From contig JAFNIT010000007.1 of the NCBI GenBank assembly GCA_017601345.1, forward strand, positions 1 to 58,702: a stretch of DNA of 58,702 nt. Direction: 5' to 3'. The DNA is from Candidatus Brockarchaeota archaeon (GTDB taxonomy: Archaea; Thermoproteota; EX4484-205; JAAOZP01). Under the pieces are notes generated by a model that saw only the letters and a list, made by a program, of their open reading frames with translations, was not told the DNA's origin and made no database searches. Shown here piece after piece: positions 1 to 58,702 of the stretch. Every line of letters starts with the position of its first letter. The first letter of the stretch is position 1. The translations under genes were made by a program, and so were the position numbers.

Positions 1-1
1 T

Positions 2-319
2 AAGGGTGCTAAATACGTTAGTATGGGAAAGCTTTCCGCTGAGAAAGTGGCTATGGGTATAAGGGCTGTAGTCTTTGATGAAACCATAACAAGGATACTC
101 ATTCATGAACGCGAGGTTCTGATATTGGCCTGCAGGCTCAGAAGACTGCTTAGCGACTACATAGATTGTCTAATCCTCTCCTCAGCCTTAAGCCAGTGTG
201 ATGCCCTGATAAGCGAGGATACCGATATACAAAGTCTAAGAAGGAATAGGGAATTTCAAGAATTGTTGAAAATGGTAAACTCTGAATTCAAGATCTTCAG
301 ATTAGCTGAAATAGTATAA
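2..319 (+). CDS. PIN-domain ribonuclease (VapC-like), 5' end cut by window edge
   Basis: The frame is open from the window edge, so the real start lies upstream; the ATG at 23 is internal. The visible part is the C-terminal two thirds of a PIN domain. DYIDCLILSSAL (about residues 52-63 from that ATG) and the following ISEDTD match the third and fourth acidic blocks of PIN nucleases, where aspartates bind Mg2+ or Mn2+. PIN proteins of this size are usually VapC toxins that cut tRNA or rRNA and pair with a small DNA-binding antitoxin. Any partner would lie outside the window. The domain call is fairly secure; the toxin role is inferred. Confidence 0.65.
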   Translation, partial: KGAKYVSMGKLSAEKVAMGIRAVVFDETITRILIHEREVLILACRLRRLLSDYIDCLILSSALSQCDALISEDTDIQSLRRNREFQELLKMVNSEFKIFRLAEIV

Positions 320-371
320 GCATAACCCTCATTAGAACTTGATGTAAACGTAACAAAATCAAGTCGAGGCC

Positions 372-590
372 TCAGCAGGCGAGGCCCCTAGCCGGCCAGC
401 ATGGCTCGCTAGGCTTAACCCTTGCAAACGAGAAAAGGGCAAGGTAAATATCGATGCTGGACATGGATCCTCCGGGGTGTCCGGAGGCAGCGAGGGTTGT
501 CATCTTGATTATGTCGCCGCGCGCTATTCTGCCTAATTCCCTAAGCTTTTCAAGTTCTTCATCCGATATCCATCTCTCAGGGAAGTTCAT
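372..590 (-). pseudogene. Transketolase N-terminal fragment
   Basis: The 72-residue product carries the start of a transketolase N-terminal subunit: an RGDIIKMT-like helix followed by SGHPGGSMSSIDIYLAL, the conserved thiamine-diphosphate-side motif of the family. A full archaeal N-terminal subunit is about 270-300 aa. Here homology stops after about 57 residues and the frame runs into unrelated sequence, so the gene is truncated and cannot make an active enzyme. The rest of the stretch 320-786 shows no other gene. An intact copy should exist elsewhere in the genome if the cell uses the non-oxidative pentose pathway. Confidence 0.7.
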
Positions 591-786
591 GAAGGAAACG
601 GCTCAATTAGAAGAATAAAAATGTTCTGTGTCAGAAGGCGATCTTAGTCGCTGGAGAATTTCAGTTTCATCAACGTGAACCTTCCAGTCCCCGTCGAGAA
701 GTAAAGCTTCGCGCGTATATCAAACTTGGCAAGACCCACATCCTAAGCGTAGCACACACTCGTTCACTGCCGTGCAGCGTTTAAAC

Positions 787-3168
787 CTATTCCATCAACT
801 CGAGGAAGCACACGCCGCCTTTTGAAAGAATCTTCAAATCTATTGCTTTCAACTCACTGTTATACTCGTAGGATACAAGGTCTCCTCCCGTGCAGTTGAT
901 TTTAAGCGGCCTATTCTCATCATAGAAAACCGTTCTCCAAGTTTTTCCGGAAGGTCCCATCTTCAGCCTTAAGACACCGTTTTCTCTCGAAACCTCTATC
1001 GGAAAACTCTCGTCGAAAAAGTAGTTTAAGAAAGCCTTGTCTTTCACAAAGACTTCAAGAATCATCTCTTCAAATTTTTCACCCACATGTTGCACAGGAT
1101 TCACCCTAGGTATCACTGAGTTCTCCCTGATGAACAAAGGTATCACGTGCAACGGGACGTTTTCCTTAATCCAGCAGCCTCCTTTAACCGGCTTCCTACT
1201 CCACCAGTTCAGCCATTCGCCTCTCGGCAAGTAGTACTCCACGGATCCCTCCTCGTTTAGAACGGGTACAACAAGCAGGGCTGAGCCAAAGAAATACTCT
1301 AAGTCAACCCTTCTAACATTCGGGTCCTCCGGATACTCTAAAACCAGCGGCCTAGCCATCGGAATACCTGTTGCACAAGCTTCATTGGCATGCGAGTAAA
1401 TATAGGGCAAGAGACTATACCTAAGGCGGGCGAATTCCCTGAAGATCCGAAGAGCCTCCTCTCCGTACTCCCATGGCTCCCTTGGCGCAGTCCCGTGACA
1501 CCTCGAAAGAGGGCTTAAAAGACCCCATTGGGCCCACCTGACGTAGAGCGTTGGACTAGGCTTTGGACCTTGAAAACCACCTATGTCATGGCTCCAAAAG
1601 GGTATACCCGACATCGAGTAGCTCAGCCCGCCGCGCAACACGCATGCCATGTCTTCAAAGGTAGTATGGCTGTCACCACTCCATTGAACCGGGTACCTCT
1701 GTATCCCAACGCATCCAGAACGGCCCCAGACGAGTCCATTACCCTTCCCGTAAACCTCTTCCACCGCTTCAAAAACGGTCCCCTGATAGTAAAGAGGATA
1801 AAGATTATGCATTTCCATCCCGGTCTTCCCATTGTGGAAAACTGCATGCTCAGGCACGGCTTCACCCATGTCGCATTTGAATACTGAGACCCCCTTTCTA
1901 AGTAGACTTGAATGCTTACTCTTATACCATTCCCTAGCCCCCGGGTTTGTGAAATCAACTATAGCCACTTCGCAGAGCTCAAAGTCTGGGATATGGATTA
2001 CTTCCCCATCCTTATCTTTCAGAAAGAAGCCTTTTTTAAGACCCTCCTCATACATGATTGTACCCTTTGGAACATACGGTTGCTCCCATAAGCATACTTT
2101 GAAACCCATTTCCCTTAATTTTTTAAACATGTCATCCGGATCCGGAAAAGCCTCTTCATTCCATTCGAAATCGCAGTAATGCTTAGGCTTCATCCAAGAC
2201 GGGTCTATGTGCAGCACATCGCAGGGGATTTGCTGGTTTCTCAATTTTTGAGCAACCTCTTCAACTTCCCTTCTATTTCGATACATGCATCGAGACATCC
2301 ATAATCCGAAGGACCATAATGGCGGTAGGCTGGAACGCCCAGTGAGCTCAGTATACATTTTCAAAACACGTTTCAAGTCTGGACCGTAGAAAACAATATA
2401 CTCTAAACAGTCATCCCAAATCTCGAAAGAAATAGAATTGTAGCAATACTCGGAGCCCACTTCGAACAGTGTTTTACACCCTGTCTTCACAAACAAACCG
2501 TAGCCCTCGCTCGAAACGTAGAAAGGGATACTTTTATAGCTCCTATCGGAAGAGGTTAAAGTAGTGTCCGAATTCCAGAGCAAAAGAGTCTGACCCCTTT
2601 TATCGAGAGGCCCGAACCTCTCGCCAAACCCGTAAACCGATTCATTCGGTCTCAAGTAGACACTTTCAAAGAAACGTTTCTCACCGTCTACAGTTTTATA
2701 GCCGAGGGGGTAAACTGGAAACCAGCTGCGGAGAACACCTGAAAGATATTCCTCGAAGAAGACTCTCACCTTCTCATCTTTCAGCTTTAGACACCAAGGG
2801 TCCTTCTGGATCCGGCAGGATATTCTGCCTGATGAAAAATCTAGGGAACTATTAGACTCCAAGATACTGACTTCCACCTGCTCCAAGAACCCCTTCACCA
2901 TAAGGGGTTCGGGCTCGAAAGCCGGAACCCCGCCTATGCCCGCCCTCAACATCAAAGCCCGTTCCCCGAGGAAAGAAACCTCTACGTGCAAAGGGTTAGC
3001 CTTAGGCTCTGTTTCAACGATTAGCTTAACCTTGCCGTCCTGAACAGTCCACGAATCAACTCGTGAAGCATAGTGATATTTCCATCGAAGCTTGTCGAAA
3101 ATAGGCTCTCTCCCAGTCTTATGAAGATACTCCAGGTAATACCTTTCGCTGAAATAAGTATTCTCCAC
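787..3168 (-). CDS. GH31 glycoside hydrolase, alpha-xylosidase (XylS/YicI)-like
   Basis: This 793-aa family 31 glycosidase is close in length to YicI/XylS alpha-xylosidases. An N-terminal beta-sandwich (about 1-270) precedes a TIM barrel (about 280-640) and C-terminal sheets. The catalytic nucleophile is D433 in FKCDMGEAVPE and the acid/base is D499 in QWSGDSH. The stretch VFHNGKTGMEMHNLYPL matches the alpha-xylosidase branch better than alpha-glucosidases. It probably removes alpha-linked xylose from xyloglucan oligosaccharides. No signal peptide is visible, so it should act in the cytoplasm on imported sugars. It is divergently transcribed from the dehydrogenase at 3285. Substrate is inferred from motif similarity; alpha-glucosidase activity is the main alternative. 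Confidence 0.88.
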   Translation of the reverse strand: MENTYFSERYYLEYLHKTGREPIFDKLRWKYHYASRVDSWTVQDGKVKLIVETEPKANPLHVEVSFLGERALMLRAGIGGVPAFEPEPLMVKGFLEQVEVSILESNSSLDFSSGRISCRIQKDPWCLKLKDEKVRVFFEEYLSGVLRSWFPVYPLGYKTVDGEKRFFESVYLRPNESVYGFGERFGPLDKRGQTLLLWNSDTTLTSSDRSYKSIPFYVSSEGYGLFVKTGCKTLFEVGSEYCYNSISFEIWDDCLEYIVFYGPDLKRVLKMYTELTGRSSLPPLWSFGLWMSRCMYRNRREVEEVAQKLRNQQIPCDVLHIDPSWMKPKHYCDFEWNEEAFPDPDDMFKKLREMGFKVCLWEQPYVPKGTIMYEEGLKKGFFLKDKDGEVIHIPDFELCEVAIVDFTNPGAREWYKSKHSSLLRKGVSVFKCDMGEAVPEHAVFHNGKTGMEMHNLYPLYYQGTVFEAVEEVYGKGNGLVWGRSGCVGIQRYPVQWSGDSHTTFEDMACVLRGGLSYSMSGIPFWSHDIGGFQGPKPSPTLYVRWAQWGLLSPLSRCHGTAPREPWEYGEEALRIFREFARLRYSLLPYIYSHANEACATGIPMARPLVLEYPEDPNVRRVDLEYFFGSALLVVPVLNEEGSVEYYLPRGEWLNWWSRKPVKGGCWIKENVPLHVIPLFIRENSVIPRVNPVQHVGEKFEEMILEVFVKDKAFLNYFFDESFPIEVSRENGVLRLKMGPSGKTWRTVFYDENRPLKINCTGGDLVSYEYNSELKAIDLKILSKGGVCFLELME

Positions 3169-3256
3169 ACTAGCTTATTCGAGAAACCAAGAATTAAATT
3201 TTTACGAGATGCTTGATCAATCTCCTGAAATAACTTGTTTAACTCTCTAAGAAAGG

Positions 3257-3264
3257 CTTAAAAT
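3257..3264 (+). promoter_or_regulatory. Archaeal TATA box for the MDR dehydrogenase
   Basis: CTTAAAAT is centred about 25 nt upstream of the ATG at 3285. That spacing places transcription start at or next to the start codon, so the mRNA would be leaderless. This supports the ATG at 3285 over the in-frame TTG at 3276. Confidence 0.4.
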
Positions 3265-3284
3265 TCAGGCATTGTTTGAAGACC

Positions 3285-4322
3285 ATGCCTAAAGAGCTAG
3301 TGGCGATAGGCCCTAGAAAACCCGCGCTCTTAGATTATGCTGAAAGACCGCTTAAAAAAGGCGAGCTCCGAGTAAGGAGCGTCTTCTCAGCGGAGAAGCA
3401 TGGCACGACTCTGCTTTTATACAGAGGGGAAACACCCTTCTCGAACAAGTATTACGATCATGAACGCATGCTTTTCTTGAGTAAGACAGGGGAAGCATCC
3501 TGTTTCCCACTACCCCTTGGAAACATGACTGTCGGGATTGTAGAGGAAGTTTCTCCCGAGGTTACGAGGTTTAAAGTTGGAGACAGGGTTTACGGTTATC
3601 TTCCGATAAGAGAAACACATACTGTTTCCGAGCAACACGTCATGCCTGCTCCCGAGGGCGTTAGCGATGAAGAGCTTGTGTGCGTTGACCCGGCGGTTGT
3701 CGCGCTTATGGCGGTTAGAGAAGGACATGTAAGACTTGGCGACCGGGTTGCGATCTTCGGAATGGGGGCAATAGGGCTTTTAACATTACAGATATGTAAA
3801 ATGTCTGGTAGCCTATGCGTCATCGCCGTGGAACCGGTTGAGAAGAGACGAAGCCTTGCTGAGAAATTTGGAGCAGACCACGTGATCGACCCGACTTCTG
3901 TTGACGCAGGGTTGAAGATTAGGGAGTTAACCGACTGGAAGGGAGTGGATGTTTCGCTGGAGATCAGCGGAAGCTATCGAGCATTACACCAAGCCATCAG
4001 GGCAACAAGATATGGTGGAAGCGTGATTCCTGTTTCATGGTATCATGGAGAAGCTAAAGGTCTTTACCTTGGCGAAGAATTTCACTTTAACCGTTTAACA
4101 CTAGTATCCGGGGCTCGCGTCGAAAGCGAGCCTTACAGGGAACACCCTCTTTGGAACAGGGAAAGGGTTTACGCTACGGTGATTGAGCTTTTCAAGAGGA
4201 AGAAGCTTAGTGTTCGAGGAATAATTGACCCGGTCGTGAAGTTTAGCCAGGTTGTTGAAGCCTATAGGATGATAGATGAACGCCCAGGGGAATGCGTTAA
4301 ACTCGGAGTAACCTATCCTTAA
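3285..4322 (+). CDS. MDR-superfamily dehydrogenase, BchC-like, lacking catalytic zinc ligands
   Basis: This medium-chain dehydrogenase/reductase is 345 aa from the ATG. The N-terminal GroES-like domain has KHGTTLLLYRG where zinc-dependent members carry their first Cys/His ligands. The Rossmann domain has IFGMGAIGLLTLQICK (about 160-175), an NAD(P)-binding GxGxxG variant. The pattern resembles the non-zinc group around bacteriochlorophyllide dehydrogenase-like and sugar-alcohol oxidoreductases. The real substrate cannot be read from sequence. Its position opposite an alpha-xylosidase suggests, without proving, a role in sugar oxidation. A TTG at 3276 would add three residues, but the TATA box favours the ATG. 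Confidence 0.8.
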   Translation: MPKELVAIGPRKPALLDYAERPLKKGELRVRSVFSAEKHGTTLLLYRGETPFSNKYYDHERMLFLSKTGEASCFPLPLGNMTVGIVEEVSPEVTRFKVGDRVYGYLPIRETHTVSEQHVMPAPEGVSDEELVCVDPAVVALMAVREGHVRLGDRVAIFGMGAIGLLTLQICKMSGSLCVIAVEPVEKRRSLAEKFGADHVIDPTSVDAGLKIRELTDWKGVDVSLEISGSYRALHQAIRATRYGGSVIPVSWYHGEAKGLYLGEEFHFNRLTLVSGARVESEPYREHPLWNRERVYATVIELFKRKKLSVRGIIDPVVKFSQVVEAYRMIDERPGECVKLGVTYP

Positions 4323-4344
4323 AAAGCCTTTAGATGCAGCATGC

Positions 4345-4707
4345 TTACCTTTTAGGTAAAACCTTAGCGAATGACGTAGACGGGTCGAAGAAAATGAAGT
4401 CAAAGAAGTTGATGCCGAGATCTACGACCACTATGTTTGTAACCGCGAAATTTCCTGCATACATAGGCAGAATAACTTCTATAGCTTGTTTAATGGATTC
4501 CTCTATAAAGTCAACGCCATATGGTATAAGCTTATAGCTACTCCTAGTCACAAGACGACGCAGCATTAAGCCATTGCCACAACCCAAATCGATAACATTA
4601 CCATCATGGTCTATCAAATTGAGAAAAACATTATAAATTCCCCAGGGATACCCGGAGAAACCATTCGGTCTGAAAACATCAGAGCCATCATTCCCTTCCC
4701 AATACAT
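4345..4707 (-). pseudogene. Class I SAM-dependent methyltransferase, probably truncated
   Basis: The 120-aa product has a clear SAM-binding motif I (VIDLGCGNGLML, about residues 38-49), a motif II-like GVDFIEESI and a motif IV-like FDFIFFDPS. Standalone Rossmann methyltransferases are usually 180-250 aa, and here the last strands are missing. An ATG about 43 nt upstream would give a plausible N-terminal helix only if one base were added or removed in an A-rich run. Truncation at the 3' end, possibly with an upstream frameshift, is the simplest reading. The substrate is unknown. Confidence 0.55.
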
Positions 4708-4871
4708 CTTCCAAAGAATTTTTTCCTCTCTTGATAAAATTCATCTCTTTCTTTTTCCGGATTCATTCTTTCATTTTTTATTGTTATTGGACATATTTAA
4801 ATTTTCATAGCTTAACTCTTATTGTCTAAGCCTCTTCTCTGATTTTATGGTTTTTCTTTTTGCCTGCTGCC

Positions 4872-5039
4872 TTATAGGTTTATTAACATGTCGTATATGG
4901 ATGCCTTCCATGTTTTTGCCATGCTGTATTCTCCGTAATGGCGTTTGAATGTTAAAAATGCTGTTTCAACCGCCCAGCGTCTACCATAGCCATCAAGGAA
5001 GTCTAGGCTCAGCAAAGCTCACCGCCTGATAAGCCTCTT
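4872..5039 (-). mobile_element. Remnant of a DDE transposase C-terminus
   Basis: Reading the minus strand gives LDFLDGYGRRWAVETAF and then TFKRHYGEYSMAK, ending in DMLINL and a stop at 4872-4874. R-W-x-V-E-T-x-F followed by K-R-x-Y-G is the region around the catalytic glutamate of IS4/IS5-type DDE transposases. One in-frame stop (5019-5021) interrupts it, and upstream the sequence enters the uroporphyrinogen-decarboxylase-like remnant on the other strand. Only the last 40-50 residues of the transposase survive. No terminal inverted repeats were recognised. An old insertion may explain part of the gene loss around it. Confidence 0.6.
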
Positions 5040-5120
5040 ATCAACAGCCTTCCAATCCATAAAAAATCTGACAGGCAGAAAATTTAAATTAAGCCATAAA
5101 GCAAATAATTCAGAGTGCAG

Positions 5121-6240
5121 TTGAAAGAAACAAGTTCGCGTGAAAGGTTTAAAGAAACTTTTACTTTCGGTAAACCTAACAGGGTCTTTTTCATACCACA
5201 TTGGTTTTGGAACTCTACCATAAACCGTTGGTATTCAGAGGGCCTTCCGAGACGCTTACATTGACGAGTTCTTCGGATTCGACCGTTACGAGTTTATTCC
5301 AGTTAATCTTGGTTTTCTACCGCCATTCGAATACGAGGTTTATTTTGAGAACGAGGAATATAAGATCTATAGGAGATACGATGGGTGTAAGGTTAAAGAG
5401 TTTAAGCGATACTCAGAAGCAAGCATGCCTCAGTGGCTCGAGTACCCAATTAAAACTAGGCTTGACTGGGAAAGGGAAGTAATGCCAAGGCTTAACCCAA
5501 AGTCTCCGGCAAGATATCCTCTCTGGTGGGACGACTATGTGCGATGGGTTAGAGACAGGGATTATCCGCTCGGAATCTCCGCGGGAAGCTATTACGGGTG
5601 GATAAGGAACTGGATGGGTATTGAAAGGCTTTCAAGGCTCATATACGAGGACCCGGAGCTGATTAAGGAGATTGCAGACTATATAGCGGATTTCGTAATA
5701 GAAACGATAAGAAGAGCTGTTGAAGAAATAGATCTGGATTTTGCAATAATGTGGGAAGACATGGCTATGAAGACAGGTCCACTAATATTCCCGAGAAAGT
5801 TTAAAGAGCTCATGGTGCCAGCCTGCAAAAAAAAGTATTGACTTCCTACATTCAAACGGCATTAAAATAATACTGTTAGATTCTGATGGCTGCATAGATC
5901 AGCCTATACCCATCTGGCTTGACGCAGGCGTGACGGGTGTTTACCCGTTAGAGGTTGCTGCAGGAGAAAGCGTTGTTGCCCCGAGGAAGAAGTACGGAAG
6001 AAGGCTTGCAATGTTTGGAGGGGTGGATAAGAGGGTCCTAGCTAGAAGTCGCGATGAAATAGAAAGACACTTATTCCAAGATGTAAAGCTACCGTAGATG
6101 CTGATACAGGGAGGATATACGCCGATGATAGATCATTCTGTGCCTCCGGATGTAACCTAGAAAACTTTTACTGGAGCATCGTAAGGGATGTTGCGAAGGA
6201 TCCTTTTAAGCATCTAGACAAATGTGGAGAGGTTGAGTGA
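5121..6240 (+). pseudogene. Uroporphyrinogen decarboxylase-superfamily protein, copy 1 (broken)
   Basis: A URO-D-like TIM-barrel protein can be followed from a TTG at 5121 (KETSSRERFKETF, then VFFIPHWFW) through EGLPR, YEFIPVNLGFLPP, NPKSPARYPLWWDDYV, GVTGVYPLEVAAGES and GGYTPMIDHSVPPDV. Frame changes lie near 5246, at the A8 run near 5825-5833, and near 6160, with a nonsense codon at about 6094. At least three lesions make it non-functional unless some are sequencing errors. The family includes haem enzymes and, more often in such tandem archaeal copies, MtaA-like corrinoid methyltransferases. Copy 2 follows directly. Confidence 0.75.
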
Positions 6241-6241
6241 C

Positions 6242-7354
6242 ATGGACGCAAGAGAAAAAATTCGTTCGAGCACTAAGATTCGAAAGACCGAGTGAAATAC
6301 CTTTTCCAAACATGTTCTACAAGTTTCACCCTGAAACTTTAAGGAGGTGGCAGAGAGAAGGGTTGCCCAAAGACGTGCACTTAATCGAGTATTTGGGTTT
6401 AGAAAGATGTGAACTGATTCCGGTTAACGTAGGACCATTACCAAACTATGAGGCAGTTGGTCTTGAAGAGATAGAGGAGTGGAGGCTCGGAGTTGATAGG
6501 TTGTTCTTCACCGCTTTAGAAAGAAAGATTAGAAGCGTTGAGGAAGAGTTTCCCATAGGGAACGCTGTAGACTCCGAAAGCTTCAAAAAGATTTTAAACC
6601 CATATTCTCCTGCCAGGTATCCCAGGTTTGGGATGATTACGTACGCAGAGTTAAAGAGAGAAACTACCCGCTGGGGTTTCCCTAGGAAGCCCCTTAAGCT
6701 GGCTCGTCGAGTGGATTGGTTTAAAAGGTATCGCCTCCAGCTTAAAAACAGACCCATCCTGGATAATTAGCGCTGTCCAGGACTTATTTCGTCACATCCA
6801 CGGTTAAAAGAACTTTGCAAGACTTGCAGCTCGATTTCGTGATCTTCCTTGAGCCAAGGGCATATAGGCTTACGTGCATAGCGGAAATGGACTGGATAAC
6901 AGAAATATGTAAGAAGACATGTGCTCCTATAGTAAGCTGGGTTAAGAACATGGGCATTGATTTAGTTGGCGTTGAATCTCAGGGGCACGTGCATGGATTA
7001 ACCGAAACCTGGGTGAGTGTTGGCATTAACTTCATATCCATTGAGGTGAGCAACAGAGGGGATATCGAATGGATTAGGAAAACTTTAGATAGCAAAGTTG
7101 CCGTCATAGGGAATATCGACCATAGGGTACTGGCATGGAGTAAAAGGGACATAATTGATGAAGTTTCGAGGAAAATGCAGTTCTTCGAACAAGGCGGATA
7201 CATTCCGGCTCCAGACGGGGCAATACTGGCAGACGTGCCTTGGGAGAATTTCAAGTACTTCATTAAAATTTTGAAAGATTATAAGCGAATAAACACGATA
7301 TGGTATAGTCCTCCATTATGTAGAACCATTATTCTTTCAGGATTACCACTATAG
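6242..7354 (+). pseudogene. Uroporphyrinogen decarboxylase-superfamily protein, copy 2 (broken)
   Basis: This tandem paralogue of the preceding remnant begins naturally with ATG GAC GCA AGA at 6242, then slips frame in an A6 run near 6250 to FVRALRFERPSEIPF. It continues with EGLPKDVHLIEYLGLE and NPYSPARYP. A second slip near 6622 leads through WDDYVRRVKERNYPLGF, a third near 6685 into WLVEWIGLKGIA, and a fourth near 6805 into LQLDFVIFLEPRAY. The C-terminal part keeps ISIEVSNRGD, VIGNIDHRVLA and FEQGGYIPAPDG. Four frame changes argue for true decay. Confidence 0.75.
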
Positions 7355-7388
7355 ACTTAATGAATCGTTGGAAACTTAAAGCCCCCGT

Positions 7389-7861
7389 TTGCTTTCCAGG
7401 GAAGAGACTAAAAAGTATGTCAGGGAGAAGTGGATTATTCGGTCTGAAGAAGACTGTTGGGTACCATTATATCTCCTAGTTCCAAAGAACGCTAAAGGGA
7501 AGCTTCCCGCAATCCTATGTGCACACGGCCATGGTTCTTACGGTAAGGATTCGGTGGCAGGCGTACATTTCAACGATCCGAATAGGAAGGCTGAAATCAC
7601 TAGATTAAACTATAATTATGCAGACGTGCCTGATGCCATAGCTGCGATAGCTCCTAAACCCCTTTTAATAGAGAACGGTGCATCCGACACTTGTTTCTGG
7701 ATACACTCTGCCCTGAAGGCACATGAGGTAGTACGGAGGGCATACCAGGTTGCCGGTAAGCCGGAGAACCTATGGATAGAGGTTTTCGCAGGGGAGCACA
7801 GCTTCTCAGGAAGAATGGCCTTAAATTCTTCGAAAAATTCCTTAAAGGAAAGGACGAATAA
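7389..7861 (+). pseudogene. Acetyl-xylan-esterase/dienelactone-hydrolase-like protein, internally deleted
   Basis: The N-terminal part has the sheet and oxyanion region of an alpha/beta hydrolase (KLPAILCAHGHGSYGKD). It then jumps from about residue 72 to the C-terminal part (AAIAPKPLLIENGASD, then GEHSF). The middle, which should contain the GxSxG nucleophile elbow, is deleted. A one-base shift near 7815 moves the true ending (KNGLKFFEKFLKG, stop 7859-7861) out of frame. The predicted 174-aa product therefore lacks its nucleophile and has a garbled tail. An esterase removing acetyl groups from plant polysaccharide would fit the neighbouring glycosidase, but this copy is dead. Confidence 0.65.
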
Positions 7862-7909
7862 GCCGTCAAGAAATACCGAGACGGCTCCAAGGCGTGCTTG
7901 TTCAAACCT

Positions 7910-9190
7910 TTAGTCATCCATCTTTATATTTTGGAGATTATTCGCTAAAAATTTCTCAATCAAAAATGCAGGAAACACGTCGACGTTCCCTTTCTTAAGG
8001 CTTTGGCTCAAAGATACTATCACTCCTCTTTTAGCTTTAATGTAATTTATTAAACCAGCGAATTTTTTCACATCTTCTTCGCTCACGTTTTCCTTGACTT
8101 CTATCGGTAGTATTTCCCCATTTTTCAAGATCACATCTATCTCTTTTTTTCCTTCCCTAAAATAGTATTTAGCATCAACAACGTTCATGACATATGTTTC
8201 CAGCACAAATCCAATATTTCTCTCAAAAAACTCCTTGGAATAGGAGAAGATCAAAGATGGTGTGGCTGGATAATATTTTTTCAATTTTCTAGAAGAAGAT
8301 AAAAAGCTTGGCCTAAAGTTGGCTAAAGATCTTATTAAAAGCGATGTTTCTAGAAATTTAAGATAATTGGAGATCGTTATCTTGCTCACTTCCCAGCTTT
8401 TAGACAAGGAGTTAGTGTTAACAATTGCACCTGGCGTTGAAAGAATAAATTTTATTATTTTGTCAAGCAAAACGATATCCCTAACCCTGAAAATTAAGGG
8501 AAGGTCTCTGAGAACTACTCTATCGACAACGGAATTTCTCACGTACTCAGCTATCTTTACTTCATTCTCCCAATCAACGATCTCCGGGAAGCCAGATTTC
8601 CTCAAATAGTCCAAGAAATAAGCTTCTGCTCTCCTCTCAGAAATTTCTAAATCCCCTTTAATTCCTCTCATCTCCAAAAATTCGAGGAAGGCTAGGGGCT
8701 TTAATTCAAAGAAGAAAAACCTTCCCGCCAGTTTCTCCATAGCTTCCCTCGAAAGCAAAAGGGAAGAGGAGCCGGAGACGAAGAATTTCAAGTTTGGGTA
8801 TAAATCGTAAAACCGCTTAAGCGTAGAGGGCCAGTCTCTAGCGTATTGGATTTCATCGAAAAATATGAATGCCTTATCAACTTCTTCAAATGGTTTTTTA
8901 AGGATCCTCTTTTCGTAAAACTCTAAAACTTCTTTCGGGGTCGCTGAAGACTCTTCGAAAGAGAAGTAGAGGATTTTGTCTGGGCTTTCGGTCTCCAATG
9001 CTTTTTCTATGGTTTGATAGAGGAGAGTTGTCTTACCTACTCTTCTCAATCCAGTGATTATTGCGATTTGTCTTTCCCGTAGGCTTTCAATAATTCTTGA
9101 AAAAGCATGTCTTTTAAAGGGCAAAGCTAGATCTTTTCTCACTTTTCCAGTAAACCACCATTCGTTCAGCCTCTCTAGCTCTTCTCTCAT
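7910..9190 (-). CDS. AAA_14/DUF4143 ATPase
   Basis: This 426-aa protein has an N-terminal AAA ATPase domain with Walker A GLRRVGKTT (47-55), Walker B FIFFDEIQ (around D112-E113) and an arginine-rich sensor region. A winged-helix-like middle follows, then a C-terminal DUF4143/restriction-fold segment with EIDVILKNGEILPIEVKE, the usual PD-(D/E)xK-like core of this family. These ATPases are abundant and highly variable in archaea. Their role is unknown, with proposed links to mobile elements or toxin-like systems. The gene looks intact. A TATA-like AT-rich stretch lies just upstream (about 9215-9235 on this strand). Confidence 0.85.
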   Translation of the reverse strand: MREELERLNEWWFTGKVRKDLALPFKRHAFSRIIESLRERQIAIITGLRRVGKTTLLYQTIEKALETESPDKILYFSFEESSATPKEVLEFYEKRILKKPFEEVDKAFIFFDEIQYARDWPSTLKRFYDLYPNLKFFVSGSSSLLLSREAMEKLAGRFFFFELKPLAFLEFLEMRGIKGDLEISERRAEAYFLDYLRKSGFPEIVDWENEVKIAEYVRNSVVDRVVLRDLPLIFRVRDIVLLDKIIKFILSTPGAIVNTNSLSKSWEVSKITISNYLKFLETSLLIRSLANFRPSFLSSSRKLKKYYPATPSLIFSYSKEFFERNIGFVLETYVMNVVDAKYYFREGKKEIDVILKNGEILPIEVKENVSEEDVKKFAGLINYIKAKRGVIVSLSQSLKKGNVDVFPAFLIEKFLANNLQNIKMDD

Positions 9191-9310
9191 ACATTGGTAA
9201 AGTATAATTTACTAATATTTAAGTCTTAGGTAAAGTGTAATGAATTTATATTAAAGAATCAGATTGCCAACCTTTTTAGCTGGCGATGTTTTTCTCTAAA
9301 TAACCACTTT

Positions 9311-9736
9311 CTAAATACGAATCTTAAATCCCTCTCTAAGAGTAGTTTCCTTTCCAACAGACCTGTAGAAGCTCCTCATCCTTTCAATAAGCTTAGCAAC
9401 CCTATCCTTAGAAAAACCTTTTTCAAAGTGGAGGAACTCCATCAACCTTACCTCATCAAGCCCCGCATATTTAACAGAATACCCTTTTCTAACATCCGGC
9501 TCTATGAATACCCTTCTAACTTCAGAGTAATTCTCCAGAATCTTGGGAAGAATGCTTCTGGGGATTTCATCTATCCGCCCATATTTCTTAATAAGTTTCA
9601 GAGCTTTTTTAAGGCCAATCCCCCTAACACCCTGGTTGAAATCCGTCCCGACGAGTATAGCGATATCCACCAATTGTTCCCTAGTAATCCCAAGTCTGCC
9701 TAAAGCTTCTTCAGCCTCTATGAGCTCAGGTTTCAA
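9311..9736 (-). pseudogene. Flap endonuclease 1 (FEN-1) C-terminal fragment
   Basis: The 141-aa product matches the C-terminal 40% of archaeal FEN-1. KPELIEAEEALGRLGITREQ and VDIAILVGTDFNQGVRGIG contain the acidic GTD motif and the helix-hairpin-helix DNA-binding loop. The PCNA-binding tail expected at the end (QTTLDxFF-like) is degenerate (ETTLREGF). A complete enzyme is about 340 aa. Upstream in other frames only faint echoes such as PDLLFENIP are seen (about 9785-9815), so the N-terminal catalytic half is lost. FEN-1 is normally single-copy and important, so an intact gene is expected elsewhere. Confidence 0.8.
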
Positions 9737-9873
9737 ACATTTTAAAGAACATACCTGGGCTATTGGGCTTGTTCGGTGTTAGGTATGTTTTCAAACAATA
9801 GGTCGGGTTCTCGAATTCCAAAGTTCAGCCAGTCTCGTCTTCACAGGATATGAGCCGAGCCTGGAGATGCGGG

Positions 9874-10042
9874 CATGTATTCTGAGGACTACACTAATAT
9901 GATAGTCTCAATGGGGATTATGTCTGTAGTGATTACTGTGATTGTTACACTCTCATTGCATGGAAGAAGGAGCAGGAAGCTTCTCCCAAACCTCCATCGC
10001 CTCCTGCTTCCACGTAACACCAGATTTCCCATTATTTTATGA
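9874..10042 (+). CDS. Possible small single-TM peptide (uncertain)
   Basis: A 55-codon frame begins at the ATG at 9874. It encodes one hydrophobic segment (IVSMGIMSVVITVIVTLSL, about residues 10-28) followed by a strongly basic tail. No family is recognised and there is no ribosome-binding site, so it may be chance coding in the decayed spacer between the FEN-1 remnant and the fumarase genes. The remainder of 9737-10069 shows nothing else. Confidence 0.2.
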
Positions 10043-10069
10043 GCATAAGGCTCAAAAGGTTAAATCGAG

Positions 10070-10684
10070 GTGCGCGAAGATATTCCGTTGACTGGAGAAC
10101 ATAAACTTGAAACTCCCATTGGAAAGGAAGATGTCGCTAGACTTAGGGCTGGAGACATTCTGTACATTAGCGGGGAAGTATTTACGAGCAGGGATAGGAC
10201 TCAAAAATTAATATTGGAGAATAAGAATAGGCTGCCCTTTTCCCTTCATGGCCTCATCGAGTTTCACGCAGGCCCAATAGTCAGAAGGAAGGATTCTAAG
10301 TGGGAAATCGTTTCAATCGGTCCCACTACGAGTTTCAGAATGGAGAACAATGAATACGAATTTATCAGGGAGACGGGAATTGCAGGCGTCATCGGAAAAG
10401 GCGGCATGGGAAATAGAACCGTGGAGGCATGCCGAGAATTCAAAGCCTTCTACGGGGTTCTTCCCGGAGGAGCTGCAGCGCTGATTGCTAAAAGCGTTAA
10501 ACGTATTATTGGAGTCTACTGGCTTGAAGAGCTTGGAGTCCCAGAGGCAATGTGGCATCTCGAGGTCAAGGAGCTCGGGCCGATAACAATCGTAATAGAT
10601 GCTTTTAGAAACGATCTGTACGAGAACCTTAGGAGAAGGGTCGGCGAAAACCTTTCGCGAGTTTTGAAAAGCCTAGAGGACTAG
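10070..10684 (+). CDS. Fumarate hydratase, class I, beta subunit
   Basis: This 204-aa protein corresponds to the C-terminal (beta) domain of iron-sulfur fumarases and tartrate dehydratases. Features seen are ISGEVFTSRDRTQK, the LHGLIEFHAGPI substrate loop, and GVIGKGGMGN, all typical of this subunit. With the alpha subunit it interconverts fumarate and malate in the citric acid cycle. The start is a GTG at 10070. The alpha gene follows after only 4 nt, so the two are co-transcribed. The order beta-alpha is opposite to some lineages. Tartrate dehydratase is the main alternative, but fumarase is likelier in an archaeon with no tartrate genes nearby. Confidence 0.85.
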   Translation: MREDIPLTGEHKLETPIGKEDVARLRAGDILYISGEVFTSRDRTQKLILENKNRLPFSLHGLIEFHAGPIVRRKDSKWEIVSIGPTTSFRMENNEYEFIRETGIAGVIGKGGMGNRTVEACREFKAFYGVLPGGAAALIAKSVKRIIGVYWLEELGVPEAMWHLEVKELGPITIVIDAFRNDLYENLRRRVGENLSRVLKSLED

Positions 10685-10688
10685 AAAA

Positions 10689-11558
10689 ATGCATTCCGCT
10701 AAGCTTAAGGAATATGTTGTTGAAGCAATAAGGCTCTGTGAAACATCCCTGCCTTTGGATGTTAAAAACAGTTTGAAAGAAGCCTATGAGCGTGAAGAAA
10801 GAGAGATTCGGAGGAAAATACTGGGTGCCCTCTTGAAGAATGTTGAAACTGCTGAAAAAGAAGGCAGGCCCATATGCCAAGATACTGGCACATTAACCTT
10901 TTACGTTAAGAGAGGAGGGTGGAGGGAAAACGAGCTACAGAGAATAATTGTTGAGGCTGTTGTGGAAGCCAGTGGTAAAATACCTTTGAGGCCGAACACA
11001 ATAGATTTCCCTTCCAGAAGAAATCCAGGAGACAACACAGGGAGATTCGTCCCATGGATTTTCTGGGAGCAAGGTGGAGAAGATTTGGAGATAACTGTAG
11101 TGGCTAAGGGTGGAGGATCCGAGGCTGTTTCAAGCCTAAAGGTTTTGCCGGCCACTGCTGGAAGAAAGGAGATTTTTCAAACGGTTCTCGAGAGCGTTGC
11201 AGAAGCTGGGGCCAAACCATGTCCCCCGATAATCCTTGGAGTCGGAATTGGCCCATCTTCAGAAATGGCTCTCGAGCTGGCTAAGAGAGCTGTTTACTTA
11301 AGGCCCATTGGGGAGAGGCATATGAACGGCGTTATTGCGAGGATGGAGGAGGACTTGCTGAGAATGGTTAACGAGCTTGACATAGGTATCCACGGCTTCG
11401 GAGGCATATCGGCCTTAGATGTTCATATAGAATACGCTTCAATACACCCTTCATCCATGGTCGTTGGTGTTGTAGCAAGCTGCTGGGCTTTGAGAAGGGT
11501 CGTGTTGAAAGTTTCTGGAGAAGCTGTAGAAATTAAAAGCCATAGTTCGCAATTCTGA
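10689..11558 (+). CDS. Fumarate hydratase, class I, alpha subunit
   Basis: This 289-aa subunit carries the catalytic [4Fe-4S] cluster. The three expected cysteines are visible: C63 in PICQDTGT, C178 in [14 protein letters not shown] and C265 in VASCWALRR. The loop [11 protein letters not shown] and ERHMNG are also family signatures. It pairs with the beta subunit just upstream to hydrate fumarate to malate. The gene is intact, with a normal length for the two-subunit type. It ends 11 nt before the 3' end of the convergent aspartic protease gene. Confidence 0.88.
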
Positions 11559-11568
11559 AGCTGAAAAA

Positions 11569-11964
11569 TCATTTGCAACTCGTTACTTCCATTCTCCTCG
11601 TACAGTAGTCTAAAGCGATCCTCAGATTTTTTATTAGTTCTATCCCTATGACTATTTCCTCAAACCCTTTTACGGTTCCTATGAAGCCGCTGAACTGGTT
11701 TTTAAGGCTCGGTATAACTACCTCGCCGAATGTCCCAACGGACTGTATAGAGAGGGCATTGGCAAGAACGAGTTGTCTTTGCTCCGTGGAAAACTGGTCA
11801 AAAGAAAGCCCTTTGAAAACAGTCTCCGGTATGAGTAAGAATCCTTCAAACCCTGTGTCAAGCACGGCGATAACAGTGCCCTCGCTCGGAAAACTCTTGT
11901 TCATTATGGGATTCCTAATGATTATCTCCAGCACCGGAGTATCATCTAGAAAATAGGAATTCAT
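11569..11964 (-). CDS. Retropepsin-like (clan AA) aspartic protease, single domain
   Basis: This 131-aa protein has the active-site motif VIAVLDTGFEGFLLIP with D36-T37-G38, followed by a flap-like segment (SVGTFGEVVIP) and the late VIGIELIKNLRIALDY block that completes the pepsin-like half. A single domain must dimerise to form an active site with two aspartates. It is the third gene of an operon with a DUF5678-like 50-aa protein (8-nt gap) and a ribbon-helix-helix regulator. The same kind of pairing recurs at 34418-35222. No signal peptide or TM segment is seen, so it is probably cytoplasmic. Its substrate is unknown. Confidence 0.8.
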   Translation of the reverse strand: MNSYFLDDTPVLEIIIRNPIMNKSFPSEGTVIAVLDTGFEGFLLIPETVFKGLSFDQFSTEQRQLVLANALSIQSVGTFGEVVIPSLKNQFSGFIGTVKGFEEIVIGIELIKNLRIALDYCTRRMEVTSCK

Positions 11965-11972
11965 CTTTCCAG

Positions 11973-12125
11973 TTATGTGTGGCTGAGGGTTGGTCTCATT
12001 CTATACCCGCCGCGGGCCACTGGCTTAATCGGCTTCGTCGACACTATTCTCAGGCCCCGCGGTTCAATGCCTCTGCTTTTTAAAATCGACGCTAGCTCTT
12101 CTAGGGTACTGGCTTCCGCTACCAC
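11973..12125 (-). CDS. Small DUF5678-like protein
   Basis: A 50-residue frame starts with GTG at 12125, overlapping the stop of the upstream regulator by 7 nt (GTGGTAG), and ends 8 nt before the protease gene. The sequence VAEASTLEELASILKSRGIE followed by LRIVSTKP resembles the core of DUF5678 (a VVA strand, an acidic helix with ELxxxLKxRG, and a closing strand). These mini-proteins are often encoded beside clan AA proteases in archaea and cyanobacteria. It could be the protease's inhibitor, adaptor or substrate. Family assignment is by pattern only and is moderate. Confidence 0.55.
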   Translation of the reverse strand: MVAEASTLEELASILKSRGIEPRGLRIVSTKPIKPVARGGYRMRPTLSHT

Positions 12126-12313
12126 ATCCCCCTCCCTAAGAGCTTTAAATACTGTTTTTCGTAATCTGTGGATTTATCCAGGATCGCGAAATAATTCGAA
12201 GCGCTTTCAATCACTCTTGACATTCCCCCTTTACTTGATCCATATAAGCGTCTAACAATACTTCTAAGCTTCTTTTCAACATCGTCGTTAAGGGAGATCG
12301 TAATTGTGCCCAT
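12119..12313 (-). CDS. Ribbon-helix-helix (CopG/VapB-like) DNA-binding protein
   Basis: This 64-aa protein begins with the ITISLNDDVEKKLRSIVRR strand-helix of an RHH fold and has a second helix (KGGMSRVIESAS). The strand side chains of such dimers read DNA in the major groove. In archaea these proteins are usually antitoxins or autoregulators. Here the downstream partners are a DUF5678-like mini-protein and an aspartic protease rather than a PIN or RelE toxin. Translational overlap (7 nt) with the next gene shows an operon. An imperfect palindrome between its TATA box and start codon may be its operator. Confidence 0.75.
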   Translation of the reverse strand: MGTITISLNDDVEKKLRSIVRRLYGSSKGGMSRVIESASNYFAILDKSTDYEKQYLKLLGRGMW

Positions 12314-12325
12314 ATTAATTTAATA

Positions 12326-12347
12326 GATATGTATATCCTATTTAAAC
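12326..12347 (-). promoter_or_regulatory. Promoter with imperfect palindrome upstream of the RHH/retropepsin operon
   Basis: On the minus strand a TATA-like GTTTAAAT lies about 30 nt upstream of the ATG. Between them is ATATACATATC, an imperfect palindrome (GATATGTATATC at 12326-12337 on the plus strand, 5 of 6 pairs). That is where an RHH autorepressor would block transcription. The assignment is by position and symmetry only. Confidence 0.35.
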
Positions 12348-12469
12348 ATTATTTCAAGTCTCTGATTTCCACAAATGATGCAAAAGCGAGCGTAAAAATA
12401 GACGAGCCACAGTATTTCACTGACATCTTAAAATAAGCAAAATCCTAATCCTTTAGTCTTCCTCTGAAA

Positions 12470-12904
12470 ATGCTTTTATCAACCCTTTGTTTTAAAAACA
12501 TCGTGGAGAAAAGGATAAGATACATGGACAAGCTTGCTCATATAGATAGGAGAATAGCCAATATAGAATCTTGGTTACCCTCTCAAGACGAAGAGAAAAC
12601 TCGACTAGCAATCTACAAGGCTTTTCAGGAGATAGTTGGAGCATTCTTTGACATACTGTCTATGAAACTTGTCGAATTGAAAATACCCCAAAAGATGATT
12701 ACACTAACATTCTGTTAATCGAAGAAAAAGGATTAATCGGTAAAAAGACCTCTAGTATTCTGAGAAGCGCAAACGGATTGAGGAATAGGCTCATCCATAG
12801 CTATAATAAGTTATCAGATAGGGTTAGCTTTGGAATCGATTAAAACTCTACTTCCAAAACTGGCTAAAATAAAGAAGGATTTAGAAGCATGGACGAATAC
12901 ATAG
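12470..12904 (+). pseudogene. HEPN-domain ribonuclease toxin (DUF86/HepT-like), frameshifted
   Basis: Translated across two frame changes, this gene gives a helical HEPN protein. It begins IVEKRIRYMDKLAHIDRRI and AIYKAFQEIVGAFFDILSMK. A shift at the CCCCAAAA run (12685-12693) leads to NGLRNRLIHSYNKLSD, which contains the R-x4-H ribonuclease motif. A second shift near 12829 leads to ALESIKTLLPKLAKIKKDLE and a stop at 12902-12904. The final reading overlaps the MNT gene by 16 nt, as expected for a HepT-MntA pair. As sequenced, translation would stop at 12718, before the catalytic motif, so the toxin should be inactive. Confidence 0.75.
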
Positions 12905-13248
12905 GCCCATACCAATTGTCTGAGATTAAGGGTGTTTTAGCAATACTCCTATTCGGCTCTAAGGTAAAGGGCGAATCGTTGACGAGAGATATCGATGTTT
13001 GTATAGTTGCACCAGAGGTTAACGATAAAGCAGGATTACTGCTAGAGGCGTTTTCCATGGTTAATAGTCAAAAGTGCGACATCTGGTTGTTTGAAGAACT
13101 TCCACTATACATGAAGGCTGAAATCATAAAGACCCATAAGGTAGTATGGTGTAAAGATATAGACAAACTTTACAGCTATTTCGCTGATCTTATGAAAATA
13201 TGGAGAGACCAGGAAGTAAGGATTAGAACACACATCAAAGAATTATAA
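12889..13248 (+). CDS. MNT-family nucleotidyltransferase antitoxin (MntA-like)
   Basis: This 119-aa minimal nucleotidyltransferase has the diagnostic GSKVKGESLTRDID (G23-S24 through D34 and D36), the metal- and ATP-binding signature of the polymerase-beta fold. In HEPN/MNT toxin-antitoxin systems this protein neutralises the HEPN ribonuclease by transferring AMP groups to it. The gene is intact and overlaps the 3' end of the broken HEPN gene. An intact antitoxin beside a dead toxin is the expected order of decay. No other function is suggested by context. Confidence 0.82.
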   Translation: MDEYIGPYQLSEIKGVLAILLFGSKVKGESLTRDIDVCIVAPEVNDKAGLLLEAFSMVNSQKCDIWLFEELPLYMKAEIIKTHKVVWCKDIDKLYSYFADLMKIWRDQEVRIRTHIKEL

Positions 13249-13434
13249 AGGAGACAGATCATAAGATTACTCGGTTGATTGCTTAACACATAGTAAATTG
13301 AAAAATTAGGATAGAAAAAGAGAACTAAGCATATTTTCGTCGAAAAACATCATCTCTTTTTCTCTTATTCTCTTATAGAATAATACGGTTTTAGAACTCT
13401 TCATCCTTCGCGGAACTTGCAATATATAGCTAAG

Positions 13435-14262
13435 CTATTTTTCGGCCTGTATGACGAATTTACAAACATTATCTCCCTTAGCTATACATTCTGTCTCGGT
13501 TACGTTGACATTTTTACCATATAATTGTTGAAAGATCCCCGCCAAGTATCCTCTGAATAGCTGGCTGACAGGCCTTTCCTGCCTATCTCTAAAAGGCATG
13601 CATTCGAAAAGGTCCTTAGCCAGCACTACGGCACCCTTACTGTTAAACTCATCTAACCTGGAGATACACCATCCTTTAGCCGACCTCTCGGCCAATATGA
13701 TTTTAACTGCAGTCTGCTTGTCAACACGATAATTACTCACTACGGATTTGAATTTGCTCTCCCCCATTCCAAGCCCCATTTCGTATAGTATTACTGCTGC
13801 GCCTGTTCCGAATTTCTCGTAGAGCCTCTTCAGTATTGCTCCGAAGCTCTCAACCCTGAGGGTGAAGCTCCTTTCACCGCCCACCATCAAAGGGAAGAAG
13901 AGCTCGTCAATAATGAGCCCGTTGAGAACGTTATCAGAGAACTTTACTTCTAAAACACCCTCAATTCTCTTTATGTCCTCGATCACTCCAGCCAGGTCTC
14001 CATCTAATTTGGATACGTCAATTAAAACTCCTTTGACGATTTCATCTTTTTCCATATCGAGGTTTAGAAAACCCGATAACTCCACTATGTTCTTATTGTG
14101 GAATAAGTCTACGATATTCTTTAGGGTTTTTCTCTTCATCCTCACATACAGTTCGGCAAGTCTTGCTTGCGGAAGATACGCTTTACATAAAATGTCCTTC
14201 GGAATGTCTCCTCCATCAAGTTCCTTACCAAACTCTTCTAAACTTTTAGTCCCACGTCGCAC
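13435..14262 (-). CDS. V4R-domain protein, copy 1
   Basis: This 275-aa protein has an N-terminal ACT-like half (about 20-115) and a C-terminal V4R domain (about 120-275). V4R domains bind small hydrophobic or cofactor-like molecules. ETECIAKGDNVCKFVIQ near the end supplies the cysteines typical of the fold. A GTG start at 14262 is supported by a TATA palindrome 26 nt upstream. A paralogue lies at 18077-18898, and the central FTLRVESFGAILKRLYEKFG block is identical between them. The function is unknown. Related archaeal V4R proteins are thought to sense ligands or regulate transcription; there is no HTH here. Confidence 0.72.
   Translation of the reverse strand: MRRGTKSLEEFGKELDGGDIPKDILCKAYLPQARLAELYVRMKRKTLKNIVDLFHNKNIVELSGFLNLDMEKDEIVKGVLIDVSKLDGDLAGVIEDIKRIEGVLEVKFSDNVLNGLIIDELFFPLMVGGERSFTLRVESFGAILKRLYEKFGTGAAVILYEMGLGMGESKFKSVVSNYRVDKQTAVKIILAERSAKGWCISRLDEFNSKGAVVLAKDLFECMPFRDRQERPVSQLFRGYLAGIFQQLYGKNVNVTETECIAKGDNVCKFVIQAEK
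13763..13851. repeat. 89-bp block identical to 18405-18493 (V4R copy 1)
   Basis: Every base from 13763 to 13851 matches 18405-18493 (constant offset 4642) inside two paralogues that otherwise differ at many silent positions. It encodes the middle of the V4R domain. Flanking codons diverge at once (ccccc versus caccc at the left, caa versus cga at the right). Confidence 0.85.
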
Positions 14263-14285
14263 AGCTGCCCTACTTTTTTTTTACA

Positions 14286-14295
14286 CTTTATAAAG
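14286..14295 (-). promoter_or_regulatory. TATA box for V4R copy 1
   Basis: CTTTATAAAG is a perfect 10-bp palindrome centred 28 nt upstream of the GTG at 14262, so the transcript is probably leaderless. The second V4R copy has GCTTATAAGC in the equivalent place, which suggests conserved promoter design. Confidence 0.5.
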
Positions 14296-14361
14296 CTTTC
14301 GTTGCCAATTGGTTTATAACAATTTATATATTTTTGAAAAAAAGTTTTTGAAAAGTTCATG

Positions 14362-14883
14362 TTAGTTCAATTTAGTTTTAGACCCATATTTCTCCCAATG
14401 AACAATATCCTCAAGAGGCTTTCTTGTTCTAATTGGTTTTTCGTCAGGATAGCCTACTGAAACCGTACATAAGACCCTACGACTATCCGGTATTCCAAGC
14501 AGTTTCTTTATGGGCTCTTCAAAGGGCGTGTTTAAGACCCCCATCCAACATGTTCCGAGCCCCATGGAGTGTGCTGCAAGTAGGAAATTCTGCACTGCTA
14601 CCGCTACATCGCCATGGTACCAGTTTTCACTCTTACTAGGGTCTGCTATGAAAACGACTACAACCGGGCTATCGGCCATAAACCTACCATACCTGTGTAT
14701 TTCAGCAAGCTTCCTCCTGGCTTCGGGATTCTTAACTACGAGAAATTCCCAGGGTTGAGAATTGTTTGCAGAAGGAGCCCATCGGGCAGCTTCTAAACAC
14801 TCTATTATCTTATCATCCTCAACAGGTGTTGATTTATACTTCCTTATGCTCCTCCTAGTTTTAATTGCTTCCATTACATCCAT
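14362..14883 (-). CDS. Nitroreductase-family FMN oxidoreductase
   Basis: This 173-aa protein has the FMN-phosphate-binding start TRRSIRKYK, the family block AARWAPSANNSQPWEF, and GLGTCWMGV in the second half. Such enzymes bind FMN as dimers and use NAD(P)H to reduce nitro-aromatics, quinones or other electron acceptors. The physiological substrate is rarely known. An AGGTGG ribosome-binding site (14890-14895 on this strand) supports the ATG at 14883. It sits just upstream of V4R copy 1 on the same strand with about 100 nt between, so it may be a separate transcript. Confidence 0.88.
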   Translation of the reverse strand: MDVMEAIKTRRSIRKYKSTPVEDDKIIECLEAARWAPSANNSQPWEFLVVKNPEARRKLAEIHRYGRFMADSPVVVVFIADPSKSENWYHGDVAVAVQNFLLAAHSMGLGTCWMGVLNTPFEEPIKKLLGIPDSRRVLCTVSVGYPDEKPIRTRKPLEDIVHWEKYGSKTKLN

Positions 14884-14937
14884 GGTAAACCACCTAGCTT
14901 AAGCAGACTCTTCTCCTACTAATACGTTTTACTGAAA

Positions 14938-14947
14938 TTTTTTAAAC
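14938..14947 (+). promoter_or_regulatory. TATA box for the GH2 glycosidase
   Basis: TTTTTAAACA lies about 38 nt before the ATG at 14980, giving a predicted start of transcription around 14968 and a short leader. Confidence 0.35.
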
Positions 14948-14979
14948 AAATAAGCGTATGATGAAAACGTGATTCTAAG

Positions 14980-16743
14980 ATGGTTTGGATGAGTTCAAGT
15001 AGGTTTGAAAGAGAATCAATAGACCTTTCAGGATTCTGGTATTTCAAGACAGACCCGGAGGGAAGAGGGGAGGTTGAGAAGTGGTTTGAAAAAGAGCAAT
15101 TAAAAGACTGGGATAGGCTTTACGTGCCCTGCCCGTGGAACGAGCAGGATTCCGCCTACGCTTGGTATATGGGAAAAGCATGGTACTCGAGGGATTTCTA
15201 CGTACCTAAGGATTGGAATGAAAAAGCTGTTTCAATATTTTTTGAAGGCGTGAACTATAGGGCTAAGGTCTGGGTCAACAAAATTTTCATAGGAGAGCAT
15301 GAGGGAGGATTTACCCCATTCTGCTTCAGGATCGAAGACAAAATGAAATTCGGATATGACAATAGGGTCTTCGTAATGGTTGATAATACGTTGACGAAGA
15401 AAACTATTCCCCCGGGCGAAGGCATGAATCGAACATATTTCGATTTCTTCCATTACGGAGGTATTTATAGAGAAGTATACCTTCTCTCAACTTCTAAACT
15501 TTACGTAAAAGATGTTACGTTAAGAACCGATATAGATGGTGGAAGAGGCATCGTTAATGCAAGCGTGAATGTTGTGAATGAGACGACTGAAACTCGATCG
15601 TGTCAACTAATTCTTAGAGTTATTGATTCGAATGAGCTTGTAAACGAGAATACTGAGCCATTAGTCTTAGAGCCCTCGTCCGACAGGACCGTGGAGAAAA
15701 GAATAATTGTTAAAAATGCTAAGCTTTGGTGTCCAGAGGATCCGCATCTCTACAAGTTTGCTGTAATTATTACTGATGGTGGAAGCAATATAGATGTTTT
15801 TGAAACTAGATTTGGAATAAGAACAGTACGCATTGAAAACGGCAGGATTCTACTAAACGGACGTCCAATTTTCCTAAAGGGATTTGGAAGACACGAGGAT
15901 TTTCCAATCCTCGGCAAGACGCTTAACGGAGCAATATTGAGGAAGGACTTCGGATTGATGAAGGACTTAGGCTGTAACTCTTTCAGAACCTCGCATTATC
16001 CATATTCCAAGACCCATATGGACCTTGCTGACGAATATGGTTTCCTAGTCATACTCGAGATGCCTACCGTCGGGCTCTGGCAGGGTGTTGAGAGGCTTGA
16101 CGATCCGGAGATAGTTGAAAAGGTAAAGAGAATGATTTGCGAAGCTATTCAAAGAGATAAGAATCGACCCTCTGTCATAATTTATAGTCTCTTCAACGAG
16201 CCAGATAGTTGCAGGGAGGAGTTTAGAATATTGCTTAAGGAGGCGATTGAAGAGGCTAGGAGGAACGACCCCACTAGGCCTGTAACTTTCGCTTCATGCA
16301 TGCATCTTGAAGACAAGGCTCTAGACATGGTTGACGTGCTCTGTTTCAACTTCTACTATGGGTGGTATACTCTTTGCGGAGACCTGGAGGCTGCTTCAAG
16401 AACGCTCAGCAGAGTTCTCGACGAGCTCCATGAGAAATATCCTGATAAGCCAATAATAGTAACAGAGTTTGGTGCGGATGCTATTGCAGGAGTTCACCGA
16501 GACCCGCCTGAAATGTGGTCTGAAGAGTATCAGGCAGAATTGATAAAAACCTATTGGAACGTCATACTTTCAAAGAAATACGTTGTTGGAGGACATGTCT
16601 GGAATTTTGCGGATTTCAGAGTAGGGCAAAGTCCTGGAAGAACAACTCTGAACCGTAAGGGGATTTTTACAAGGACAAGAGACCCTAAGCTTTCTGCGAA
16701 AATCGTAAGGGAGCTCTTTAGAAAAGCTTCGACGTACTTGTAG
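14980..16743 (+). CDS. GH2 glycoside hydrolase, beta-glucuronidase-like
   Basis: This 587-aa family 2 enzyme has a jelly-roll sugar-binding domain (about 15-170), an immunoglobulin-like domain (about 175-285) and a TIM barrel (about 285-587). The acid/base is E407 in SLFNEPD and the nucleophile E496 in IVTEFGAD. Near the end, N558-R559-K560 in LNRKGIF matches the NxK pair (N566 and K568 in E. coli GUS) that recognises the glucuronate carboxylate and separates glucuronidases from galactosidases. WSEEYQ and VWNFADF are also GUS-like. It should release glucuronic acid from plant glycans or conjugates. No signal peptide is seen, so it acts inside the cell. Confidence 0.88.
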   Translation: MVWMSSSRFERESIDLSGFWYFKTDPEGRGEVEKWFEKEQLKDWDRLYVPCPWNEQDSAYAWYMGKAWYSRDFYVPKDWNEKAVSIFFEGVNYRAKVWVNKIFIGEHEGGFTPFCFRIEDKMKFGYDNRVFVMVDNTLTKKTIPPGEGMNRTYFDFFHYGGIYREVYLLSTSKLYVKDVTLRTDIDGGRGIVNASVNVVNETTETRSCQLILRVIDSNELVNENTEPLVLEPSSDRTVEKRIIVKNAKLWCPEDPHLYKFAVIITDGGSNIDVFETRFGIRTVRIENGRILLNGRPIFLKGFGRHEDFPILGKTLNGAILRKDFGLMKDLGCNSFRTSHYPYSKTHMDLADEYGFLVILEMPTVGLWQGVERLDDPEIVEKVKRMICEAIQRDKNRPSVIIYSLFNEPDSCREEFRILLKEAIEEARRNDPTRPVTFASCMHLEDKALDMVDVLCFNFYYGWYTLCGDLEAASRTLSRVLDELHEKYPDKPIIVTEFGADAIAGVHRDPPEMWSEEYQAELIKTYWNVILSKKYVVGGHVWNFADFRVGQSPGRTTLNRKGIFTRTRDPKLSAKIVRELFRKASTYL

Positions 16744-16766
16744 TAAAGCATGTAGATTAGAAAGCT

Positions 16767-17939
16767 CTACTGTTGGATTCCCGATTCGAAAACCCAGCCA
16801 CTAATGTTTCTGCAGATTTCAGTAAGTATTCTTAAAGACTCCTCTCGATCCAATGCCAAGAAAAATGCGGCAACATGTTTGCAGAACTGTTTCTGACCTA
16901 TTCTCTTAGCCCAATCGTCACAGTCATGTTTCAATTTTTTCTCTAACATATTGACGACTATAGTATATTCTTTCACCTTAGCTTTAACAATATCTTTACC
17001 AGGTTCTTCAACTACCACTTTATCAACAAGCTCCTTAGCCCTTTCAAACCTTCCACCCTCCAAAAAAGCGGAAACCAGTGTCTCAACGTTTTCGCCACCA
17101 GATGATAGGACGTCTTCAATCCTACTGATTGTTCTTTTTAAACCTTCTTCAGCAAAATAATTCAGTATTTTGTTTAGAGCTTCTTCCTGATGCTTTTCAA
17201 TAGTACCCATTATTTTCATCATTTGAAGAGCGTTCTTGACAGCATATCCTTTGAAATGATTATTAAAGTAGACGTAGACCTTCTTAGAATTAGCCGAAAG
17301 CTCGCCGAGCTTGCTTTTCCATTCTTCAAGCTCCTCAACCTTGTAATCGTAATAATACCAGGGTCTACATCCCCTACCGTGAAACCTTACGTAAGAGAAT
17401 TCTCCAGTAACCTTAAGCACAGCCGGTAAAAGAGGCTCGTCGACAATGCAATATCCAACGTTATTATCTGAGAGTAGCTTAAAGACATCGTCTTTCATCC
17501 AGCTAGGGTCTCTGAATTCAATGGCAAAATCGTAATCCTCAGGAAGGCTCTCCAAGAATTCTCCAAACCCCTTGAAAGCCTCAGCAGGCTTAGGGGGAAG
17601 CTGGAAAAGTATTGGTCCAAGCTTATTAGTATTCTTAAGAGGAGTGAGCGCATCAAGGAATATTTTCAGATCCCTCATAGCACCCTTCTCTAAGTCCATG
17701 AGTTTAACATGAGTAACTGTTTTAGGGACCTTCAATGAAAACACGAAATCCTTCGGCGAGGTTTTTGCAATTGTCTGCATGAAGCTTCGAGAAGGCTGTT
17801 TATAGAAGGAGGAATCTATTTCAACAGTCTTGAAAACGTCCGCATATTGCTGGAACATCTTCTCGCTACTCTTGTAGAAAACGTTAAGCCAATCCTTGTA
17901 GCTCCAGCCAGATGTCCCTATAAGGATATTATTATTCAA
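16767..17939 (-). CDS. DUF72 (YecE-like) TIM-barrel protein with C-terminal SWIM-like zinc finger
   Basis: Residues 1-245 form a DUF72 domain: IGTSGWSYKDW at the start, TVEIDSSFYKQPS, FQLPPK, AIEFRDPSW and YVRFHG are its hallmarks. After a helical linker, residues 338-355 read H-x-C then 12 residues then C-K-H, matching the SWIM pattern with the first Cys replaced by His. DUF72 has a TIM-barrel fold of unknown chemistry. SWIM fingers bind DNA or protein. The fusion makes the protein 390 aa instead of about 250. Its function is unknown; a nucleic-acid role is inferred from the finger alone. Confidence 0.8.
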   Translation of the reverse strand: MNNNILIGTSGWSYKDWLNVFYKSSEKMFQQYADVFKTVEIDSSFYKQPSRSFMQTIAKTSPKDFVFSLKVPKTVTHVKLMDLEKGAMRDLKIFLDALTPLKNTNKLGPILFQLPPKPAEAFKGFGEFLESLPEDYDFAIEFRDPSWMKDDVFKLLSDNNVGYCIVDEPLLPAVLKVTGEFSYVRFHGRGCRPWYYYDYKVEELEEWKSKLGELSANSKKVYVYFNNHFKGYAVKNALQMMKIMGTIEKHQEEALNKILNYFAEEGLKRTISRIEDVLSSGGENVETLVSAFLEGGRFERAKELVDKVVVEEPGKDIVKAKVKEYTIVVNMLEKKLKHDCDDWAKRIGQKQFCKHVAAFFLALDREESLRILTEICRNISGWVFESGIQQ

Positions 17940-18076
17940 ATCCTTTAGAATAATCTCTTCAGTAATGATAAACTTTTAGTCGGAATCATAGCATTCTTCA
18001 AATTTTATAGTTTTAAACTAAGTAAGCTAATAAAACTCTGGTAATCTATAGGTTAACTTTAGATTTCTGTTAAACA

Positions 18077-18898
18077 CTATTTTACGGCCTGTATTATAAA
18101 CTTACAGAAACTTTCCCCCTTAGCTATACATTCTACCTCTGTTACATTAACACTTTTACCGTATGCTTGCTGGAATATGCCTGTTAAATAGCCTCTGAAA
18201 AAATGACTTATTGGCCTTTCCTGATTGTTTTTAAAAGGCAAGCATTCGAAGAGCTCTCGCACTACAATGACCGCCCCATTTTTACCGTAACCTTCCAATT
18301 GTGAAATACACCATCCTTTAGCTGATCTTTCGGCAAGTATTATTTTTACTGCTGTCTGCTTGTCTACGTGATACTTGTTTACTACTGATTTGAACTTGCT
18401 CTCACCCATTCCAAGCCCCATTTCGTATAGTATTACTGCTGCGCCTGTTCCGAATTTCTCGTAGAGCCTCTTCAGTATTGCTCCGAAGCTCTCGACCCTA
18501 AGAGTAAAACTTCTCTCACCCCCTACCATTAAGGGGAAGAACAATTCGTCTATAATGAGCCCATCAAGCGAATTATCTGAAAACTTTACTTCCAAAACAC
18601 CATTAATATTTTTGAGCGATTCGGCTATGTCTCTCGCATCCTCATTCGACCCAGAGATGTCAGCTAGGAATCCTTTTATGATTTCTCCTTTTTCAAGATC
18701 GAGGTTTTGAAAGCCATATATTTCAACAATTTTCTTTTCTAAAAGCATTTTTGTAACCTTTTCTAAGCTACTACTCTTTAGTTTTAAGTAGAATTCTGCA
18801 AGCTTAGATCTCGGAAGATATGCTTCGCATAAGAAATCCTTGGGAATCCCTTCCCCATTTGACGCAGGTGTTTGCTTCATCTCCTCTCCATGACGCAT
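18077..18898 (-). CDS. V4R-domain protein, copy 2
   Basis: This 273-aa paralogue of the protein at 13435 shares the ACT-like N-terminal half (diverged) and the V4R C-terminal half (near identical in the middle), ending with the VECIAKGESFCKFIIQ cysteine block. The start is the ATG at 18898, placed 25 nt from a TATA palindrome. The N-terminal 20 residues are unlike copy 1. Two paralogues 4 kb apart may sense different ligands or form heterodimers. Their role is unknown. Confidence 0.72.
   Translation of the reverse strand: MRHGEEMKQTPASNGEGIPKDFLCEAYLPRSKLAEFYLKLKSSSLEKVTKMLLEKKIVEIYGFQNLDLEKGEIIKGFLADISGSNEDARDIAESLKNINGVLEVKFSDNSLDGLIIDELFFPLMVGGERSFTLRVESFGAILKRLYEKFGTGAAVILYEMGLGMGESKFKSVVNKYHVDKQTAVKIILAERSAKGWCISQLEGYGKNGAVIVVRELFECLPFKNNQERPISHFFRGYLTGIFQQAYGKSVNVTEVECIAKGESFCKFIIQAVK
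18405..18493. repeat. 89-bp block identical to 13763-13851 (V4R copy 2)
   Basis: This is the partner of the identical block in V4R copy 1. Perfect identity over 89 bp inside genes with many synonymous differences elsewhere suggests recent local gene conversion. Confidence 0.85.
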
Positions 18899-18918
18899 AA
18901 GGGCTCACACTTCTATGT

Positions 18919-18928
18919 GCTTATAAGC
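18919..18928 (-). promoter_or_regulatory. TATA box for V4R copy 2
   Basis: GCTTATAAGC, a perfect palindrome, is centred 25 nt upstream of the ATG at 18898, so the mRNA is probably leaderless. The rest of 18929-19236 is AT-rich and shows no gene, although a divergent promoter for the creatininase-like gene must lie there. Confidence 0.5.
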
Positions 18929-19236
18929 TTTTTATTTTAAGATTTATTTAAATAAGTGGTTAACATAAAAATTACACTTGAAAAATTTATACAATTTATG
19001 ATTCGGATACTTATGGGAAGAATTTGGAATGACACTGATTTATCATATTTTTCCCAATAATAGATTTTTCTATAGAAGTTAAATTATAATATTGAATGTT
19101 GGATGCATTTGTCAAATTATAAAAATAATTAAAACAATACTCAGTATACCGAGCTCCTTGAGTAATAGGAGCGATTTCACGAATTAAAAGGTAAAAGTTA
19201 TTAGGCTTGCAAACAATTGAAAAATGGTGTTTAGAA

Positions 19237-20013
19237 ATGCTTTGGGAGAGTTTGTTAAGTCCCGATATAAAGGAGGCTGTTGATAAAAAGCTAATTGCAG
19301 TTCTTCCAATAGGTTCTGTCGAAATACATGGCCCCCACATGCCAACAGGAACGGATTCATTAACCATCCGAGAGATAGTTATAAAGGCTGCAGAAAAAGA
19401 GCCTGCGATAGTTTTGCCTACATTATATTACGCGTATGTTCCTGAGAACAAGCATTTCCCAGGAACAATATCGCTGAGTGCAAGAACAATACTCGCTATG
19501 ATTGAGGAGATATGCGAAGAGGTTTCGAGAAATGGTTTTAAAAAAATTCTGATAGTTAATGGTCATGGTGGAAATAGCGATCTCTTAAGGGTTTTTCTGA
19601 AGGAAAGTTTACACAAGAAAAGGGACTACGTCATCTACGCGTTGATCGAGCCATGGTTATCGCTAAGGGAGGTAGCTGAAAAAATATGTGAGAGCAAGAC
19701 AATTGGACATGCATGCGAACTCGAAACAAGCATGGGGTTATTCCTGTTTGAAAACCTGATAAAGATGGAGAATGTTAAGCGGGAGGCAAGAGCGGGGAGT
19801 ACAAACCTGGATGGAATAGAGACGCCTGTTAATTGGCAGGCTTATGCCATAGATTTGTATACGGGAGATCCTAGGTTGGCGACCAAGGAGAAGGGAAAGA
19901 TCCTAATCGAGAAACTCGTAGACTTCGTAGCAGAAGCGATAAGAAGAATTAAACAGGATGAAAAGGTTCCGAGGATACTGGATGATTTTTATAAGAGGGC
20001 TTACGGACAGTAG
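19237..20013 (+). CDS. Creatininase-family amidohydrolase
   Basis: From the ATG at 19237 the product is 258 aa and begins MLWESLLSPD, as expected for the family; the upstream in-frame TTG at 19207 would add ten unlikely residues. Metal-ligand motifs are clear: GSVEIHGPHMPTGTD (E29, H31, D40), VNGHGGN (H110) and HACELETS (H158, E161). The family hydrolyses creatinine, formamidopyrimidine intermediates of archaeal riboflavin/F420 synthesis (ArfB), or modified peptides (MftE). Length and motifs do not decide between them. ArfB-like FAPy deformylase is attractive in an archaeon but unproven. Confidence 0.8.
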   Translation: MLWESLLSPDIKEAVDKKLIAVLPIGSVEIHGPHMPTGTDSLTIREIVIKAAEKEPAIVLPTLYYAYVPENKHFPGTISLSARTILAMIEEICEEVSRNGFKKILIVNGHGGNSDLLRVFLKESLHKKRDYVIYALIEPWLSLREVAEKICESKTIGHACELETSMGLFLFENLIKMENVKREARAGSTNLDGIETPVNWQAYAIDLYTGDPRLATKEKGKILIEKLVDFVAEAIRRIKQDEKVPRILDDFYKRAYGQ

Positions 20014-20018
20014 AGGAT

Positions 20019-21140
20019 TTAAAACCAGTCGGAATGCCAGATGTGCGGATTTCCGGCTGGAAACAGTATTTCTAATGCTTTTTCTACTCTCCCCTCGTGT
20101 TTCACATATCCGTCTATTAGGATGTTCTTCGGATTCCTGTATCCTAGGATTAATTGCATCAAAGCCCATTGAGGGAGATCAATCCAGTTTGCCGACATAT
20201 TTTCCGAGAGAGATGCACCGGAATCAGAAATCTCTAGTGTTATGAACCCTATATCCGTTCTAAAAGATATTTGCGAAGGCAATTCTTTAATGCAAGACGC
20301 TCTTAATCGTTCTTCGAAAACTGGAACGAGTTTTTGAAAAGTCGATTTAAGATTAATAATTCTACCCATACCGTCAGAAGCATAAGGGTAGTCGATGTTC
20401 ACGTTGCAGCCAAGGCTTTTACAAATGTCGGCAAACGGATGGTCGGATGGAACATATATCTCCAGCTCAGTAGCTCTTTTTTGGAAAGCGATATCGCAAG
20501 CATAGCGGAGCACATGTTCGTAGAAGGCGGGTTCTTCAGCACCAACTTCAGTTATCCTCATGGCTCTGGGCCACCGGTCAATAGCGCAGTATGCAACTAT
20601 TTTTCCAGAGCTGTTTTCAAAGACGATTCCGTCCGCAGGCACATTCCATCCGCTCCCCTTTTTAAACCTAAACCATTCTCCCCGATGCCTTTTCAGAGGA
20701 CCGGTCCTAGATTCGTTGGTTAATTCGTAGAGATCTAATACAGTATTAGCGTCCTCCTTCATCATCGGACGAGCATTGAGCCCGGGTCTGGCTCTTTCTG
20801 CATTCCTCAGCGGTATTGTGATCTTGTAGATGGGAAGTGTTGAAGCATACCCCCATCTGAAGTAGTAGTCAGGTATGCCGAAGAGCATTGAAACATCATA
20901 CTCGTTTCTAACCATATAATCGATAGAAAACTCTATAACTCTTCTCGAGTAACCCTTCAACCTATATTCTTCAAGGGTCCCAACACCCCCTAGCCCACCA
21001 GTCTTCAAATAGACCCCTCCAACCTTCATCTCTAAGTCGTTTATGATAAGCCAGCTGACTGCTGAGCCCCCCAGCTCGTCTAGGAGCAATTCAACCCTAT
21101 GCGACCTCGGAAAGTCAGTAACCCTTATCTCGCCACTCAT
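20019..21140 (-). CDS. GNAT acetyltransferase, Eis-like, with SCP2-like C-terminal domain
   Basis: This 373-aa protein has the Eis-type three-part layout. The first GNAT domain has the acetyl-CoA pyrophosphate loop variant GTLEEYRLKGYSRRVIE (about 54-70) and FGIPDYYFRWGY. A second GNAT-like domain (about 125-270) and a sterol-carrier-like C-terminus (about 275-373) follow. Eis proteins acetylate amines such as aminoglycosides or peptide lysines; the substrate here is unknown. It converges with the creatininase-like gene, with 5 nt between their ends. Confidence 0.78.
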   Translation of the reverse strand: MSGEIRVTDFPRSHRVELLLDELGGSAVSWLIINDLEMKVGGVYLKTGGLGGVGTLEEYRLKGYSRRVIEFSIDYMVRNEYDVSMLFGIPDYYFRWGYASTLPIYKITIPLRNAERARPGLNARPMMKEDANTVLDLYELTNESRTGPLKRHRGEWFRFKKGSGWNVPADGIVFENSSGKIVAYCAIDRWPRAMRITEVGAEEPAFYEHVLRYACDIAFQKRATELEIYVPSDHPFADICKSLGCNVNIDYPYASDGMGRIINLKSTFQKLVPVFEERLRASCIKELPSQISFRTDIGFITLEISDSGASLSENMSANWIDLPQWALMQLILGYRNPKNILIDGYVKHEGRVEKALEILFPAGNPHIWHSDWF

Positions 21141-21186
21141 AGGCTCTTAAATGGATAACTTTTTCAAAAAGATTAATCTTATCCAG

Positions 21187-22188
21187 CTACTCAGTCTCTA
21201 TGTAATAAAGGTCTTGTCTCGAATCTCTTATCAGAGGCTTTTTCTTAACGAAGCTGCTCCCAACAAGTATTGCTAAAGCGTGTCTCACAGTCCTTGTTGG
21301 AAGCATTGTTTTCTTCACTATGTCCTTCTGCGTCAAAGGGCCTTCGTATTCAAGAACTTTCAGAATGAGCTTCGCACTCGGCGGTAGGCTACTTATGTCC
21401 AGAGACATCTTAGCCTTCTTCTCAAGCCTCTTAGCCAGTAGGGCTCCGCCTTTCAACCTTATGAAGCCGATGTCCTCCCCCCTCTTAATCAGAATTTGGC
21501 TAGTGGCTTTCACCCTATACCCGCCGTCGATAATTACCTCGCAAGCAGAATTGCTCACTATATCACGAACCTCCACAATGCTGTCTAACGGCGTTACCAG
21601 AGGCCTCCTGGTTAAGTTTAGCGAGTTCACTGGGACGATGGCCATAACCTTAGCGTGAGGGTGTATTATCGGCCCGCCCGTAGAGAGAGCATAGGCTGTT
21701 GAACCTATGGGTGTTGAAACTATTAATCCATCACCGATATCCCTCCATATGAATTCCCCGTTGATGTAGAGACTATATTCCAGTATTGTGGCGCTTCTCC
21801 TCGGAAAGATCGCCAGCTCGTTTAAAGCACATGGTGTTTCAACCCCGTCGACGACAGCCCTAATTCTCGAAGAATATTCTATTGCGTAATCCCCTTTAGA
21901 TAGGGTTGTTAAAGCGTCTTCAATCTTCTCCACCGTGGTCTCCATGAGGAAGCTATCGTTCTCCGTTTTACTCACACCCAGCACGGGCAGGCTTCTCGAC
22001 TTTAGGTAACGCATTGTTTTTAAAACATCCCTGTCTTCACCGACGACGAGGAGAAACCCGTCGCCAGTTTTCTCAAGGTCGTCGAAGCTTTTCAGATGCT
22101 TAACTTCAAAGCCTATGCTGCTGGCTGTTTTCGAAATTTTCTTTAACAGAGAGTGCTCAACCTTCGTCGGTGCAAGCACTATGTTCAA
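21187..22188 (-). CDS. nadK: NAD kinase with C-terminal winged-helix domain
   Basis: Residues 1-260 are an NAD(+) kinase: LNELAI (N123-E124), DIGDGLIVSTPIGSTAY and the STGGPIIHP loop are diagnostic. The usual GGDG motif near the N-terminus reads G50-E51-D52-R53 (LVVGEDRDVL), keeping only the glycine and the aspartate. Residues about 268-333 form a winged helix (ILKVLEYEGPLTQKDIVKK, then PTRTVRHALAIL), fused at the C-terminus and longer than a standard 250-280-aa archaeal enzyme. It is divergent from nadA-nadC-aspartate dehydrogenase, so the kinase may also regulate that operon. Activity is probable but not assured given the altered motif. Confidence 0.82.
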   Translation of the reverse strand: MNIVLAPTKVEHSLLKKISKTASSIGFEVKHLKSFDDLEKTGDGFLLVVGEDRDVLKTMRYLKSRSLPVLGVSKTENDSFLMETTVEKIEDALTTLSKGDYAIEYSSRIRAVVDGVETPCALNELAIFPRRSATILEYSLYINGEFIWRDIGDGLIVSTPIGSTAYALSTGGPIIHPHAKVMAIVPVNSLNLTRRPLVTPLDSIVEVRDIVSNSACEVIIDGGYRVKATSQILIKRGEDIGFIRLKGGALLAKRLEKKAKMSLDISSLPPSAKLILKVLEYEGPLTQKDIVKKTMLPTRTVRHALAILVGSSFVKKKPLIRDSRQDLYYIETE

Positions 22189-22215
22189 CGCACTTACGGA
22201 AGTTAAATTACAGGG

Positions 22216-22227
22216 TTATATTTAAAT
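22216..22227 (-). promoter_or_regulatory. TATA box for the NAD kinase gene
   Basis: CATTTAAATATA on the minus strand is centred about 33 nt upstream of the ATG at 22188, giving a leader of only a few nucleotides. It faces the nadA promoter about 100 bp away. Confidence 0.45.
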
Positions 22228-22317
22228 GGTTGTTTTCAAGGGTTAAAAGGCAGTTTTCTATGGCTCGTTTTTGCCGTGTAACAGGACAAAAGTGCAACTA
22301 TTGCCCATACAGAACCC

Positions 22318-22325
22318 CTTAAATA
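22318..22325 (+). promoter_or_regulatory. TATA box for the nadA operon
   Basis: CTTAAATA is centred 29 nt upstream of the ATG at 22351. The position implies a leaderless transcript and argues against the in-frame TTG at 22330, which lies only 8 nt beyond it. Confidence 0.45.
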
Positions 22326-22350
22326 ATGCTTGCAGAAGCCCTCTCAGGGA

Positions 22351-23286
22351 ATGGAAGATCTGGCGCGTAAAATAAGGGAGAAGGCGAGGGAAAGAGGCGC
22401 TACGATACTTGCCCACAATTATCAGAGACCAGAAGTTCAAGACGTTGCCGATTTCGTTGGAGACAGCTTAGAGTTATCGATAAAAGCGATGGAGGCTGAT
22501 GCTGAAATCATAGTTTTCGCCGGAGTCGATTTCATGGTTGAGCAGGCAGCAATATTAAATCCTGAGAAGAAAATATTGACTCCTGAGCCGAGCTCCATAT
22601 GTCCAATGGCTTGGCAACTTGATCCTCCTATAGTTGAAGAGTATCGTAGAAAGTATCCTGGGGCTCCGCTAGTGGTTTACGTGAATTCCTTCGCAGAAGT
22701 GAAATCCATGGCTGACTACGTGGTTACCAGCAGCAGCGCTTCGAAACTAGTCTCTAAGCTGGATGAGGAGAAGATTTTATTCGGACCAGATAGGAATCTT
22801 GCTTCCTTCGTCGCCGAAACGACTGGAAAGGAGGTTGTAGCAGTACCCCTTAACAGCTATTGTCCTGTCCACATAGACATCACCATGGAGAAGATTGTCA
22901 TGGCTAAGAAGAGAGCCCCGGATGCAAAGGTACTAGTACATCCTGAGTGTCCGCCGGAGACAAGGAGGATAGCGGATTTTATTGGGAGCACCAGTCAAAT
23001 AATAAGAGCAGCGGGGGAGATGGATGCTGAACGCTTCATAATAGGGACTGAGAACGGCGTTATCCACAGGATAAGCAAGCTCTATCCTAAGAAGAAAGCA
23101 TACCCTGTTAGCGATGATGCGATATGCCCTAACATGAAGAAGATTACGCTTGAAAAAGTATATAGGAGCCTTATTTCCAACGAGTTTGCCGTTAGGGTTG
23201 ATGAAAAAATTGCGGAGAAGGCGAGGACGGTGCTTGAGAGGAGTTTCAACCTACTGGGGGTGGAGGTTCCTTGGCGGAAGAAATAG
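22351..23286 (+). CDS. nadA: Quinolinate synthase NadA
   Basis: This 311-aa enzyme condenses iminoaspartate with dihydroxyacetone phosphate to quinolinate, the second step of de novo NAD synthesis. The three [4Fe-4S] cysteines are C84 (SSICPMAW), C171 (NSYCPVH) and C259 (DDAICPNMKKIT). Substrate motifs AHNYQRPEVQD, VNSFAEVKS and HPECPPE are present. The start at the ATG at 22351 is chosen from the TATA position. Its stop overlaps the nadC start. With the aspartate dehydrogenase two genes on, the operon covers aspartate to nicotinate mononucleotide. Confidence 0.95.
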   Translation: MEDLARKIREKARERGATILAHNYQRPEVQDVADFVGDSLELSIKAMEADAEIIVFAGVDFMVEQAAILNPEKKILTPEPSSICPMAWQLDPPIVEEYRRKYPGAPLVVYVNSFAEVKSMADYVVTSSSASKLVSKLDEEKILFGPDRNLASFVAETTGKEVVAVPLNSYCPVHIDITMEKIVMAKKRAPDAKVLVHPECPPETRRIADFIGSTSQIIRAAGEMDAERFIIGTENGVIHRISKLYPKKKAYPVSDDAICPNMKKITLEKVYRSLISNEFAVRVDEKIAEKARTVLERSFNLLGVEVPWRKK

Positions 23287-24125
23287 TTTACAAAAAGTTT
23301 ACAGAATGGCTTGCTGAGGACATACCGTTCTGGGACTTAACCTCAGAGCTAATACCTCCAGACGTCTCTTGCGAGGCTGTTGTAATCGCTAAGGAAGAGG
23401 GGGTATCGGCCTGTTGCGAAGATGTTGCGCCAGTTTTAGAGAAGATGGGTTTTAAAGTCATGGTTTTAAAGAAAAGCGGGGAGGAGTTCAAGGCCGGAGA
23501 CCAGATAATGTGGATTAAAGGCAGTATGCGTAAACTCCTCAGTATTGAAAGACTCTTACTTAATATTCTCTCCCAATCTTTCGGCGTAGCTACTCTAGCG
23601 AAGAAATTCATAGAGAAGGCAAGAAGGCTGAATCCCAATGTAAGAATAGCTGCGACGAGGAAAGTTAAACCAGGGTTTCAATATTTTGAGAAAAAGGCGA
23701 TTGCAGCCGTAGGGGGAGACACGCATAGGCTGAATCTTTCAGATATGATTCTGATAAAGGAGAACCACCTGAAGTATTTCAACTCGGTGAGCAAGGCTGT
23801 TAGAAAGGCTAAGGAGGTTGCTAGCTTCAGCGGCAAGATAGAAGTGGAGGTCTCAAGTGCTAAGGAAGCTGTGGAAGCTGCTGAAGCAGGCGCGGACATA
23901 GTCATGCTTGACAACTGTACTCCTGATAGGGTTAGGGAAGCTATTGAAATGCTTGAGCAGAAAGGCTTGAGAAATAGGGTATTGGTAGAAGTTTCTGGAG
24001 GAATAAAGCTTGAGAACCTTGAAGACTATGTTAAGGCAGGGCCAGACATAATAAGCTCGGGAGAATTAACCCACTCAGTAAGGATTATAGATATTTCTTT
24101 AGAAGTTACGAGGGTGGAGAAATGA
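23271..24125 (+). CDS. nadC: Nicotinate-nucleotide pyrophosphorylase (quinolinate phosphoribosyltransferase)
   Basis: This 284-aa protein converts quinolinate and PRPP to nicotinate mononucleotide with loss of CO2. Family blocks seen are EDIPFWDLTSELIPPD at the start, AATRKVKPGFQYFEKKA, GGDTHRLNLSDMILIKENH, and VEVSSAKEAVEAAEAGADI with MLDN. The TTG start overlaps nadA by 16 nt and is preceded by GGAGGT (23262-23267), which decides the start. Its last codons overlap the next gene (ATGA), so translation is coupled. Confidence 0.95.
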   Translation: MAEEIVYKKFTEWLAEDIPFWDLTSELIPPDVSCEAVVIAKEEGVSACCEDVAPVLEKMGFKVMVLKKSGEEFKAGDQIMWIKGSMRKLLSIERLLLNILSQSFGVATLAKKFIEKARRLNPNVRIAATRKVKPGFQYFEKKAIAAVGGDTHRLNLSDMILIKENHLKYFNSVSKAVRKAKEVASFSGKIEVEVSSAKEAVEAAEAGADIVMLDNCTPDRVREAIEMLEQKGLRNRVLVEVSGGIKLENLEDYVKAGPDIISSGELTHSVRIIDISLEVTRVEK

Positions 24126-24910
24126 AGAAAATCGGGCTTTTGGGCTGCGGCGCAATAGGCTCACTCATAGCTAAGGCTATTGACGACGGCATTATAAAAG
24201 CTGAACTGGCTTACGTATACGATATAGATAAAAAGGCTTCTTTAAATCTTGTTAGGAAGCTTAAGAAGAAGCCCAAGATCTCCGACGGGATGGAGGAAAT
24301 GTTGAAAGATAAGAGTGTTGATATTATTGTGGAAGCTGCTAGTGACGAGGCTATTGCGCAATACCTTAAACCCATTATGGAAGCCGGTAAGGAGGTCCTG
24401 GTTATGAGCATAGGCGGGCTACTTCTGCCAGAAACCAGAAGAATATACGAAGAGAATATCGGGAGGATACATGTTCCCGCGGGGGCGATAGCCGGGCTGG
24501 ACGCTGTCCAAGCCATAAGCCTAGTTGGCGTAGACAGTATCGTTTTAACGACTTATAAGCCTCCTGAAGCACTAGCCTACTCCAATTACTTCAAGAACAA
24601 GGTTGTGGATTTGAAGAGGATTGCTGAGCCCACTCTTGTTTACGAGGGGCCTGTTGAAGATGCTTTGAAACACTTCCCGAAGAGCGTGAACGTAGCAGCT
24701 GCTCTAGCCCTATACTCTAAGTCAGGGGTCCTCGTCAGGATATTTGCCGACCCGACGAAGGATAAGATAGTTCACGAAATAAGCGTGGAGTCCAAAGTCT
24801 CTAATCTAAAGATCGTCGTCGAAAACGTTCCGCACCCTGATAATCCTAGAACAAGCTATCTCGCCGCATTGTCATGTATAAGAAGATTGCAAGAGATTTG
24901 CAGCAGCTAG
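24122..24910 (+). CDS. nadX: L-aspartate dehydrogenase (NadX type)
   Basis: This 262-aa protein has an N-terminal Rossmann domain (GLLGCGAIGSLIAKAI, residues 4-19) and the C-terminal catalytic region with SGVLVRIFADP and NVPHPDNPRTSYLAAL, typical of archaeal aspartate dehydrogenases. It oxidises aspartate to iminoaspartate with NAD(P)+, feeding NadA in place of the FAD enzyme NadB. The gene overlaps nadC by 4 nt, and its placement supports the NadX role over homoserine dehydrogenase-like relatives. Confidence 0.92.
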   Translation: MKKIGLLGCGAIGSLIAKAIDDGIIKAELAYVYDIDKKASLNLVRKLKKKPKISDGMEEMLKDKSVDIIVEAASDEAIAQYLKPIMEAGKEVLVMSIGGLLLPETRRIYEENIGRIHVPAGAIAGLDAVQAISLVGVDSIVLTTYKPPEALAYSNYFKNKVVDLKRIAEPTLVYEGPVEDALKHFPKSVNVAAALALYSKSGVLVRIFADPTKDKIVHEISVESKVSNLKIVVENVPHPDNPRTSYLAALSCIRRLQEICSS

Positions 24911-24940
24911 TGGAAGAGGATTCTCTTTAGAAAGGGAAAA

Positions 24941-24949
24941 GCTTATAAC
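24941..24949 (+). promoter_or_regulatory. TATA box for the PIN/KH ATPase gene
   Basis: GCTTATAAC lies about 45 nt before the ATG at 24991, so a leader of roughly 20 nt is expected. That leader carries AAGGAT (24981-24986) as a ribosome-binding site. Confidence 0.4.
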
Positions 24950-24990
24950 CAGCTTGTTTTTCAGACCCCTTAGAATCAAGAAGGATAAAT

Positions 24991-26535
24991 ATGGATAAAA
25001 ACACATCTAAAATCTACGTTCTAGACCCTACTTCAATACTCACTGGAGTAGCTGCCAGAGCTGTCGCGAGCAGGGAGGTTTATGGGAGAATAATCGTTCA
25101 CAAGGCAATAGTCTCAGAGTTCGAAAACAGGGCTAGGCTTGGCGACGAGACTGGTTTAAACGGTTTAAAATCTCTGAACGAAGCAGTTTCTACAAACGGT
25201 TTACAACTGGAGTTCGTGGGCCCCTCCAAAGTTTCTGAAGAGACCTCAACAGTATTGAGAGACCTTGCGATGAGCATGGGTGCAACCATAGTTTCATGCG
25301 ATCCTGTTTTAGTGAAGACCGCTAGGGCGATGGGGATAGAAGCGGTTTACCTCAGCCCCGTTGGTAAGGCTAAGCTGGAGGAGTTTTTCGGACCAGGAGT
25401 AATGTCGATACATTTGAAAGAGGATGTTCCCCCAAGGGCTAAGGAGGGGCGCCCGGGTAGATGGATTTACAGGGAGCTTAGTGAAGAACCGGTTTCCAAG
25501 TCTGAATTGGAATCAATAATAGCAGATTTAATGGAGAGGGTCCAGTTCACGAACCAAGGCTTTATCGAAATAGATAAAGCAGGTTCCACGATAATCCAGT
25601 TAAAAGACCTTAGAATAGTCATAACTAGGCCGCCGTTCTCAGACGGGCTTGAGATAACTGCAGTCAAGCCACTTATCAAGAGAAGCCTAGAAGAGTACAA
25701 CTTAGATAATAGGCTTGTCGAGAGGCTTAGGACGCAAGCTGAGGGCATACTTATAGCAGGAGCACCTGGGATGGGCAAGTCCACTTTCGCACAGGCTCTT
25801 GCAGAATTCTACAGGTCGATGAACAGGGTTGTTAAAACCATAGAAAGCCCTAGGGACCTACAGCTGCCTCCTGATGTAACGCAGTACTCTAAAACTGCTG
25901 CCGAGCCCAGTGAGCTCCACGACGTCCTCCTCTTAAGCAGACCGGATTACACGATATATGATGAGTTAAGAGATACTAATGACTTTAACATCTTTATAGA
26001 CCTCAGGCTTGCAGGAATAGGCATGGTGGGGGTCATACATGCTACAACACCCATGGACGCTATTCAACGCTTTACTGGAAGAACAGACCTAGGCTTAATC
26101 CCCTCCATAATAGATACTGTAATATTCATGAGAGACGGTGAGGTTTCGAAGATCTACACTCTTGAAACAGTAGTCAAAATACCGAAAGGCATGAAGAACG
26201 CTGACCTAGCTAGGCCAACGATAGTTGTCAAAAACTTCCTAACCGGAGAGCCGGAGTACGAGCTCTACGTTTTTGGCGAACAGACCTTTATAGTTCCAGT
26301 GCGCAAGAGGAAGACGGAATATGAAGACAGGCTTAAGAATGAGATAAACGTGATAATGAGAAGTCAGATATCTGACTTCGACGTCAAAATAGAGGGGGAC
26401 AGACTCATGCTCTATGTGAACAAGGAGGATATTCCCATCTTAGTTAAGAGATTTAGCAAGAAGCTTAACAGATTCGCTAAGAGAATAAACATGAATGTGG
26501 AAATAGTTCCCAGAAGAGGACAGGAACGCGAATAG
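24991..26535 (+). CDS. PIN-PilT-type ATPase-KH protein
   Basis: This 514-aa protein joins three modules. An N-terminal PIN nuclease domain (about 8-125) keeps acidic residues D12, E43 and D104. A VirB11/PilT-like ATPase domain has Walker A GAPGMGKST (257-265) and a Walker B-like DYTIYDELRD. A C-terminal KH-like RNA-binding segment spans about 445-510. The arrangement is a conserved archaeal family of unknown role, thought to act on RNA. The protein is full length and the gene follows the NAD operon under its own promoter. Confidence 0.88.
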   Translation: MDKNTSKIYVLDPTSILTGVAARAVASREVYGRIIVHKAIVSEFENRARLGDETGLNGLKSLNEAVSTNGLQLEFVGPSKVSEETSTVLRDLAMSMGATIVSCDPVLVKTARAMGIEAVYLSPVGKAKLEEFFGPGVMSIHLKEDVPPRAKEGRPGRWIYRELSEEPVSKSELESIIADLMERVQFTNQGFIEIDKAGSTIIQLKDLRIVITRPPFSDGLEITAVKPLIKRSLEEYNLDNRLVERLRTQAEGILIAGAPGMGKSTFAQALAEFYRSMNRVVKTIESPRDLQLPPDVTQYSKTAAEPSELHDVLLLSRPDYTIYDELRDTNDFNIFIDLRLAGIGMVGVIHATTPMDAIQRFTGRTDLGLIPSIIDTVIFMRDGEVSKIYTLETVVKIPKGMKNADLARPTIVVKNFLTGEPEYELYVFGEQTFIVPVRKRKTEYEDRLKNEINVIMRSQISDFDVKIEGDRLMLYVNKEDIPILVKRFSKKLNRFAKRINMNVEIVPRRGQERE

Positions 26536-26641
26536 CCTATTACTCTCAGAAAAGCTTGCTTCAAGCATCTCCAATACTGTTTTACTCCTCCACAAGTCTG
26601 TTAAAGATTTTTAACTTTCTCATTTTTTGAAAAGATGGAAA

Positions 26642-28570
26642 ATGAATTCGAGTATAATATCTCAAGAAGGTGTTTTAATAAGAGTTCAGACAAAGCCTTT
26701 AACGATTACTGTTTATCGTGAGGAGAAGCCGCTTCTAAAAAGGTTAAGCAACGAAGTTGACTACGAACACTCAGGAATTCCGGGGAACTTCTACAATATC
26801 GTGGTAGAGCATAAGGATGAGAAATCAATAGTCTTAAAATGCGAGGGAAACTACTGGAGCCCCACTAAGTCGTATGCGAGGCTAAAGCTCGTCCTAGAAA
26901 AACGTTTACTCGAAGTATCATGGGAAGCCGAGTCGGAGTTTGACTACATCTCCGATACTTGGGTTTCCGTAGGCGAGACCCAATGGTATGGGCAGGGGCA
27001 GCTCATCATTCAAACATTTCCGTTAAATTCTCACATTATCGAAATGAAACCTTTCATAACCGGCAATATCCAGCCACCGTTATGGTTCACCAGAACAGGA
27101 GTTGCAATATTCGTCGACAATTACCAGCTTTTCGACACAAGGTTCGACAGGGGTTTAACCATAAGGGGGTTAAACACTAAAACTTTCAGTTACAAAATAC
27201 TCATCGAAAACAGCCTTGTAGAAGTGCGTAAAAGAGCTTTGAAAAGAATTGGCCTGCCGGAGAGAATGCCTGATAAGAGGGTTCTAACTAAACCGATATT
27301 TACGACATGGGTGGAGTACAAACAGGAAGTGGATCAAGAGAAGGTTTTGAAATTCGTGAAAGATATTAGGGAGCACGATTTCCCCTGCAGCGTTATCCAA
27401 ATAGACGATAAGTGGGAGAAGAAATACGGCGAATATACTTTCGACGAGTCAAAGTTTCCAGACCCGGCGAACATGGTTAAAGCAATACACGATGCAGGCT
27501 TCCTAGCAACGCTCTGGGTACACCCATTCATAAACCGGGATTCCGAAAGCTACGAGTATCTTAAAAGCAGAAGACTATTAGTATGGGATCCTGAAAAGGA
27601 TGAGCCAGCTGAAATAATGTGGTGGAACGGGTCTGCTGGACTGATTGACATAAGCAATCCTGAGGCCCGCAAATGGCTGGATGGGAAACTCAAGAATTTG
27701 AAGGAGAAAAGTGGTTTCGACGGATTTAAGTTCGACGGTGGAGACGCATACTTCTTCCCTTTTGTCAAAAGGAATGGCAATATCGTCAGGCCAATAAAAA
27801 TGGGGCGTACGTATGGAAACATCACTCCAAACCAGTATACTGACGAATGGTTAAGGTTCATATTTGAAAACCATTATGATCTGGCTGAGGCTCGCGTAGG
27901 CTATCTGGCACAAAAGTTTGGGATAATTGCTAGAGAAGGTGACAAAGAGTCTTCATGGGGGCTTGACAATGGTCTGTATGCTGCTGTAACACAGGCGTTA
28001 ACGCTCTCTATGACGGGTTATCCATACATCATGCCGGATATGATAGGAGGGAACCAATACAAGTTCAAATGCGATAAGGAGCTTTTCATCAGGTGGGTTG
28101 AAGCTGCTGCCCTAATGCCAATCGTAGAGTATTCGATAACCCCGTGGACTTATGACGTGGAGACAGTAAGCATAGCCAGGAAGTATTCTCTATTACACGT
28201 ATACCTAGGCGACTATTATGTTTCGCTTGCCCGAAAGGCTAAGGAGAACGGTGATCCGATACTGTCCCCCCTTGTCTTAAAGTATCCTGATGACGACAAG
28301 TGTGCTTGCATAAACGATGAATACCTGATAGGGAACCTCCTAGTAGCCCCAGTATTGAAGAGGAATTGTGACGAGAGAGATGTCTACATCCCTGAAGGAA
28401 AATGGATTGACTTCTGGAGTAACAAGGAGATTGAAGGCCCGGTGGAAACATCCAGCAAAGCCCCCTTGGAATGCTTACCATTATACTTTGAAGCCCATGA
28501 TAAAGAACTGGCTGCAGCAATAAGGAAGGCAAGAAAGGAAGTTTTCAACCTGAAAAACGACGGATCCTGA
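26642..28570 (+). CDS. GH31 glycoside hydrolase, MYORG/YihQ-like branch
   Basis: From the ATG the protein is 642 aa; a TTG at 26627 would add five. The TIM-barrel motifs are VIQIDDKWEKKYG, the nucleophile aspartate of GFKFDGGDAYFFP (D365) and the probable acid/base in AREGDKESSWG (D434). TLSMTGYPYIMPDMIGG is a typical GH31 barrel segment. The match is closer to the group containing MYORG and bacterial YihQ-like enzymes than to XylS. Substrate could be an alpha-glucoside, alpha-galactoside or sulfoquinovoside; no decisive residue is evident. No signal peptide is seen. Confidence 0.85.
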   Translation: MNSSIISQEGVLIRVQTKPLTITVYREEKPLLKRLSNEVDYEHSGIPGNFYNIVVEHKDEKSIVLKCEGNYWSPTKSYARLKLVLEKRLLEVSWEAESEFDYISDTWVSVGETQWYGQGQLIIQTFPLNSHIIEMKPFITGNIQPPLWFTRTGVAIFVDNYQLFDTRFDRGLTIRGLNTKTFSYKILIENSLVEVRKRALKRIGLPERMPDKRVLTKPIFTTWVEYKQEVDQEKVLKFVKDIREHDFPCSVIQIDDKWEKKYGEYTFDESKFPDPANMVKAIHDAGFLATLWVHPFINRDSESYEYLKSRRLLVWDPEKDEPAEIMWWNGSAGLIDISNPEARKWLDGKLKNLKEKSGFDGFKFDGGDAYFFPFVKRNGNIVRPIKMGRTYGNITPNQYTDEWLRFIFENHYDLAEARVGYLAQKFGIIAREGDKESSWGLDNGLYAAVTQALTLSMTGYPYIMPDMIGGNQYKFKCDKELFIRWVEAAALMPIVEYSITPWTYDVETVSIARKYSLLHVYLGDYYVSLARKAKENGDPILSPLVLKYPDDDKCACINDEYLIGNLLVAPVLKRNCDERDVYIPEGKWIDFWSNKEIEGPVETSSKAPLECLPLYFEAHDKELAAAIRKARKEVFNLKNDGS

Positions 28571-28703
28571 TGAGTTGACTAAAGCCTTGCGCCTCGCAGG
28601 AAACTCTGGTTTAACAATAAGATACGTGAAGCCGGAGAAGAGCATTATCGAAGCCATATACCTCGCGATTCTGAGAGAGAAAAGGGGGATCAAGGCCAAC
28701 TAG
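28569..28703 (+). other. Unassigned C-terminal remnant after the GH31 gene
   Basis: A frame beginning inside the GH31 stop region reads DELTKALRLAGNSGLTIRY and VKPEKSIIEAIYLAILREKR, ending at the TAG at 28701-28703. It looks like the helical end of a larger protein, perhaps an ABC-type ATPase, but only about 44 residues remain and there is no credible start. Residual coding after a deletion is the likeliest reading. Confidence 0.3.
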
Positions 28704-29030
28704 TATGCTTTAGGATATGCGACTCTAACGGGAAGGGCAGGTGGGCCTCATTCTCGTACCAGAATAAGTAGCCCCACTTGTCTCCGCAACCCGGCTATTC
28801 CCTTTACAGTACTATAATGAGAAAAAGCTTCGACAGGTATGATTGTTTTGCAATCCATACCAGTAACTTGGGAGTACCGGAGAAAGACAGTTGATACGAT
28901 AAGAAATCGGGATTAAGTGTCTCACCTTCGATAAAGGTTTAGAAGGCTAATGAATAGGCTTACAAATGACTGGATAAAACGGGATATATAATCATTATGA
29001 TGAGTAAAAACTAGTACCTGCTTAAGGTTC
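28704..29030. other. Spacer without an intact gene
   Basis: No complete gene is seen. On the minus strand about 28700-28785 reads GDKWGYLFWYENEAHLPFPL, which looks protein-like but is isolated and has no start. The plus-strand part nearest 29030 leads into the sugar-kinase remnant. Confidence 0.35.
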
Positions 29031-29311
29031 TTGAGCAAATCCACCTCGAGAGACATGCTGGCTGTAGCAAGAAAAATGAAGTTGACACGTGGAAGTGAGT
29101 TGAAATTTTACTTCGTAGGAGGAATGTTTAGCCATCATCCAGACATACTAGCTAGAAGGATTAGGAAGCATCTTTCATTAGAATACGGGAAGACTAATGT
29201 TAGAAAGCCTGCATGCCCTCCTATTGTGGGCGCGTATTAATAGCGTTTAGAGAAGCAGGCTTAAACCCTCCAGCCAGGGTCTTAAAGAAGGCGGCTTCAA
29301 TAGACTGGTGA
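29031..29311 (+). pseudogene. BadF/BadG-type sugar kinase (N-acetylglucosamine kinase-like) C-terminal remnant
   Basis: The fragment reads DMLAVARKMKL, FYFVGGMFSHHPDILARRIRK and KPACPPIVGAY, the closing VGG and PPIVGA motifs of BadF/BadG/N-acetylglucosamine kinase ATPases. After GAY one base is out of register and the true tail (IAFREAGLNPPARVLKKA) continues in another frame to a TGA at 29309-29311. The first 200 or more residues with the phosphate-1 motif are absent. This is another sugar-handling gene lost in this region. Confidence 0.6.
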
Positions 29312-29410
29312 ACAGTTTTCAAGCTAATCAGACTATTAAGCATATAACATGCTTATTATGCTACCTACGTATTTCTTCAAGCTCCTGCTTTAGCAATTTT
29401 CGGAAAAGAG

Positions 29411-29420
29411 TTATATAAAA
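29411..29420 (+). promoter_or_regulatory. TATA box for the peroxiredoxin gene
   Basis: TTATATAAAA sits about 45 nt before the ATG at 29460, with an AAGGTGG ribosome-binding site in the predicted leader (about 29446-29452). Confidence 0.5.
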
Positions 29421-29459
29421 TGTTCTCGAACAGATACGAGTATAAAAGGTGGAGTAAAA

Positions 29460-30145
29460 ATGGAGAAAATAGAAAAAATTGTTGAGATTAAGAAGAAAGG
29501 CATTCCCCTTCTTGGGGAAGACTTTCCGGAGATGAAAGTTCAAACGACGCATGGAATTATAGAGTTGCCCAAGGCTTTTGCAGGGAAATGGTTCGTGCTG
29601 TTCAGCCATCCCGCAGACTTCACTCCAGTCTGCACAACGGAGTTCGTAGCCTTCCAGAAAAGATATGACAAGTTTAAAGCGTTAAACTGCGAGTTAATCG
29701 GCCTAAGCGTAGACCAGGTTTTCTCACATATAAAATGGATGGAGTGGATAAGGGAAAAGCTAGGTGTAGAGATAAAGTTTCCGATAATAGCTGACACCGG
29801 CGAGGTTGCTGAGAAACTGGGTCTTATCCACCCTGGGAAAGGGACGAATACCGTTAGAGCAGTATTCGTAGTCGACGATAGGGAAAAATACGCATAATCC
29901 TCTACTATCCTCAGGAGCTCGGGAGGAATATGGATGAGATCGTGAGGATTGTTGAAGCGATGCAGATATCCGACAAGGAGGGTGTTGCGATGCCGGCGAA
30001 CTGGCCTAACAACGAGCTGATTAAGGATCATGTAATAATCCCGCCTGCCAGAGATGTAGAAACGGCGAAAAACCGTCTCGAGAAGGCTAAAGCAGGAGAA
30101 TTTGAATACTTCGACTGGTGGTTCTGCCATAAGAAGCTTAAGTAA
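29460..30145 (+). pseudogene. Peroxiredoxin (archaeal Prx6-like), single frameshift
   Basis: The protein has the peroxidatic motif [13 protein letters not shown], then [17 protein letters not shown] and [18 protein letters not shown], and should continue [26 protein letters not shown] and the tail [11 protein letters not shown] with the resolving-type cysteine. The frame breaks at about 29881 in GGGAAAAA, where one missing G moves the reading to an early stop at 29895-29897. Everything else is conserved over about 225 codons. The gene is either freshly inactivated or has a one-base sequencing error. It normally reduces hydrogen peroxide and alkyl peroxides in the cytoplasm. Confidence 0.85.
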
Positions 30146-30602
30146 TCCTTAGTTTTTTCATCTTTTAAACATCATTTATTTCTAGAGCATTAGGTCTACG
30201 CTCGAGTTTTCAACCAGCCTCTTCTCTCTAAACCTGTTCTTAACAAGCATTGCTCCAAGCCTAAGCTCTGCCCATCGTCCAAGGAGACGCCTCCCCGCGA
30301 AATTCATCACTGTTCATTAAACGGACGCCAATGGGATTTAACCCTTAACACCATTAGCATCGGCAACATTGATAGTTTTGTTAAGCCATTTCTTCGAAAC
30401 TATTCCCTCTTTTCAGCTTAACAAAGCATCATGACTCGTAACTCCATTTTTTAACATGCGAAATACTTTCAACTTTTGACATCGCGTTACTTGTTTTAAT
30501 ATTATATTTCTTCACTGAGAATTCTCCTTAGAATTTGGTTAAAAAGGAAGATCTTGAACTATAAAGTGTGTATATACTCTCGAAGACAATTTTTCCAAAA
30601 AG
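30146..30602. other. Spacer with one small basic frame
   Basis: A 41-codon minus-strand frame (30182-30307, starting MNFAGRRLLGRWAELRLG) is rich in Arg and Leu but belongs to no family I recognise and has no promoter. Otherwise nothing is seen until the vapB promoter. Confidence 0.25.
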
Positions 30603-30610
30603 TTTAAATA
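30603..30610 (+). promoter_or_regulatory. TATA box for vapBC
   Basis: TTTAAATA is centred 26 nt upstream of the ATG at 30633, placing transcription start at the start codon (leaderless). Confidence 0.5.
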
Positions 30611-30632
30611 ATGGATCGTATTTGTTTTTTCC

Positions 30633-30884
30633 ATGGAAGAATTCGCGAGAATGGATGGTCAGGGCAGGATCTATCTGCCAGCCAGTATAAGACAGAAGGT
30701 TAAGGGTGACTGTTTCATTGTTGAGGTCAGGGGAGATGTTGTAATCCTCAAGCCCCTCCATTTCCCCGTGGAAAAGTTTTACGGCATAGCACGACCTGCG
30801 AAGCTTGTTTCAGCCGAGGAGATTGACGAGGCTGTTAAGTATGAGTCGGAGAAAGCCGTTAGAAAAGACATACATCGACGTTAA
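30633..30884 (+). CDS. vapB: AbrB/SpoVT-type antitoxin (VapB-like)
   Basis: This 83-aa protein has an N-terminal swapped-hairpin AbrB domain (MDGQGRIYLPASIRQKVKG, then FIVEVRGDVVILKP) and a C-terminal helix (VSAEEIDEAVKYESEKAV) that would fill the toxin's active-site groove. The vapC start lies 44 nt inside its 3' end, the usual coupled arrangement. It should bind the operon promoter as a dimer and neutralise the PIN toxin. Confidence 0.82.
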   Translation: MEEFARMDGQGRIYLPASIRQKVKGDCFIVEVRGDVVILKPLHFPVEKFYGIARPAKLVSAEEIDEAVKYESEKAVRKDIHRR

Positions 30885-31218
30885 TGTCTTATACTATTAT
30901 CTCACGGCTAGTGAGGATTATGGTGAGAAATCTAAGGATTATATTAGTTCTTACAGTGGTAGACTCGTCACATCCGCCTTGACAGTCTGGCTTCTACACG
31001 TTCTCACAAAACTGGAGAACTTGACGAGCATTCTGGAGGAGATAGGTATAAGATTGGTGCCGTTAACAGCGGAAATATTGTTCGAGGCCGAGAGGCTGAA
31101 AAAGCCCAAGGATCTTGAGGATAGGATACACTTATCGACAATGAACTATTTGGGCATTAAGAGGATAATATCAAATGATCACGATTTCGACCTACCTGGT
31201 GTAGAGAGGGTTTTCTAG
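30841..31218 (+). CDS. vapC: PIN-domain toxin (VapC-like)
   Basis: This 125-aa PIN ribonuclease is read from the ATG at 30841 (MSRRKPLEKTYIDVNVLYYY); an upstream in-frame alternative at 30805 is less likely because the conserved first strand starts here. Acidic positions seen are D13, D91/D94 (KDLEDRIHL) and D113/D115 (ISNDHDF). The second conserved position, normally Glu in the helix near residue 50, lies within TVWLLHVL and shows no acid. It probably cleaves tRNA or rRNA when freed from VapB, but the missing acid could weaken activity. Confidence 0.78.
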   Translation: MSRRKPLEKTYIDVNVLYYYLTASEDYGEKSKDYISSYSGRLVTSALTVWLLHVLTKLENLTSILEEIGIRLVPLTAEILFEAERLKKPKDLEDRIHLSTMNYLGIKRIISNDHDFDLPGVERVF

Positions 31219-31407
31219 ATTAAAACACACTCTTTCAACATACTTCATCGAGATTTTCTTAGCGCATGCCACGATAGAGCCTGCGCGCGGCAGAGAGAAT
31301 TAAAAGTCTAAGGTTTGTCTGTTCATGATTTGTTTCGCGAGCAAGATAGAATACTCTTAGTTCCCCTCCCAAAATCACTCCTCTATTTCTAAAGTAGTAT
31401 AATAGTA

Positions 31408-31811
31408 TTAATGTACTTCTAGAATCAGCGATGAGGACAAACGGTTATGCTTAAAAGCTTTTTTCAATCGGTTTAAGAATCGTGTTCTTGTGGCTTCTTC
31501 ACAAGAGAGGGCTTTCCACTTGACTTCTAGTGGGAGTCCCTTTTTCTCTTTTGAAGAGTAGGCAATTAGGTCTGTTTCTTCTCCATATTGCCATCTTCCA
31601 AAAACATCTGCGTCAACCTCTATTCTTCCTGATTTGATTTCCGATATAACGTATTCTCCGGATATTTTTTCGAAAACTCTCCCCAGATAAGCGTTGAAAT
31701 CTCCAGTCATATTGTTCCAAACTTTCTCTTCTAAGCCCAGTTCTAAGGCGGTCTTGTTTATGAATCTAAACCAGAATTCGAAAAACAGGTCTGTGATAAC
31801 GTATCTCGTTT
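31408..31811 (-). pseudogene. DUF234 archaeal ATPase, C-terminal remnant
   Basis: The reading begins just inside TRYVITDLFFEFWFRFI (upstream of 31710) and continues with FNAYLGRVFEKISGEYV and EETDLIAYSSKEKKGLPLEVKWK. These are the hinge and nuclease-like DUF234 segment of archaeal DEXX-box ATPases. A stop at about 31812-31814 and the neighbouring acetyltransferase fragment remove the whole ATPase domain. A complete protein is about 400-460 aa. The remnant cannot bind ATP. Confidence 0.7.
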
Positions 31812-31814
31812 TTT

Positions 31815-32003
31815 ATGAGGGTCGGGTTGATGCACGTCGACAGGAAGAATCAGAATGCTGAGGTTGGCTACTGGCTTGCTAGAAAATATTGGGGGCAAGG
31901 TCTCGCAAAAGCCCTGAGACTTGTTTTAGATCTCGGCTTCGAAAGATTGAAAATGAGGAAAACTTACGCTAGGGGTATGCATCCAAATGCAAGGTCTTGC
32001 TGA
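31815..32003 (+). pseudogene. GNAT acetyltransferase fragment (RimJ/RimL-like)
   Basis: The 62-residue product carries the central GNAT core: NAEVGYWLARKYWGQGLAKALRL with the acetyl-CoA loop (R-x-x-G-x-G-x-A variant), then KTYARGMHPNA. The N-terminal strands and the C-terminal closing strand are missing, and it starts exactly where the DUF234 remnant ends on the other strand. It is too short to fold into an active enzyme. Confidence 0.65.
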
Positions 32004-32035
32004 GTAAAAACGTTTTGTTACAAAGCATAAAGTAA

Positions 32036-32044
32036 TATTTAAAT
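32036..32044 (+). promoter_or_regulatory. TATA box for the membrane-protein pair at 32068
   Basis: TATTTAAAT is centred 28 nt before the ATG at 32068, which fits a leaderless transcript. Confidence 0.45.
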
Positions 32045-32067
32045 TCCCAAAAACGATTTTATTTTTC

Positions 32068-32595
32068 ATGGATAGCGAGAAAATCATAGTGTGGTCGCTC
32101 AGACTTATTACGATTGCAATAGTTTTAGTACCCTTGGCTTTCTACTATTTCAACTCTGGATCACTAAGGAATTTCATCATGCCGAGCTTAACTCCTCCTT
32201 CAAACCTAATGTCCTTCAATCCGAATTCACTCCGCGTAACTTCTCTGGATTACCATATTACTGGTAACAGATACCTATTGAGAATAGGATTATTTAATGC
32301 TGGAAACATGGGAATCGGTTTGAAAGAAGTTGACGGAAGGATATTCGTACCCTCATTGAACATAATCGGGAGGCTTGTTCTTCAATCACCTTTTGTCTTG
32401 GAACCAGGGGAGGAAGAGAAGGTGGACTTTATATTCTTTCTAGAAAGTGGTGCTTACGAAGACCTTCTAACATTCTTCCTTCAGAAACCTCCCGTAAATC
32501 TTTCGGGGAAGGCTACGCTAGTCTTAAACTCGGCGGAGCTTACCCTTAACTTATCCATAGTTAACCTACCAATTAAATCTGGGGCTTCGTGGTGA
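32068..32595 (+). CDS. Membrane-anchored extracellular protein of unknown function
   Basis: This 175-aa protein has one N-terminal membrane segment (WSLRLITIAIVLVPLAFYYF, about 9-28) and an outside beta-rich domain whose pattern (VTSLDYHITGNRYLLRIGLF, then LEPGEEEKVDF) resembles LEA14-like or Ig-like folds without a firm match. Its stop overlaps the next gene (GTGA), so the two are translationally coupled and probably form a membrane complex. No function can be assigned. Confidence 0.65.
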   Translation: MDSEKIIVWSLRLITIAIVLVPLAFYYFNSGSLRNFIMPSLTPPSNLMSFNPNSLRVTSLDYHITGNRYLLRIGLFNAGNMGIGLKEVDGRIFVPSLNIIGRLVLQSPFVLEPGEEEKVDFIFFLESGAYEDLLTFFLQKPPVNLSGKATLVLNSAELTLNLSIVNLPIKSGASW

Positions 32596-33221
32596 TTGAC
32601 TTGGAGAAGTTTAGAATACCCTACTTAACCGGCGGGATGCTGTTTCTAGTAATATCCGTAATTGGAGGTGCTTGGTGGGAGCTGGTTGGAGGCGAAGTTT
32701 CCAAACCCGTTTTATACATAGGTCTTTCACCCTTCGACTTTAAGGTGGAGCTTCTGGGTTCACAGATCATTGGGCCATCACCCATTATGATCGCCCTTTT
32801 CGTATCTGAAAGATTGCTTGCAATCTTTGGGTCAGCCACGATAATTGCTGGCTCATTGCTACGCGGGAAAACATGGTCCCGAAGGCTTCTAAACCTTAGG
32901 CCTTTTACGATGCCCGTGGGGTTTGGAGTGTTAATCCTGATTAGCGTTATCGCAATAACATCATTAATACCAAGCTTCTTCCCCATCATAGCCCAATTGC
33001 TTCCAGACCTAAGGGAAGCACTAATGCCTTACGCAAGCCAATACTTAACCCTGAACCTCTATCCACTGATACGTGTTGACGGCTTTGTAAAAGTTAGAAT
33101 AACATCAAGGTTCACTGTCCAATTTTGGCTTGCCCTAATCTCAGGAATATTCTGCTTAATTGGTATGGTCATGTATAAAAGAGAAACAAAGCCTCAACCG
33201 CCTCAACCATCTCAGCCGTAG
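32592..33221 (+). CDS. Four-TM membrane protein of unknown function
   Basis: From the GTG at 32592 (GTGA overlap with the upstream stop) the protein is 209 aa. Hydrophobic segments lie at about 15-30, 65-85, 105-130 and 178-197, with a large loop between the third and fourth, and a proline-glutamine tail (KPQPPQPSQP). An adjacent GTG at 32589 is an equivalent start. No family is recognised. It is co-transcribed with the preceding single-TM protein. Confidence 0.62.
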   Translation: MIDLEKFRIPYLTGGMLFLVISVIGGAWWELVGGEVSKPVLYIGLSPFDFKVELLGSQIIGPSPIMIALFVSERLLAIFGSATIIAGSLLRGKTWSRRLLNLRPFTMPVGFGVLILISVIAITSLIPSFFPIIAQLLPDLREALMPYASQYLTLNLYPLIRVDGFVKVRITSRFTVQFWLALISGIFCLIGMVMYKRETKPQPPQPSQP

Positions 33222-33764
33222 CGTTTTAACTCGATTTCAGTTAAGAAGAGCAGGGAGAAATCTCCTCTTAGAGCCATATTTAAGCTCCTTTGATAGAACT
33301 GCTGACTCCGGTGTTACCAGTCTAGCAATCTTCAAGTCCCTGCCTCATGCATGACCTCCACTACATCATCAGTATCCTTATACGTTTACAACGTCTTCCC
33401 AGCAGCAAGGTTCATTTCCGCAATCTAAAAAGTATGATGGAACGTATATCTGGAATACAGAAATCGTTTTAAACAAGTAGCTTTCTTCTGTACTCAATAT
33501 GGTTCTAAGAACAATGCATTGAAAGATATGGAAACCTTGTGCGGCAAAAAGCCGGTTGCAACGCTTATGCTTAGGAAGAGGCAGGTGGAAACTGGAGAGT
33601 ATACTGACGAGATTAAGAAATTCTGTGTTCAGATAACTCGGCAAACCAGTATTTTCTGTGGTAAAAATTTCATATATTGAGGAAAAAATCAAAAGAAAGC
33701 TTCGAAACCGATGAGAGTATGCTAATAAATGTTGTTTTCAGTTTTCTATTAATTGTTAATTTGC
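33222..33764. other. 543-nt spacer, no gene recognised
   Basis: No frame here has a recognisable domain or promoter. A plus-strand frame around 33520-33680 (ETLCGKKPVATLMLRKRQVE) looks weakly coding but lacks a start signal. It may be further degraded coding sequence. Confidence 0.3.
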
Positions 33765-34202
33765 TCATCGACCATATTTTTCCACCCTGTATTTTTCGAT
33801 TACATCTATGACGTCTTTCCTTAATTGTATAGTGTGTCGTACAGCTATAAGCGGGATTACGTATATTTTGTTCTGGTCTTCAGGGTCTGCAAATAAAACG
33901 ATTTCCCCATCTGAATCTATGATTCTGAAAGGGTACGTCCATTCTATGACACGGGTTTCTATTAGCATGCCGAACTGGTCATAAATATTCTCCTTCTTAC
34001 TATCCTTCTCTTTGACTAAGAAGCCCTGTTCAAGGCATATCTTTTTCATTCTTTCAGCATCCAGCTCACTTGAGAAAGTAATACTGAAGCATTCGAAGGT
34101 TTCTCTAATGACTTCCTTTATCCCTGCAGGAAGGCCTCCGACATACTTTGCTTTCCAGCGTGGAGCCTTAAAAAGAGCCTCTAATATTTGGAGGAGTTGC
34201 AT
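33765..34202 (-). CDS. Hypothetical protein
   Basis: This 145-aa soluble alpha/beta protein starts MQLLQILEALFKAPRWKAKY and has a strand-rich middle (RVIEWTYPFRIIDSDGEIVLF). It has no recognised family, no TM segment and no metal motif. It stands alone between the eroded segment and the winged-helix/retropepsin module, on the opposite strand. Codon use looks normal, so it is probably a real gene. Confidence 0.5.
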   Translation of the reverse strand: MQLLQILEALFKAPRWKAKYVGGLPAGIKEVIRETFECFSITFSSELDAERMKKICLEQGFLVKEKDSKKENIYDQFGMLIETRVIEWTYPFRIIDSDGEIVLFADPEDQNKIYVIPLIAVRHTIQLRKDVIDVIEKYRVEKYGR

Positions 34203-34385
34203 GAATTATAATGTAAACGAGTATTCATATCTACTTTGGTTTTAATCTAAATTAACGTAACCTTGTTACTGCAGCTCATCTCCAAAAATGGGGCAATCAG
34301 CTTTTTAACCTCCCTCTGGACAATATGGCTTAAGGCATCAACGAATTCTGAGAGAGTAAAACTGGCTTTACGGATTATAGAAAAG

Positions 34386-34394
34386 GCTTATATC
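34386..34394 (+). promoter_or_regulatory. TATA box for the winged-helix/retropepsin module
   Basis: GCTTATATC is centred about 28 nt upstream of the ATG at 34418, predicting a leaderless transcript. The 9-bp tandem repeat lies between it and the start. Confidence 0.5.
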
Positions 34395-34395
34395 G

Positions 34396-34413
34396 GTCAT
34401 ATTAGTCATATTA
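34396..34413 (+). repeat. Perfect 9-bp tandem repeat, probable operator
   Basis: GTCATATTA occurs twice head to tail and fills the space between the TATA box and the start codon of a winged-helix protein. That is where an autorepressor would occlude RNA polymerase. The repeat is seen directly; the operator role is inferred from position. Confidence 0.55.
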
Positions 34414-34417
34414 ATTT

Positions 34418-34849
34418 ATGATTCATACGGATGCCTTCCGAAAGTATTTAGAAAATGCTTATTCAAGGCTTCTCCATAAATTTGGGGGAAGTCCCTTTCG
34501 CCTTGAAGAGGCGGCTAAAGCGCTTGGAGTGAAACCCAGTTACATGAAGAATTTGCTTAGCGAGCTCAGGCGTAGGGGTTGGCTTATTTCAAAGCCCGAT
34601 GAGAATGATGCGAGGCGTGCTGTTTATATCCTGGACCTTACTTTCATTAATGAGATGAAAACGTGTGAAGTAAGGACAACAATAAGCACCTATGAGGGCG
34701 AGTATGTTCTCTTTGTTAAAGGGAAAGTAGTCGACAGAGATTATGACATTCAAAGGCTAGTTCGAAGAGCCTTGAAGAAGTATAAACCGGACGAAATTTA
34801 TATAACCAATGTTGGAAGGCCGAGGGAGCTTGTCACAATCGGGTTTTAA
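34418..34849 (+). CDS. Winged-helix DNA-binding protein with C-terminal DUF5678-like domain
   Basis: This 143-aa protein begins with a winged helix (about 5-78). FRLEEAAKALGVKPSYMKNL is the helix-turn-helix and LRRRGWLISKPD the wing. The C-terminal part (about 88-143) reads YEGEYVLFVKGKVVDRDYD and ends with KKYKPDEIYITNVGRP, matching the strand-VV-helix-strand plan of DUF5678. The retropepsin gene begins 41 nt inside its 3' end. In the equivalent module at 11569-12313 the DNA-binding and DUF5678-like parts are separate proteins. It probably regulates its own operon through the tandem repeat. Confidence 0.72.
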   Translation: MIHTDAFRKYLENAYSRLLHKFGGSPFRLEEAAKALGVKPSYMKNLLSELRRRGWLISKPDENDARRAVYILDLTFINEMKTCEVRTTISTYEGEYVLFVKGKVVDRDYDIQRLVRRALKKYKPDEIYITNVGRPRELVTIGF

Positions 34850-35222
34850 GTGTTGGCCTCATATAGGAAACAGGCCTCCCTCTCCATCTATAAGTATCAC
34901 CATCTCAGCTAGCGAAAAGGAGGAAGGCTTAACCAAGATGTTTCAAGTAGATACAGGGTTCTCAGGAGCAGTTGCGATAGACCAGGAGCTCATAGACCTC
35001 CTGAGTCCCCGTAGGATTGGTAGCATTCATATCGCTACTGCCACAAGCCTCGACGTTAGGACAGATCTTTACCTCGTCTATATAACGATTCTTAATATTA
35101 AGATTAATCGGCAACCGTTCGCAGCACTCAGGGCAACGCGGTGTTTAATAGGCAGGCAACTATTGGATTGTCGGAAATGGCTATTGGACAATGTGCAGAA
35201 TAAATTCTGCTTATTAAGCTAG
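34809..35222 (+). CDS. Retropepsin-like (clan AA) aspartic protease, second copy
   Basis: The active-site motif is MFQVDTGFSGAVAID (D48-T49-G50 from the ATG at 34809), followed by RIGSIHIATATSLDVR and the late CLIGRQLLDCRKWLLD block. At 137 aa it is a single pepsin-like lobe and must dimerise. The ATG lies inside the upstream gene; a TTG at 34830 is an alternative start, and both give the same domain. No export signal is visible. Tight coupling to a DNA-binding DUF5678-like protein mirrors the operon at 11569-12313. Confidence 0.75.
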   Translation: MLEGRGSLSQSGFKCWPHIGNRPPSPSISITISASEKEEGLTKMFQVDTGFSGAVAIDQELIDLLSPRRIGSIHIATATSLDVRTDLYLVYITILNIKINRQPFAALRATRCLIGRQLLDCRKWLLDNVQNKFCLLS

Positions 35223-35525
35223 TACTAATCAGACTGGCCAGAATTGCTATATCAGTTTCATCAGGCTTTGGCACGCCTTATAGAGCATTTACACTACACC
35301 ATCTCTTTCCTCTGCAAATTTAAGAGCAAGTCACTCGACAAAGTTAAGAATCTATGAATGAAAAAGTTCTTTACATCGCATGAGGTTTAAGAAGTAGTAA
35401 TAGAGGATGAAACACAGCCATTTACCGGTGTCCATCATTAACTTGGATAAAATCGTTCTTTGAGATCTGTTTCCAAGTTCCGGTAGTTTTCCTGTGCAGA
35501 CATTTGAGTAAAAAATTGCACAAGT
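35223..35525. other. Spacer, no gene seen
   Basis: About 300 nt contain no recognisable frame. It ends in the promoter of the small-protein operon. Confidence 0.4.
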
Positions 35526-35534
35526 CTTATAAAC
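35526..35534 (+). promoter_or_regulatory. TATA box for the small-protein operon
   Basis: CTTATAAAC lies about 36 nt before the ATG at 35566, giving a leader of about 10 nt. Confidence 0.45.
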
Positions 35535-35565
35535 TATGGCATCGTTCAACTAACAGTGATGCAGT

Positions 35566-35883
35566 ATGGGAGAGGAAGGGAAGAAGGTGAAGGATACTGA
35601 GGAGCTAAGAGAAGTATTTAAAACATTAAGAGAAGAAGTACCTGGATTATTAAAAGAAATTGTGAATCCGCTTAAAGAACTGATGGGCACTTCTCTAACG
35701 GAGGAGCAGGCAAGAGAAAAAGCGAGGGCAATAGCCGTCTTTTATAAAGAGTTAGTATCTTCAGGAATGAGAGAAGAAGTTGCTTTAGACCTTGTTAAGA
35801 GTCAGTTTATTAGTCCAGCGGAGATTATTAAAAGCGTATTAGGACGTGCTCCTCAGGGTGAAAGGAAGGAAGAGAGTAAATAA
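35566..35883 (+). CDS. Small helical protein of unknown function
   Basis: This 105-aa, highly charged, all-helical protein has a middle helix pair (LKEIVNPLKELMG) and a closing region AVFYKELVSSGMREEVALDLV. The pattern YKxLxxxGMxxExAxxLV is common in small archaeal proteins of unknown role. No TM segment or metal motif is seen. It heads a three-gene run with 15 nt to the next gene, whose product is a one-TM protein carrying a similar HIAYKIAEHIF helix. The gene is probably real, with function unknown. Confidence 0.65.
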   Translation: MGEEGKKVKDTEELREVFKTLREEVPGLLKEIVNPLKELMGTSLTEEQAREKARAIAVFYKELVSSGMREEVALDLVKSQFISPAEIIKSVLGRAPQGERKEESK

Positions 35884-35898
35884 GACTTACGATTCCAA

Positions 35899-36186
35899 AT
35901 GAGAAAAGCATTACAAATACTAGTAACCTTAGCTGAAATTACTGTAACCTTTTTAAAATTACTACCTTATTTTTTGTGGGTTTATCTGAATTTTAACTAT
36001 CTAAACCTTAAGATTAAAAGAAACAGGAAGAAGATGGCAAAAGCATTGAAGAAAGAAAATATTCCTGAGCATATTGCATACAAAATAGCTGAACATATTT
36101 TTCCAGAGATGAGTTTCCGATTGTGGCAGATCTCTTCCTTCGGTTCTGGAAAAATGGTGGAACGCTTTGGAAAACGTAATAGATGA
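35899..36186 (+). CDS. Single-TM basic protein of unknown function
   Basis: The 95-aa product has one long hydrophobic segment near the N-terminus (LVTLAEITVTFLKLLPYFLW, about 8-27) and then a strongly basic stretch (KIKRNRKKMAKALKKEN) that should lie on the cytoplasmic side. It ends inside the start of the coiled-coil winged-helix gene, a 20-nt overlap, so the two are co-translated. It may anchor its neighbours to the membrane. No family is recognised. Confidence 0.6.
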   Translation: MRKALQILVTLAEITVTFLKLLPYFLWVYLNFNYLNLKIKRNRKKMAKALKKENIPEHIAYKIAEHIFPEMSFRLWQISSFGSGKMVERFGKRNR

Positions 36187-36556
36187 ACTCGTTAGGAAAA
36201 TTAAGCTCCTAGAAGAAGAGCTTGAGAAAGAGAAAGAATTGAATAGGGAAGTACTAAGGGAGCTTGCGATAATAAAGGACGTAGCACTCATAGGCTCAGA
36301 GATCTATAAGACTTCAAAAAAGATAACTCTCTTATCTAAGAGCCTTAAAGCGGGAACATTAGCCAAGGAAATAACTGAAACGCTGTTAAGCGAGGGTCCG
36401 TTAAACATCTCACAGTTGACGAACCTCCTGAGAAGAATAAGGGGTAAAGCATCTAGGAAGACTGTTGCAAAAAAACTTGAGGAATTGGAAAAGCTGGGAC
36501 TCGTAGAGACAGTTGAAGGAAAGAAGAGTGAAAAGCTTTTCAAAATAAAGGAATAA
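36167..36556 (+). CDS. Coiled-coil plus winged-helix protein
   Basis: This 129-aa protein, with a TTG start overlapping the upstream gene, has an N-terminal coiled coil (LVRKIKLLEEELEKEKELNRE, about 8-30). Its C-terminal winged helix (about 65-129) reads LLSEGPLNISQLTNLLRRI and then KASRKTVAKKLEELEKLGLV. It probably dimerises through the coil and binds DNA. Being coupled to a membrane protein and a helical protein suggests a membrane-linked transcription switch, but that is inference. Confidence 0.65.
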   Translation: MENVIDELVRKIKLLEEELEKEKELNREVLRELAIIKDVALIGSEIYKTSKKITLLSKSLKAGTLAKEITETLLSEGPLNISQLTNLLRRIRGKASRKTVAKKLEELEKLGLVETVEGKKSEKLFKIKE

Positions 36557-36564
36557 AAGAAAAA

Positions 36565-36572
36565 TTTATATA
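36565..36572 (+). promoter_or_regulatory. TATA box for the membrane protein at 36604
   Basis: TTTATATA lies about 36 nt before the ATG at 36604, with GGTGAT (36594-36599) as a possible ribosome-binding site. Confidence 0.5.
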
Positions 36573-36603
36573 CAGCACCCTATTATAACATTTGGTGATA
36601 TTG

Positions 36604-37245
36604 ATGAGTCAACCTCTATTTGATGCCTTAAAGCTTTTTGGAGATTCCGCTAAAATAATGATTATTGCAACCACCCTGCTTTTGATATCACTCTCAATGA
36701 TATTAACTTTACCCTCTATGATGGTAAGTGCTCTTTTGAGGTTTTATAATATTGAAGGCATTGCTACAGGATACATTATACTTGCAGCCATATTGGCTTT
36801 ATCGTCATTATTATTGATTTTCGTATCAATTTACGGCATGCTTGTAAATTCGGCATATCATTTTGCAAGCTATAGAAGCGATTTATCTGTTGTCAAAAAT
36901 TATATTCAATTGAGCTTTATTGGAGGCATAATACTTGCTATTTTAGGAATACTACTTTACGGACTCGGATTTTTTATAAGCCCATTAGCTACAGGTGCAG
37001 GGCTTCCACTATTCACAATCGGTTTATTTATGTTATGGCTTGGAGGAATAGGTTTATCAACACTTTGTTTCAAGCTTTATGAAGAATTTAAATCAATCCC
37101 AATGCTAATATCCGGAATATTTTTTCTAATAATGGGAGTAATATCGTTAGTCTCATGGGTACTTATACATATTGAGGCAAGAAGTTTGATGACTAAAATT
37201 GCCGGACCGGGCGGTACAGTGGCGGTTATACCTCCACCTCCCTGA
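36604..37245 (+). CDS. Multi-TM membrane protein with proline tail
   Basis: This 213-aa protein from the ATG at 36604 (MSQPLFDALKLF) has about five hydrophobic segments (for example IIATTLLLISLSMILTLPSM, and others near 55-80, 95-120, 125-145 and 160-185). A Gly-Val-rich end finishes in IPPPP. In-frame upstream starts at 36592 are disfavoured by the promoter and ribosome-binding site. No family is recognised. Confidence 0.65.
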   Translation: MSQPLFDALKLFGDSAKIMIIATTLLLISLSMILTLPSMMVSALLRFYNIEGIATGYIILAAILALSSLLLIFVSIYGMLVNSAYHFASYRSDLSVVKNYIQLSFIGGIILAILGILLYGLGFFISPLATGAGLPLFTIGLFMLWLGGIGLSTLCFKLYEEFKSIPMLISGIFFLIMGVISLVSWVLIHIEARSLMTKIAGPGGTVAVIPPPP

Positions 37246-37519
37246 CTAATGTGACTTAGATATAATAGCATGAAACAATCTTTCTAAAATTTTAAAATCC
37301 CATTTTTCATCAATAAGACAATTATTTGAAATACCTTAGGAATTTTCCTACTTTAGAAACCGTCTTCATAAGGGAGACTAGCTTATAATTCTTTTACCCA
37401 CCTCAATCTGCTCTTTAACATCTCCAACTATATTAAATTATTGCAGTAGGTGATGTAGATAAAAACTATAGGTGAAGAAGAGGAACTAGCTATGTTTGCT
37501 ATCGGCGTATGACAATACT

Positions 37520-37528
37520 CTTATAAAT
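37520..37528 (+). promoter_or_regulatory. TATA box for hypA
   Basis: CTTATAAAT is centred 26 nt upstream of the hypA ATG at 37550, an ideal leaderless spacing. The rest of 37246-37519 shows no gene. Confidence 0.5.
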
Positions 37529-37549
37529 TACACGCATTGAAACAACTGC

Positions 37550-37957
37550 ATGCATGAGTGGGCTTTAGCGGAGTCTGTGATAAAAACCGTCTTGAAGATT
37601 GCTGAGGAGAAGGATATAGAAAAGGTTACTGAAGTCAAGATAAGGATTGGCGAGATGCAGCAATTGGAGCAGGAGGTTTTTAAGACAGCACTTTTACAAT
37701 TAAGGCCCATCAAGCTTAATGAAACAGAGTTTATAATAGAGATTGATAAAACAAAATTGAGATGTAAAAACTGTAATTACGAATGGTTTTTCGATAGAGA
37801 GGTTTTTGGAGAAGAGGTTTTGGAAGCAATACATTTCCTACCGGAGGTTGCCCATGCCTATGTTAAATGTCCCAAATGTGGAAGCCGAGATTTCGAAATC
37901 GCTGAAGGTCGCGGAGTATGGATTGATAGCGTTAAAGGGTTGAGGAAAAATGGTTGA
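37550..37957 (+). CDS. hypA: HypA hydrogenase nickel-insertion protein
   Basis: This 135-aa protein has the essential N-terminal MHEWALAESV (H2 is the nickel ligand) and a zinc site from C72/C75 (RCKNCNYEW) and C107/C110 (KCPKCGS). The long insert between the two pairs is typical of archaeal HypA. It delivers Ni to [NiFe]-hydrogenase. The start is the ATG placed ideally by the TATA box. The MinD-type ATPase gene overlaps it by 8 nt. No hydrogenase structural gene lies in this window. Confidence 0.93.
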   Translation: MHEWALAESVIKTVLKIAEEKDIEKVTEVKIRIGEMQQLEQEVFKTALLQLRPIKLNETEFIIEIDKTKLRCKNCNYEWFFDREVFGEEVLEAIHFLPEVAHAYVKCPKCGSRDFEIAEGRGVWIDSVKGLRKNG

Positions 37958-38672
37958 CCCTCGGTTAAGCATTATTCAAGAGAGGATAAGAGACGTTAAT
38001 AGGGTTGTGGCTGTTTCAAGCGGTAAGGGCGGTGTTGGGAAGAGCCTTCTAGCTTCTACGCTCGCACTATTGCTAGCAAGGGGAAAATGGAGTATTGGTC
38101 TTTTCGACCTGGATTTCACAAGTCCATCGACCCATTTGATTTTAGGCATTAGAGGAATATTGCCAACGGAGGATAAGGGGATCGTACCCCCTTTAGTTCA
38201 CGGCTTGAAATACATGTCAGTAATTTACTATTCGCAAGATAAAATGGTACCTTTAAGAGGCACAGATTTCTCTAATGCGTTAATCGAACTACTCTCCGTT
38301 ACGAAATGGGGTAAGCTTGATTTCCTAATCGTAGACATGCCGCCAGGTATTGGAGACGCCACGCTCGATCTCATACGTTTCGTGAAAAAAGCAGAGTTCC
38401 TAATAGTTACAACGTCTTCTCCACTGGCATTTGAAACAGTTAAGAAGCTGATGACGATGCTTAAAGAACTTGGAGTTCCAATACTCGGTGTCGTGGAAAA
38501 TATGAAGACAGGGAGAAGCAACATTCAGCAAGAAGCTCTTAAGCTTGGTGTCAGATTTCTTGGAGAAATACCCTATGATCCGAGGGTTGAGAATAGTCTT
38601 GGGAATGCTTACGAATTGTTAAAAACGGTTTTTGCCAGTAGGGTTGGCGATATCGTTAAGCATTTGACATAG
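37950..38672 (+). CDS. Mrp/MinD-type ATPase, HypA partner (archaeal HypB-like)
   Basis: This 240-aa P-loop protein has a deviant Walker A (AVSSGKGGVGKSLL, with KGGVGKS at 26-32), switch-like FDLDFTSPSTHL, and IVDMPPGIGDATLD. In Thermococcus a Mrp/MinD-family ATPase binds HypA and takes the place of the GTPase HypB in nickel delivery. The 8-nt overlap with hypA argues for that role rather than a general Fe-S carrier. Mrp/NBP35-type iron-sulfur carriers usually have a CxxC motif near the end, and none is seen here. Confidence 0.85.
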   Translation: MVDPRLSIIQERIRDVNRVVAVSSGKGGVGKSLLASTLALLLARGKWSIGLFDLDFTSPSTHLILGIRGILPTEDKGIVPPLVHGLKYMSVIYYSQDKMVPLRGTDFSNALIELLSVTKWGKLDFLIVDMPPGIGDATLDLIRFVKKAEFLIVTTSSPLAFETVKKLMTMLKELGVPILGVVENMKTGRSNIQQEALKLGVRFLGEIPYDPRVENSLGNAYELLKTVFASRVGDIVKHLT

Positions 38673-38743
38673 CGGGGAACGGGATACGGCAATAAACTTA
38701 AAATAAGGTTAATGAGGCCACGGACTCATGAATCAAACTGGCC

Positions 38744-39090
38744 TCAGAAGTTTAGAGGAGCGGTATCTCTCACTTTTGATCTTAACCTCGGTAATCCAAT
38801 AATTATGAGCGGGAAAGGCAGTAATGCGAACAAAGATAGTCGGTAATCCATGGTGAATATTATGATTCCTATTCCAATTATTAAAAGAACATTAATTAAC
38901 AGGCTCGGTATTCCCCAAACCAGAAACCATTGAACTCTTCCGATACCGTCGGTAATTCTTGAGATAATTCTGCCAGTACTCATCTTATCATAAAAAGACA
39001 TTGAAAGACTTGTAAATGTGCATAAAGGTATTTTCTCATGCTGTAAACCAATTTCTGGCTTAGTAATGAAAGCGAATAGTTTTGGATAAA
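38744..39090 (-). pseudogene. ABC-exporter transmembrane-domain fragment
   Basis: The main piece (38744-39001) reads SFYDKMSTGRIISRITDGIG and then two membrane segments (FLVWGIPSLLINVLLIIGI and a FALLPFPLIIIG segment). Just upstream, in a shifted frame, LSQKLVYSMRKYLYAHLQ gives the expected preceding helix, so a frameshift lies near 39005. The remaining membrane helices and the whole ATPase domain are absent. It resembles the intact exporters at 45414-48984 and may be a relic of a third. Confidence 0.65.
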
Positions 39091-39123
39091 AACATTCCGA
39101 GATTGAGAAAAACCGACGGCGAA

Positions 39124-40971
39124 TTATTTAAGCTGAGCATCACATAAAGTTTTGAAGCCGTCTTCTTTAACAAAGAAAGAGAATACTGGGCATTTTGCCA
39201 AACACGCCCCGTATTCGCATCTTAAGCATAATTGGCCATCTACGATAGGAATTTTTGAAACTAATTTGACAGCACCTACTGGACAATTATCCACACAAGA
39301 ACCACAGCCCTTACATAGCAATGCCTTTGCAACCAGACCAGAGATTTTATTTAGAATAAGTTTGATGCTTTTTTCCTCAACGAAATCGATTACTATCATG
39401 TTTTCTGAAATACAAGCCTTAAAAACATCGCCAGATACAGTAAGCGAATCACCTTTTAAAATGGTTTCACCGAGTGAAGAAGCCATGTTAGCCAAGGTTG
39501 CAATCGGAATAGCGACATTGAAGAAAACTGTTACACGGGTTTTCTCGCGATTGATTGAAACTGTTTTGAGAAGCGTGCGGTTTAAAGCGTTCTCATTATA
39601 GCCTTCTAATCCGAGTTCTTCAATAAACCTTAGCATTTTACTGGGCAGTTTCAACCATCTCCAGAGGTGGTATGAAGCCCATTCTCTACGAAGATTTTTC
39701 TCAGAAGCCCATTTGTACAGGCGATCCTCCCAATTACGCCATAAGTCGGGATGCAGCTTCTCTACGATTTTGAACTCAGCTATTCTGCATGCTGGACACA
39801 TGAAGCAGCCGATTCTATCCAAACCCTTGAAGTACAGCGGGTTTACTAGATCGATCTTGTTGTTCAACATTAAATAGAGCCAGACTTGGAGCATCGACCA
39901 GTCGTTTATCGGACTTGCTACTAGGGCAGACTTTATCCAATAGTTTACCCAAACATTCCGAGACCTTGCTCTTTCAAGGGATTCCCGTTTCCTCTGACCT
40001 ACTAGAGATAATACTTCGCCCTGGGATAGGAATGCCCGAGAAGTCGGTATCAGCTTACATACCTTACAACACCATCTATAGTCTCTTGCAGGAGGACCGA
40101 ATGATTCGAAGTAATCCCAAAAACTATTCCCGGCATCGGCAATCATCAGCTTTAAACCAAGCTTTAACGCTACTTCGTCAACGTTCCTAATGGTCTCAGG
40201 CATTTCCAAGCCGGTATTGTTGAAGAAGAGCAATGGTTCTATTCCAGATTTTAAAGTCAACAAGAGGAGTATCAGACTATCCTTTCCACCCGAGTAGGAA
40301 ACTACTACTGGCCTACGGAATCTTTGCTGAATGTGTATGATGAATCTGCATGCCCTCGACCCTTCTCTCGTAAGGTAGTACTCGTTAGCGTTCAAAACAT
40401 CCTTTAATGAAGCCCTATACCCCTCGGTTTTCTCAACCTTCTTCCAAACTCTTTCTACAAGCAATCCTTTGGCTGTTGATTCGCCAAGCCCAGCCACGTT
40501 CCCATTGGAATCTATTAAGGGGAGGAAGACTCCGGGGGTTTGAAAACTGCTTTCGCTTAAAAACATGCCCTCGCTTAAACCATTGTTGCCAATCCTAAGG
40601 CCGATGCCTTCTTTCTCCCAAAGCCTAACGCATCCCTCAGCAAGAGGCTTGAAACGCCAGGAGAGCGTGTAAAAGTCGAAAAATACTCTACCTATCGATA
40701 CACCGTCTTGAATAATCTCGTAAGCCTGGTCGAGAAAATGGAGACTCGTTAAAATAGTCGGATGATCTTTTAAAACGATAGAATCAGTAACATCTTCCCC
40801 ATAGCAATTTACCATAGCCTCCCTTATTATCTCAAAGTCCCCTTGGAAGGCTGGACGTGGATCAGTATATGGAGGCAGCAGGATCTTCTTCGCTTCAGAC
40901 CCGCACTTATTACACTTCTCTCCTAAGAGGGGGACGTTACACTCTCTACACCAAGGCAGGATCATCTGCAT
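39124..40971 (-). CDS. Zinc-ribbon / PAPS-reductase-like / ferredoxin fusion protein
   Basis: This 615-aa protein has three recognisable parts. An N-terminal zinc ribbon uses C8, C11, C20 and C23. A central PAPS-reductase (PP-loop) domain has VVVSYSGGKDS (residues 222-232) and extra cysteine clusters (RWCCKVCK about 300-306 and CFMCPAC 389-395). A C-terminal two-cluster ferredoxin reads CKGCGSCVDNCPVGA and LCLRCEYGACLAKCP. Residues 40-200 form an extra domain, possibly PUA-like. Such archaeal proteins could reduce adenylylated sulfate or thiolate RNA; the substrate is not known. It stands alone on its strand. Confidence 0.85.
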   Translation of the reverse strand: MQMILPWCRECNVPLLGEKCNKCGSEAKKILLPPYTDPRPAFQGDFEIIREAMVNCYGEDVTDSIVLKDHPTILTSLHFLDQAYEIIQDGVSIGRVFFDFYTLSWRFKPLAEGCVRLWEKEGIGLRIGNNGLSEGMFLSESSFQTPGVFLPLIDSNGNVAGLGESTAKGLLVERVWKKVEKTEGYRASLKDVLNANEYYLTREGSRACRFIIHIQQRFRRPVVVSYSGGKDSLILLLLTLKSGIEPLLFFNNTGLEMPETIRNVDEVALKLGLKLMIADAGNSFWDYFESFGPPARDYRWCCKVCKLIPTSRAFLSQGEVLSLVGQRKRESLERARSRNVWVNYWIKSALVASPINDWSMLQVWLYLMLNNKIDLVNPLYFKGLDRIGCFMCPACRIAEFKIVEKLHPDLWRNWEDRLYKWASEKNLRREWASYHLWRWLKLPSKMLRFIEELGLEGYNENALNRTLLKTVSINREKTRVTVFFNVAIPIATLANMASSLGETILKGDSLTVSGDVFKACISENMIVIDFVEEKSIKLILNKISGLVAKALLCKGCGSCVDNCPVGAVKLVSKIPIVDGQLCLRCEYGACLAKCPVFSFFVKEDGFKTLCDAQLK

Positions 40972-41074
40972 TCTTTACTTTTCAACAATTCATTGAAGTT
41001 TAAACCTTAAATAATGTTTCTCTAAATAACTAGCAATGCCACATATGACGATGTAAGGATTCTAAGGAGGAGGG

Positions 41075-41100
41075 TTAAGGCCTTTTTACAAGAGCCTTAA
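41075..41100. repeat. Short inverted repeat downstream of the ABC-2 operon
   Basis: TTAAGGC (41075-41081) and GCCTTAA (41094-41100) could pair around a 12-nt spacer that includes a run of five T. It lies between the 3' end of the permease gene and the start of the PAPS-reductase-like gene. It may be a terminator hairpin or chance. Confidence 0.3.
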
Positions 41101-41190
41101 AGCCTAAAATTTGAGGATTATGACCTAGCGGCCTTTTTATTAGAACAAGCAGTGTAACTCTACCTTAAATTACTGGGAAAAAAGGCTTTT

Positions 41191-42816
41191 TCATTCTCTG
41201 GTCTTAATTACGAGGATGATGACTATTGCGAACTCGACGATTGAGGAAATTAGGAAACCGATTATACTTACTGTTTCCGAAAAGACAATTTCTAGAAGGT
41301 ATTTTAAGAGGCTAGGCATCGTAGCAAGAAAGATACTCAAAATAAATAAACGAGTGAATTTGGAAATAGTCAAACGTACGTTGAAGGAGGCTTTCCCAAT
41401 GTTTTTAATTATTTGCCTTGTGAGAAAAGCTATAGCAGAGAATACGGCGGGGACATTGCCTATTCCGCTGTATAGTAATATGGTTGGGAGGAAGTTTGGA
41501 ATCCTTATTGAAATAAGTGCAAAAATAGAAGCTATGATAAGGTAGTATGTAAATGAGAAAAAAACCTTAGAGAACAGTAGAGTGCGTTTCCTAATGGGTA
41601 AGCTTCCAACATAGGAGTAAGCCTGTTCCTCCAAAGCAATTAATAAAGGCGGCAAGAGTATGATAAAAAGTAAAATTACAAATGAGAGGGGTATTCCCGA
41701 TGTTTCAAGATAAAAGCCTTCTCCCATTGTCGAAAAATTATAGAGCATTAATCCGATTAGGATTGTGAAACCAAATGGCATCAATAGTATAGTACTAATG
41801 TTGAACGGAGAGCCAAGAATTATCTTAAGATCCTTTTTAACTATCCCAAGCCACGGTTTACTAGGCTTAATGCTTATCTCTTTTACTCTCCCCCTAAAGA
41901 ACCCAGAAGCTGTTCTAAAGCATCCGACATTGCCAATTGTCTTAGTAAACCACTTAAGTGATATCGCAGCCATTATTAAATAGGCAAAGGATGAAAACAA
42001 AGAAGATGTGAATGTAGTGAGACTGTATGAATTAATGGAGGTCGCATACGAAGCTAGGAATCCGAAAGATAGCGGGTATAAAAAAGCTAATATTGGTGAA
42101 TCCCTGCCTAAAGTAAGAGCGTAGTATAATGCTTCGAAAGTGAAATTGATTACGAAATATACGAATAGGAAGGGAATAGACCATAATATTGTGTAAATTA
42201 TCCTCAAGACCGACTTCCCCCTAGTAAGCACTTTAAAATAGAAGAGTGATGCAAAAAAGACAGCTATGCTCATTCCAAAGATCTCAGCCGTCACAACGCT
42301 AAGTAAAACTAAAAAAGCACCCAGAATAGATCCATATAAGACACCGTAGGTAATGGGGATTATTATTGTTGTAATGGCCAGTGAAACTTCGAACGCTCTA
42401 ATAAAAGACATTAAGAGGATCTTCAAAACCTCCTCCATAGACAGTGGTAGAGTAATTAGAAACTCAGATACTCTGGAAGAGATTAAATTAACGATCCACC
42501 ACATTTTATCAAATATGAAAAAGTATATTATCAAGCAAAGCATAATTGAAACATAGTATACGGAAGCTAAAATGCCCATTTTGGAATGAAGCTCCATAGC
42601 AACCAATATTTGAAAGAAGTTAAAAATAGCTATGACAAGTGGCTGTAAGAACTTAGATAAAAACGTTAAATTCTTTGGCGGCTTTTTAAAAACATCTTTT
42701 GCCTCTTGGAGAGGGCCTCCGCCAGTACGTATAGAAAATAACGATTGAAACTCTATTTCATGACATATTCTCCTAGATATTTCCCAGAGCTCCGATATGC
42801 TTCTGTGTTCTCCCAT
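41191..42816 (-). CDS. ABC-2-type transporter permease, subunit 2
   Basis: This 541-aa membrane protein has about twelve hydrophobic segments. A cytoplasmic N-terminus (SELWEISRRICHEIEFQSLF) is shared with its paralogue upstream, and both carry the WLGIVKKDLKI block in the middle followed by PLLIALEEQAYSYVGSLPI. The shared PPxLxxxExxAYSYxGSLPxxRxT motif is characteristic of large ABC-2 exporters. It is the last gene of an operon with an ATPase and another permease (96 nt between the permeases). The substrate is unknown. Confidence 0.8.
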   Translation of the reverse strand: MGEHRSISELWEISRRICHEIEFQSLFSIRTGGGPLQEAKDVFKKPPKNLTFLSKFLQPLVIAIFNFFQILVAMELHSKMGILASVYYVSIMLCLIIYFFIFDKMWWIVNLISSRVSEFLITLPLSMEEVLKILLMSFIRAFEVSLAITTIIIPITYGVLYGSILGAFLVLLSVVTAEIFGMSIAVFFASLFYFKVLTRGKSVLRIIYTILWSIPFLFVYFVINFTFEALYYALTLGRDSPILAFLYPLSFGFLASYATSINSYSLTTFTSSLFSSFAYLIMAAISLKWFTKTIGNVGCFRTASGFFRGRVKEISIKPSKPWLGIVKKDLKIILGSPFNISTILLMPFGFTILIGLMLYNFSTMGEGFYLETSGIPLSFVILLFIILLPPLLIALEEQAYSYVGSLPIRKRTLLFSKVFFSFTYYLIIASIFALISIRIPNFLPTILLYSGIGNVPAVFSAIAFLTRQIIKNIGKASFNVRLTISKFTRLFILSIFLATMPSLLKYLLEIVFSETVSIIGFLISSIVEFAIVIILVIKTRE

Positions 42817-42912
42817 CCAGCAGGAAAAAACGATTAGAATTTCTTTATAAAGATTAAAGATATAGCAAGTGCTTAATTACCGTTAATAATTAAAAATATA
42901 AGGTGAAAACAG

Positions 42913-44577
42913 CTACTTAACTTTTGTCAGAAGCAATAATGCTATTGAGAATTCAATAGTTGAAACAATTATTAAGCTAGCCATGCCTAGAAGACCCGAT
43001 TGAGTGAAGAGCACGATCATACCGTAAACTATTAATGGCATCATCGTAATGAGGAAGAAAAGGATTGCTACGAGAACATAATAGATCATTTTGAAATATA
43101 TGTTTCCGGATGAAAGTCTTTGTATAAGTATTTTTGAAACGAAAATCGTCTCGATTATTATTGAAGCAATTGCGGAAAGGGTTAAAATACCGTTAAGAAC
43201 TATGAACACTGTTAAGAGATGGGACCTCATTACTGCAATTAGAAGTATCATTGTCAAAGAGGAGATGAAATAGATGATTGAGGTTAAGAGTATCTTGGCG
43301 ATTATTACCGTTTTCCTTTTTAGGGGCAGGCTTCCAGTGTAGGAGTATGCAACGTTCTCAATGCTTAAAAGCATAGGGGGAAGGATTAAAATCATCAACA
43401 AGGATATTGCTGGGAAAATCAGCAGGCTGAATGGTATATACTCGATAGGAATTGTGCTTTGGTTTAAGTTTGTCGAGCGTAGTACAGAGCTTAGGGAAAA
43501 TGTGAGAATAATGGTTTGCAGAATGGGCATTATAAGCATACTGAAATAAGATGGCGATCTTGAGGCTATTCTAAGATCCTTTTTAACTATTCCCAGCCAT
43601 GGTTCTTCGATCTTTATGAAGACTTTCCCAGCAATTACCCTAGCTCCTGCAGCAGTGCTTCCAAGACCTATACCGACTATTTTTTCCATAAGCCATTTGG
43701 AAGAGTATACTGCTAGAACAAAATAGATTAGTGAAGAGGCGATTGATAAGATGGTGATATTAGGATTATAGGTTTGAAATGTTGCTAATGAGGCTAGGAA
43801 GCCCAATGAAAACGGGTAGAGGGGTGCGAGCGCATAAGGGATGCTTTGCGCAATGGATTTCACAAACTCGGCTATGTGTGTTGTAAAGCCGAAAATCATG
43901 TACATGAGAAACATTGGGACAATCCATATCGCCATGTAGAAAAACCTTGTTAAAATCCCTAATTTAGATCCCCCGCCGCCTCGGACCGCCTTGTTATAAA
44001 ATGAGAGAGCCAGCGCGATAGAAATTGTCAATGCAAAAACCTCCGTGATGATTACGCTCCATAATACCATTAACGCTCCGGAGATTGAACCGTATGAAAG
44101 TCCGTAGGCTACGGGTATTATTAATACTGCTGCTATAAGCGGGATATCGAAAATCCTTATGAAACACATCGTTAGGATTTTTGAAACATCTTTTCTAGAA
44201 AACGGAAGCAGGATAAGAATATCTGTAACCCTGGAAGAGACAAAAGAAGTCGTAACTTGTATACCCATGAAAACTATTATAAATAGAATCGAGATGAGTA
44301 ATGTTGAAACACTGCATACAGCAGCCAACTCTCTATCAACTTTAAAAAGAACTCCAGAGAAAAACGTAAAGCCACTCATAAATCCGATGAAGAAAGCCAT
44401 CATGACCTTGTTTAAGACTACGTTGAATTCAACATTTTTAGCAATCGATTCGATATTTTTCCCAACGTCCTTCGGTGATTGAGGTAGCAATCCTCCAGTG
44501 CGGAAGGAGAAAACTGATTGGAAAACTATCTCCCTGTAAACCTTTTTCGACAGCTGCCAGAGTTCAGAATTATTCAT
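42913..44577 (-). CDS. ABC-2-type transporter permease, subunit 1
   Basis: This 554-aa paralogue of the next gene begins NNSELWQLSKKVYREIVFQS and has about twelve membrane segments. It shares WLGIVKKDLRIASRSP and SIENVAYSYTGSLPLKRKTV with subunit 2. It starts only 5 nt after the ATPase gene ends, so the three are co-transcribed. Two different permeases with one ATPase imply a heterodimeric membrane core with two copies of the same ATPase. Confidence 0.82.
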   Translation of the reverse strand: MNNSELWQLSKKVYREIVFQSVFSFRTGGLLPQSPKDVGKNIESIAKNVEFNVVLNKVMMAFFIGFMSGFTFFSGVLFKVDRELAAVCSVSTLLISILFIIVFMGIQVTTSFVSSRVTDILILLPFSRKDVSKILTMCFIRIFDIPLIAAVLIIPVAYGLSYGSISGALMVLWSVIITEVFALTISIALALSFYNKAVRGGGGSKLGILTRFFYMAIWIVPMFLMYMIFGFTTHIAEFVKSIAQSIPYALAPLYPFSLGFLASLATFQTYNPNITILSIASSLIYFVLAVYSSKWLMEKIVGIGLGSTAAGARVIAGKVFIKIEEPWLGIVKKDLRIASRSPSYFSMLIMPILQTIILTFSLSSVLRSTNLNQSTIPIEYIPFSLLIFPAISLLMILILPPMLLSIENVAYSYTGSLPLKRKTVIIAKILLTSIIYFISSLTMILLIAVMRSHLLTVFIVLNGILTLSAIASIIIETIFVSKILIQRLSSGNIYFKMIYYVLVAILFFLITMMPLIVYGMIVLFTQSGLLGMASLIIVSTIEFSIALLLLTKVK

Positions 44578-44582
44578 TAACC

Positions 44583-45365
44583 CTATGCCTCCAATGCTTT
44601 AACTATCTCCTGGACTCCAGCCTCCTGCTCAGTCACTTTCAAGAATATTTCCTCTAAGGAGCCTTCCGCGCTCTTAACTAGTTTTCGAAGACCATCGACT
44701 GTACCCTCACCAACCATCCTCCCCCTGTTTATTATACCCACTCTCGTACAGAGTCTTTCGGCAACCTCCATGATGTGTGTTGAAAAAATCACTGCACCAC
44801 CCTTGCTCGCGTGGAAAATCAACAGTTCCTTGAGTATTTTAGATGAGAACGCGTCAAGCCCTATCAGGGGCTCGTCTAGAATTAGGAGCCTTGGCTCATG
44901 CATCAGAGCCGCTACTATCGCGACCTTCTGCTTATTCCCCTTGGAAAGGGCTGCAATAGGTGTGTCGAAATACTCTCTGAGTTGAAACGCTGAAACCAGT
45001 TTCTCAAGCCGCGTGTTAACCGTGTCTGCGTTTAGACGCCTAATGGAGGCGACGAATTCTAAGAATTCCCTTGGGGTCAGAGAATCCATTAGAATTACTT
45101 CTTCAGGAACATACCCTATCATGCTTTTCACAGCAATTTCGTCAGAAATAGGCTTGCCGAAGACCTCGATCCTTCCAGAGGCAGGTTGCACCAAGCCTAT
45201 GATGGTCTTAAGAGTGCTTGTTTTACCTGCTCCGTTGGGTCCCAGCAATCCGTATATTTCTCCAGGATTAACCACAAAAGAAATGTTGTCGACTGCTACG
45301 AATGACCCATACTTGACTGTGAGTCCTTGGATAAACAGTGGGGGAGCTGTCGTTCCATTTGGCAA
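44583..45365 (-). CDS. ABC transporter ATP-binding protein
   Basis: This 260-aa nucleotide-binding subunit has Walker A GPNGAGKTS (42-50), signature LSKGNKQ (140-146), Walker B LLILDE (160-165) and switch His in STH (H197). It belongs to the ABC-2 (DrrA/CcmA-like) exporter group. The signature has K and N in place of the second G and G of LSGGQ, which is common in this group. The start is a TTG at 45365. It powers the two permeases directly downstream. Confidence 0.9.
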   Translation of the reverse strand: MPNGTTAPPLFIQGLTVKYGSFVAVDNISFVVNPGEIYGLLGPNGAGKTSTLKTIIGLVQPASGRIEVFGKPISDEIAVKSMIGYVPEEVILMDSLTPREFLEFVASIRRLNADTVNTRLEKLVSAFQLREYFDTPIAALSKGNKQKVAIVAALMHEPRLLILDEPLIGLDAFSSKILKELLIFHASKGGAVIFSTHIMEVAERLCTRVGIINRGRMVGEGTVDGLRKLVKSAEGSLEEIFLKVTEQEAGVQEIVKALEA

Positions 45366-45413
45366 TTTGATTATGCATGATTCAATAACTTTTTAAATCT
45401 TACTTTGTCTAAT

Positions 45414-47237
45414 TTAATTGACGCTTATTGAACTCGTTTTACTTACGATTTCAGGAGCAATACCGAACTGGAGCTCATACAGTTTAGCGTAAGCACCCTT
45501 CTTTAATAGGAGCTCCTCATGAGTGCCTTCTTCAACTATCTTGCCGTTTTCTATGAAGACTATTCTGTTAGCAAGTCTGACTGTTGAAAGCCTATGAGCA
45601 ACTATTATGCATGTCCTTCCCTTCATAAGTCTTATCATCGCCTTTTGGAGAAGGGACTCAGTATATGAGTCTAAGCTGCTGGTTGCTTCGTCCAGTATGA
45701 GTATCTTCGGGTTCTTCAACATGGCTCTTGCAAAGCTTATCAATTGCCTCTGCCCCACTGAGAGGTTTCCTCCCCCGATAGATATTACTGTATCATACTT
45801 CTGCGGCAAACTCTCTATGAGCTCGTTTAAACCGAGTTCTGAAACAACCTTCTTAACGTCTTCATCAGAGGCTTCAGGGTTACCTAGCCTTATGTTCTCC
45901 AAAACAGTTTCGTTGAAAAGCACGGGCTCTTGAGGAACTATCGCCATCTGTTTCCTAAGCGATTGAAACCTGAATTCCTTAACGTTGTATCCGTCTATTA
46001 ACACTTCTCCGGATTTTGGATCATAGAGCCTCATTATCAGATTGGTTAATGTTGTTTTCCCAGCACCGGTAGGCCCGACTATCGCAACTATTTCGCCTGG
46101 CTCGACTTTGAAGTCTAGACCTTGGAAAACAGGGTTGCCGTCGTAATCGAAATATATATTTCTAAGTTCAATTCTACCCGATTTTATCTCTATCCACTTT
46201 GCTTCAGTAGACTCCTTGACAACGGGTTTTACTTGAAGAAACAGGTACACTCTTTCAGCAGCTGCCAATGCCGCCTGCAGAGTGCTGTAGAAAGTTGTCA
46301 GTGTGATTATCGGTCTGTAGAACATCTCAGCATATCCGAAGAAGGCGATTAATACTCCAATGCTTATCTCCCCGGATGCGACTAGACTCCCACCGTAGAG
46401 TATCAGTATAACGTAAGAGAGAGCTCTAACAGCGTCAAGCGAGGGCTGAATCATCGCGAAAACAATCCTCGCCTTAATGTTTGCCCTCATTGTTTCTGAG
46501 CTGAGCCTGTCGAAGGATACGGTGTCTACGCTTCTCCTTTCGACAAACGATTGCGAGACCCTTGAGCCTGAGACGCTCTGCTCAACGCTACTAGTCAATT
46601 CGCTAAGTTTCTCCCGAGTAAGCCTATAAGCCTGTCTCGTTTTTCTAGCCAGATAGCTGGATAAGAGTAGCATCAAGGGAACTATTGAAGCAGTGGCAAG
46701 GCTCAACCCTAGATGCATGTTAAGCATCATGTAGAGAGAGCCTAATAGTGTCAAGGAGTTTATGAGTACCTCTATCGTGCCAGATGTGGTTACGTCTCCG
46801 ATAGCGTTTATATCGTTAACTATGAGCGATATCATTTTTCCAGTTCTCTCAATATTCATGTAAGCAACATCCATATCCTCCATATGTTTGAAGACGGCAC
46901 TCCTCATATTATAAAGGAGTTTTTGATTTAAACTTCCAGATAGAATACCTCTTAAAAACCCCAGAAACCACCCTCCGGCAGCAATTAAAACGAGGATTAA
47001 AACATACCTACCTACAGCATCCACATCTCCACGCGTTATGCCTTCGTCAATAAGAAGCTTACTTACGTAGGGGCTGACCACATTCACTAAGAGTGAAACT
47101 AATGCAATTAATGCCAGTAAGATGACTCTAGCCTTCATTGGATATAGCCAACGGAGGAGCCATGAGACAAGTACCCCAGTAGCTACTTCCTTAGGCTTCC
47201 CCTCAGCCCCGGCAGCATGATGGAAGTGCCAAGCCAT
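45414..47237 (-). CDS. ABC exporter half-transporter with consensus catalytic ATPase residues
   Basis: Six membrane helices (about 45-330) precede an ATPase domain with, by numbering from an ATG at 47264, Walker A GPTGAGKTT (397-405), signature LSVGQ (501-505), Walker B ILILDE (521-526) and switch H557 (AHRLST). The ATG at 47237 (MAWHFHHAAGAEG) is preferred because AGGAGGTGG lies about 9 nt upstream, giving 607 aa. It carries the catalytic Glu and His, while its signature is altered from LSGGQ to LSVGQ. It pairs with the next gene upstream to form an asymmetric heterodimer. Confidence 0.88.
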   Translation of the reverse strand: MAWHFHHAAGAEGKPKEVATGVLVSWLLRWLYPMKARVILLALIALVSLLVNVVSPYVSKLLIDEGITRGDVDAVGRYVLILVLIAAGGWFLGFLRGILSGSLNQKLLYNMRSAVFKHMEDMDVAYMNIERTGKMISLIVNDINAIGDVTTSGTIEVLINSLTLLGSLYMMLNMHLGLSLATASIVPLMLLLSSYLARKTRQAYRLTREKLSELTSSVEQSVSGSRVSQSFVERRSVDTVSFDRLSSETMRANIKARIVFAMIQPSLDAVRALSYVILILYGGSLVASGEISIGVLIAFFGYAEMFYRPIITLTTFYSTLQAALAAAERVYLFLQVKPVVKESTEAKWIEIKSGRIELRNIYFDYDGNPVFQGLDFKVEPGEIVAIVGPTGAGKTTLTNLIMRLYDPKSGEVLIDGYNVKEFRFQSLRKQMAIVPQEPVLFNETVLENIRLGNPEASDEDVKKVVSELGLNELIESLPQKYDTVISIGGGNLSVGQRQLISFARAMLKNPKILILDEATSSLDSYTESLLQKAMIRLMKGRTCIIVAHRLSTVRLANRIVFIENGKIVEEGTHEELLLKKGAYAKLYELQFGIAPEIVSKTSSISVN

Positions 47238-47238
47238 C

Positions 47239-48984
47239 TTACTTAACCACCTCCTGAGCAGCATACTGAGTCAGATACAGCCGAGCGTATGCTCCCCCTT
47301 TCCTTACGAGTTCTTCATGAGTCCCGTCTTCAATAACTCTGCCGTTTTCCACCACTATTATTCTTTCAGCAAGCTTAAGCGTGGATAATCTCTGAGTTAT
47401 AATGAATACAGTCTTATCCTTGACTAATTCTTTAAGGGACTCATATATTTCTCTCTCAGTTTCAGAGTCTACGCTTGAAGTGGAATCATCCAGTATAAGT
47501 ATTGAGGGATTAACTAAAAGAGCTCTAGCTATTGCTATTCTCTGCCTCTGACCGCCTGAAAGCGTTACACCTCTTTCACCCACTACTGTATCATACCCGT
47601 TTGGGAGGCTAATTATGTAGTCATGTATTCGAGCAATCTTCGCAACCCTTTCAATTTCCTCCAAAGTAGCGTTTGGTTTACCGTAAGCAATGTTCTCCCT
47701 TATTGAAGTTGGGAAGAGGAATACGTCTTGATGCACTATGCCAATGTTTCTTCTAAGCGAGCTTATCTTAACATCCCTTATGTCAACCCCGTCTATGAGT
47801 ATACGGCCCTCCTGAGGATCGTAGAACCTAGGTATCAGCTTCACTATCGTACTCTTACCAGAGCCTGTTGCCCCCACTATAGCAACCTTTTCACCCGGCT
47901 TTACTTCGAAGCTTAGCCCCTTGAGAACAGTTTTATCCTCATATCCAAAGGTAACGTTTTCAAAACGTACTTCTCCCTTAACTTTCCCCAAATCTATCGC
48001 GTTAGGCTTCTCCTTAACCTCAGGCTCAGTATCTAAGACTTCAAATATTCTCCTTGCGGAAATCATCGCCTCCGCATACCTAGAGAGGACGAAGCCTATT
48101 GACATTATTGGCCAGACGAGCATGCCTAGGTACATAGTGAAAGTAACCAATTGGCCTAGAGTTATACCACCAGCTATGACTTGAATACCTCCGTACCAGT
48201 ATAATACTGCAGAGCCCACTCCAACTATTAGTCCCAATGAAGGCCAGGTTATCGCGCTTAGAAAAGTTATTCTCATCCCTATGTTATAAATTTCTACGTT
48301 TTTTCTATCGAATTTTTTAAACATCTCGTTTTCAACCCCCAGCGCTTTCAAAACCTTGAATCCAGAGACTCCTTCTTGAATGATTGTGCTCATTCCACTT
48401 ATCTCAATCCAATTCTTCTCGAATAAGGGTCTTACAAAGCGGTTAAAAAATAGAGACACTAATAATATGAAGGGGGTTGCTGTCAAGGCGATGAGTGCAA
48501 GCCTTAGATTGGTTGCTAAGAGTATTCCCGCCACAGTTACGAGTGTGGATAATGAGGCTATGAGGTTTGGAATTGCAAAGCCAAGCATTCCTCCGATGTT
48601 CTCAGTGTCTCTAGAAACCCGGCTTATGATTTGACCAGCGTCAATCTTATCGTAAAAACTATAGGATAAGTCCTGCAAATGTTTGTATATGCTGACTCTT
48701 ATCCTGTAGACAACTTTCTGAGACATTAATCCGCTCAAATACTCCCTAACAAATGAAACTGCTCCGGAGGATAGTGTCAAAAGTATTATGGCTGTTGCGT
48801 AAACCCATAATTCTGAAGAAGATTTTAAGACGGCAATGTCCACAACTCTTCCAGCTATTACCGGACCCATAATGTTTAGAAAAGTACCTATTATAATCAG
48901 TATCAAAACTCCGCACAATAGCTTTCTCTCTCGTGCAACATAACCCATAATTCTTCGAAACAAGTGTTTTGAACCACTCGGCAT
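47239..48984 (-). CDS. ABC exporter half-transporter with degenerate ATPase site
   Basis: This partner of the preceding gene has six membrane helices and an ATPase domain. By numbering from the upstream TTG at 49059, Walker A is GATGSGKST (396-404), the signature LSGGQ (500-504) is canonical, Walker B is LILDD (521-525) with Asp instead of the catalytic Glu, and the switch residue is Gln (ITQRLST) instead of His. The same substitutions mark the degenerate half of TM287/288-type exporters. The ATG at 48984 (MPSGSKHLFRRIMG, 581 aa) is a more natural start. It probably exports lipids or drugs. Confidence 0.87.
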   Translation of the reverse strand: MPSGSKHLFRRIMGYVARERKLLCGVLILIIIGTFLNIMGPVIAGRVVDIAVLKSSSELWVYATAIILLTLSSGAVSFVREYLSGLMSQKVVYRIRVSIYKHLQDLSYSFYDKIDAGQIISRVSRDTENIGGMLGFAIPNLIASLSTLVTVAGILLATNLRLALIALTATPFILLVSLFFNRFVRPLFEKNWIEISGMSTIIQEGVSGFKVLKALGVENEMFKKFDRKNVEIYNIGMRITFLSAITWPSLGLIVGVGSAVLYWYGGIQVIAGGITLGQLVTFTMYLGMLVWPIMSIGFVLSRYAEAMISARRIFEVLDTEPEVKEKPNAIDLGKVKGEVRFENVTFGYEDKTVLKGLSFEVKPGEKVAIVGATGSGKSTIVKLIPRFYDPQEGRILIDGVDIRDVKISSLRRNIGIVHQDVFLFPTSIRENIAYGKPNATLEEIERVAKIARIHDYIISLPNGYDTVVGERGVTLSGGQRQRIAIARALLVNPSILILDDSTSSVDSETEREIYESLKELVKDKTVFIITQRLSTLKLAERIIVVENGRVIEDGTHEELVRKGGAYARLYLTQYAAQEVVK

Positions 48985-49263
48985 CTGAACAGCAAATAAG
49001 AAACTGTTTATTTGTTTTATGGTTTGTGTTTTTGTTCCCACCAGTATTGGTTCTGGCAAAATTGTTGATCGCGCTTCTGAAAGACCCTTTCAAATATATC
49101 AAAAAGGATTTATTTTTTATGGAAGTTTAACATTTATTTCCATCAGCCAAAAACTGGAATATAAAACGGCAATATTTTAAAAGATTCTGTAAAAGATGCT
49201 TTGAAAATATTTTGAAAACAATTCTGAAAGAAAGCAATTTATCGCAGAAGATAAGATGTAAGC

Positions 49264-49283
49264 CGGGGGGAGGGGGGAAGGAA
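49264..49283 (+). other. G-rich purine tract before the gene at 49285
   Basis: Two runs of six G separated by one A, followed by AAGGAAGG, sit directly before a GTG start. The tract contains strong ribosome-binding-site matches and could also fold as a G-quadruplex. It stands out in this AT-rich window. Confidence 0.5.
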
Positions 49284-49284
49284 G

Positions 49285-49998
49285 GTGGAGGAGGCCAGCC
49301 TCCTCGCTTTACCTAAGAAATTCTCAGGATTGGCATGGGAGGGCACTGGCTTCCCCGCCTTCAAACATGATTTTAGAAAGAATTTTGGATTGATTAATTT
49401 CTACATTATTCCAGTAGACGATAATGAGAATATTATAGTTGAAGGCACCACCTTGGAGGACGGGTTTACGGTCTACGTGCATAATTACACGGGTTTTTTC
49501 AGGAAACCGGTAGAGGGGAGAATTAATGAAGGCAAAAACCCTGTTCCAGTAAGGGTCTGGAGGGTGGTTGATAACCTTACAGGCGACTGGGTGGAGCAGG
49601 AATACGTAATAGTCTTAATTACTCAGAACTATTTTGGAACGGGGCTGATTAAAGTGAAGCCGGATAAGCCAGTTATGAATATTCAAGTTAAGATCCGGGT
49701 TAGTAAGAAAGTGCATAGTTACGTCTGTGGAGAATCGTTAAAGCCTCCGATTTCACCGTCAGGAGAACTATATCCGCCGATTAAGAACAGTATTGTTGAA
49801 GAGGAAGTTAGCAGGATTAGGAAGTATCTTGCCATGCTGGATAACGAGAGGAGACGTGGCTCAATCTCTGAAGAAGCTTACAATAGGCTTAGGCAAAGAC
49901 TTGAATCAATGCTTTACGAAATATTGTTTGAAGAAGGAGTTGTAAGCAGTAAGGAGGAATTGGAGGATCCTGGTGAAGAAGCTATTCTCCAACAATAA
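49285..49998 (+). CDS. Hypothetical protein with SHOCT-like C-terminal tail
   Basis: This 237-aa protein starts with GTG at 49285 right after the G-rich tract. The N-terminal two thirds are beta-rich (GLINFYIIPVDDNENIIVEG, then TVYVHNYTGFFRKPVEGRIN) and look like a small-molecule or carbohydrate-binding sandwich without a firm match. The tail (about 173-215) reads EEEVSRIRKYLAMLDNERRR and SISEEAYNRLRQRLE, a SHOCT-like short helical motif. Nearly the same motif ends the membrane protein at 53718. The function is unknown. Confidence 0.65.
   Translation: MEEASLLALPKKFSGLAWEGTGFPAFKHDFRKNFGLINFYIIPVDDNENIIVEGTTLEDGFTVYVHNYTGFFRKPVEGRINEGKNPVPVRVWRVVDNLTGDWVEQEYVIVLITQNYFGTGLIKVKPDKPVMNIQVKIRVSKKVHSYVCGESLKPPISPSGELYPPIKNSIVEEEVSRIRKYLAMLDNERRRGSISEEAYNRLRQRLESMLYEILFEEGVVSSKEELEDPGEEAILQQ
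49288..49305. repeat. Perfect inverted repeat at a start codon
   Basis: GAGGAGGC, then CA, then GCCTCCTC overlaps the first codons of the gene at 49285. As RNA it would form a 7-bp GC-rich stem with a 4-nt loop next to the GTG and could hinder ribosome access; as DNA it could be an operator. Confidence 0.45.
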
Positions 49999-50172
49999 AT
50001 CGTGGATAAGAGTAGTAAGCTTTTAGTAACAACCTCTTCACCCGGCTTAATACTAATGCATAATAGTGAAGCCCTGTTCCACTTCCAAACATGCTTATTC
50101 GTATAAGAGAGAAGCCTTTTAAAAATGTGTTGAAAACCTTTAAACCAGTCATCCATCCATATTAAGAGTTAG

Positions 50173-50877
50173 TTGAATTATAGAGAAGCGTTAAGGAAGA
50201 GTGTTCACTTAGTTCTTTCATTGATACTATTATTGCCATTTATGCTAAGCCGTTTTGGGATAGATGTGAATACTGCAGTCTTCTACTCTATCCTGAGCAT
50301 ACTCTCTCTGACTTGGAATGCGACACAGATTAAAAAGCCTCTTCTACGAAGCGAGGTTAAAAAATTCATGAGGGAAAACAGGGAGAAGTTTTTCAAAGAG
50401 ATTAAAAACTTCCTTCCTTTGAAAAGCCAGGTTACAAGTCACATTCTGGATAAGATTGATGAGAAGATTAGGGGGATCGAAGAACTCGTGGATAGTCAGT
50501 TATCAGCTATGGAGAGAGATTATGAGAAGAGAGGGGGATACATAGGTTTAACCTACGGGGTACTTGGTGTGACAATATCTTACTTTCTTTTCGGAAGACA
50601 TTCTTTTTACGGAGTAGTTTCTTTAGCCACTGTTGACCTTGCATCTACGATAGTAGGCAGTTTAGCAGGGGCTCATAAGCTTCCTTTTACGGATAAGACT
50701 TTTGAAGGAAGCATCTCAGGAGCAATACTGTTCTCCATAACCCTGATCCTGATAGGCATATCCCCTTTGAATGCGTTCATTCTCTCAGTTCTTGCCGCGG
50801 TCGTTGAAGCTTACGCTATTGAAGATAACTTGCTTCTACCAATCTCAGTTTCGTTCGCAGCGACTTTCATAGTTTAA
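50173..50877 (+). CDS. Dolichol/phytol kinase-like membrane protein
   Basis: This 234-aa membrane protein has hydrophobic segments near 10-45 and five more from about 125 to 234, split by a charged helical insert (about 55-120). The C-terminal block TVDLASTIVGSLAG followed by FEGSISGAILF and VEAYAIEDNLLLPI matches the SEC59/dolichol kinase and VTE5/6 phytol kinase superfamily, which use CTP to phosphorylate polyprenols. The start is a TTG at 50173. Its 3' end overlaps the convergent hydrolase gene by 11 nt. Confidence 0.7.
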   Translation: MNYREALRKSVHLVLSLILLLPFMLSRFGIDVNTAVFYSILSILSLTWNATQIKKPLLRSEVKKFMRENREKFFKEIKNFLPLKSQVTSHILDKIDEKIRGIEELVDSQLSAMERDYEKRGGYIGLTYGVLGVTISYFLFGRHSFYGVVSLATVDLASTIVGSLAGAHKLPFTDKTFEGSISGAILFSITLILIGISPLNAFILSVLAAVVEAYAIEDNLLLPISVSFAATFIV

Positions 50878-51640
50878 AGTTCTCCTTAAACCATTCTATT
50901 GTGAGCCCTATTACTTTATCTTCCCACTCTCTTCGATTGAAAGTATGATCCGCACCCTCTATTATGACGATTTTCTTGGGGTCACCAGCCCTATCGTACA
51001 AAATTCTCGCGTGCTCAACTGGGACCACGCTGTCTTGAGAACCGTGTATTATGAGCAATGGCCTAGGGGAAATTCTTGCACAACTGTCGATTACATCATG
51101 TTTTAAAGCGTCTTCAAAAAACATTCTCCCAATTCTATAACCGCTCGGAAGATCTACGTAACCCTTTTCAATTTGGCTTAAATCTGCCCCAAACGAGTCC
51201 CTGAGACTTGATAGGAGTCTGAGGTATGCAGGCGAAGACCATGTGCAAACCGCTTTTACAATAGGATTCTGCGCAGCCGTCAGTATAGAGACTACTCCCC
51301 CAAGGCTCAGGCCAACTAGACCCATCTTCTCTCGGACAATCTCCACTCTACCCATTAAGAAGTTTAATACGGCATTAAGGTCACTAACCTCTGAGGAAAT
51401 CGTCATTTCCTCAAACTCCCCGTCGCTTTCTCCAGAGCCCCTGAAATCGAACCTTACCGCTACGAATCCTTCCTTGCTCATTTTCCTAGCAGCACGTATG
51501 AACAATCTATGGGCTTCAATCTTATTACCAGTAAAACCGTGAGAAAAGACTACTGCCGGCGCCGGTGTCTCGTTAGGAATATGGATTACGGTGGATATTC
51601 TTTCCCCCATGTTCTTTACGAATACATGTATCTCTTCCAT
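50867..51640 (-). CDS. Alpha/beta hydrolase (serine aminopeptidase/lysophospholipase-like)
   Basis: The 257-aa product has the complete triad: S112 in GLSLGG, D203 in HGSQDSVVP and H232 in GADHTFN. Oxyanion segment FSHGFTGNK and RFDFRGSGESDG are typical of the Hydrolase_4 group. Substrates are esters or peptides and cannot be predicted. No signal peptide is present. It is convergent and slightly overlapping with the dolichol-kinase-like gene. Confidence 0.85.
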   Translation of the reverse strand: MEEIHVFVKNMGERISTVIHIPNETPAPAVVFSHGFTGNKIEAHRLFIRAARKMSKEGFVAVRFDFRGSGESDGEFEEMTISSEVSDLNAVLNFLMGRVEIVREKMGLVGLSLGGVVSILTAAQNPIVKAVCTWSSPAYLRLLSSLRDSFGADLSQIEKGYVDLPSGYRIGRMFFEDALKHDVIDSCARISPRPLLIIHGSQDSVVPVEHARILYDRAGDPKKIVIIEGADHTFNRREWEDKVIGLTIEWFKENFKL

Positions 51641-51682
51641 GGTTGTGTAGCTAAAGTCCGCAATATAAATAGTTGTTTAAAA

Positions 51683-52627
51683 CTACTCGAACTCTATGGT
51701 TGCAGGAGGCTTATCCGTAATATCGTAGAGCACCCTAGTGACTCCATGCACTTCTTTCAGTATTCTGTTTCTTAATTTCTCGAGACGATGCCAGTCTAGT
51801 TTAACATACTTAGCTGACATAGCATCGTTAGACTCGACTATTCTCAGCGCAATAATGTAGCCGTATTTCCTGGAGGAGTCCTCGCCCACGCCTGTAGCCT
51901 TTCCCTCCAAAAGCACTGGGAAGGCTTGAAAACACTCGATGTCTGCAAGCTCCTCATCAACTATGAGCGTTGCCTTCTTGATTACTGAGAGCTTCTCCTC
52001 ATTAACTTCTCCCAAGATCCTGATGGATAAGCCTGGTCCCGGAAATGGCCTGCGGTTAACTATCTCATCTGGAAGCCCAAGCTCCCTAGCTACAAGCCTA
52101 ACCTGATTCTTGTACAATTCTTTCAAGGGTTCAACTATTTTAAAACCATACTTCTCCAAGGGGTTTATGCCTATTTGCTCCAGAACATTGTGCTGAGTCT
52201 TAACCCCGCCAGCGGTTTCAACTATGTCCGCAGCTATAGTACCCTGCAGGACTATGCTCGCCCCTAGTTCTCTCGCAATCTTGGAGAAAGTTCTGTAGAA
52301 GGTTTCTCTGAACGCTTTCCTCTTCTCTTCAGCATCCCTAATGCCCTTTAACGATTCCAGAAACTCTTTTTGAACATCATAAACTTTCACATCAATACCG
52401 ATTCCACGGAAGACTTTGCAAACCCTCTCCGCCTCCCCTATTCTCATGAAACCGTCTTCGAGGAATATTGCTTTCAGACTTTTCCCCAACGCCTTAAAGC
52501 CTAAGACTGCGGTTACTGAGCTGTCGACGCCACCAGAGAGAGCGACAATCGCCACATCGTCCCTCACTTCATTCTTAATAAAAGCTATTTTCTCTTCGAT
52601 GAATTTTTTGGAGTTGAATCGAATCAT
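51683..52627 (-). CDS. guaAb: GMP synthase, ATP-pyrophosphatase subunit (GuaAb)
   Basis: This 314-aa PP-loop enzyme has SGGVDSS (31-37), the QGTIAADIVETAGG block, FPGPGLSIRILGE and the C-terminal dimerisation region ending KPPATIEFE. It adenylylates XMP and aminates it with ammonia from the separate glutaminase subunit, the usual two-gene arrangement of archaea. The glutaminase gene is not in this window. The PP-loop and the PGPGL motif leave little doubt. Confidence 0.95.
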   Translation of the reverse strand: MIRFNSKKFIEEKIAFIKNEVRDDVAIVALSGGVDSSVTAVLGFKALGKSLKAIFLEDGFMRIGEAERVCKVFRGIGIDVKVYDVQKEFLESLKGIRDAEEKRKAFRETFYRTFSKIARELGASIVLQGTIAADIVETAGGVKTQHNVLEQIGINPLEKYGFKIVEPLKELYKNQVRLVARELGLPDEIVNRRPFPGPGLSIRILGEVNEEKLSVIKKATLIVDEELADIECFQAFPVLLEGKATGVGEDSSRKYGYIIALRIVESNDAMSAKYVKLDWHRLEKLRNRILKEVHGVTRVLYDITDKPPATIEFE

Positions 52628-52701
52628 GCAGTTCGCTAATAATAGCCTTATTTAAGCTTTTTTAAGAAACGATCGATTTCTTATCGAGCAGCATCTAAAA
52701 A

Positions 52702-53697
52702 TCACGGTCTTTTCTCTTCAAAAATCTTCGAGAAACCTATTTTCAGGATAGGCGGCAACCCTATGAAATCGGTTACTGTGTAGAAGAATCTGAATAATAG
52801 CGATATGGATAGGCCTTGAGGAAGGGGTGTGCCAAATATTTGGAGCAGAGCTGCTAAAACACCTTCTTGCACGCCTAAGCCGGCGAGTGTAAGCGGCAAG
52901 TATGTGAAGCTTGAAACAAGCGAATGTATGAAGAGGAATAGGATGGGGGACAGCTTGACCCCAACCGATAGTGAGAAGAAATAGAGAGCTGCCGAATCAA
53001 ATATGCATGTTGAAAGCATTGCTAAGAATACTGGGATAAGGGATGTCTTCGCCTTAGCACCCTCCATCTGGAAATTCTCAAATCTGGTTGCATAAGAGTC
53101 TAGGAACCTGCTTAGCCTCTTAAACCTCCTGAACTTAAACAATAGTTTCCTAGGCTTATCTGACCAGAGCAATATTGCGAACGAAATCGTGCTCGCAGCG
53201 AGAATGAGGACACTTACCACTGCAATCCATTGAACACCAGAAATCGATTCCACCGGGCCGATAAGGTAGGTTACTGATAATACTGCTAACAGAGCTCTTA
53301 TGAGAAAATCAGCCATCCCGGATACTATTGTGGCGACGAGGCATGCTTCGAAAGGCGTATTACTGAGAATACTCATTACAAACGGTGTTATGAAGTATCC
53401 AGCGCGTCCAGGAGTTACGTCGCTAGCCAACTGGCCTGCAAAGTTTGCTTGAAAACAGCTCAGAAAGCCAACCTTGTATTTTAGGGACGACATGATGAAG
53501 AAAAACGATGAGGCTATCATCATTGAGGCGGTGATGATCAGTAAGGACGCTATTATGACATATTTAAGATCTGCCTTAGACATTATTTCAAGAACCCTTG
53601 CAGTATCGGCTTGTTGCAGCAGGATTACGATTATCACTATCCCGAGCAATAGTTGGATTACCGTTAAGAAAACCCTCTTAGTTATCTTCAGATTCAA
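52702..53697 (-). CDS. UPF0104/AglD-like membrane protein (lysylphosphatidylglycerol synthase TM region)
   Basis: This 331-aa protein has about eight membrane segments and the family motifs ANFAGQLASDVTPGRAGYF and, near the end, PLTLAGLGVQEGVLAALL. Members include the C-terminal part of AglD glycosyltransferases and MprF-type flippases, so lipid flipping or polyprenol handling is likely. It lies between GMP synthetase and a SHOCT-tailed membrane protein on the same strand, with 20 nt to the latter, so these two may be co-transcribed. Confidence 0.82.
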   Translation of the reverse strand: MNLKITKRVFLTVIQLLLGIVIIVILLQQADTARVLEIMSKADLKYVIIASLLIITASMMIASSFFFIMSSLKYKVGFLSCFQANFAGQLASDVTPGRAGYFITPFVMSILSNTPFEACLVATIVSGMADFLIRALLAVLSVTYLIGPVESISGVQWIAVVSVLILAASTISFAILLWSDKPRKLLFKFRRFKRLSRFLDSYATRFENFQMEGAKAKTSLIPVFLAMLSTCIFDSAALYFFSLSVGVKLSPILFLFIHSLVSSFTYLPLTLAGLGVQEGVLAALLQIFGTPLPQGLSISLLFRFFYTVTDFIGLPPILKIGFSKIFEEKRP

Positions 53698-53717
53698 CTC
53701 GATGATTTTCCAATAGG

Positions 53718-54599
53718 TTAACTGCCTTTGACAACCCTTTCTTTTTCCTCATTGAGCTCGTCCAGTATTTTTTCAAACCTCTCCTTAAGCCTGTCATATG
53801 CTTCCTCCGACAATGATCCACTGTTTTTCTCCTCTTTTATAAGAGCTAAGAAAATCCTGATCCTGGTGATCTCCTCCTCTATAACGTTGACTTCAACCGG
53901 TGGAGAAGGAAAGTGGACAACCGGTCGACGCTGATATTCTTCCTCAGCCTCAGGAATTGAAAGCGATGAGAAAAGGTCAGCGGGAGGAGAGATTGATGCT
54001 TCTAAGGAGGGGGGTTCAGATGGCGCATGCTCCTCCGATCCTGATAATGGTTGGAATAGTTCAGCCGGAGGAGTGACTTTTTCAACAGGCTGTTCAACCG
54101 TCGTCTCCACTTTTTCAGGAATCTTTTTCTGCGAAAGGAAAGAGAGTTTTCCACTTGTGAAGGGTTGGAGTCTTCCAACTATAATACTCGCTACGGAAAA
54201 ACCCCAAGAGGCGAAGTAGCCAACATCATACCGGGGGATTGTGAAGCCTAGTTGAGGAGGGAACATAGACACGGCTGTCACAATAACCATTCCAAGTATC
54301 CCTATTGCTCCAGAACGCATAGGGTAGAAGCCGAGGATCCCTGCAACAATCAGGGCTGCGAAAGAAACTATGAGCATAGTCTCGTAGAGCAAAAAGTTCA
54401 TCGGCTGCTGTGTATCAACCATAATTGCTTCAACTAGTTGCCTCACCGTGAGGAAAAAAGTCTTATCGCTGACTTGGCCAGAAGGCAATATAAAATGGCC
54501 GAAGGGAAGTAGGAAAACCGCTACTAGAATCATCAGGCCGAACACTATGCCAAGGATCCTATCTAAGTCCATCTGCGTATTATACCTACACACAAGCAT
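53718..54599 (-). CDS. Four-TM membrane protein with SHOCT-like C-terminal tail
   Basis: Of 293 residues, the first 150 hold about four membrane segments (for example IVFGLMILVAVFLLPFGHF and SFAALIVAGILGFYP). A Pro/Ser/Glu-rich linker (about 155-235) containing a repeated PPAELF/PPADLF-type motif follows. The tail EEEITRIRIFLALIKEEKNS and SLSEEAYDRLKERFEKILDE matches the tail of the protein at 49285. A second ATG ten codons in (54572) is an equally good start. The function is unknown; the SHOCT-like tail may be a protein-interaction tag. Confidence 0.68.
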   Translation of the reverse strand: MLVCRYNTQMDLDRILGIVFGLMILVAVFLLPFGHFILPSGQVSDKTFFLTVRQLVEAIMVDTQQPMNFLLYETMLIVSFAALIVAGILGFYPMRSGAIGILGMVIVTAVSMFPPQLGFTIPRYDVGYFASWGFSVASIIVGRLQPFTSGKLSFLSQKKIPEKVETTVEQPVEKVTPPAELFQPLSGSEEHAPSEPPSLEASISPPADLFSSLSIPEAEEEYQRRPVVHFPSPPVEVNVIEEEITRIRIFLALIKEEKNSGSLSEEAYDRLKERFEKILDELNEEKERVVKGS

Positions 54600-54807
54600 A
54601 TATTAAGTTTCTCTTTAGTAAAATATTAACGAACTACTGGAACCCTACACTTAGTTTGGGAAGAAGTGTTAAAAGAAACGTTTCCTTACATAAAAGACTG
54701 CAACCTTGATTCAGCTAAAATACCTATTACACACTGCTCGAAATAGTGCAGCTTTGAGCAAAGAATTTAAAAAAAAAGAAAACTAGGGTAAACAGTACTC
54801 TGATAGG

Positions 54808-55563
54808 TTATCTTGGTGGCGGAGGAGCATATTCCTCTTTAGGAGCAGGTTTCCTTCTTCTTAAAAGAAGAGCCGCAACCATTACTACGAACACTACTAT
54901 AATGGCTATGTAGATCCACAATGGCATGCCGACGCTGAGTGTCGACACTGGTGTTGAAGACTTGTTGCCTAAGCTATCTACTGCCTCAACATAGTACTGC
55001 ACGTTTGTGAACGGCATTTGAGATGGTATTGTTCCTACGTATCTTCCTGCTTGCAGTGTCATAGCTACTTCCGTCCATGATGCGCCGCCGTTGGTTGAGT
55101 AGTACAAAGTCACCTCTCCTACTACTGAAAGGTCGTCTGAGACTTCGCATGTTATCGTAGTAGACTCGCCGAAAACGGGGTTTGATGGTGCCGATAATTC
55201 TGAGACTGTGGGCGGAGTAGAGTCGACGGTGAGAGTGAAGCTACCGCTCCATGTTGCAGTATTATCTACATTGTCAAAGGCTTCAATGCTCCAAGTGTGG
55301 CTTCCCTCCGAGAGGCTTATCGTCCTAGAGTAGTCGCTGCCACTAGTCATTATTCCTTGAGAAATACCGTCTAAAGTAAGCCTAACCTCCTTAACACCTG
55401 AGCCAGCGTCCTCAATTCTCACGGTGAATGTTATTGAAGTCGATCTCTGAATCAGACTTCCAGTCGGCGAAGCACTACTTATTGCTGGAGGAGTCTTATC
55501 CAGCACGACCCTCTGGGTTTTCTCAGCCTCATTATTGTTTGACTTATCGGTACTATAGTACCC
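54808..55563 (-). pseudogene. Surface protein, C-terminal part after a frameshift
   Basis: This frame continues the protein at 55563-57386. It reads Ig/FN3-like repeats (TPPAISSASPTGSLI, SITFTVRIEDAGSGVKEVRL, then TPPTVSELSAPSNPVFGEST), followed by one membrane helix (LWIYIAIIVVFVVMVAALLL) and a basic, proline-rich tail KEEYAPPPPR. That is a standard C-terminal anchor for an archaeal cell-surface protein. On its own it has no start or signal peptide. It should be read as the last quarter of an approximately 860-aa protein. Confidence 0.75.
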
Positions 55564-57386
55564 TATGATGTGGAAGCCCTCTGAAAGTGTTGAAAGAGTA
55601 AACCCCGCAATATAAGTGTTCCAGGAGTCGGTGTCAAATCTGTACTTCGTTTCCTTAACCCGCTCGCATCATCGCTCGCTGAAAGCTCGAAGACCGTGGA
55701 GCCGGAGACATAGGTCGTTGTATCGCTCAAATGCTTCGGAGAACCGATTGTCATAGTTGTCACAGGAGGAATCGTATCAGGTATCATAGCTACGGTTGCT
55801 GTGCCAGAGGTTAAGCCTGTGGCCGAGGCGGTTAAAGTCTGCGTTCCACCCACTATATCATAGTAATCCACTTTAACGGATCTTTCACCAGCAGGAATGA
55901 CCACTCCAGTTATATCAATGGTGGTTCCTAATTGCCTGAACTTCCCCTCCGAAGATGTTGTGGAGAGAGCTACGATTACGGCGGAGGTGTGGGTAGTTTC
56001 AAAGTTGTTAGCGTCCCTTAAAGAGATGGTAATGTAGGAATATGTTACTCCAGAAGCCATGGTAAAGCTTGAAGGCTCTATAGAGAGTTTAGCAGCAGGA
56101 CCAGCCTTAACGCTGAAGGAATTGCTCTCCCCCCTCTTATCGGCTCCGCTCGTAGTGATTTTAACGTTGCTGCCTATCCTGTTTATGACAACCGTACCCG
56201 TCCACTTCCCGTTTACGAAGGCGCCGGTTACCGTGGGGTTGATGGTGCCAGTGGTGTCAACGAGGGAATTTGTCCCAGTGTAGTCTGTTTTAATGTTGTT
56301 AAAGGCATCGTAGGCAGTTATAGTTATTGAGAATGGTGTTGCAACCTGCTTCGGGGAAGCTATTAGATCGAAAGTGAAATGGTGTAATGGACCAGGTGTG
56401 ACTGTCAGTGATTCTGTATCGTCACCGTAATTAGCTACAGGTCTAATAAAACCACCACTCCAAACCCAATAAACATAGTCATCTGTGGAAACACGGAGAT
56501 CCCATGTCCCCGCCTTATCATCATAATAGTAGAAATCCTTATGGTCTGAGCCGTCAGGTATTGTCAATTTTGTTACTGCGTCCCCTCCTTGAGTTAAGGA
56601 AAAAATCTTGTTAGCGGAGGTTGATGATGAGCTTAAGTCAACCTCCAAGTTTCCGCGAGTAATAGCTTCATTATCCTCGGTCTTCCTATAGACAGTCATC
56701 TTAACCCAGTTCCCGGCCTGAATGGTGGTGCTTGCAACACTAAGTTCTAGATGAGGAGGATAATACTTAACCTCGAGATAAGGCTTATTGCTAGAAGATT
56801 CTCTAGAGTAGAATTTGGCCTCTTCTATAATAGGAAAGCCTTCATCCCCGTCGCTTATTTGCCAGCCGTAATTAGCTTGGTATGAACTTGCATCCTTAGC
56901 AGCGATTTTCTGAACTGAAGATTTTACATCCCATGACAACCATTTGCCATCGGATGTACCAGTATAAACAGGTGAAAAGCCAGTAGGAGATACAGACGGC
57001 TGACTATTCCAAGTAATACCTGCCTCTGTCCAACTCATTGTAACAACATGGCACCAGAATGTTCTCGAATCTGATGGAGCATCATACATGTAAAGGTTTA
57101 ATGTAGCCGATGTGATCTTGGAACCAGGAGGAATAGTGGTCAAGTTAAACCTTATATAAGTGCGAGCAACTCTACTCTCACTATCATATCTCCAACTACG
57201 AACACATAAATAACTACCTCCATAGTTAGTATCTGGGTGATATGCGGAAACATAGGCATCAGCAATGGGTGAAAAGCTTCTAGTCAACTCGGTTGTAGGA
57301 GTTGCCTGGGCTGCCTCAAATATTGCAAAAGAGAAGATTATTGTCATTGTTAAAACGGTTAAAAATATTCTCTTCATATTCAACAT
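55563..57386 (-). CDS. Secreted DNRLRE/Ig-like surface protein, N-terminal part up to a frameshift
   Basis: A signal peptide (MKRIFLTVLTMTIIFSFAIF with an A-x-A-like cleavage region) is followed by a DNRLRE domain (about 38-215: FSPIADAYVSAYHPDTNYGG, TYIRFNLTTIPPGSKITSATL, NKPYLEVKYYPP). Several Ig-like or invasin-like beta domains come next. At about 55665 one missing G (GGG instead of GGGG) moves the reading out of frame; the correct continuation is VKETKYRFDTDSWNTY into the C-terminal part. DNRLRE domains occur in adhesins and carbohydrate-binding surface proteins. Whether the break is real or a sequencing error is open. Confidence 0.8.
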   Translation of the reverse strand: MLNMKRIFLTVLTMTIIFSFAIFEAAQATPTTELTRSFSPIADAYVSAYHPDTNYGGSYLCVRSWRYDSESRVARTYIRFNLTTIPPGSKITSATLNLYMYDAPSDSRTFWCHVVTMSWTEAGITWNSQPSVSPTGFSPVYTGTSDGKWLSWDVKSSVQKIAAKDASSYQANYGWQISDGDEGFPIIEEAKFYSRESSSNKPYLEVKYYPPHLELSVASTTIQAGNWVKMTVYRKTEDNEAITRGNLEVDLSSSSTSANKIFSLTQGGDAVTKLTIPDGSDHKDFYYYDDKAGTWDLRVSTDDYVYWVWSGGFIRPVANYGDDTESLTVTPGPLHHFTFDLIASPKQVATPFSITITAYDAFNNIKTDYTGTNSLVDTTGTINPTVTGAFVNGKWTGTVVINRIGSNVKITTSGADKRGESNSFSVKAGPAAKLSIEPSSFTMASGVTYSYITISLRDANNFETTHTSAVIVALSTTSSEGKFRQLGTTIDITGVVIPAGERSVKVDYYDIVGGTQTLTASATGLTSGTATVAMIPDTIPPVTTMTIGSPKHLSDTTTYVSGSTVFELSASDDASGLRKRSTDLTPTPGTLILRGLLFQHFQRASTS

Positions 57387-57417
57387 TTTTCAGCTCGATA
57401 TTTTCCCTTTTTCCCTG

Positions 57418-57426
57418 TATATAAAC
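57418..57426 (-). promoter_or_regulatory. TATA box for the surface protein
   Basis: GTTTATATA on the minus strand is centred about 36 nt before the ATG at 57386, giving a leader of about 10 nt. The surrounding sequence is very AT-rich. Confidence 0.5.
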
Positions 57427-57616
57427 TTAAAAAATATGTTTTAAAATATTTTTTTAAAAACAACATTCAATCTGCTTTTTCTACTTAAAAAAGGTTTTAA
57501 AAGCATTTTTAATCTGAAAATGACTATTATTACCTGTTATCCCCCTAATTCTTCTCCAATTGCAACCAGCTCTGCATCTCCTCCCTTCTATATTTTCCCT
57601 TGTACTCGTAGATTTC

Positions 57617-57651
57617 GAAACAGTTTAACCAATTTTGGAAAAAACTGTTTC
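57617..57651. repeat. 10-bp inverted repeat
   Basis: GAAACAGTTT (57617-57626) and AAACTGTTTC (57642-57651) are exact reverse complements around 15 nt. It could be a terminator, an operator or the edge of a decayed element. No gene touches it. Confidence 0.5.
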
Positions 57652-57699
57652 AGCCATTGAGCTGAAGGAAGTCCAATGTAGTTTAGAAAACGCTTAGTC

Positions 57700-58085
57700 T
57701 ACTGATGTTCCGATGAATCCGCTATCTATAATCCCGCTGTTCCCCTAGGGTAAGATCTATGTCGTAAACATACTTGTCATTTGGTAGTCTAACAGACCTT
57801 ACTCTTTCAGTTATCAGGATAATCCTTTCACCCCTCAGATACTTAATGTTCTTTCAAGTCCATGCTTTAGTGAATTCTCTTAGTGTTTTAAAGCAGGGAC
57901 CATAATTAGACCAGTCAATTACTTCCGCCCCTAGTACCGTAATCCTCACTTATACCTATTTTACCTATGGTTTCTTTTAATCCCGGAGTTATCTCATACG
58001 CCTTTACGAAATCATCGATGCCCATGAGGACTTTATTTCTCGTAGAGATCCTGACAAATGGATTCTCTGAAATCTTCGATCTTGA
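57700..58085 (-). pseudogene. Decayed coding sequence of unknown family
   Basis: The minus strand reads like a protein across two frames: SENPFVRISTRNKVLMGIDD and YEITPGLKETIGKIGISEDY, then WSNYGPCFKTLREFTKAW, a stop, and ERIILITERVRSVRLPNDKY. The composition is protein-like but stops and a frame change make it non-functional. I cannot name the family. It may have been transcribed divergently from the sugar isomerase remnant. Confidence 0.35.
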
Positions 58086-58094
58086 AACCATTCT

Positions 58095-58635
58095 TCTTAC
58101 TTCGAGAAGGACATTAAGACTATTGCACTCAGTTCCGGAAGTAATGTACCAGATGAGAAAAGAGAAGAGGCATTTGGTAAACTAGGGAGAAGTCTGGTAG
58201 AGATCTGTAAATATGCAGAACAGAATGATGCTTACATTCTTCTCGAAACATTCGATACTGTTTACGATAAGAAACTACTAGTAGGACAGTTAGAAGATGC
58301 AGAGAGAATGATCCTAGAGGTTAGGAATGAATGTAAAACATAGGAATATTATGGGATTTGAGTCATGGTCCATTACTTAACGAGAAACCGAGGAGGTTCG
58401 TTAAATTCAAGAACGTTTAAGCACGTCCATATAGGTTGTGTAAAGATTGTCGGTGAAAGCCTGAAGGATTAGCATCCTAGCTTTTACAGGAATGGAGTGA
58501 TAAACGGTGTTGAAGACCTTGTAGAACTTTTGAAGAAATAGAGTATAGAGGAGTAATCTTTTGAAGTAAAAACCTGAAGAGGGTCGGTCTTCATGGGAAG
58601 TAATAGACATAATAAACATAAAACCTTCTTAAAAA
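58095..58635 (+). pseudogene. Sugar-phosphate isomerase/epimerase (xylose isomerase-like TIM barrel), heavily decayed
   Basis: Across shifting frames the plus strand reads YFEKDIKTIALSSGSNVPDE, LGRSLVEICKYAEQNDAYIL and LETFDTVYDKKLL. It then reads LWDLSHGPLLNEKPRR, FKHVHIGCVKIVGESL, NGVINGVEDLVELLKK and KPEEGRSSWEVIDII. The ordered metal-ligand segments (LETFD, WDLSHG, HVHIG, final E-x-KP) are those of the AP_endonuc_2/xylose-isomerase-like family. At least four frame changes and stops are needed to join them. The N-terminal third is not found. This is another lost sugar gene. Confidence 0.6.
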
Positions 58636-58702
58636 CAGGAGTATTCTGTATTACGCTGAATCTTAACATTACCTAAGAGAACTAGAAAAAAAGGTTTGAA
58701 AT

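Follow-up and report, generated by a model that had tools for sequence, protein, structure and literature searches.

What kind of system is formed when a gene for a DNA-binding protein runs into the gene for an aspartic protease? The window analyzed here, by which we mean the whole stretch of 58,702 nucleotides, is part of a 1.18-Mb metagenome-assembled archaeal genome and contains such a locus: a winged helix is joined to a DUF5678 domain in one polypeptide, and the 3' end of its gene overlaps the gene for a retropepsin-like protease of clan AA (copy 2; Table 1). The original prediction held that this locus, together with a second one elsewhere in the window (copy 1), is a sign that DNA binding, DUF5678, and the protease are functionally linked. 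Overlapping pairs of a DUF5678 protein gene and a gene for a retropepsin-like (HIV-protease-like) enzyme are hosted by hot-spring archaea.

Two overlapping genes encode constrained proteins

Both ORFs were recovered as predicted. In a whole-protein scan, aa 90-126 of the first protein matched Pfam DUF5678 (PF18929) with an E value of 1.5e-4, the 22.0 bits lying just under the cutoff of 23.2; in a genome-wide search, the match to this 49-position domain reached 23.3 bits, just above the cutoff, which places the protein in the family. We also constructed an independent DUF5678 profile that draws on 90 further loci in the phylum and excludes every winged-helix member; residues 83-143 scored 43 bits on it, and 200 shuffled sequences at most 11 bits. 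The C-terminal region is thus related to DUF5678, a point on which the original prediction had staked itself.

At the N terminus, residues 19-67 gave weak, subcutoff wHTH matches in Pfam (AbiEi_4, E value of 1e-4; MarR_2, 3e-4). An AlphaFold model of the protein (mean pLDDT of 69.5) displays three helices and a two-strand wing followed by a β-β-α-β unit; confidence is low for the intervening linker at aa 78-93 and for a tail at aa 133-143. Foldseek searches with this model, informative for the winged helix alone, retrieved MarR-family winged helices for the N terminus. We rejected assignment to the MarR family proper, as its scores of 19.5 to 21.3 bits fell short of the two Pfam cutoffs (24.6 and 27) and the top Foldseek alignment covered just 72 columns rather than a complete dimerizing fold, and likewise to AbiE, as AbiEi_4 scored 22.7 against 25 bits and the partner gene encodes a protease rather than an AbiEii nucleotidyltransferase. 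Searches of PDB sequences with either protein of the pair retrieved no useful relative.

The second protein possesses the D-T/S-G active-site motif of aspartic proteases, in a hydrophobic context and in the form VDTGF, which is invariant across the four orthologs. Its score with the clan AA model TIGR03698 was 34.3 bits against a curated cutoff of 57.35, and it is a divergent clan AA protein on sequence grounds, outside formal membership in TIGR03698. AlphaFold modeling from the four sequences yielded a pLDDT of 38, too poor for inspection.

The protease start had been placed 41 nt inside the first gene. The overlap as such stands; its length depends on the choice of start codon. A start codon at the position of ATG 34809 is missing from two of the four orthologs; the one start that all of them share is TTG 34830, which shortens the overlap to 20 nt. 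Intact orthologous pairs occur in three further genomes of the genus with 76 to 85% identity, and the dN/dS values of both genes (Table 1) indicate purifying selection, which shows that both are real, constrained proteins. The distribution is patchy: the intact pair is found in four of eight genomes of the genus, with one decayed copy in a fifth. This decayed winged-helix-DUF5678 gene (L125, positions 4942-5304; G002:C19) contains seven in-frame stops and is accompanied neither by a downstream protease nor by the promoter repeat described below.

Table 1. Features of copy 1 and copy 2 in the window
Feature	Position	Strand	Evidence and remarks
TATA-box-like CTTATAT	34387-34393	+	25-31 nt before ATG; position identical in 4/4 orthologs
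Candidate operator: 9-bp GTCATATTA, two direct copies in tandem	34396-34413	+	Kept in 4/4 orthologs with 0-1 mismatch
Winged-helix-DUF5678 fusion protein, 143 aa	34418-34849	+	ORF, Pfam, profile, AlphaFold; dN/dS 0.09-0.23
Winged-helix domain, aa 3-72	34424-34633	+	AlphaFold blocks with pLDDT 60-85; MarR-type Foldseek matches; subcutoff AbiEi_4/MarR Pfam matches
DUF5678 domain, aa 90-126, β-β-α-β	34685-34795	+	Pfam, profile score, AlphaFold
Gene overlap	34809-34849	+	41 nt from ATG 34809; 20 nt from common TTG 34830
Clan AA (retropepsin-like) aspartic protease, 137 aa	34809-35222	+	VDTGF motif at 34947-34961; clan_AA_DTGF E value 2.3e-8; dN/dS 0.10-0.18
Copy-1 clan AA protease, LDTGF	11569-11964	-	clan_AA_DTGF 62.5 bits, above cutoff
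Copy-1 "mini-protein," C-terminal half of RHH gene, weakly DUF5678-like	11973-12125	-	ORF comparison, profile
Copy-1 RHH part, early stop after frameshift at A-run 12155-12159	12122-12313	-	Relative L014 reads through

A candidate operator in the promoter

Each of the four pairs has two tandem units, GTCATATTA-GTCATATTA, between the TATA box and the ATG, and the flanks farther upstream are unrelated from genome to genome. The spacing of TATA box and start is typical of leaderless archaeal transcripts. Across eight genomes of the genus, searches at up to 2 mismatches retrieved only these four promoters and one match in a coding sequence; with 3 mismatches allowed, the number of occurrences expected by chance in the window is 0.07. 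The repeat is likely an operator, and its placement between TATA box and start would have the look expected of an autorepressor site. The coding-sequence match, which is on a different contig of the genome (C8) and lies in a stretch coding for membrane segments, was judged to be due to chance. Candidate tandem repeats with units of about 9 bp, imperfect in sequence, are also seen upstream of several RHH-DUF5678 genes (L107, L080, and L109).

An RHH-containing pair in the same window

Copy 1 had been described as an RHH gene and a separate mini-protein gene that, by the logic of domain fusion, should act together. This expectation proved right in a stronger sense, as the two are halves of one gene. 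In the genome of a close relative (G007), the same region beside a fumarase-like gene carries a single intact ORF of 114 aa (L014, 95% identical) that spans both, which rules out a two-gene reading. The aligned DNAs differ by a single base in the A-run 12155-12159 (minus strand) and by a 3-base in-frame difference; this identifies the mini-protein as the C-terminal half of a gene that is frameshifted or missequenced, and the split would reflect either an error of the metagenome assembly or a recent frameshift. It follows that both copies share the same architecture.

The likeness of the C-terminal region of copy 2 to the mini-protein, also part of the original prediction, turned out to be partial and weak. 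BLASTP of the fusion protein against the mini-protein gave no alignment, and a Pfam scan of the copy-1 C terminus gave no DUF5678 match, even in the intact relative. The relative's C terminus scored 12.8 bits over 28 positions of the DUF5678 profile, and shuffled sequences at most 6.7 bits, so that it appears only marginally recognizable as DUF5678. The RHH domain of copy 1 is similar to RHH antitoxin-like proteins whose genes overlap PIN-domain genes.

Two other features of the window were noted. Upstream of copy 1, on the opposite strand, an ORF at 12889-13248 encodes a nucleotidyltransferase-like protein with the motif LLFGSKVKGESLTRDIDV, possibly a member of an MNT-HEPN pair. At 13435-14262 and 18077-18898 (minus strand), about 4 kb apart, are genes for paralogous proteins of about 274 aa with a near-identical central segment, which by eye bear a resemblance to V4R-type sensor proteins.

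DUF5678 is paired with clan AA proteases across the phylum

We surveyed 398 genomes of the phylum and found DUF5678 in 63 of them, at 96 loci; these include a few near-duplicates, one false match to an ABC transporter, one pseudogene, and some contig ends. For the proteases, a profile was seeded with those of the genus that do not adjoin DUF5678 and was then iterated (34 frames in the first pass and 77 in the last). A same-strand clan AA protease lies within 400 nt downstream at 66 of the 96 loci, and the protease matches in DUF5678 loci comprise 74 in the sense and 3 in the antisense orientation. The pairing spans dozens of genera and three kinds of N terminus. About 20 DUF5678 proteins have an N-terminal RHH-like domain; several of them display Pfam RHH/VapB matches, with the curated cutoff passed by only 2 of the 9 RHH-type proteins tested. 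There are 4 winged-helix-DUF5678 loci before proteases, all confined to the genus of the window, and no fusion with both a winged helix and DUF5678 was found outside that genus among the 398 genomes, where the matches were mostly to the winged helix alone. The copy-1 type is therefore the common form and the winged helix a local variant. Genes of either type nearly always overlap the protease gene.

This survey and the covariation described below strongly support the functional link that the original prediction proposed. Its generality has bounds: the majority of DUF5678 proteins, including protease-paired ones, are devoid of a DNA-binding domain, so DNA binding is not a general function of the family. 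No neighboring protease was detected at about 31% of the DUF5678 loci, and many of the genus's clan AA proteases (e.g., L016-L038) are solo genes without DUF5678 that form a separate clade, so neither protein strictly needs the other. Stand-alone DUF5678 proteins often end in a hydrophobic tripeptide such as LIL, AIL, or MFF (29 of the 41 that have a protease and 14 of the 27 that do not). We considered this ending as a universal protease-binding tail and rejected it, as it is absent from all 19 RHH fusions and all 4 winged-helix fusions.

Kinship and covariation of the paired proteins

The protease of copy 2 aligns with its counterpart in an RHH-type pair of a different family over 131 residues with 25% identity (E value of 1e-13), and in a tree of 18 proteases, the winged-helix-linked ones fall within the clade of RHH-linked ones, copy 1 included (support of 89/92, with long branches). 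The original prediction of two independent modules was hence only half right, as the proteases of both copies are members of one clade. By DUF5678 distances, the winged-helix protein is nearest to a stand-alone form. Since its DUF5678 and its protease have these different affinities, it is possible that a winged helix replaced the RHH domain or that a separate fusion took place.

Among 60 pairs, the distances between DUF5678 domains correlate with those between the proteases (Mantel r of 0.77; largest value in 2,000 shuffles, 0.09), and the correlation persists once close pairs are removed (r of 0.52). In 43 of the 60 pairs, against 5 expected, the nearest neighbor of the protease is among those belonging to the five nearest DUF5678s. 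Such covariation fits cognate partners and in part reflects shared descent.

A putative self-regulated repressor-protease system

As pairs of this kind turn up throughout the phylum with varying DNA-binding parts, the locus probably represents a self-regulated protease switch or a toxin-antitoxin (TA)-like module. The reading that we favor, with confidence and doubt about evenly balanced, is a two-gene self-regulated repressor-protease system in which DUF5678 would dock onto its cognate protease and hold it in check. The N-terminal DNA-binding domain of the first protein, a winged helix here and RHH in most DNA-binding relatives, would bind the tandem repeat as an operator that overlies the beginning of its own leaderless operon, and the C-terminal DUF5678 would dock onto the retropepsin-like product of the overlapping second gene, restraining it in the manner of an antitoxin. 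Were the first protein lost or degraded, the protease would be freed and the operon derepressed. Autorepression, physical docking, inhibition, and toxicity or another output are the parts of this scheme that we infer. Because most DUF5678-protease pairs are without a DNA-binding domain, the contact between DUF5678 and protease should be the constant function and DNA binding an added regulatory layer. More tentatively, with somewhat less than even confidence, we suggest that DUF5678 may be a modular retropepsin-docking or inhibitor domain carried on interchangeable DNA-binding heads, which would define a widespread archaeal class of aspartic-protease TA or proteolytic-switch systems with no described aspartic-protease counterpart.

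Regulated proteolysis of the repressor, as in ImmA-ImmR or IrrE-DdrO, is a less likely, though serious, alternative. Here a signal would cause the protease to cleave the DNA-binding protein via DUF5678 or the tail, so that the operon, and perhaps further genes, would be induced, and the protease would be a switch rather than a toxin. A DNA-binding protein and a protease in an overlapping operon is the arrangement of the Xre-COG2856 modules (PMC2701414), the operator-like repeat suits a repressor, and the low-confidence linker and tail of the model are as a cleavable substrate might look. However, since most DUF5678-protease pairs are without a DNA-binding domain, cleavage of a repressor cannot be the general role, and since the repeat is unique in the genus to the module's own promoter, no regulon is visible.

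We regard as improbable a third reading, in which DUF5678 would be an adaptor for substrate delivery or localization of a housekeeping protease, with the DNA-binding version recruiting the protease to chromatin, where it would process a target bound to DNA. It would account for the variety of N-terminal domains on a constant DUF5678-protease core; against it, the patchy presence, the one decayed copy with its protease lost, and the operator-like repeat at the module's own promoter are unlike a housekeeping function. That the genes are functionally unrelated neighbors with an accidental fusion and overlap, as the 31% of loci without an adjacent protease might suggest, is very unlikely given the pairing over dozens of genera with three kinds of N terminus, the covariation, and the sense-strand bias.

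As to ancestry, the kinship of the copy-1 RHH domain with PIN-overlapping RHH proteins, together with the occurrence of the same winged helix (L141 and L147) at the N terminus of a type I restriction methylase and in a short protein encoded close to genes of nucleotidyltransferase type, leans toward a TA-like or defense-related origin. Genes of TA systems are weakly enriched among the neighbors (3 of 24 versus 1 of 72 loci); nucleotidyltransferase neighbors, considered as a sign of a TA island, were too few to rely on. Unlike the case of many TA systems, no relatives were found in the plasmid, phage, and viral collections searched.

Relationship to known systems and significance

The closest parallels lie among four groups of systems. 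The Xre-COG2856 modules (ImmR-ImmA and DdrO-IrrE), which have been proposed to be TA-like or to act by regulated repressor proteolysis (PMC2701414), likewise combine a small DNA-binding regulator and a small protease in one short operon (PMC2701414). The module described here differs in having an aspartic retropepsin-like protease rather than a HEXXH zinc peptidase, RHH or a winged helix rather than Xre, and an extra DUF5678 domain between the DNA-binding domain and the protease gene. Type II TA systems with RHH antitoxins, such as those of the VapBC type, share with it the order of a DNA-binding protein first and an overlapping partner second, an operator-like repeat at the module's own promoter (here a candidate), and the similarity of the copy-1 RHH domain to RHH proteins that overlap PIN genes; in contrast to them, the second gene encodes a protease and not an RNase, and the presumed partner-facing part is DUF5678. 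We file it under the DNA-binding-protein-plus-protease (TA-like) kind and not as a member of the Xre-COG2856, MarR, or AbiE groups.

The protease has homologs among the clan AA proteins of the PADLOC models PEPT_D and "protease" from type III CRISPR operons of Sulfolobales (E value of 1e-4 for the protease of copy 2 and about 2e-8 for an RHH-linked relative), models that cover the protease alone. The comparison was between protein profiles, and no connection of the module itself with CRISPR was noticed. Bacterial retropepsin-like proteases include RimB, RloA, and APRc, and the RloA enzymes described in that work are secreted (PMC12239564). As in these, the predicted protease is a short polypeptide with one DTG motif and would be expected to form a homodimer (PMC12239564); unlike it, the RloA enzymes are not described as having a DUF5678 or DNA-binding partner (PMC12239564). 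In full-text searches, with most subscription journals outside their coverage, DUF5678 was named only in a paper on plant clubroot, and the combination of RHH, aspartic protease, archaea, and operon was not found, so that the module seems to be undescribed so far.

To our knowledge, cytoplasmic retropepsin-like proteases of prokaryotes are mostly under no known control. The recurrent pairing, the covariation, and the different DNA-binding heads single out DUF5678, a domain without an assigned function, as the obvious candidate for the domain that partners the protease. Should it prove to be an inhibitor, it would represent a natural inhibitor of aspartic proteases, and TA-like modules would gain a new class of effector; if it is instead cleaved, the system would be an aspartic-protease counterpart of ImmA-ImmR.
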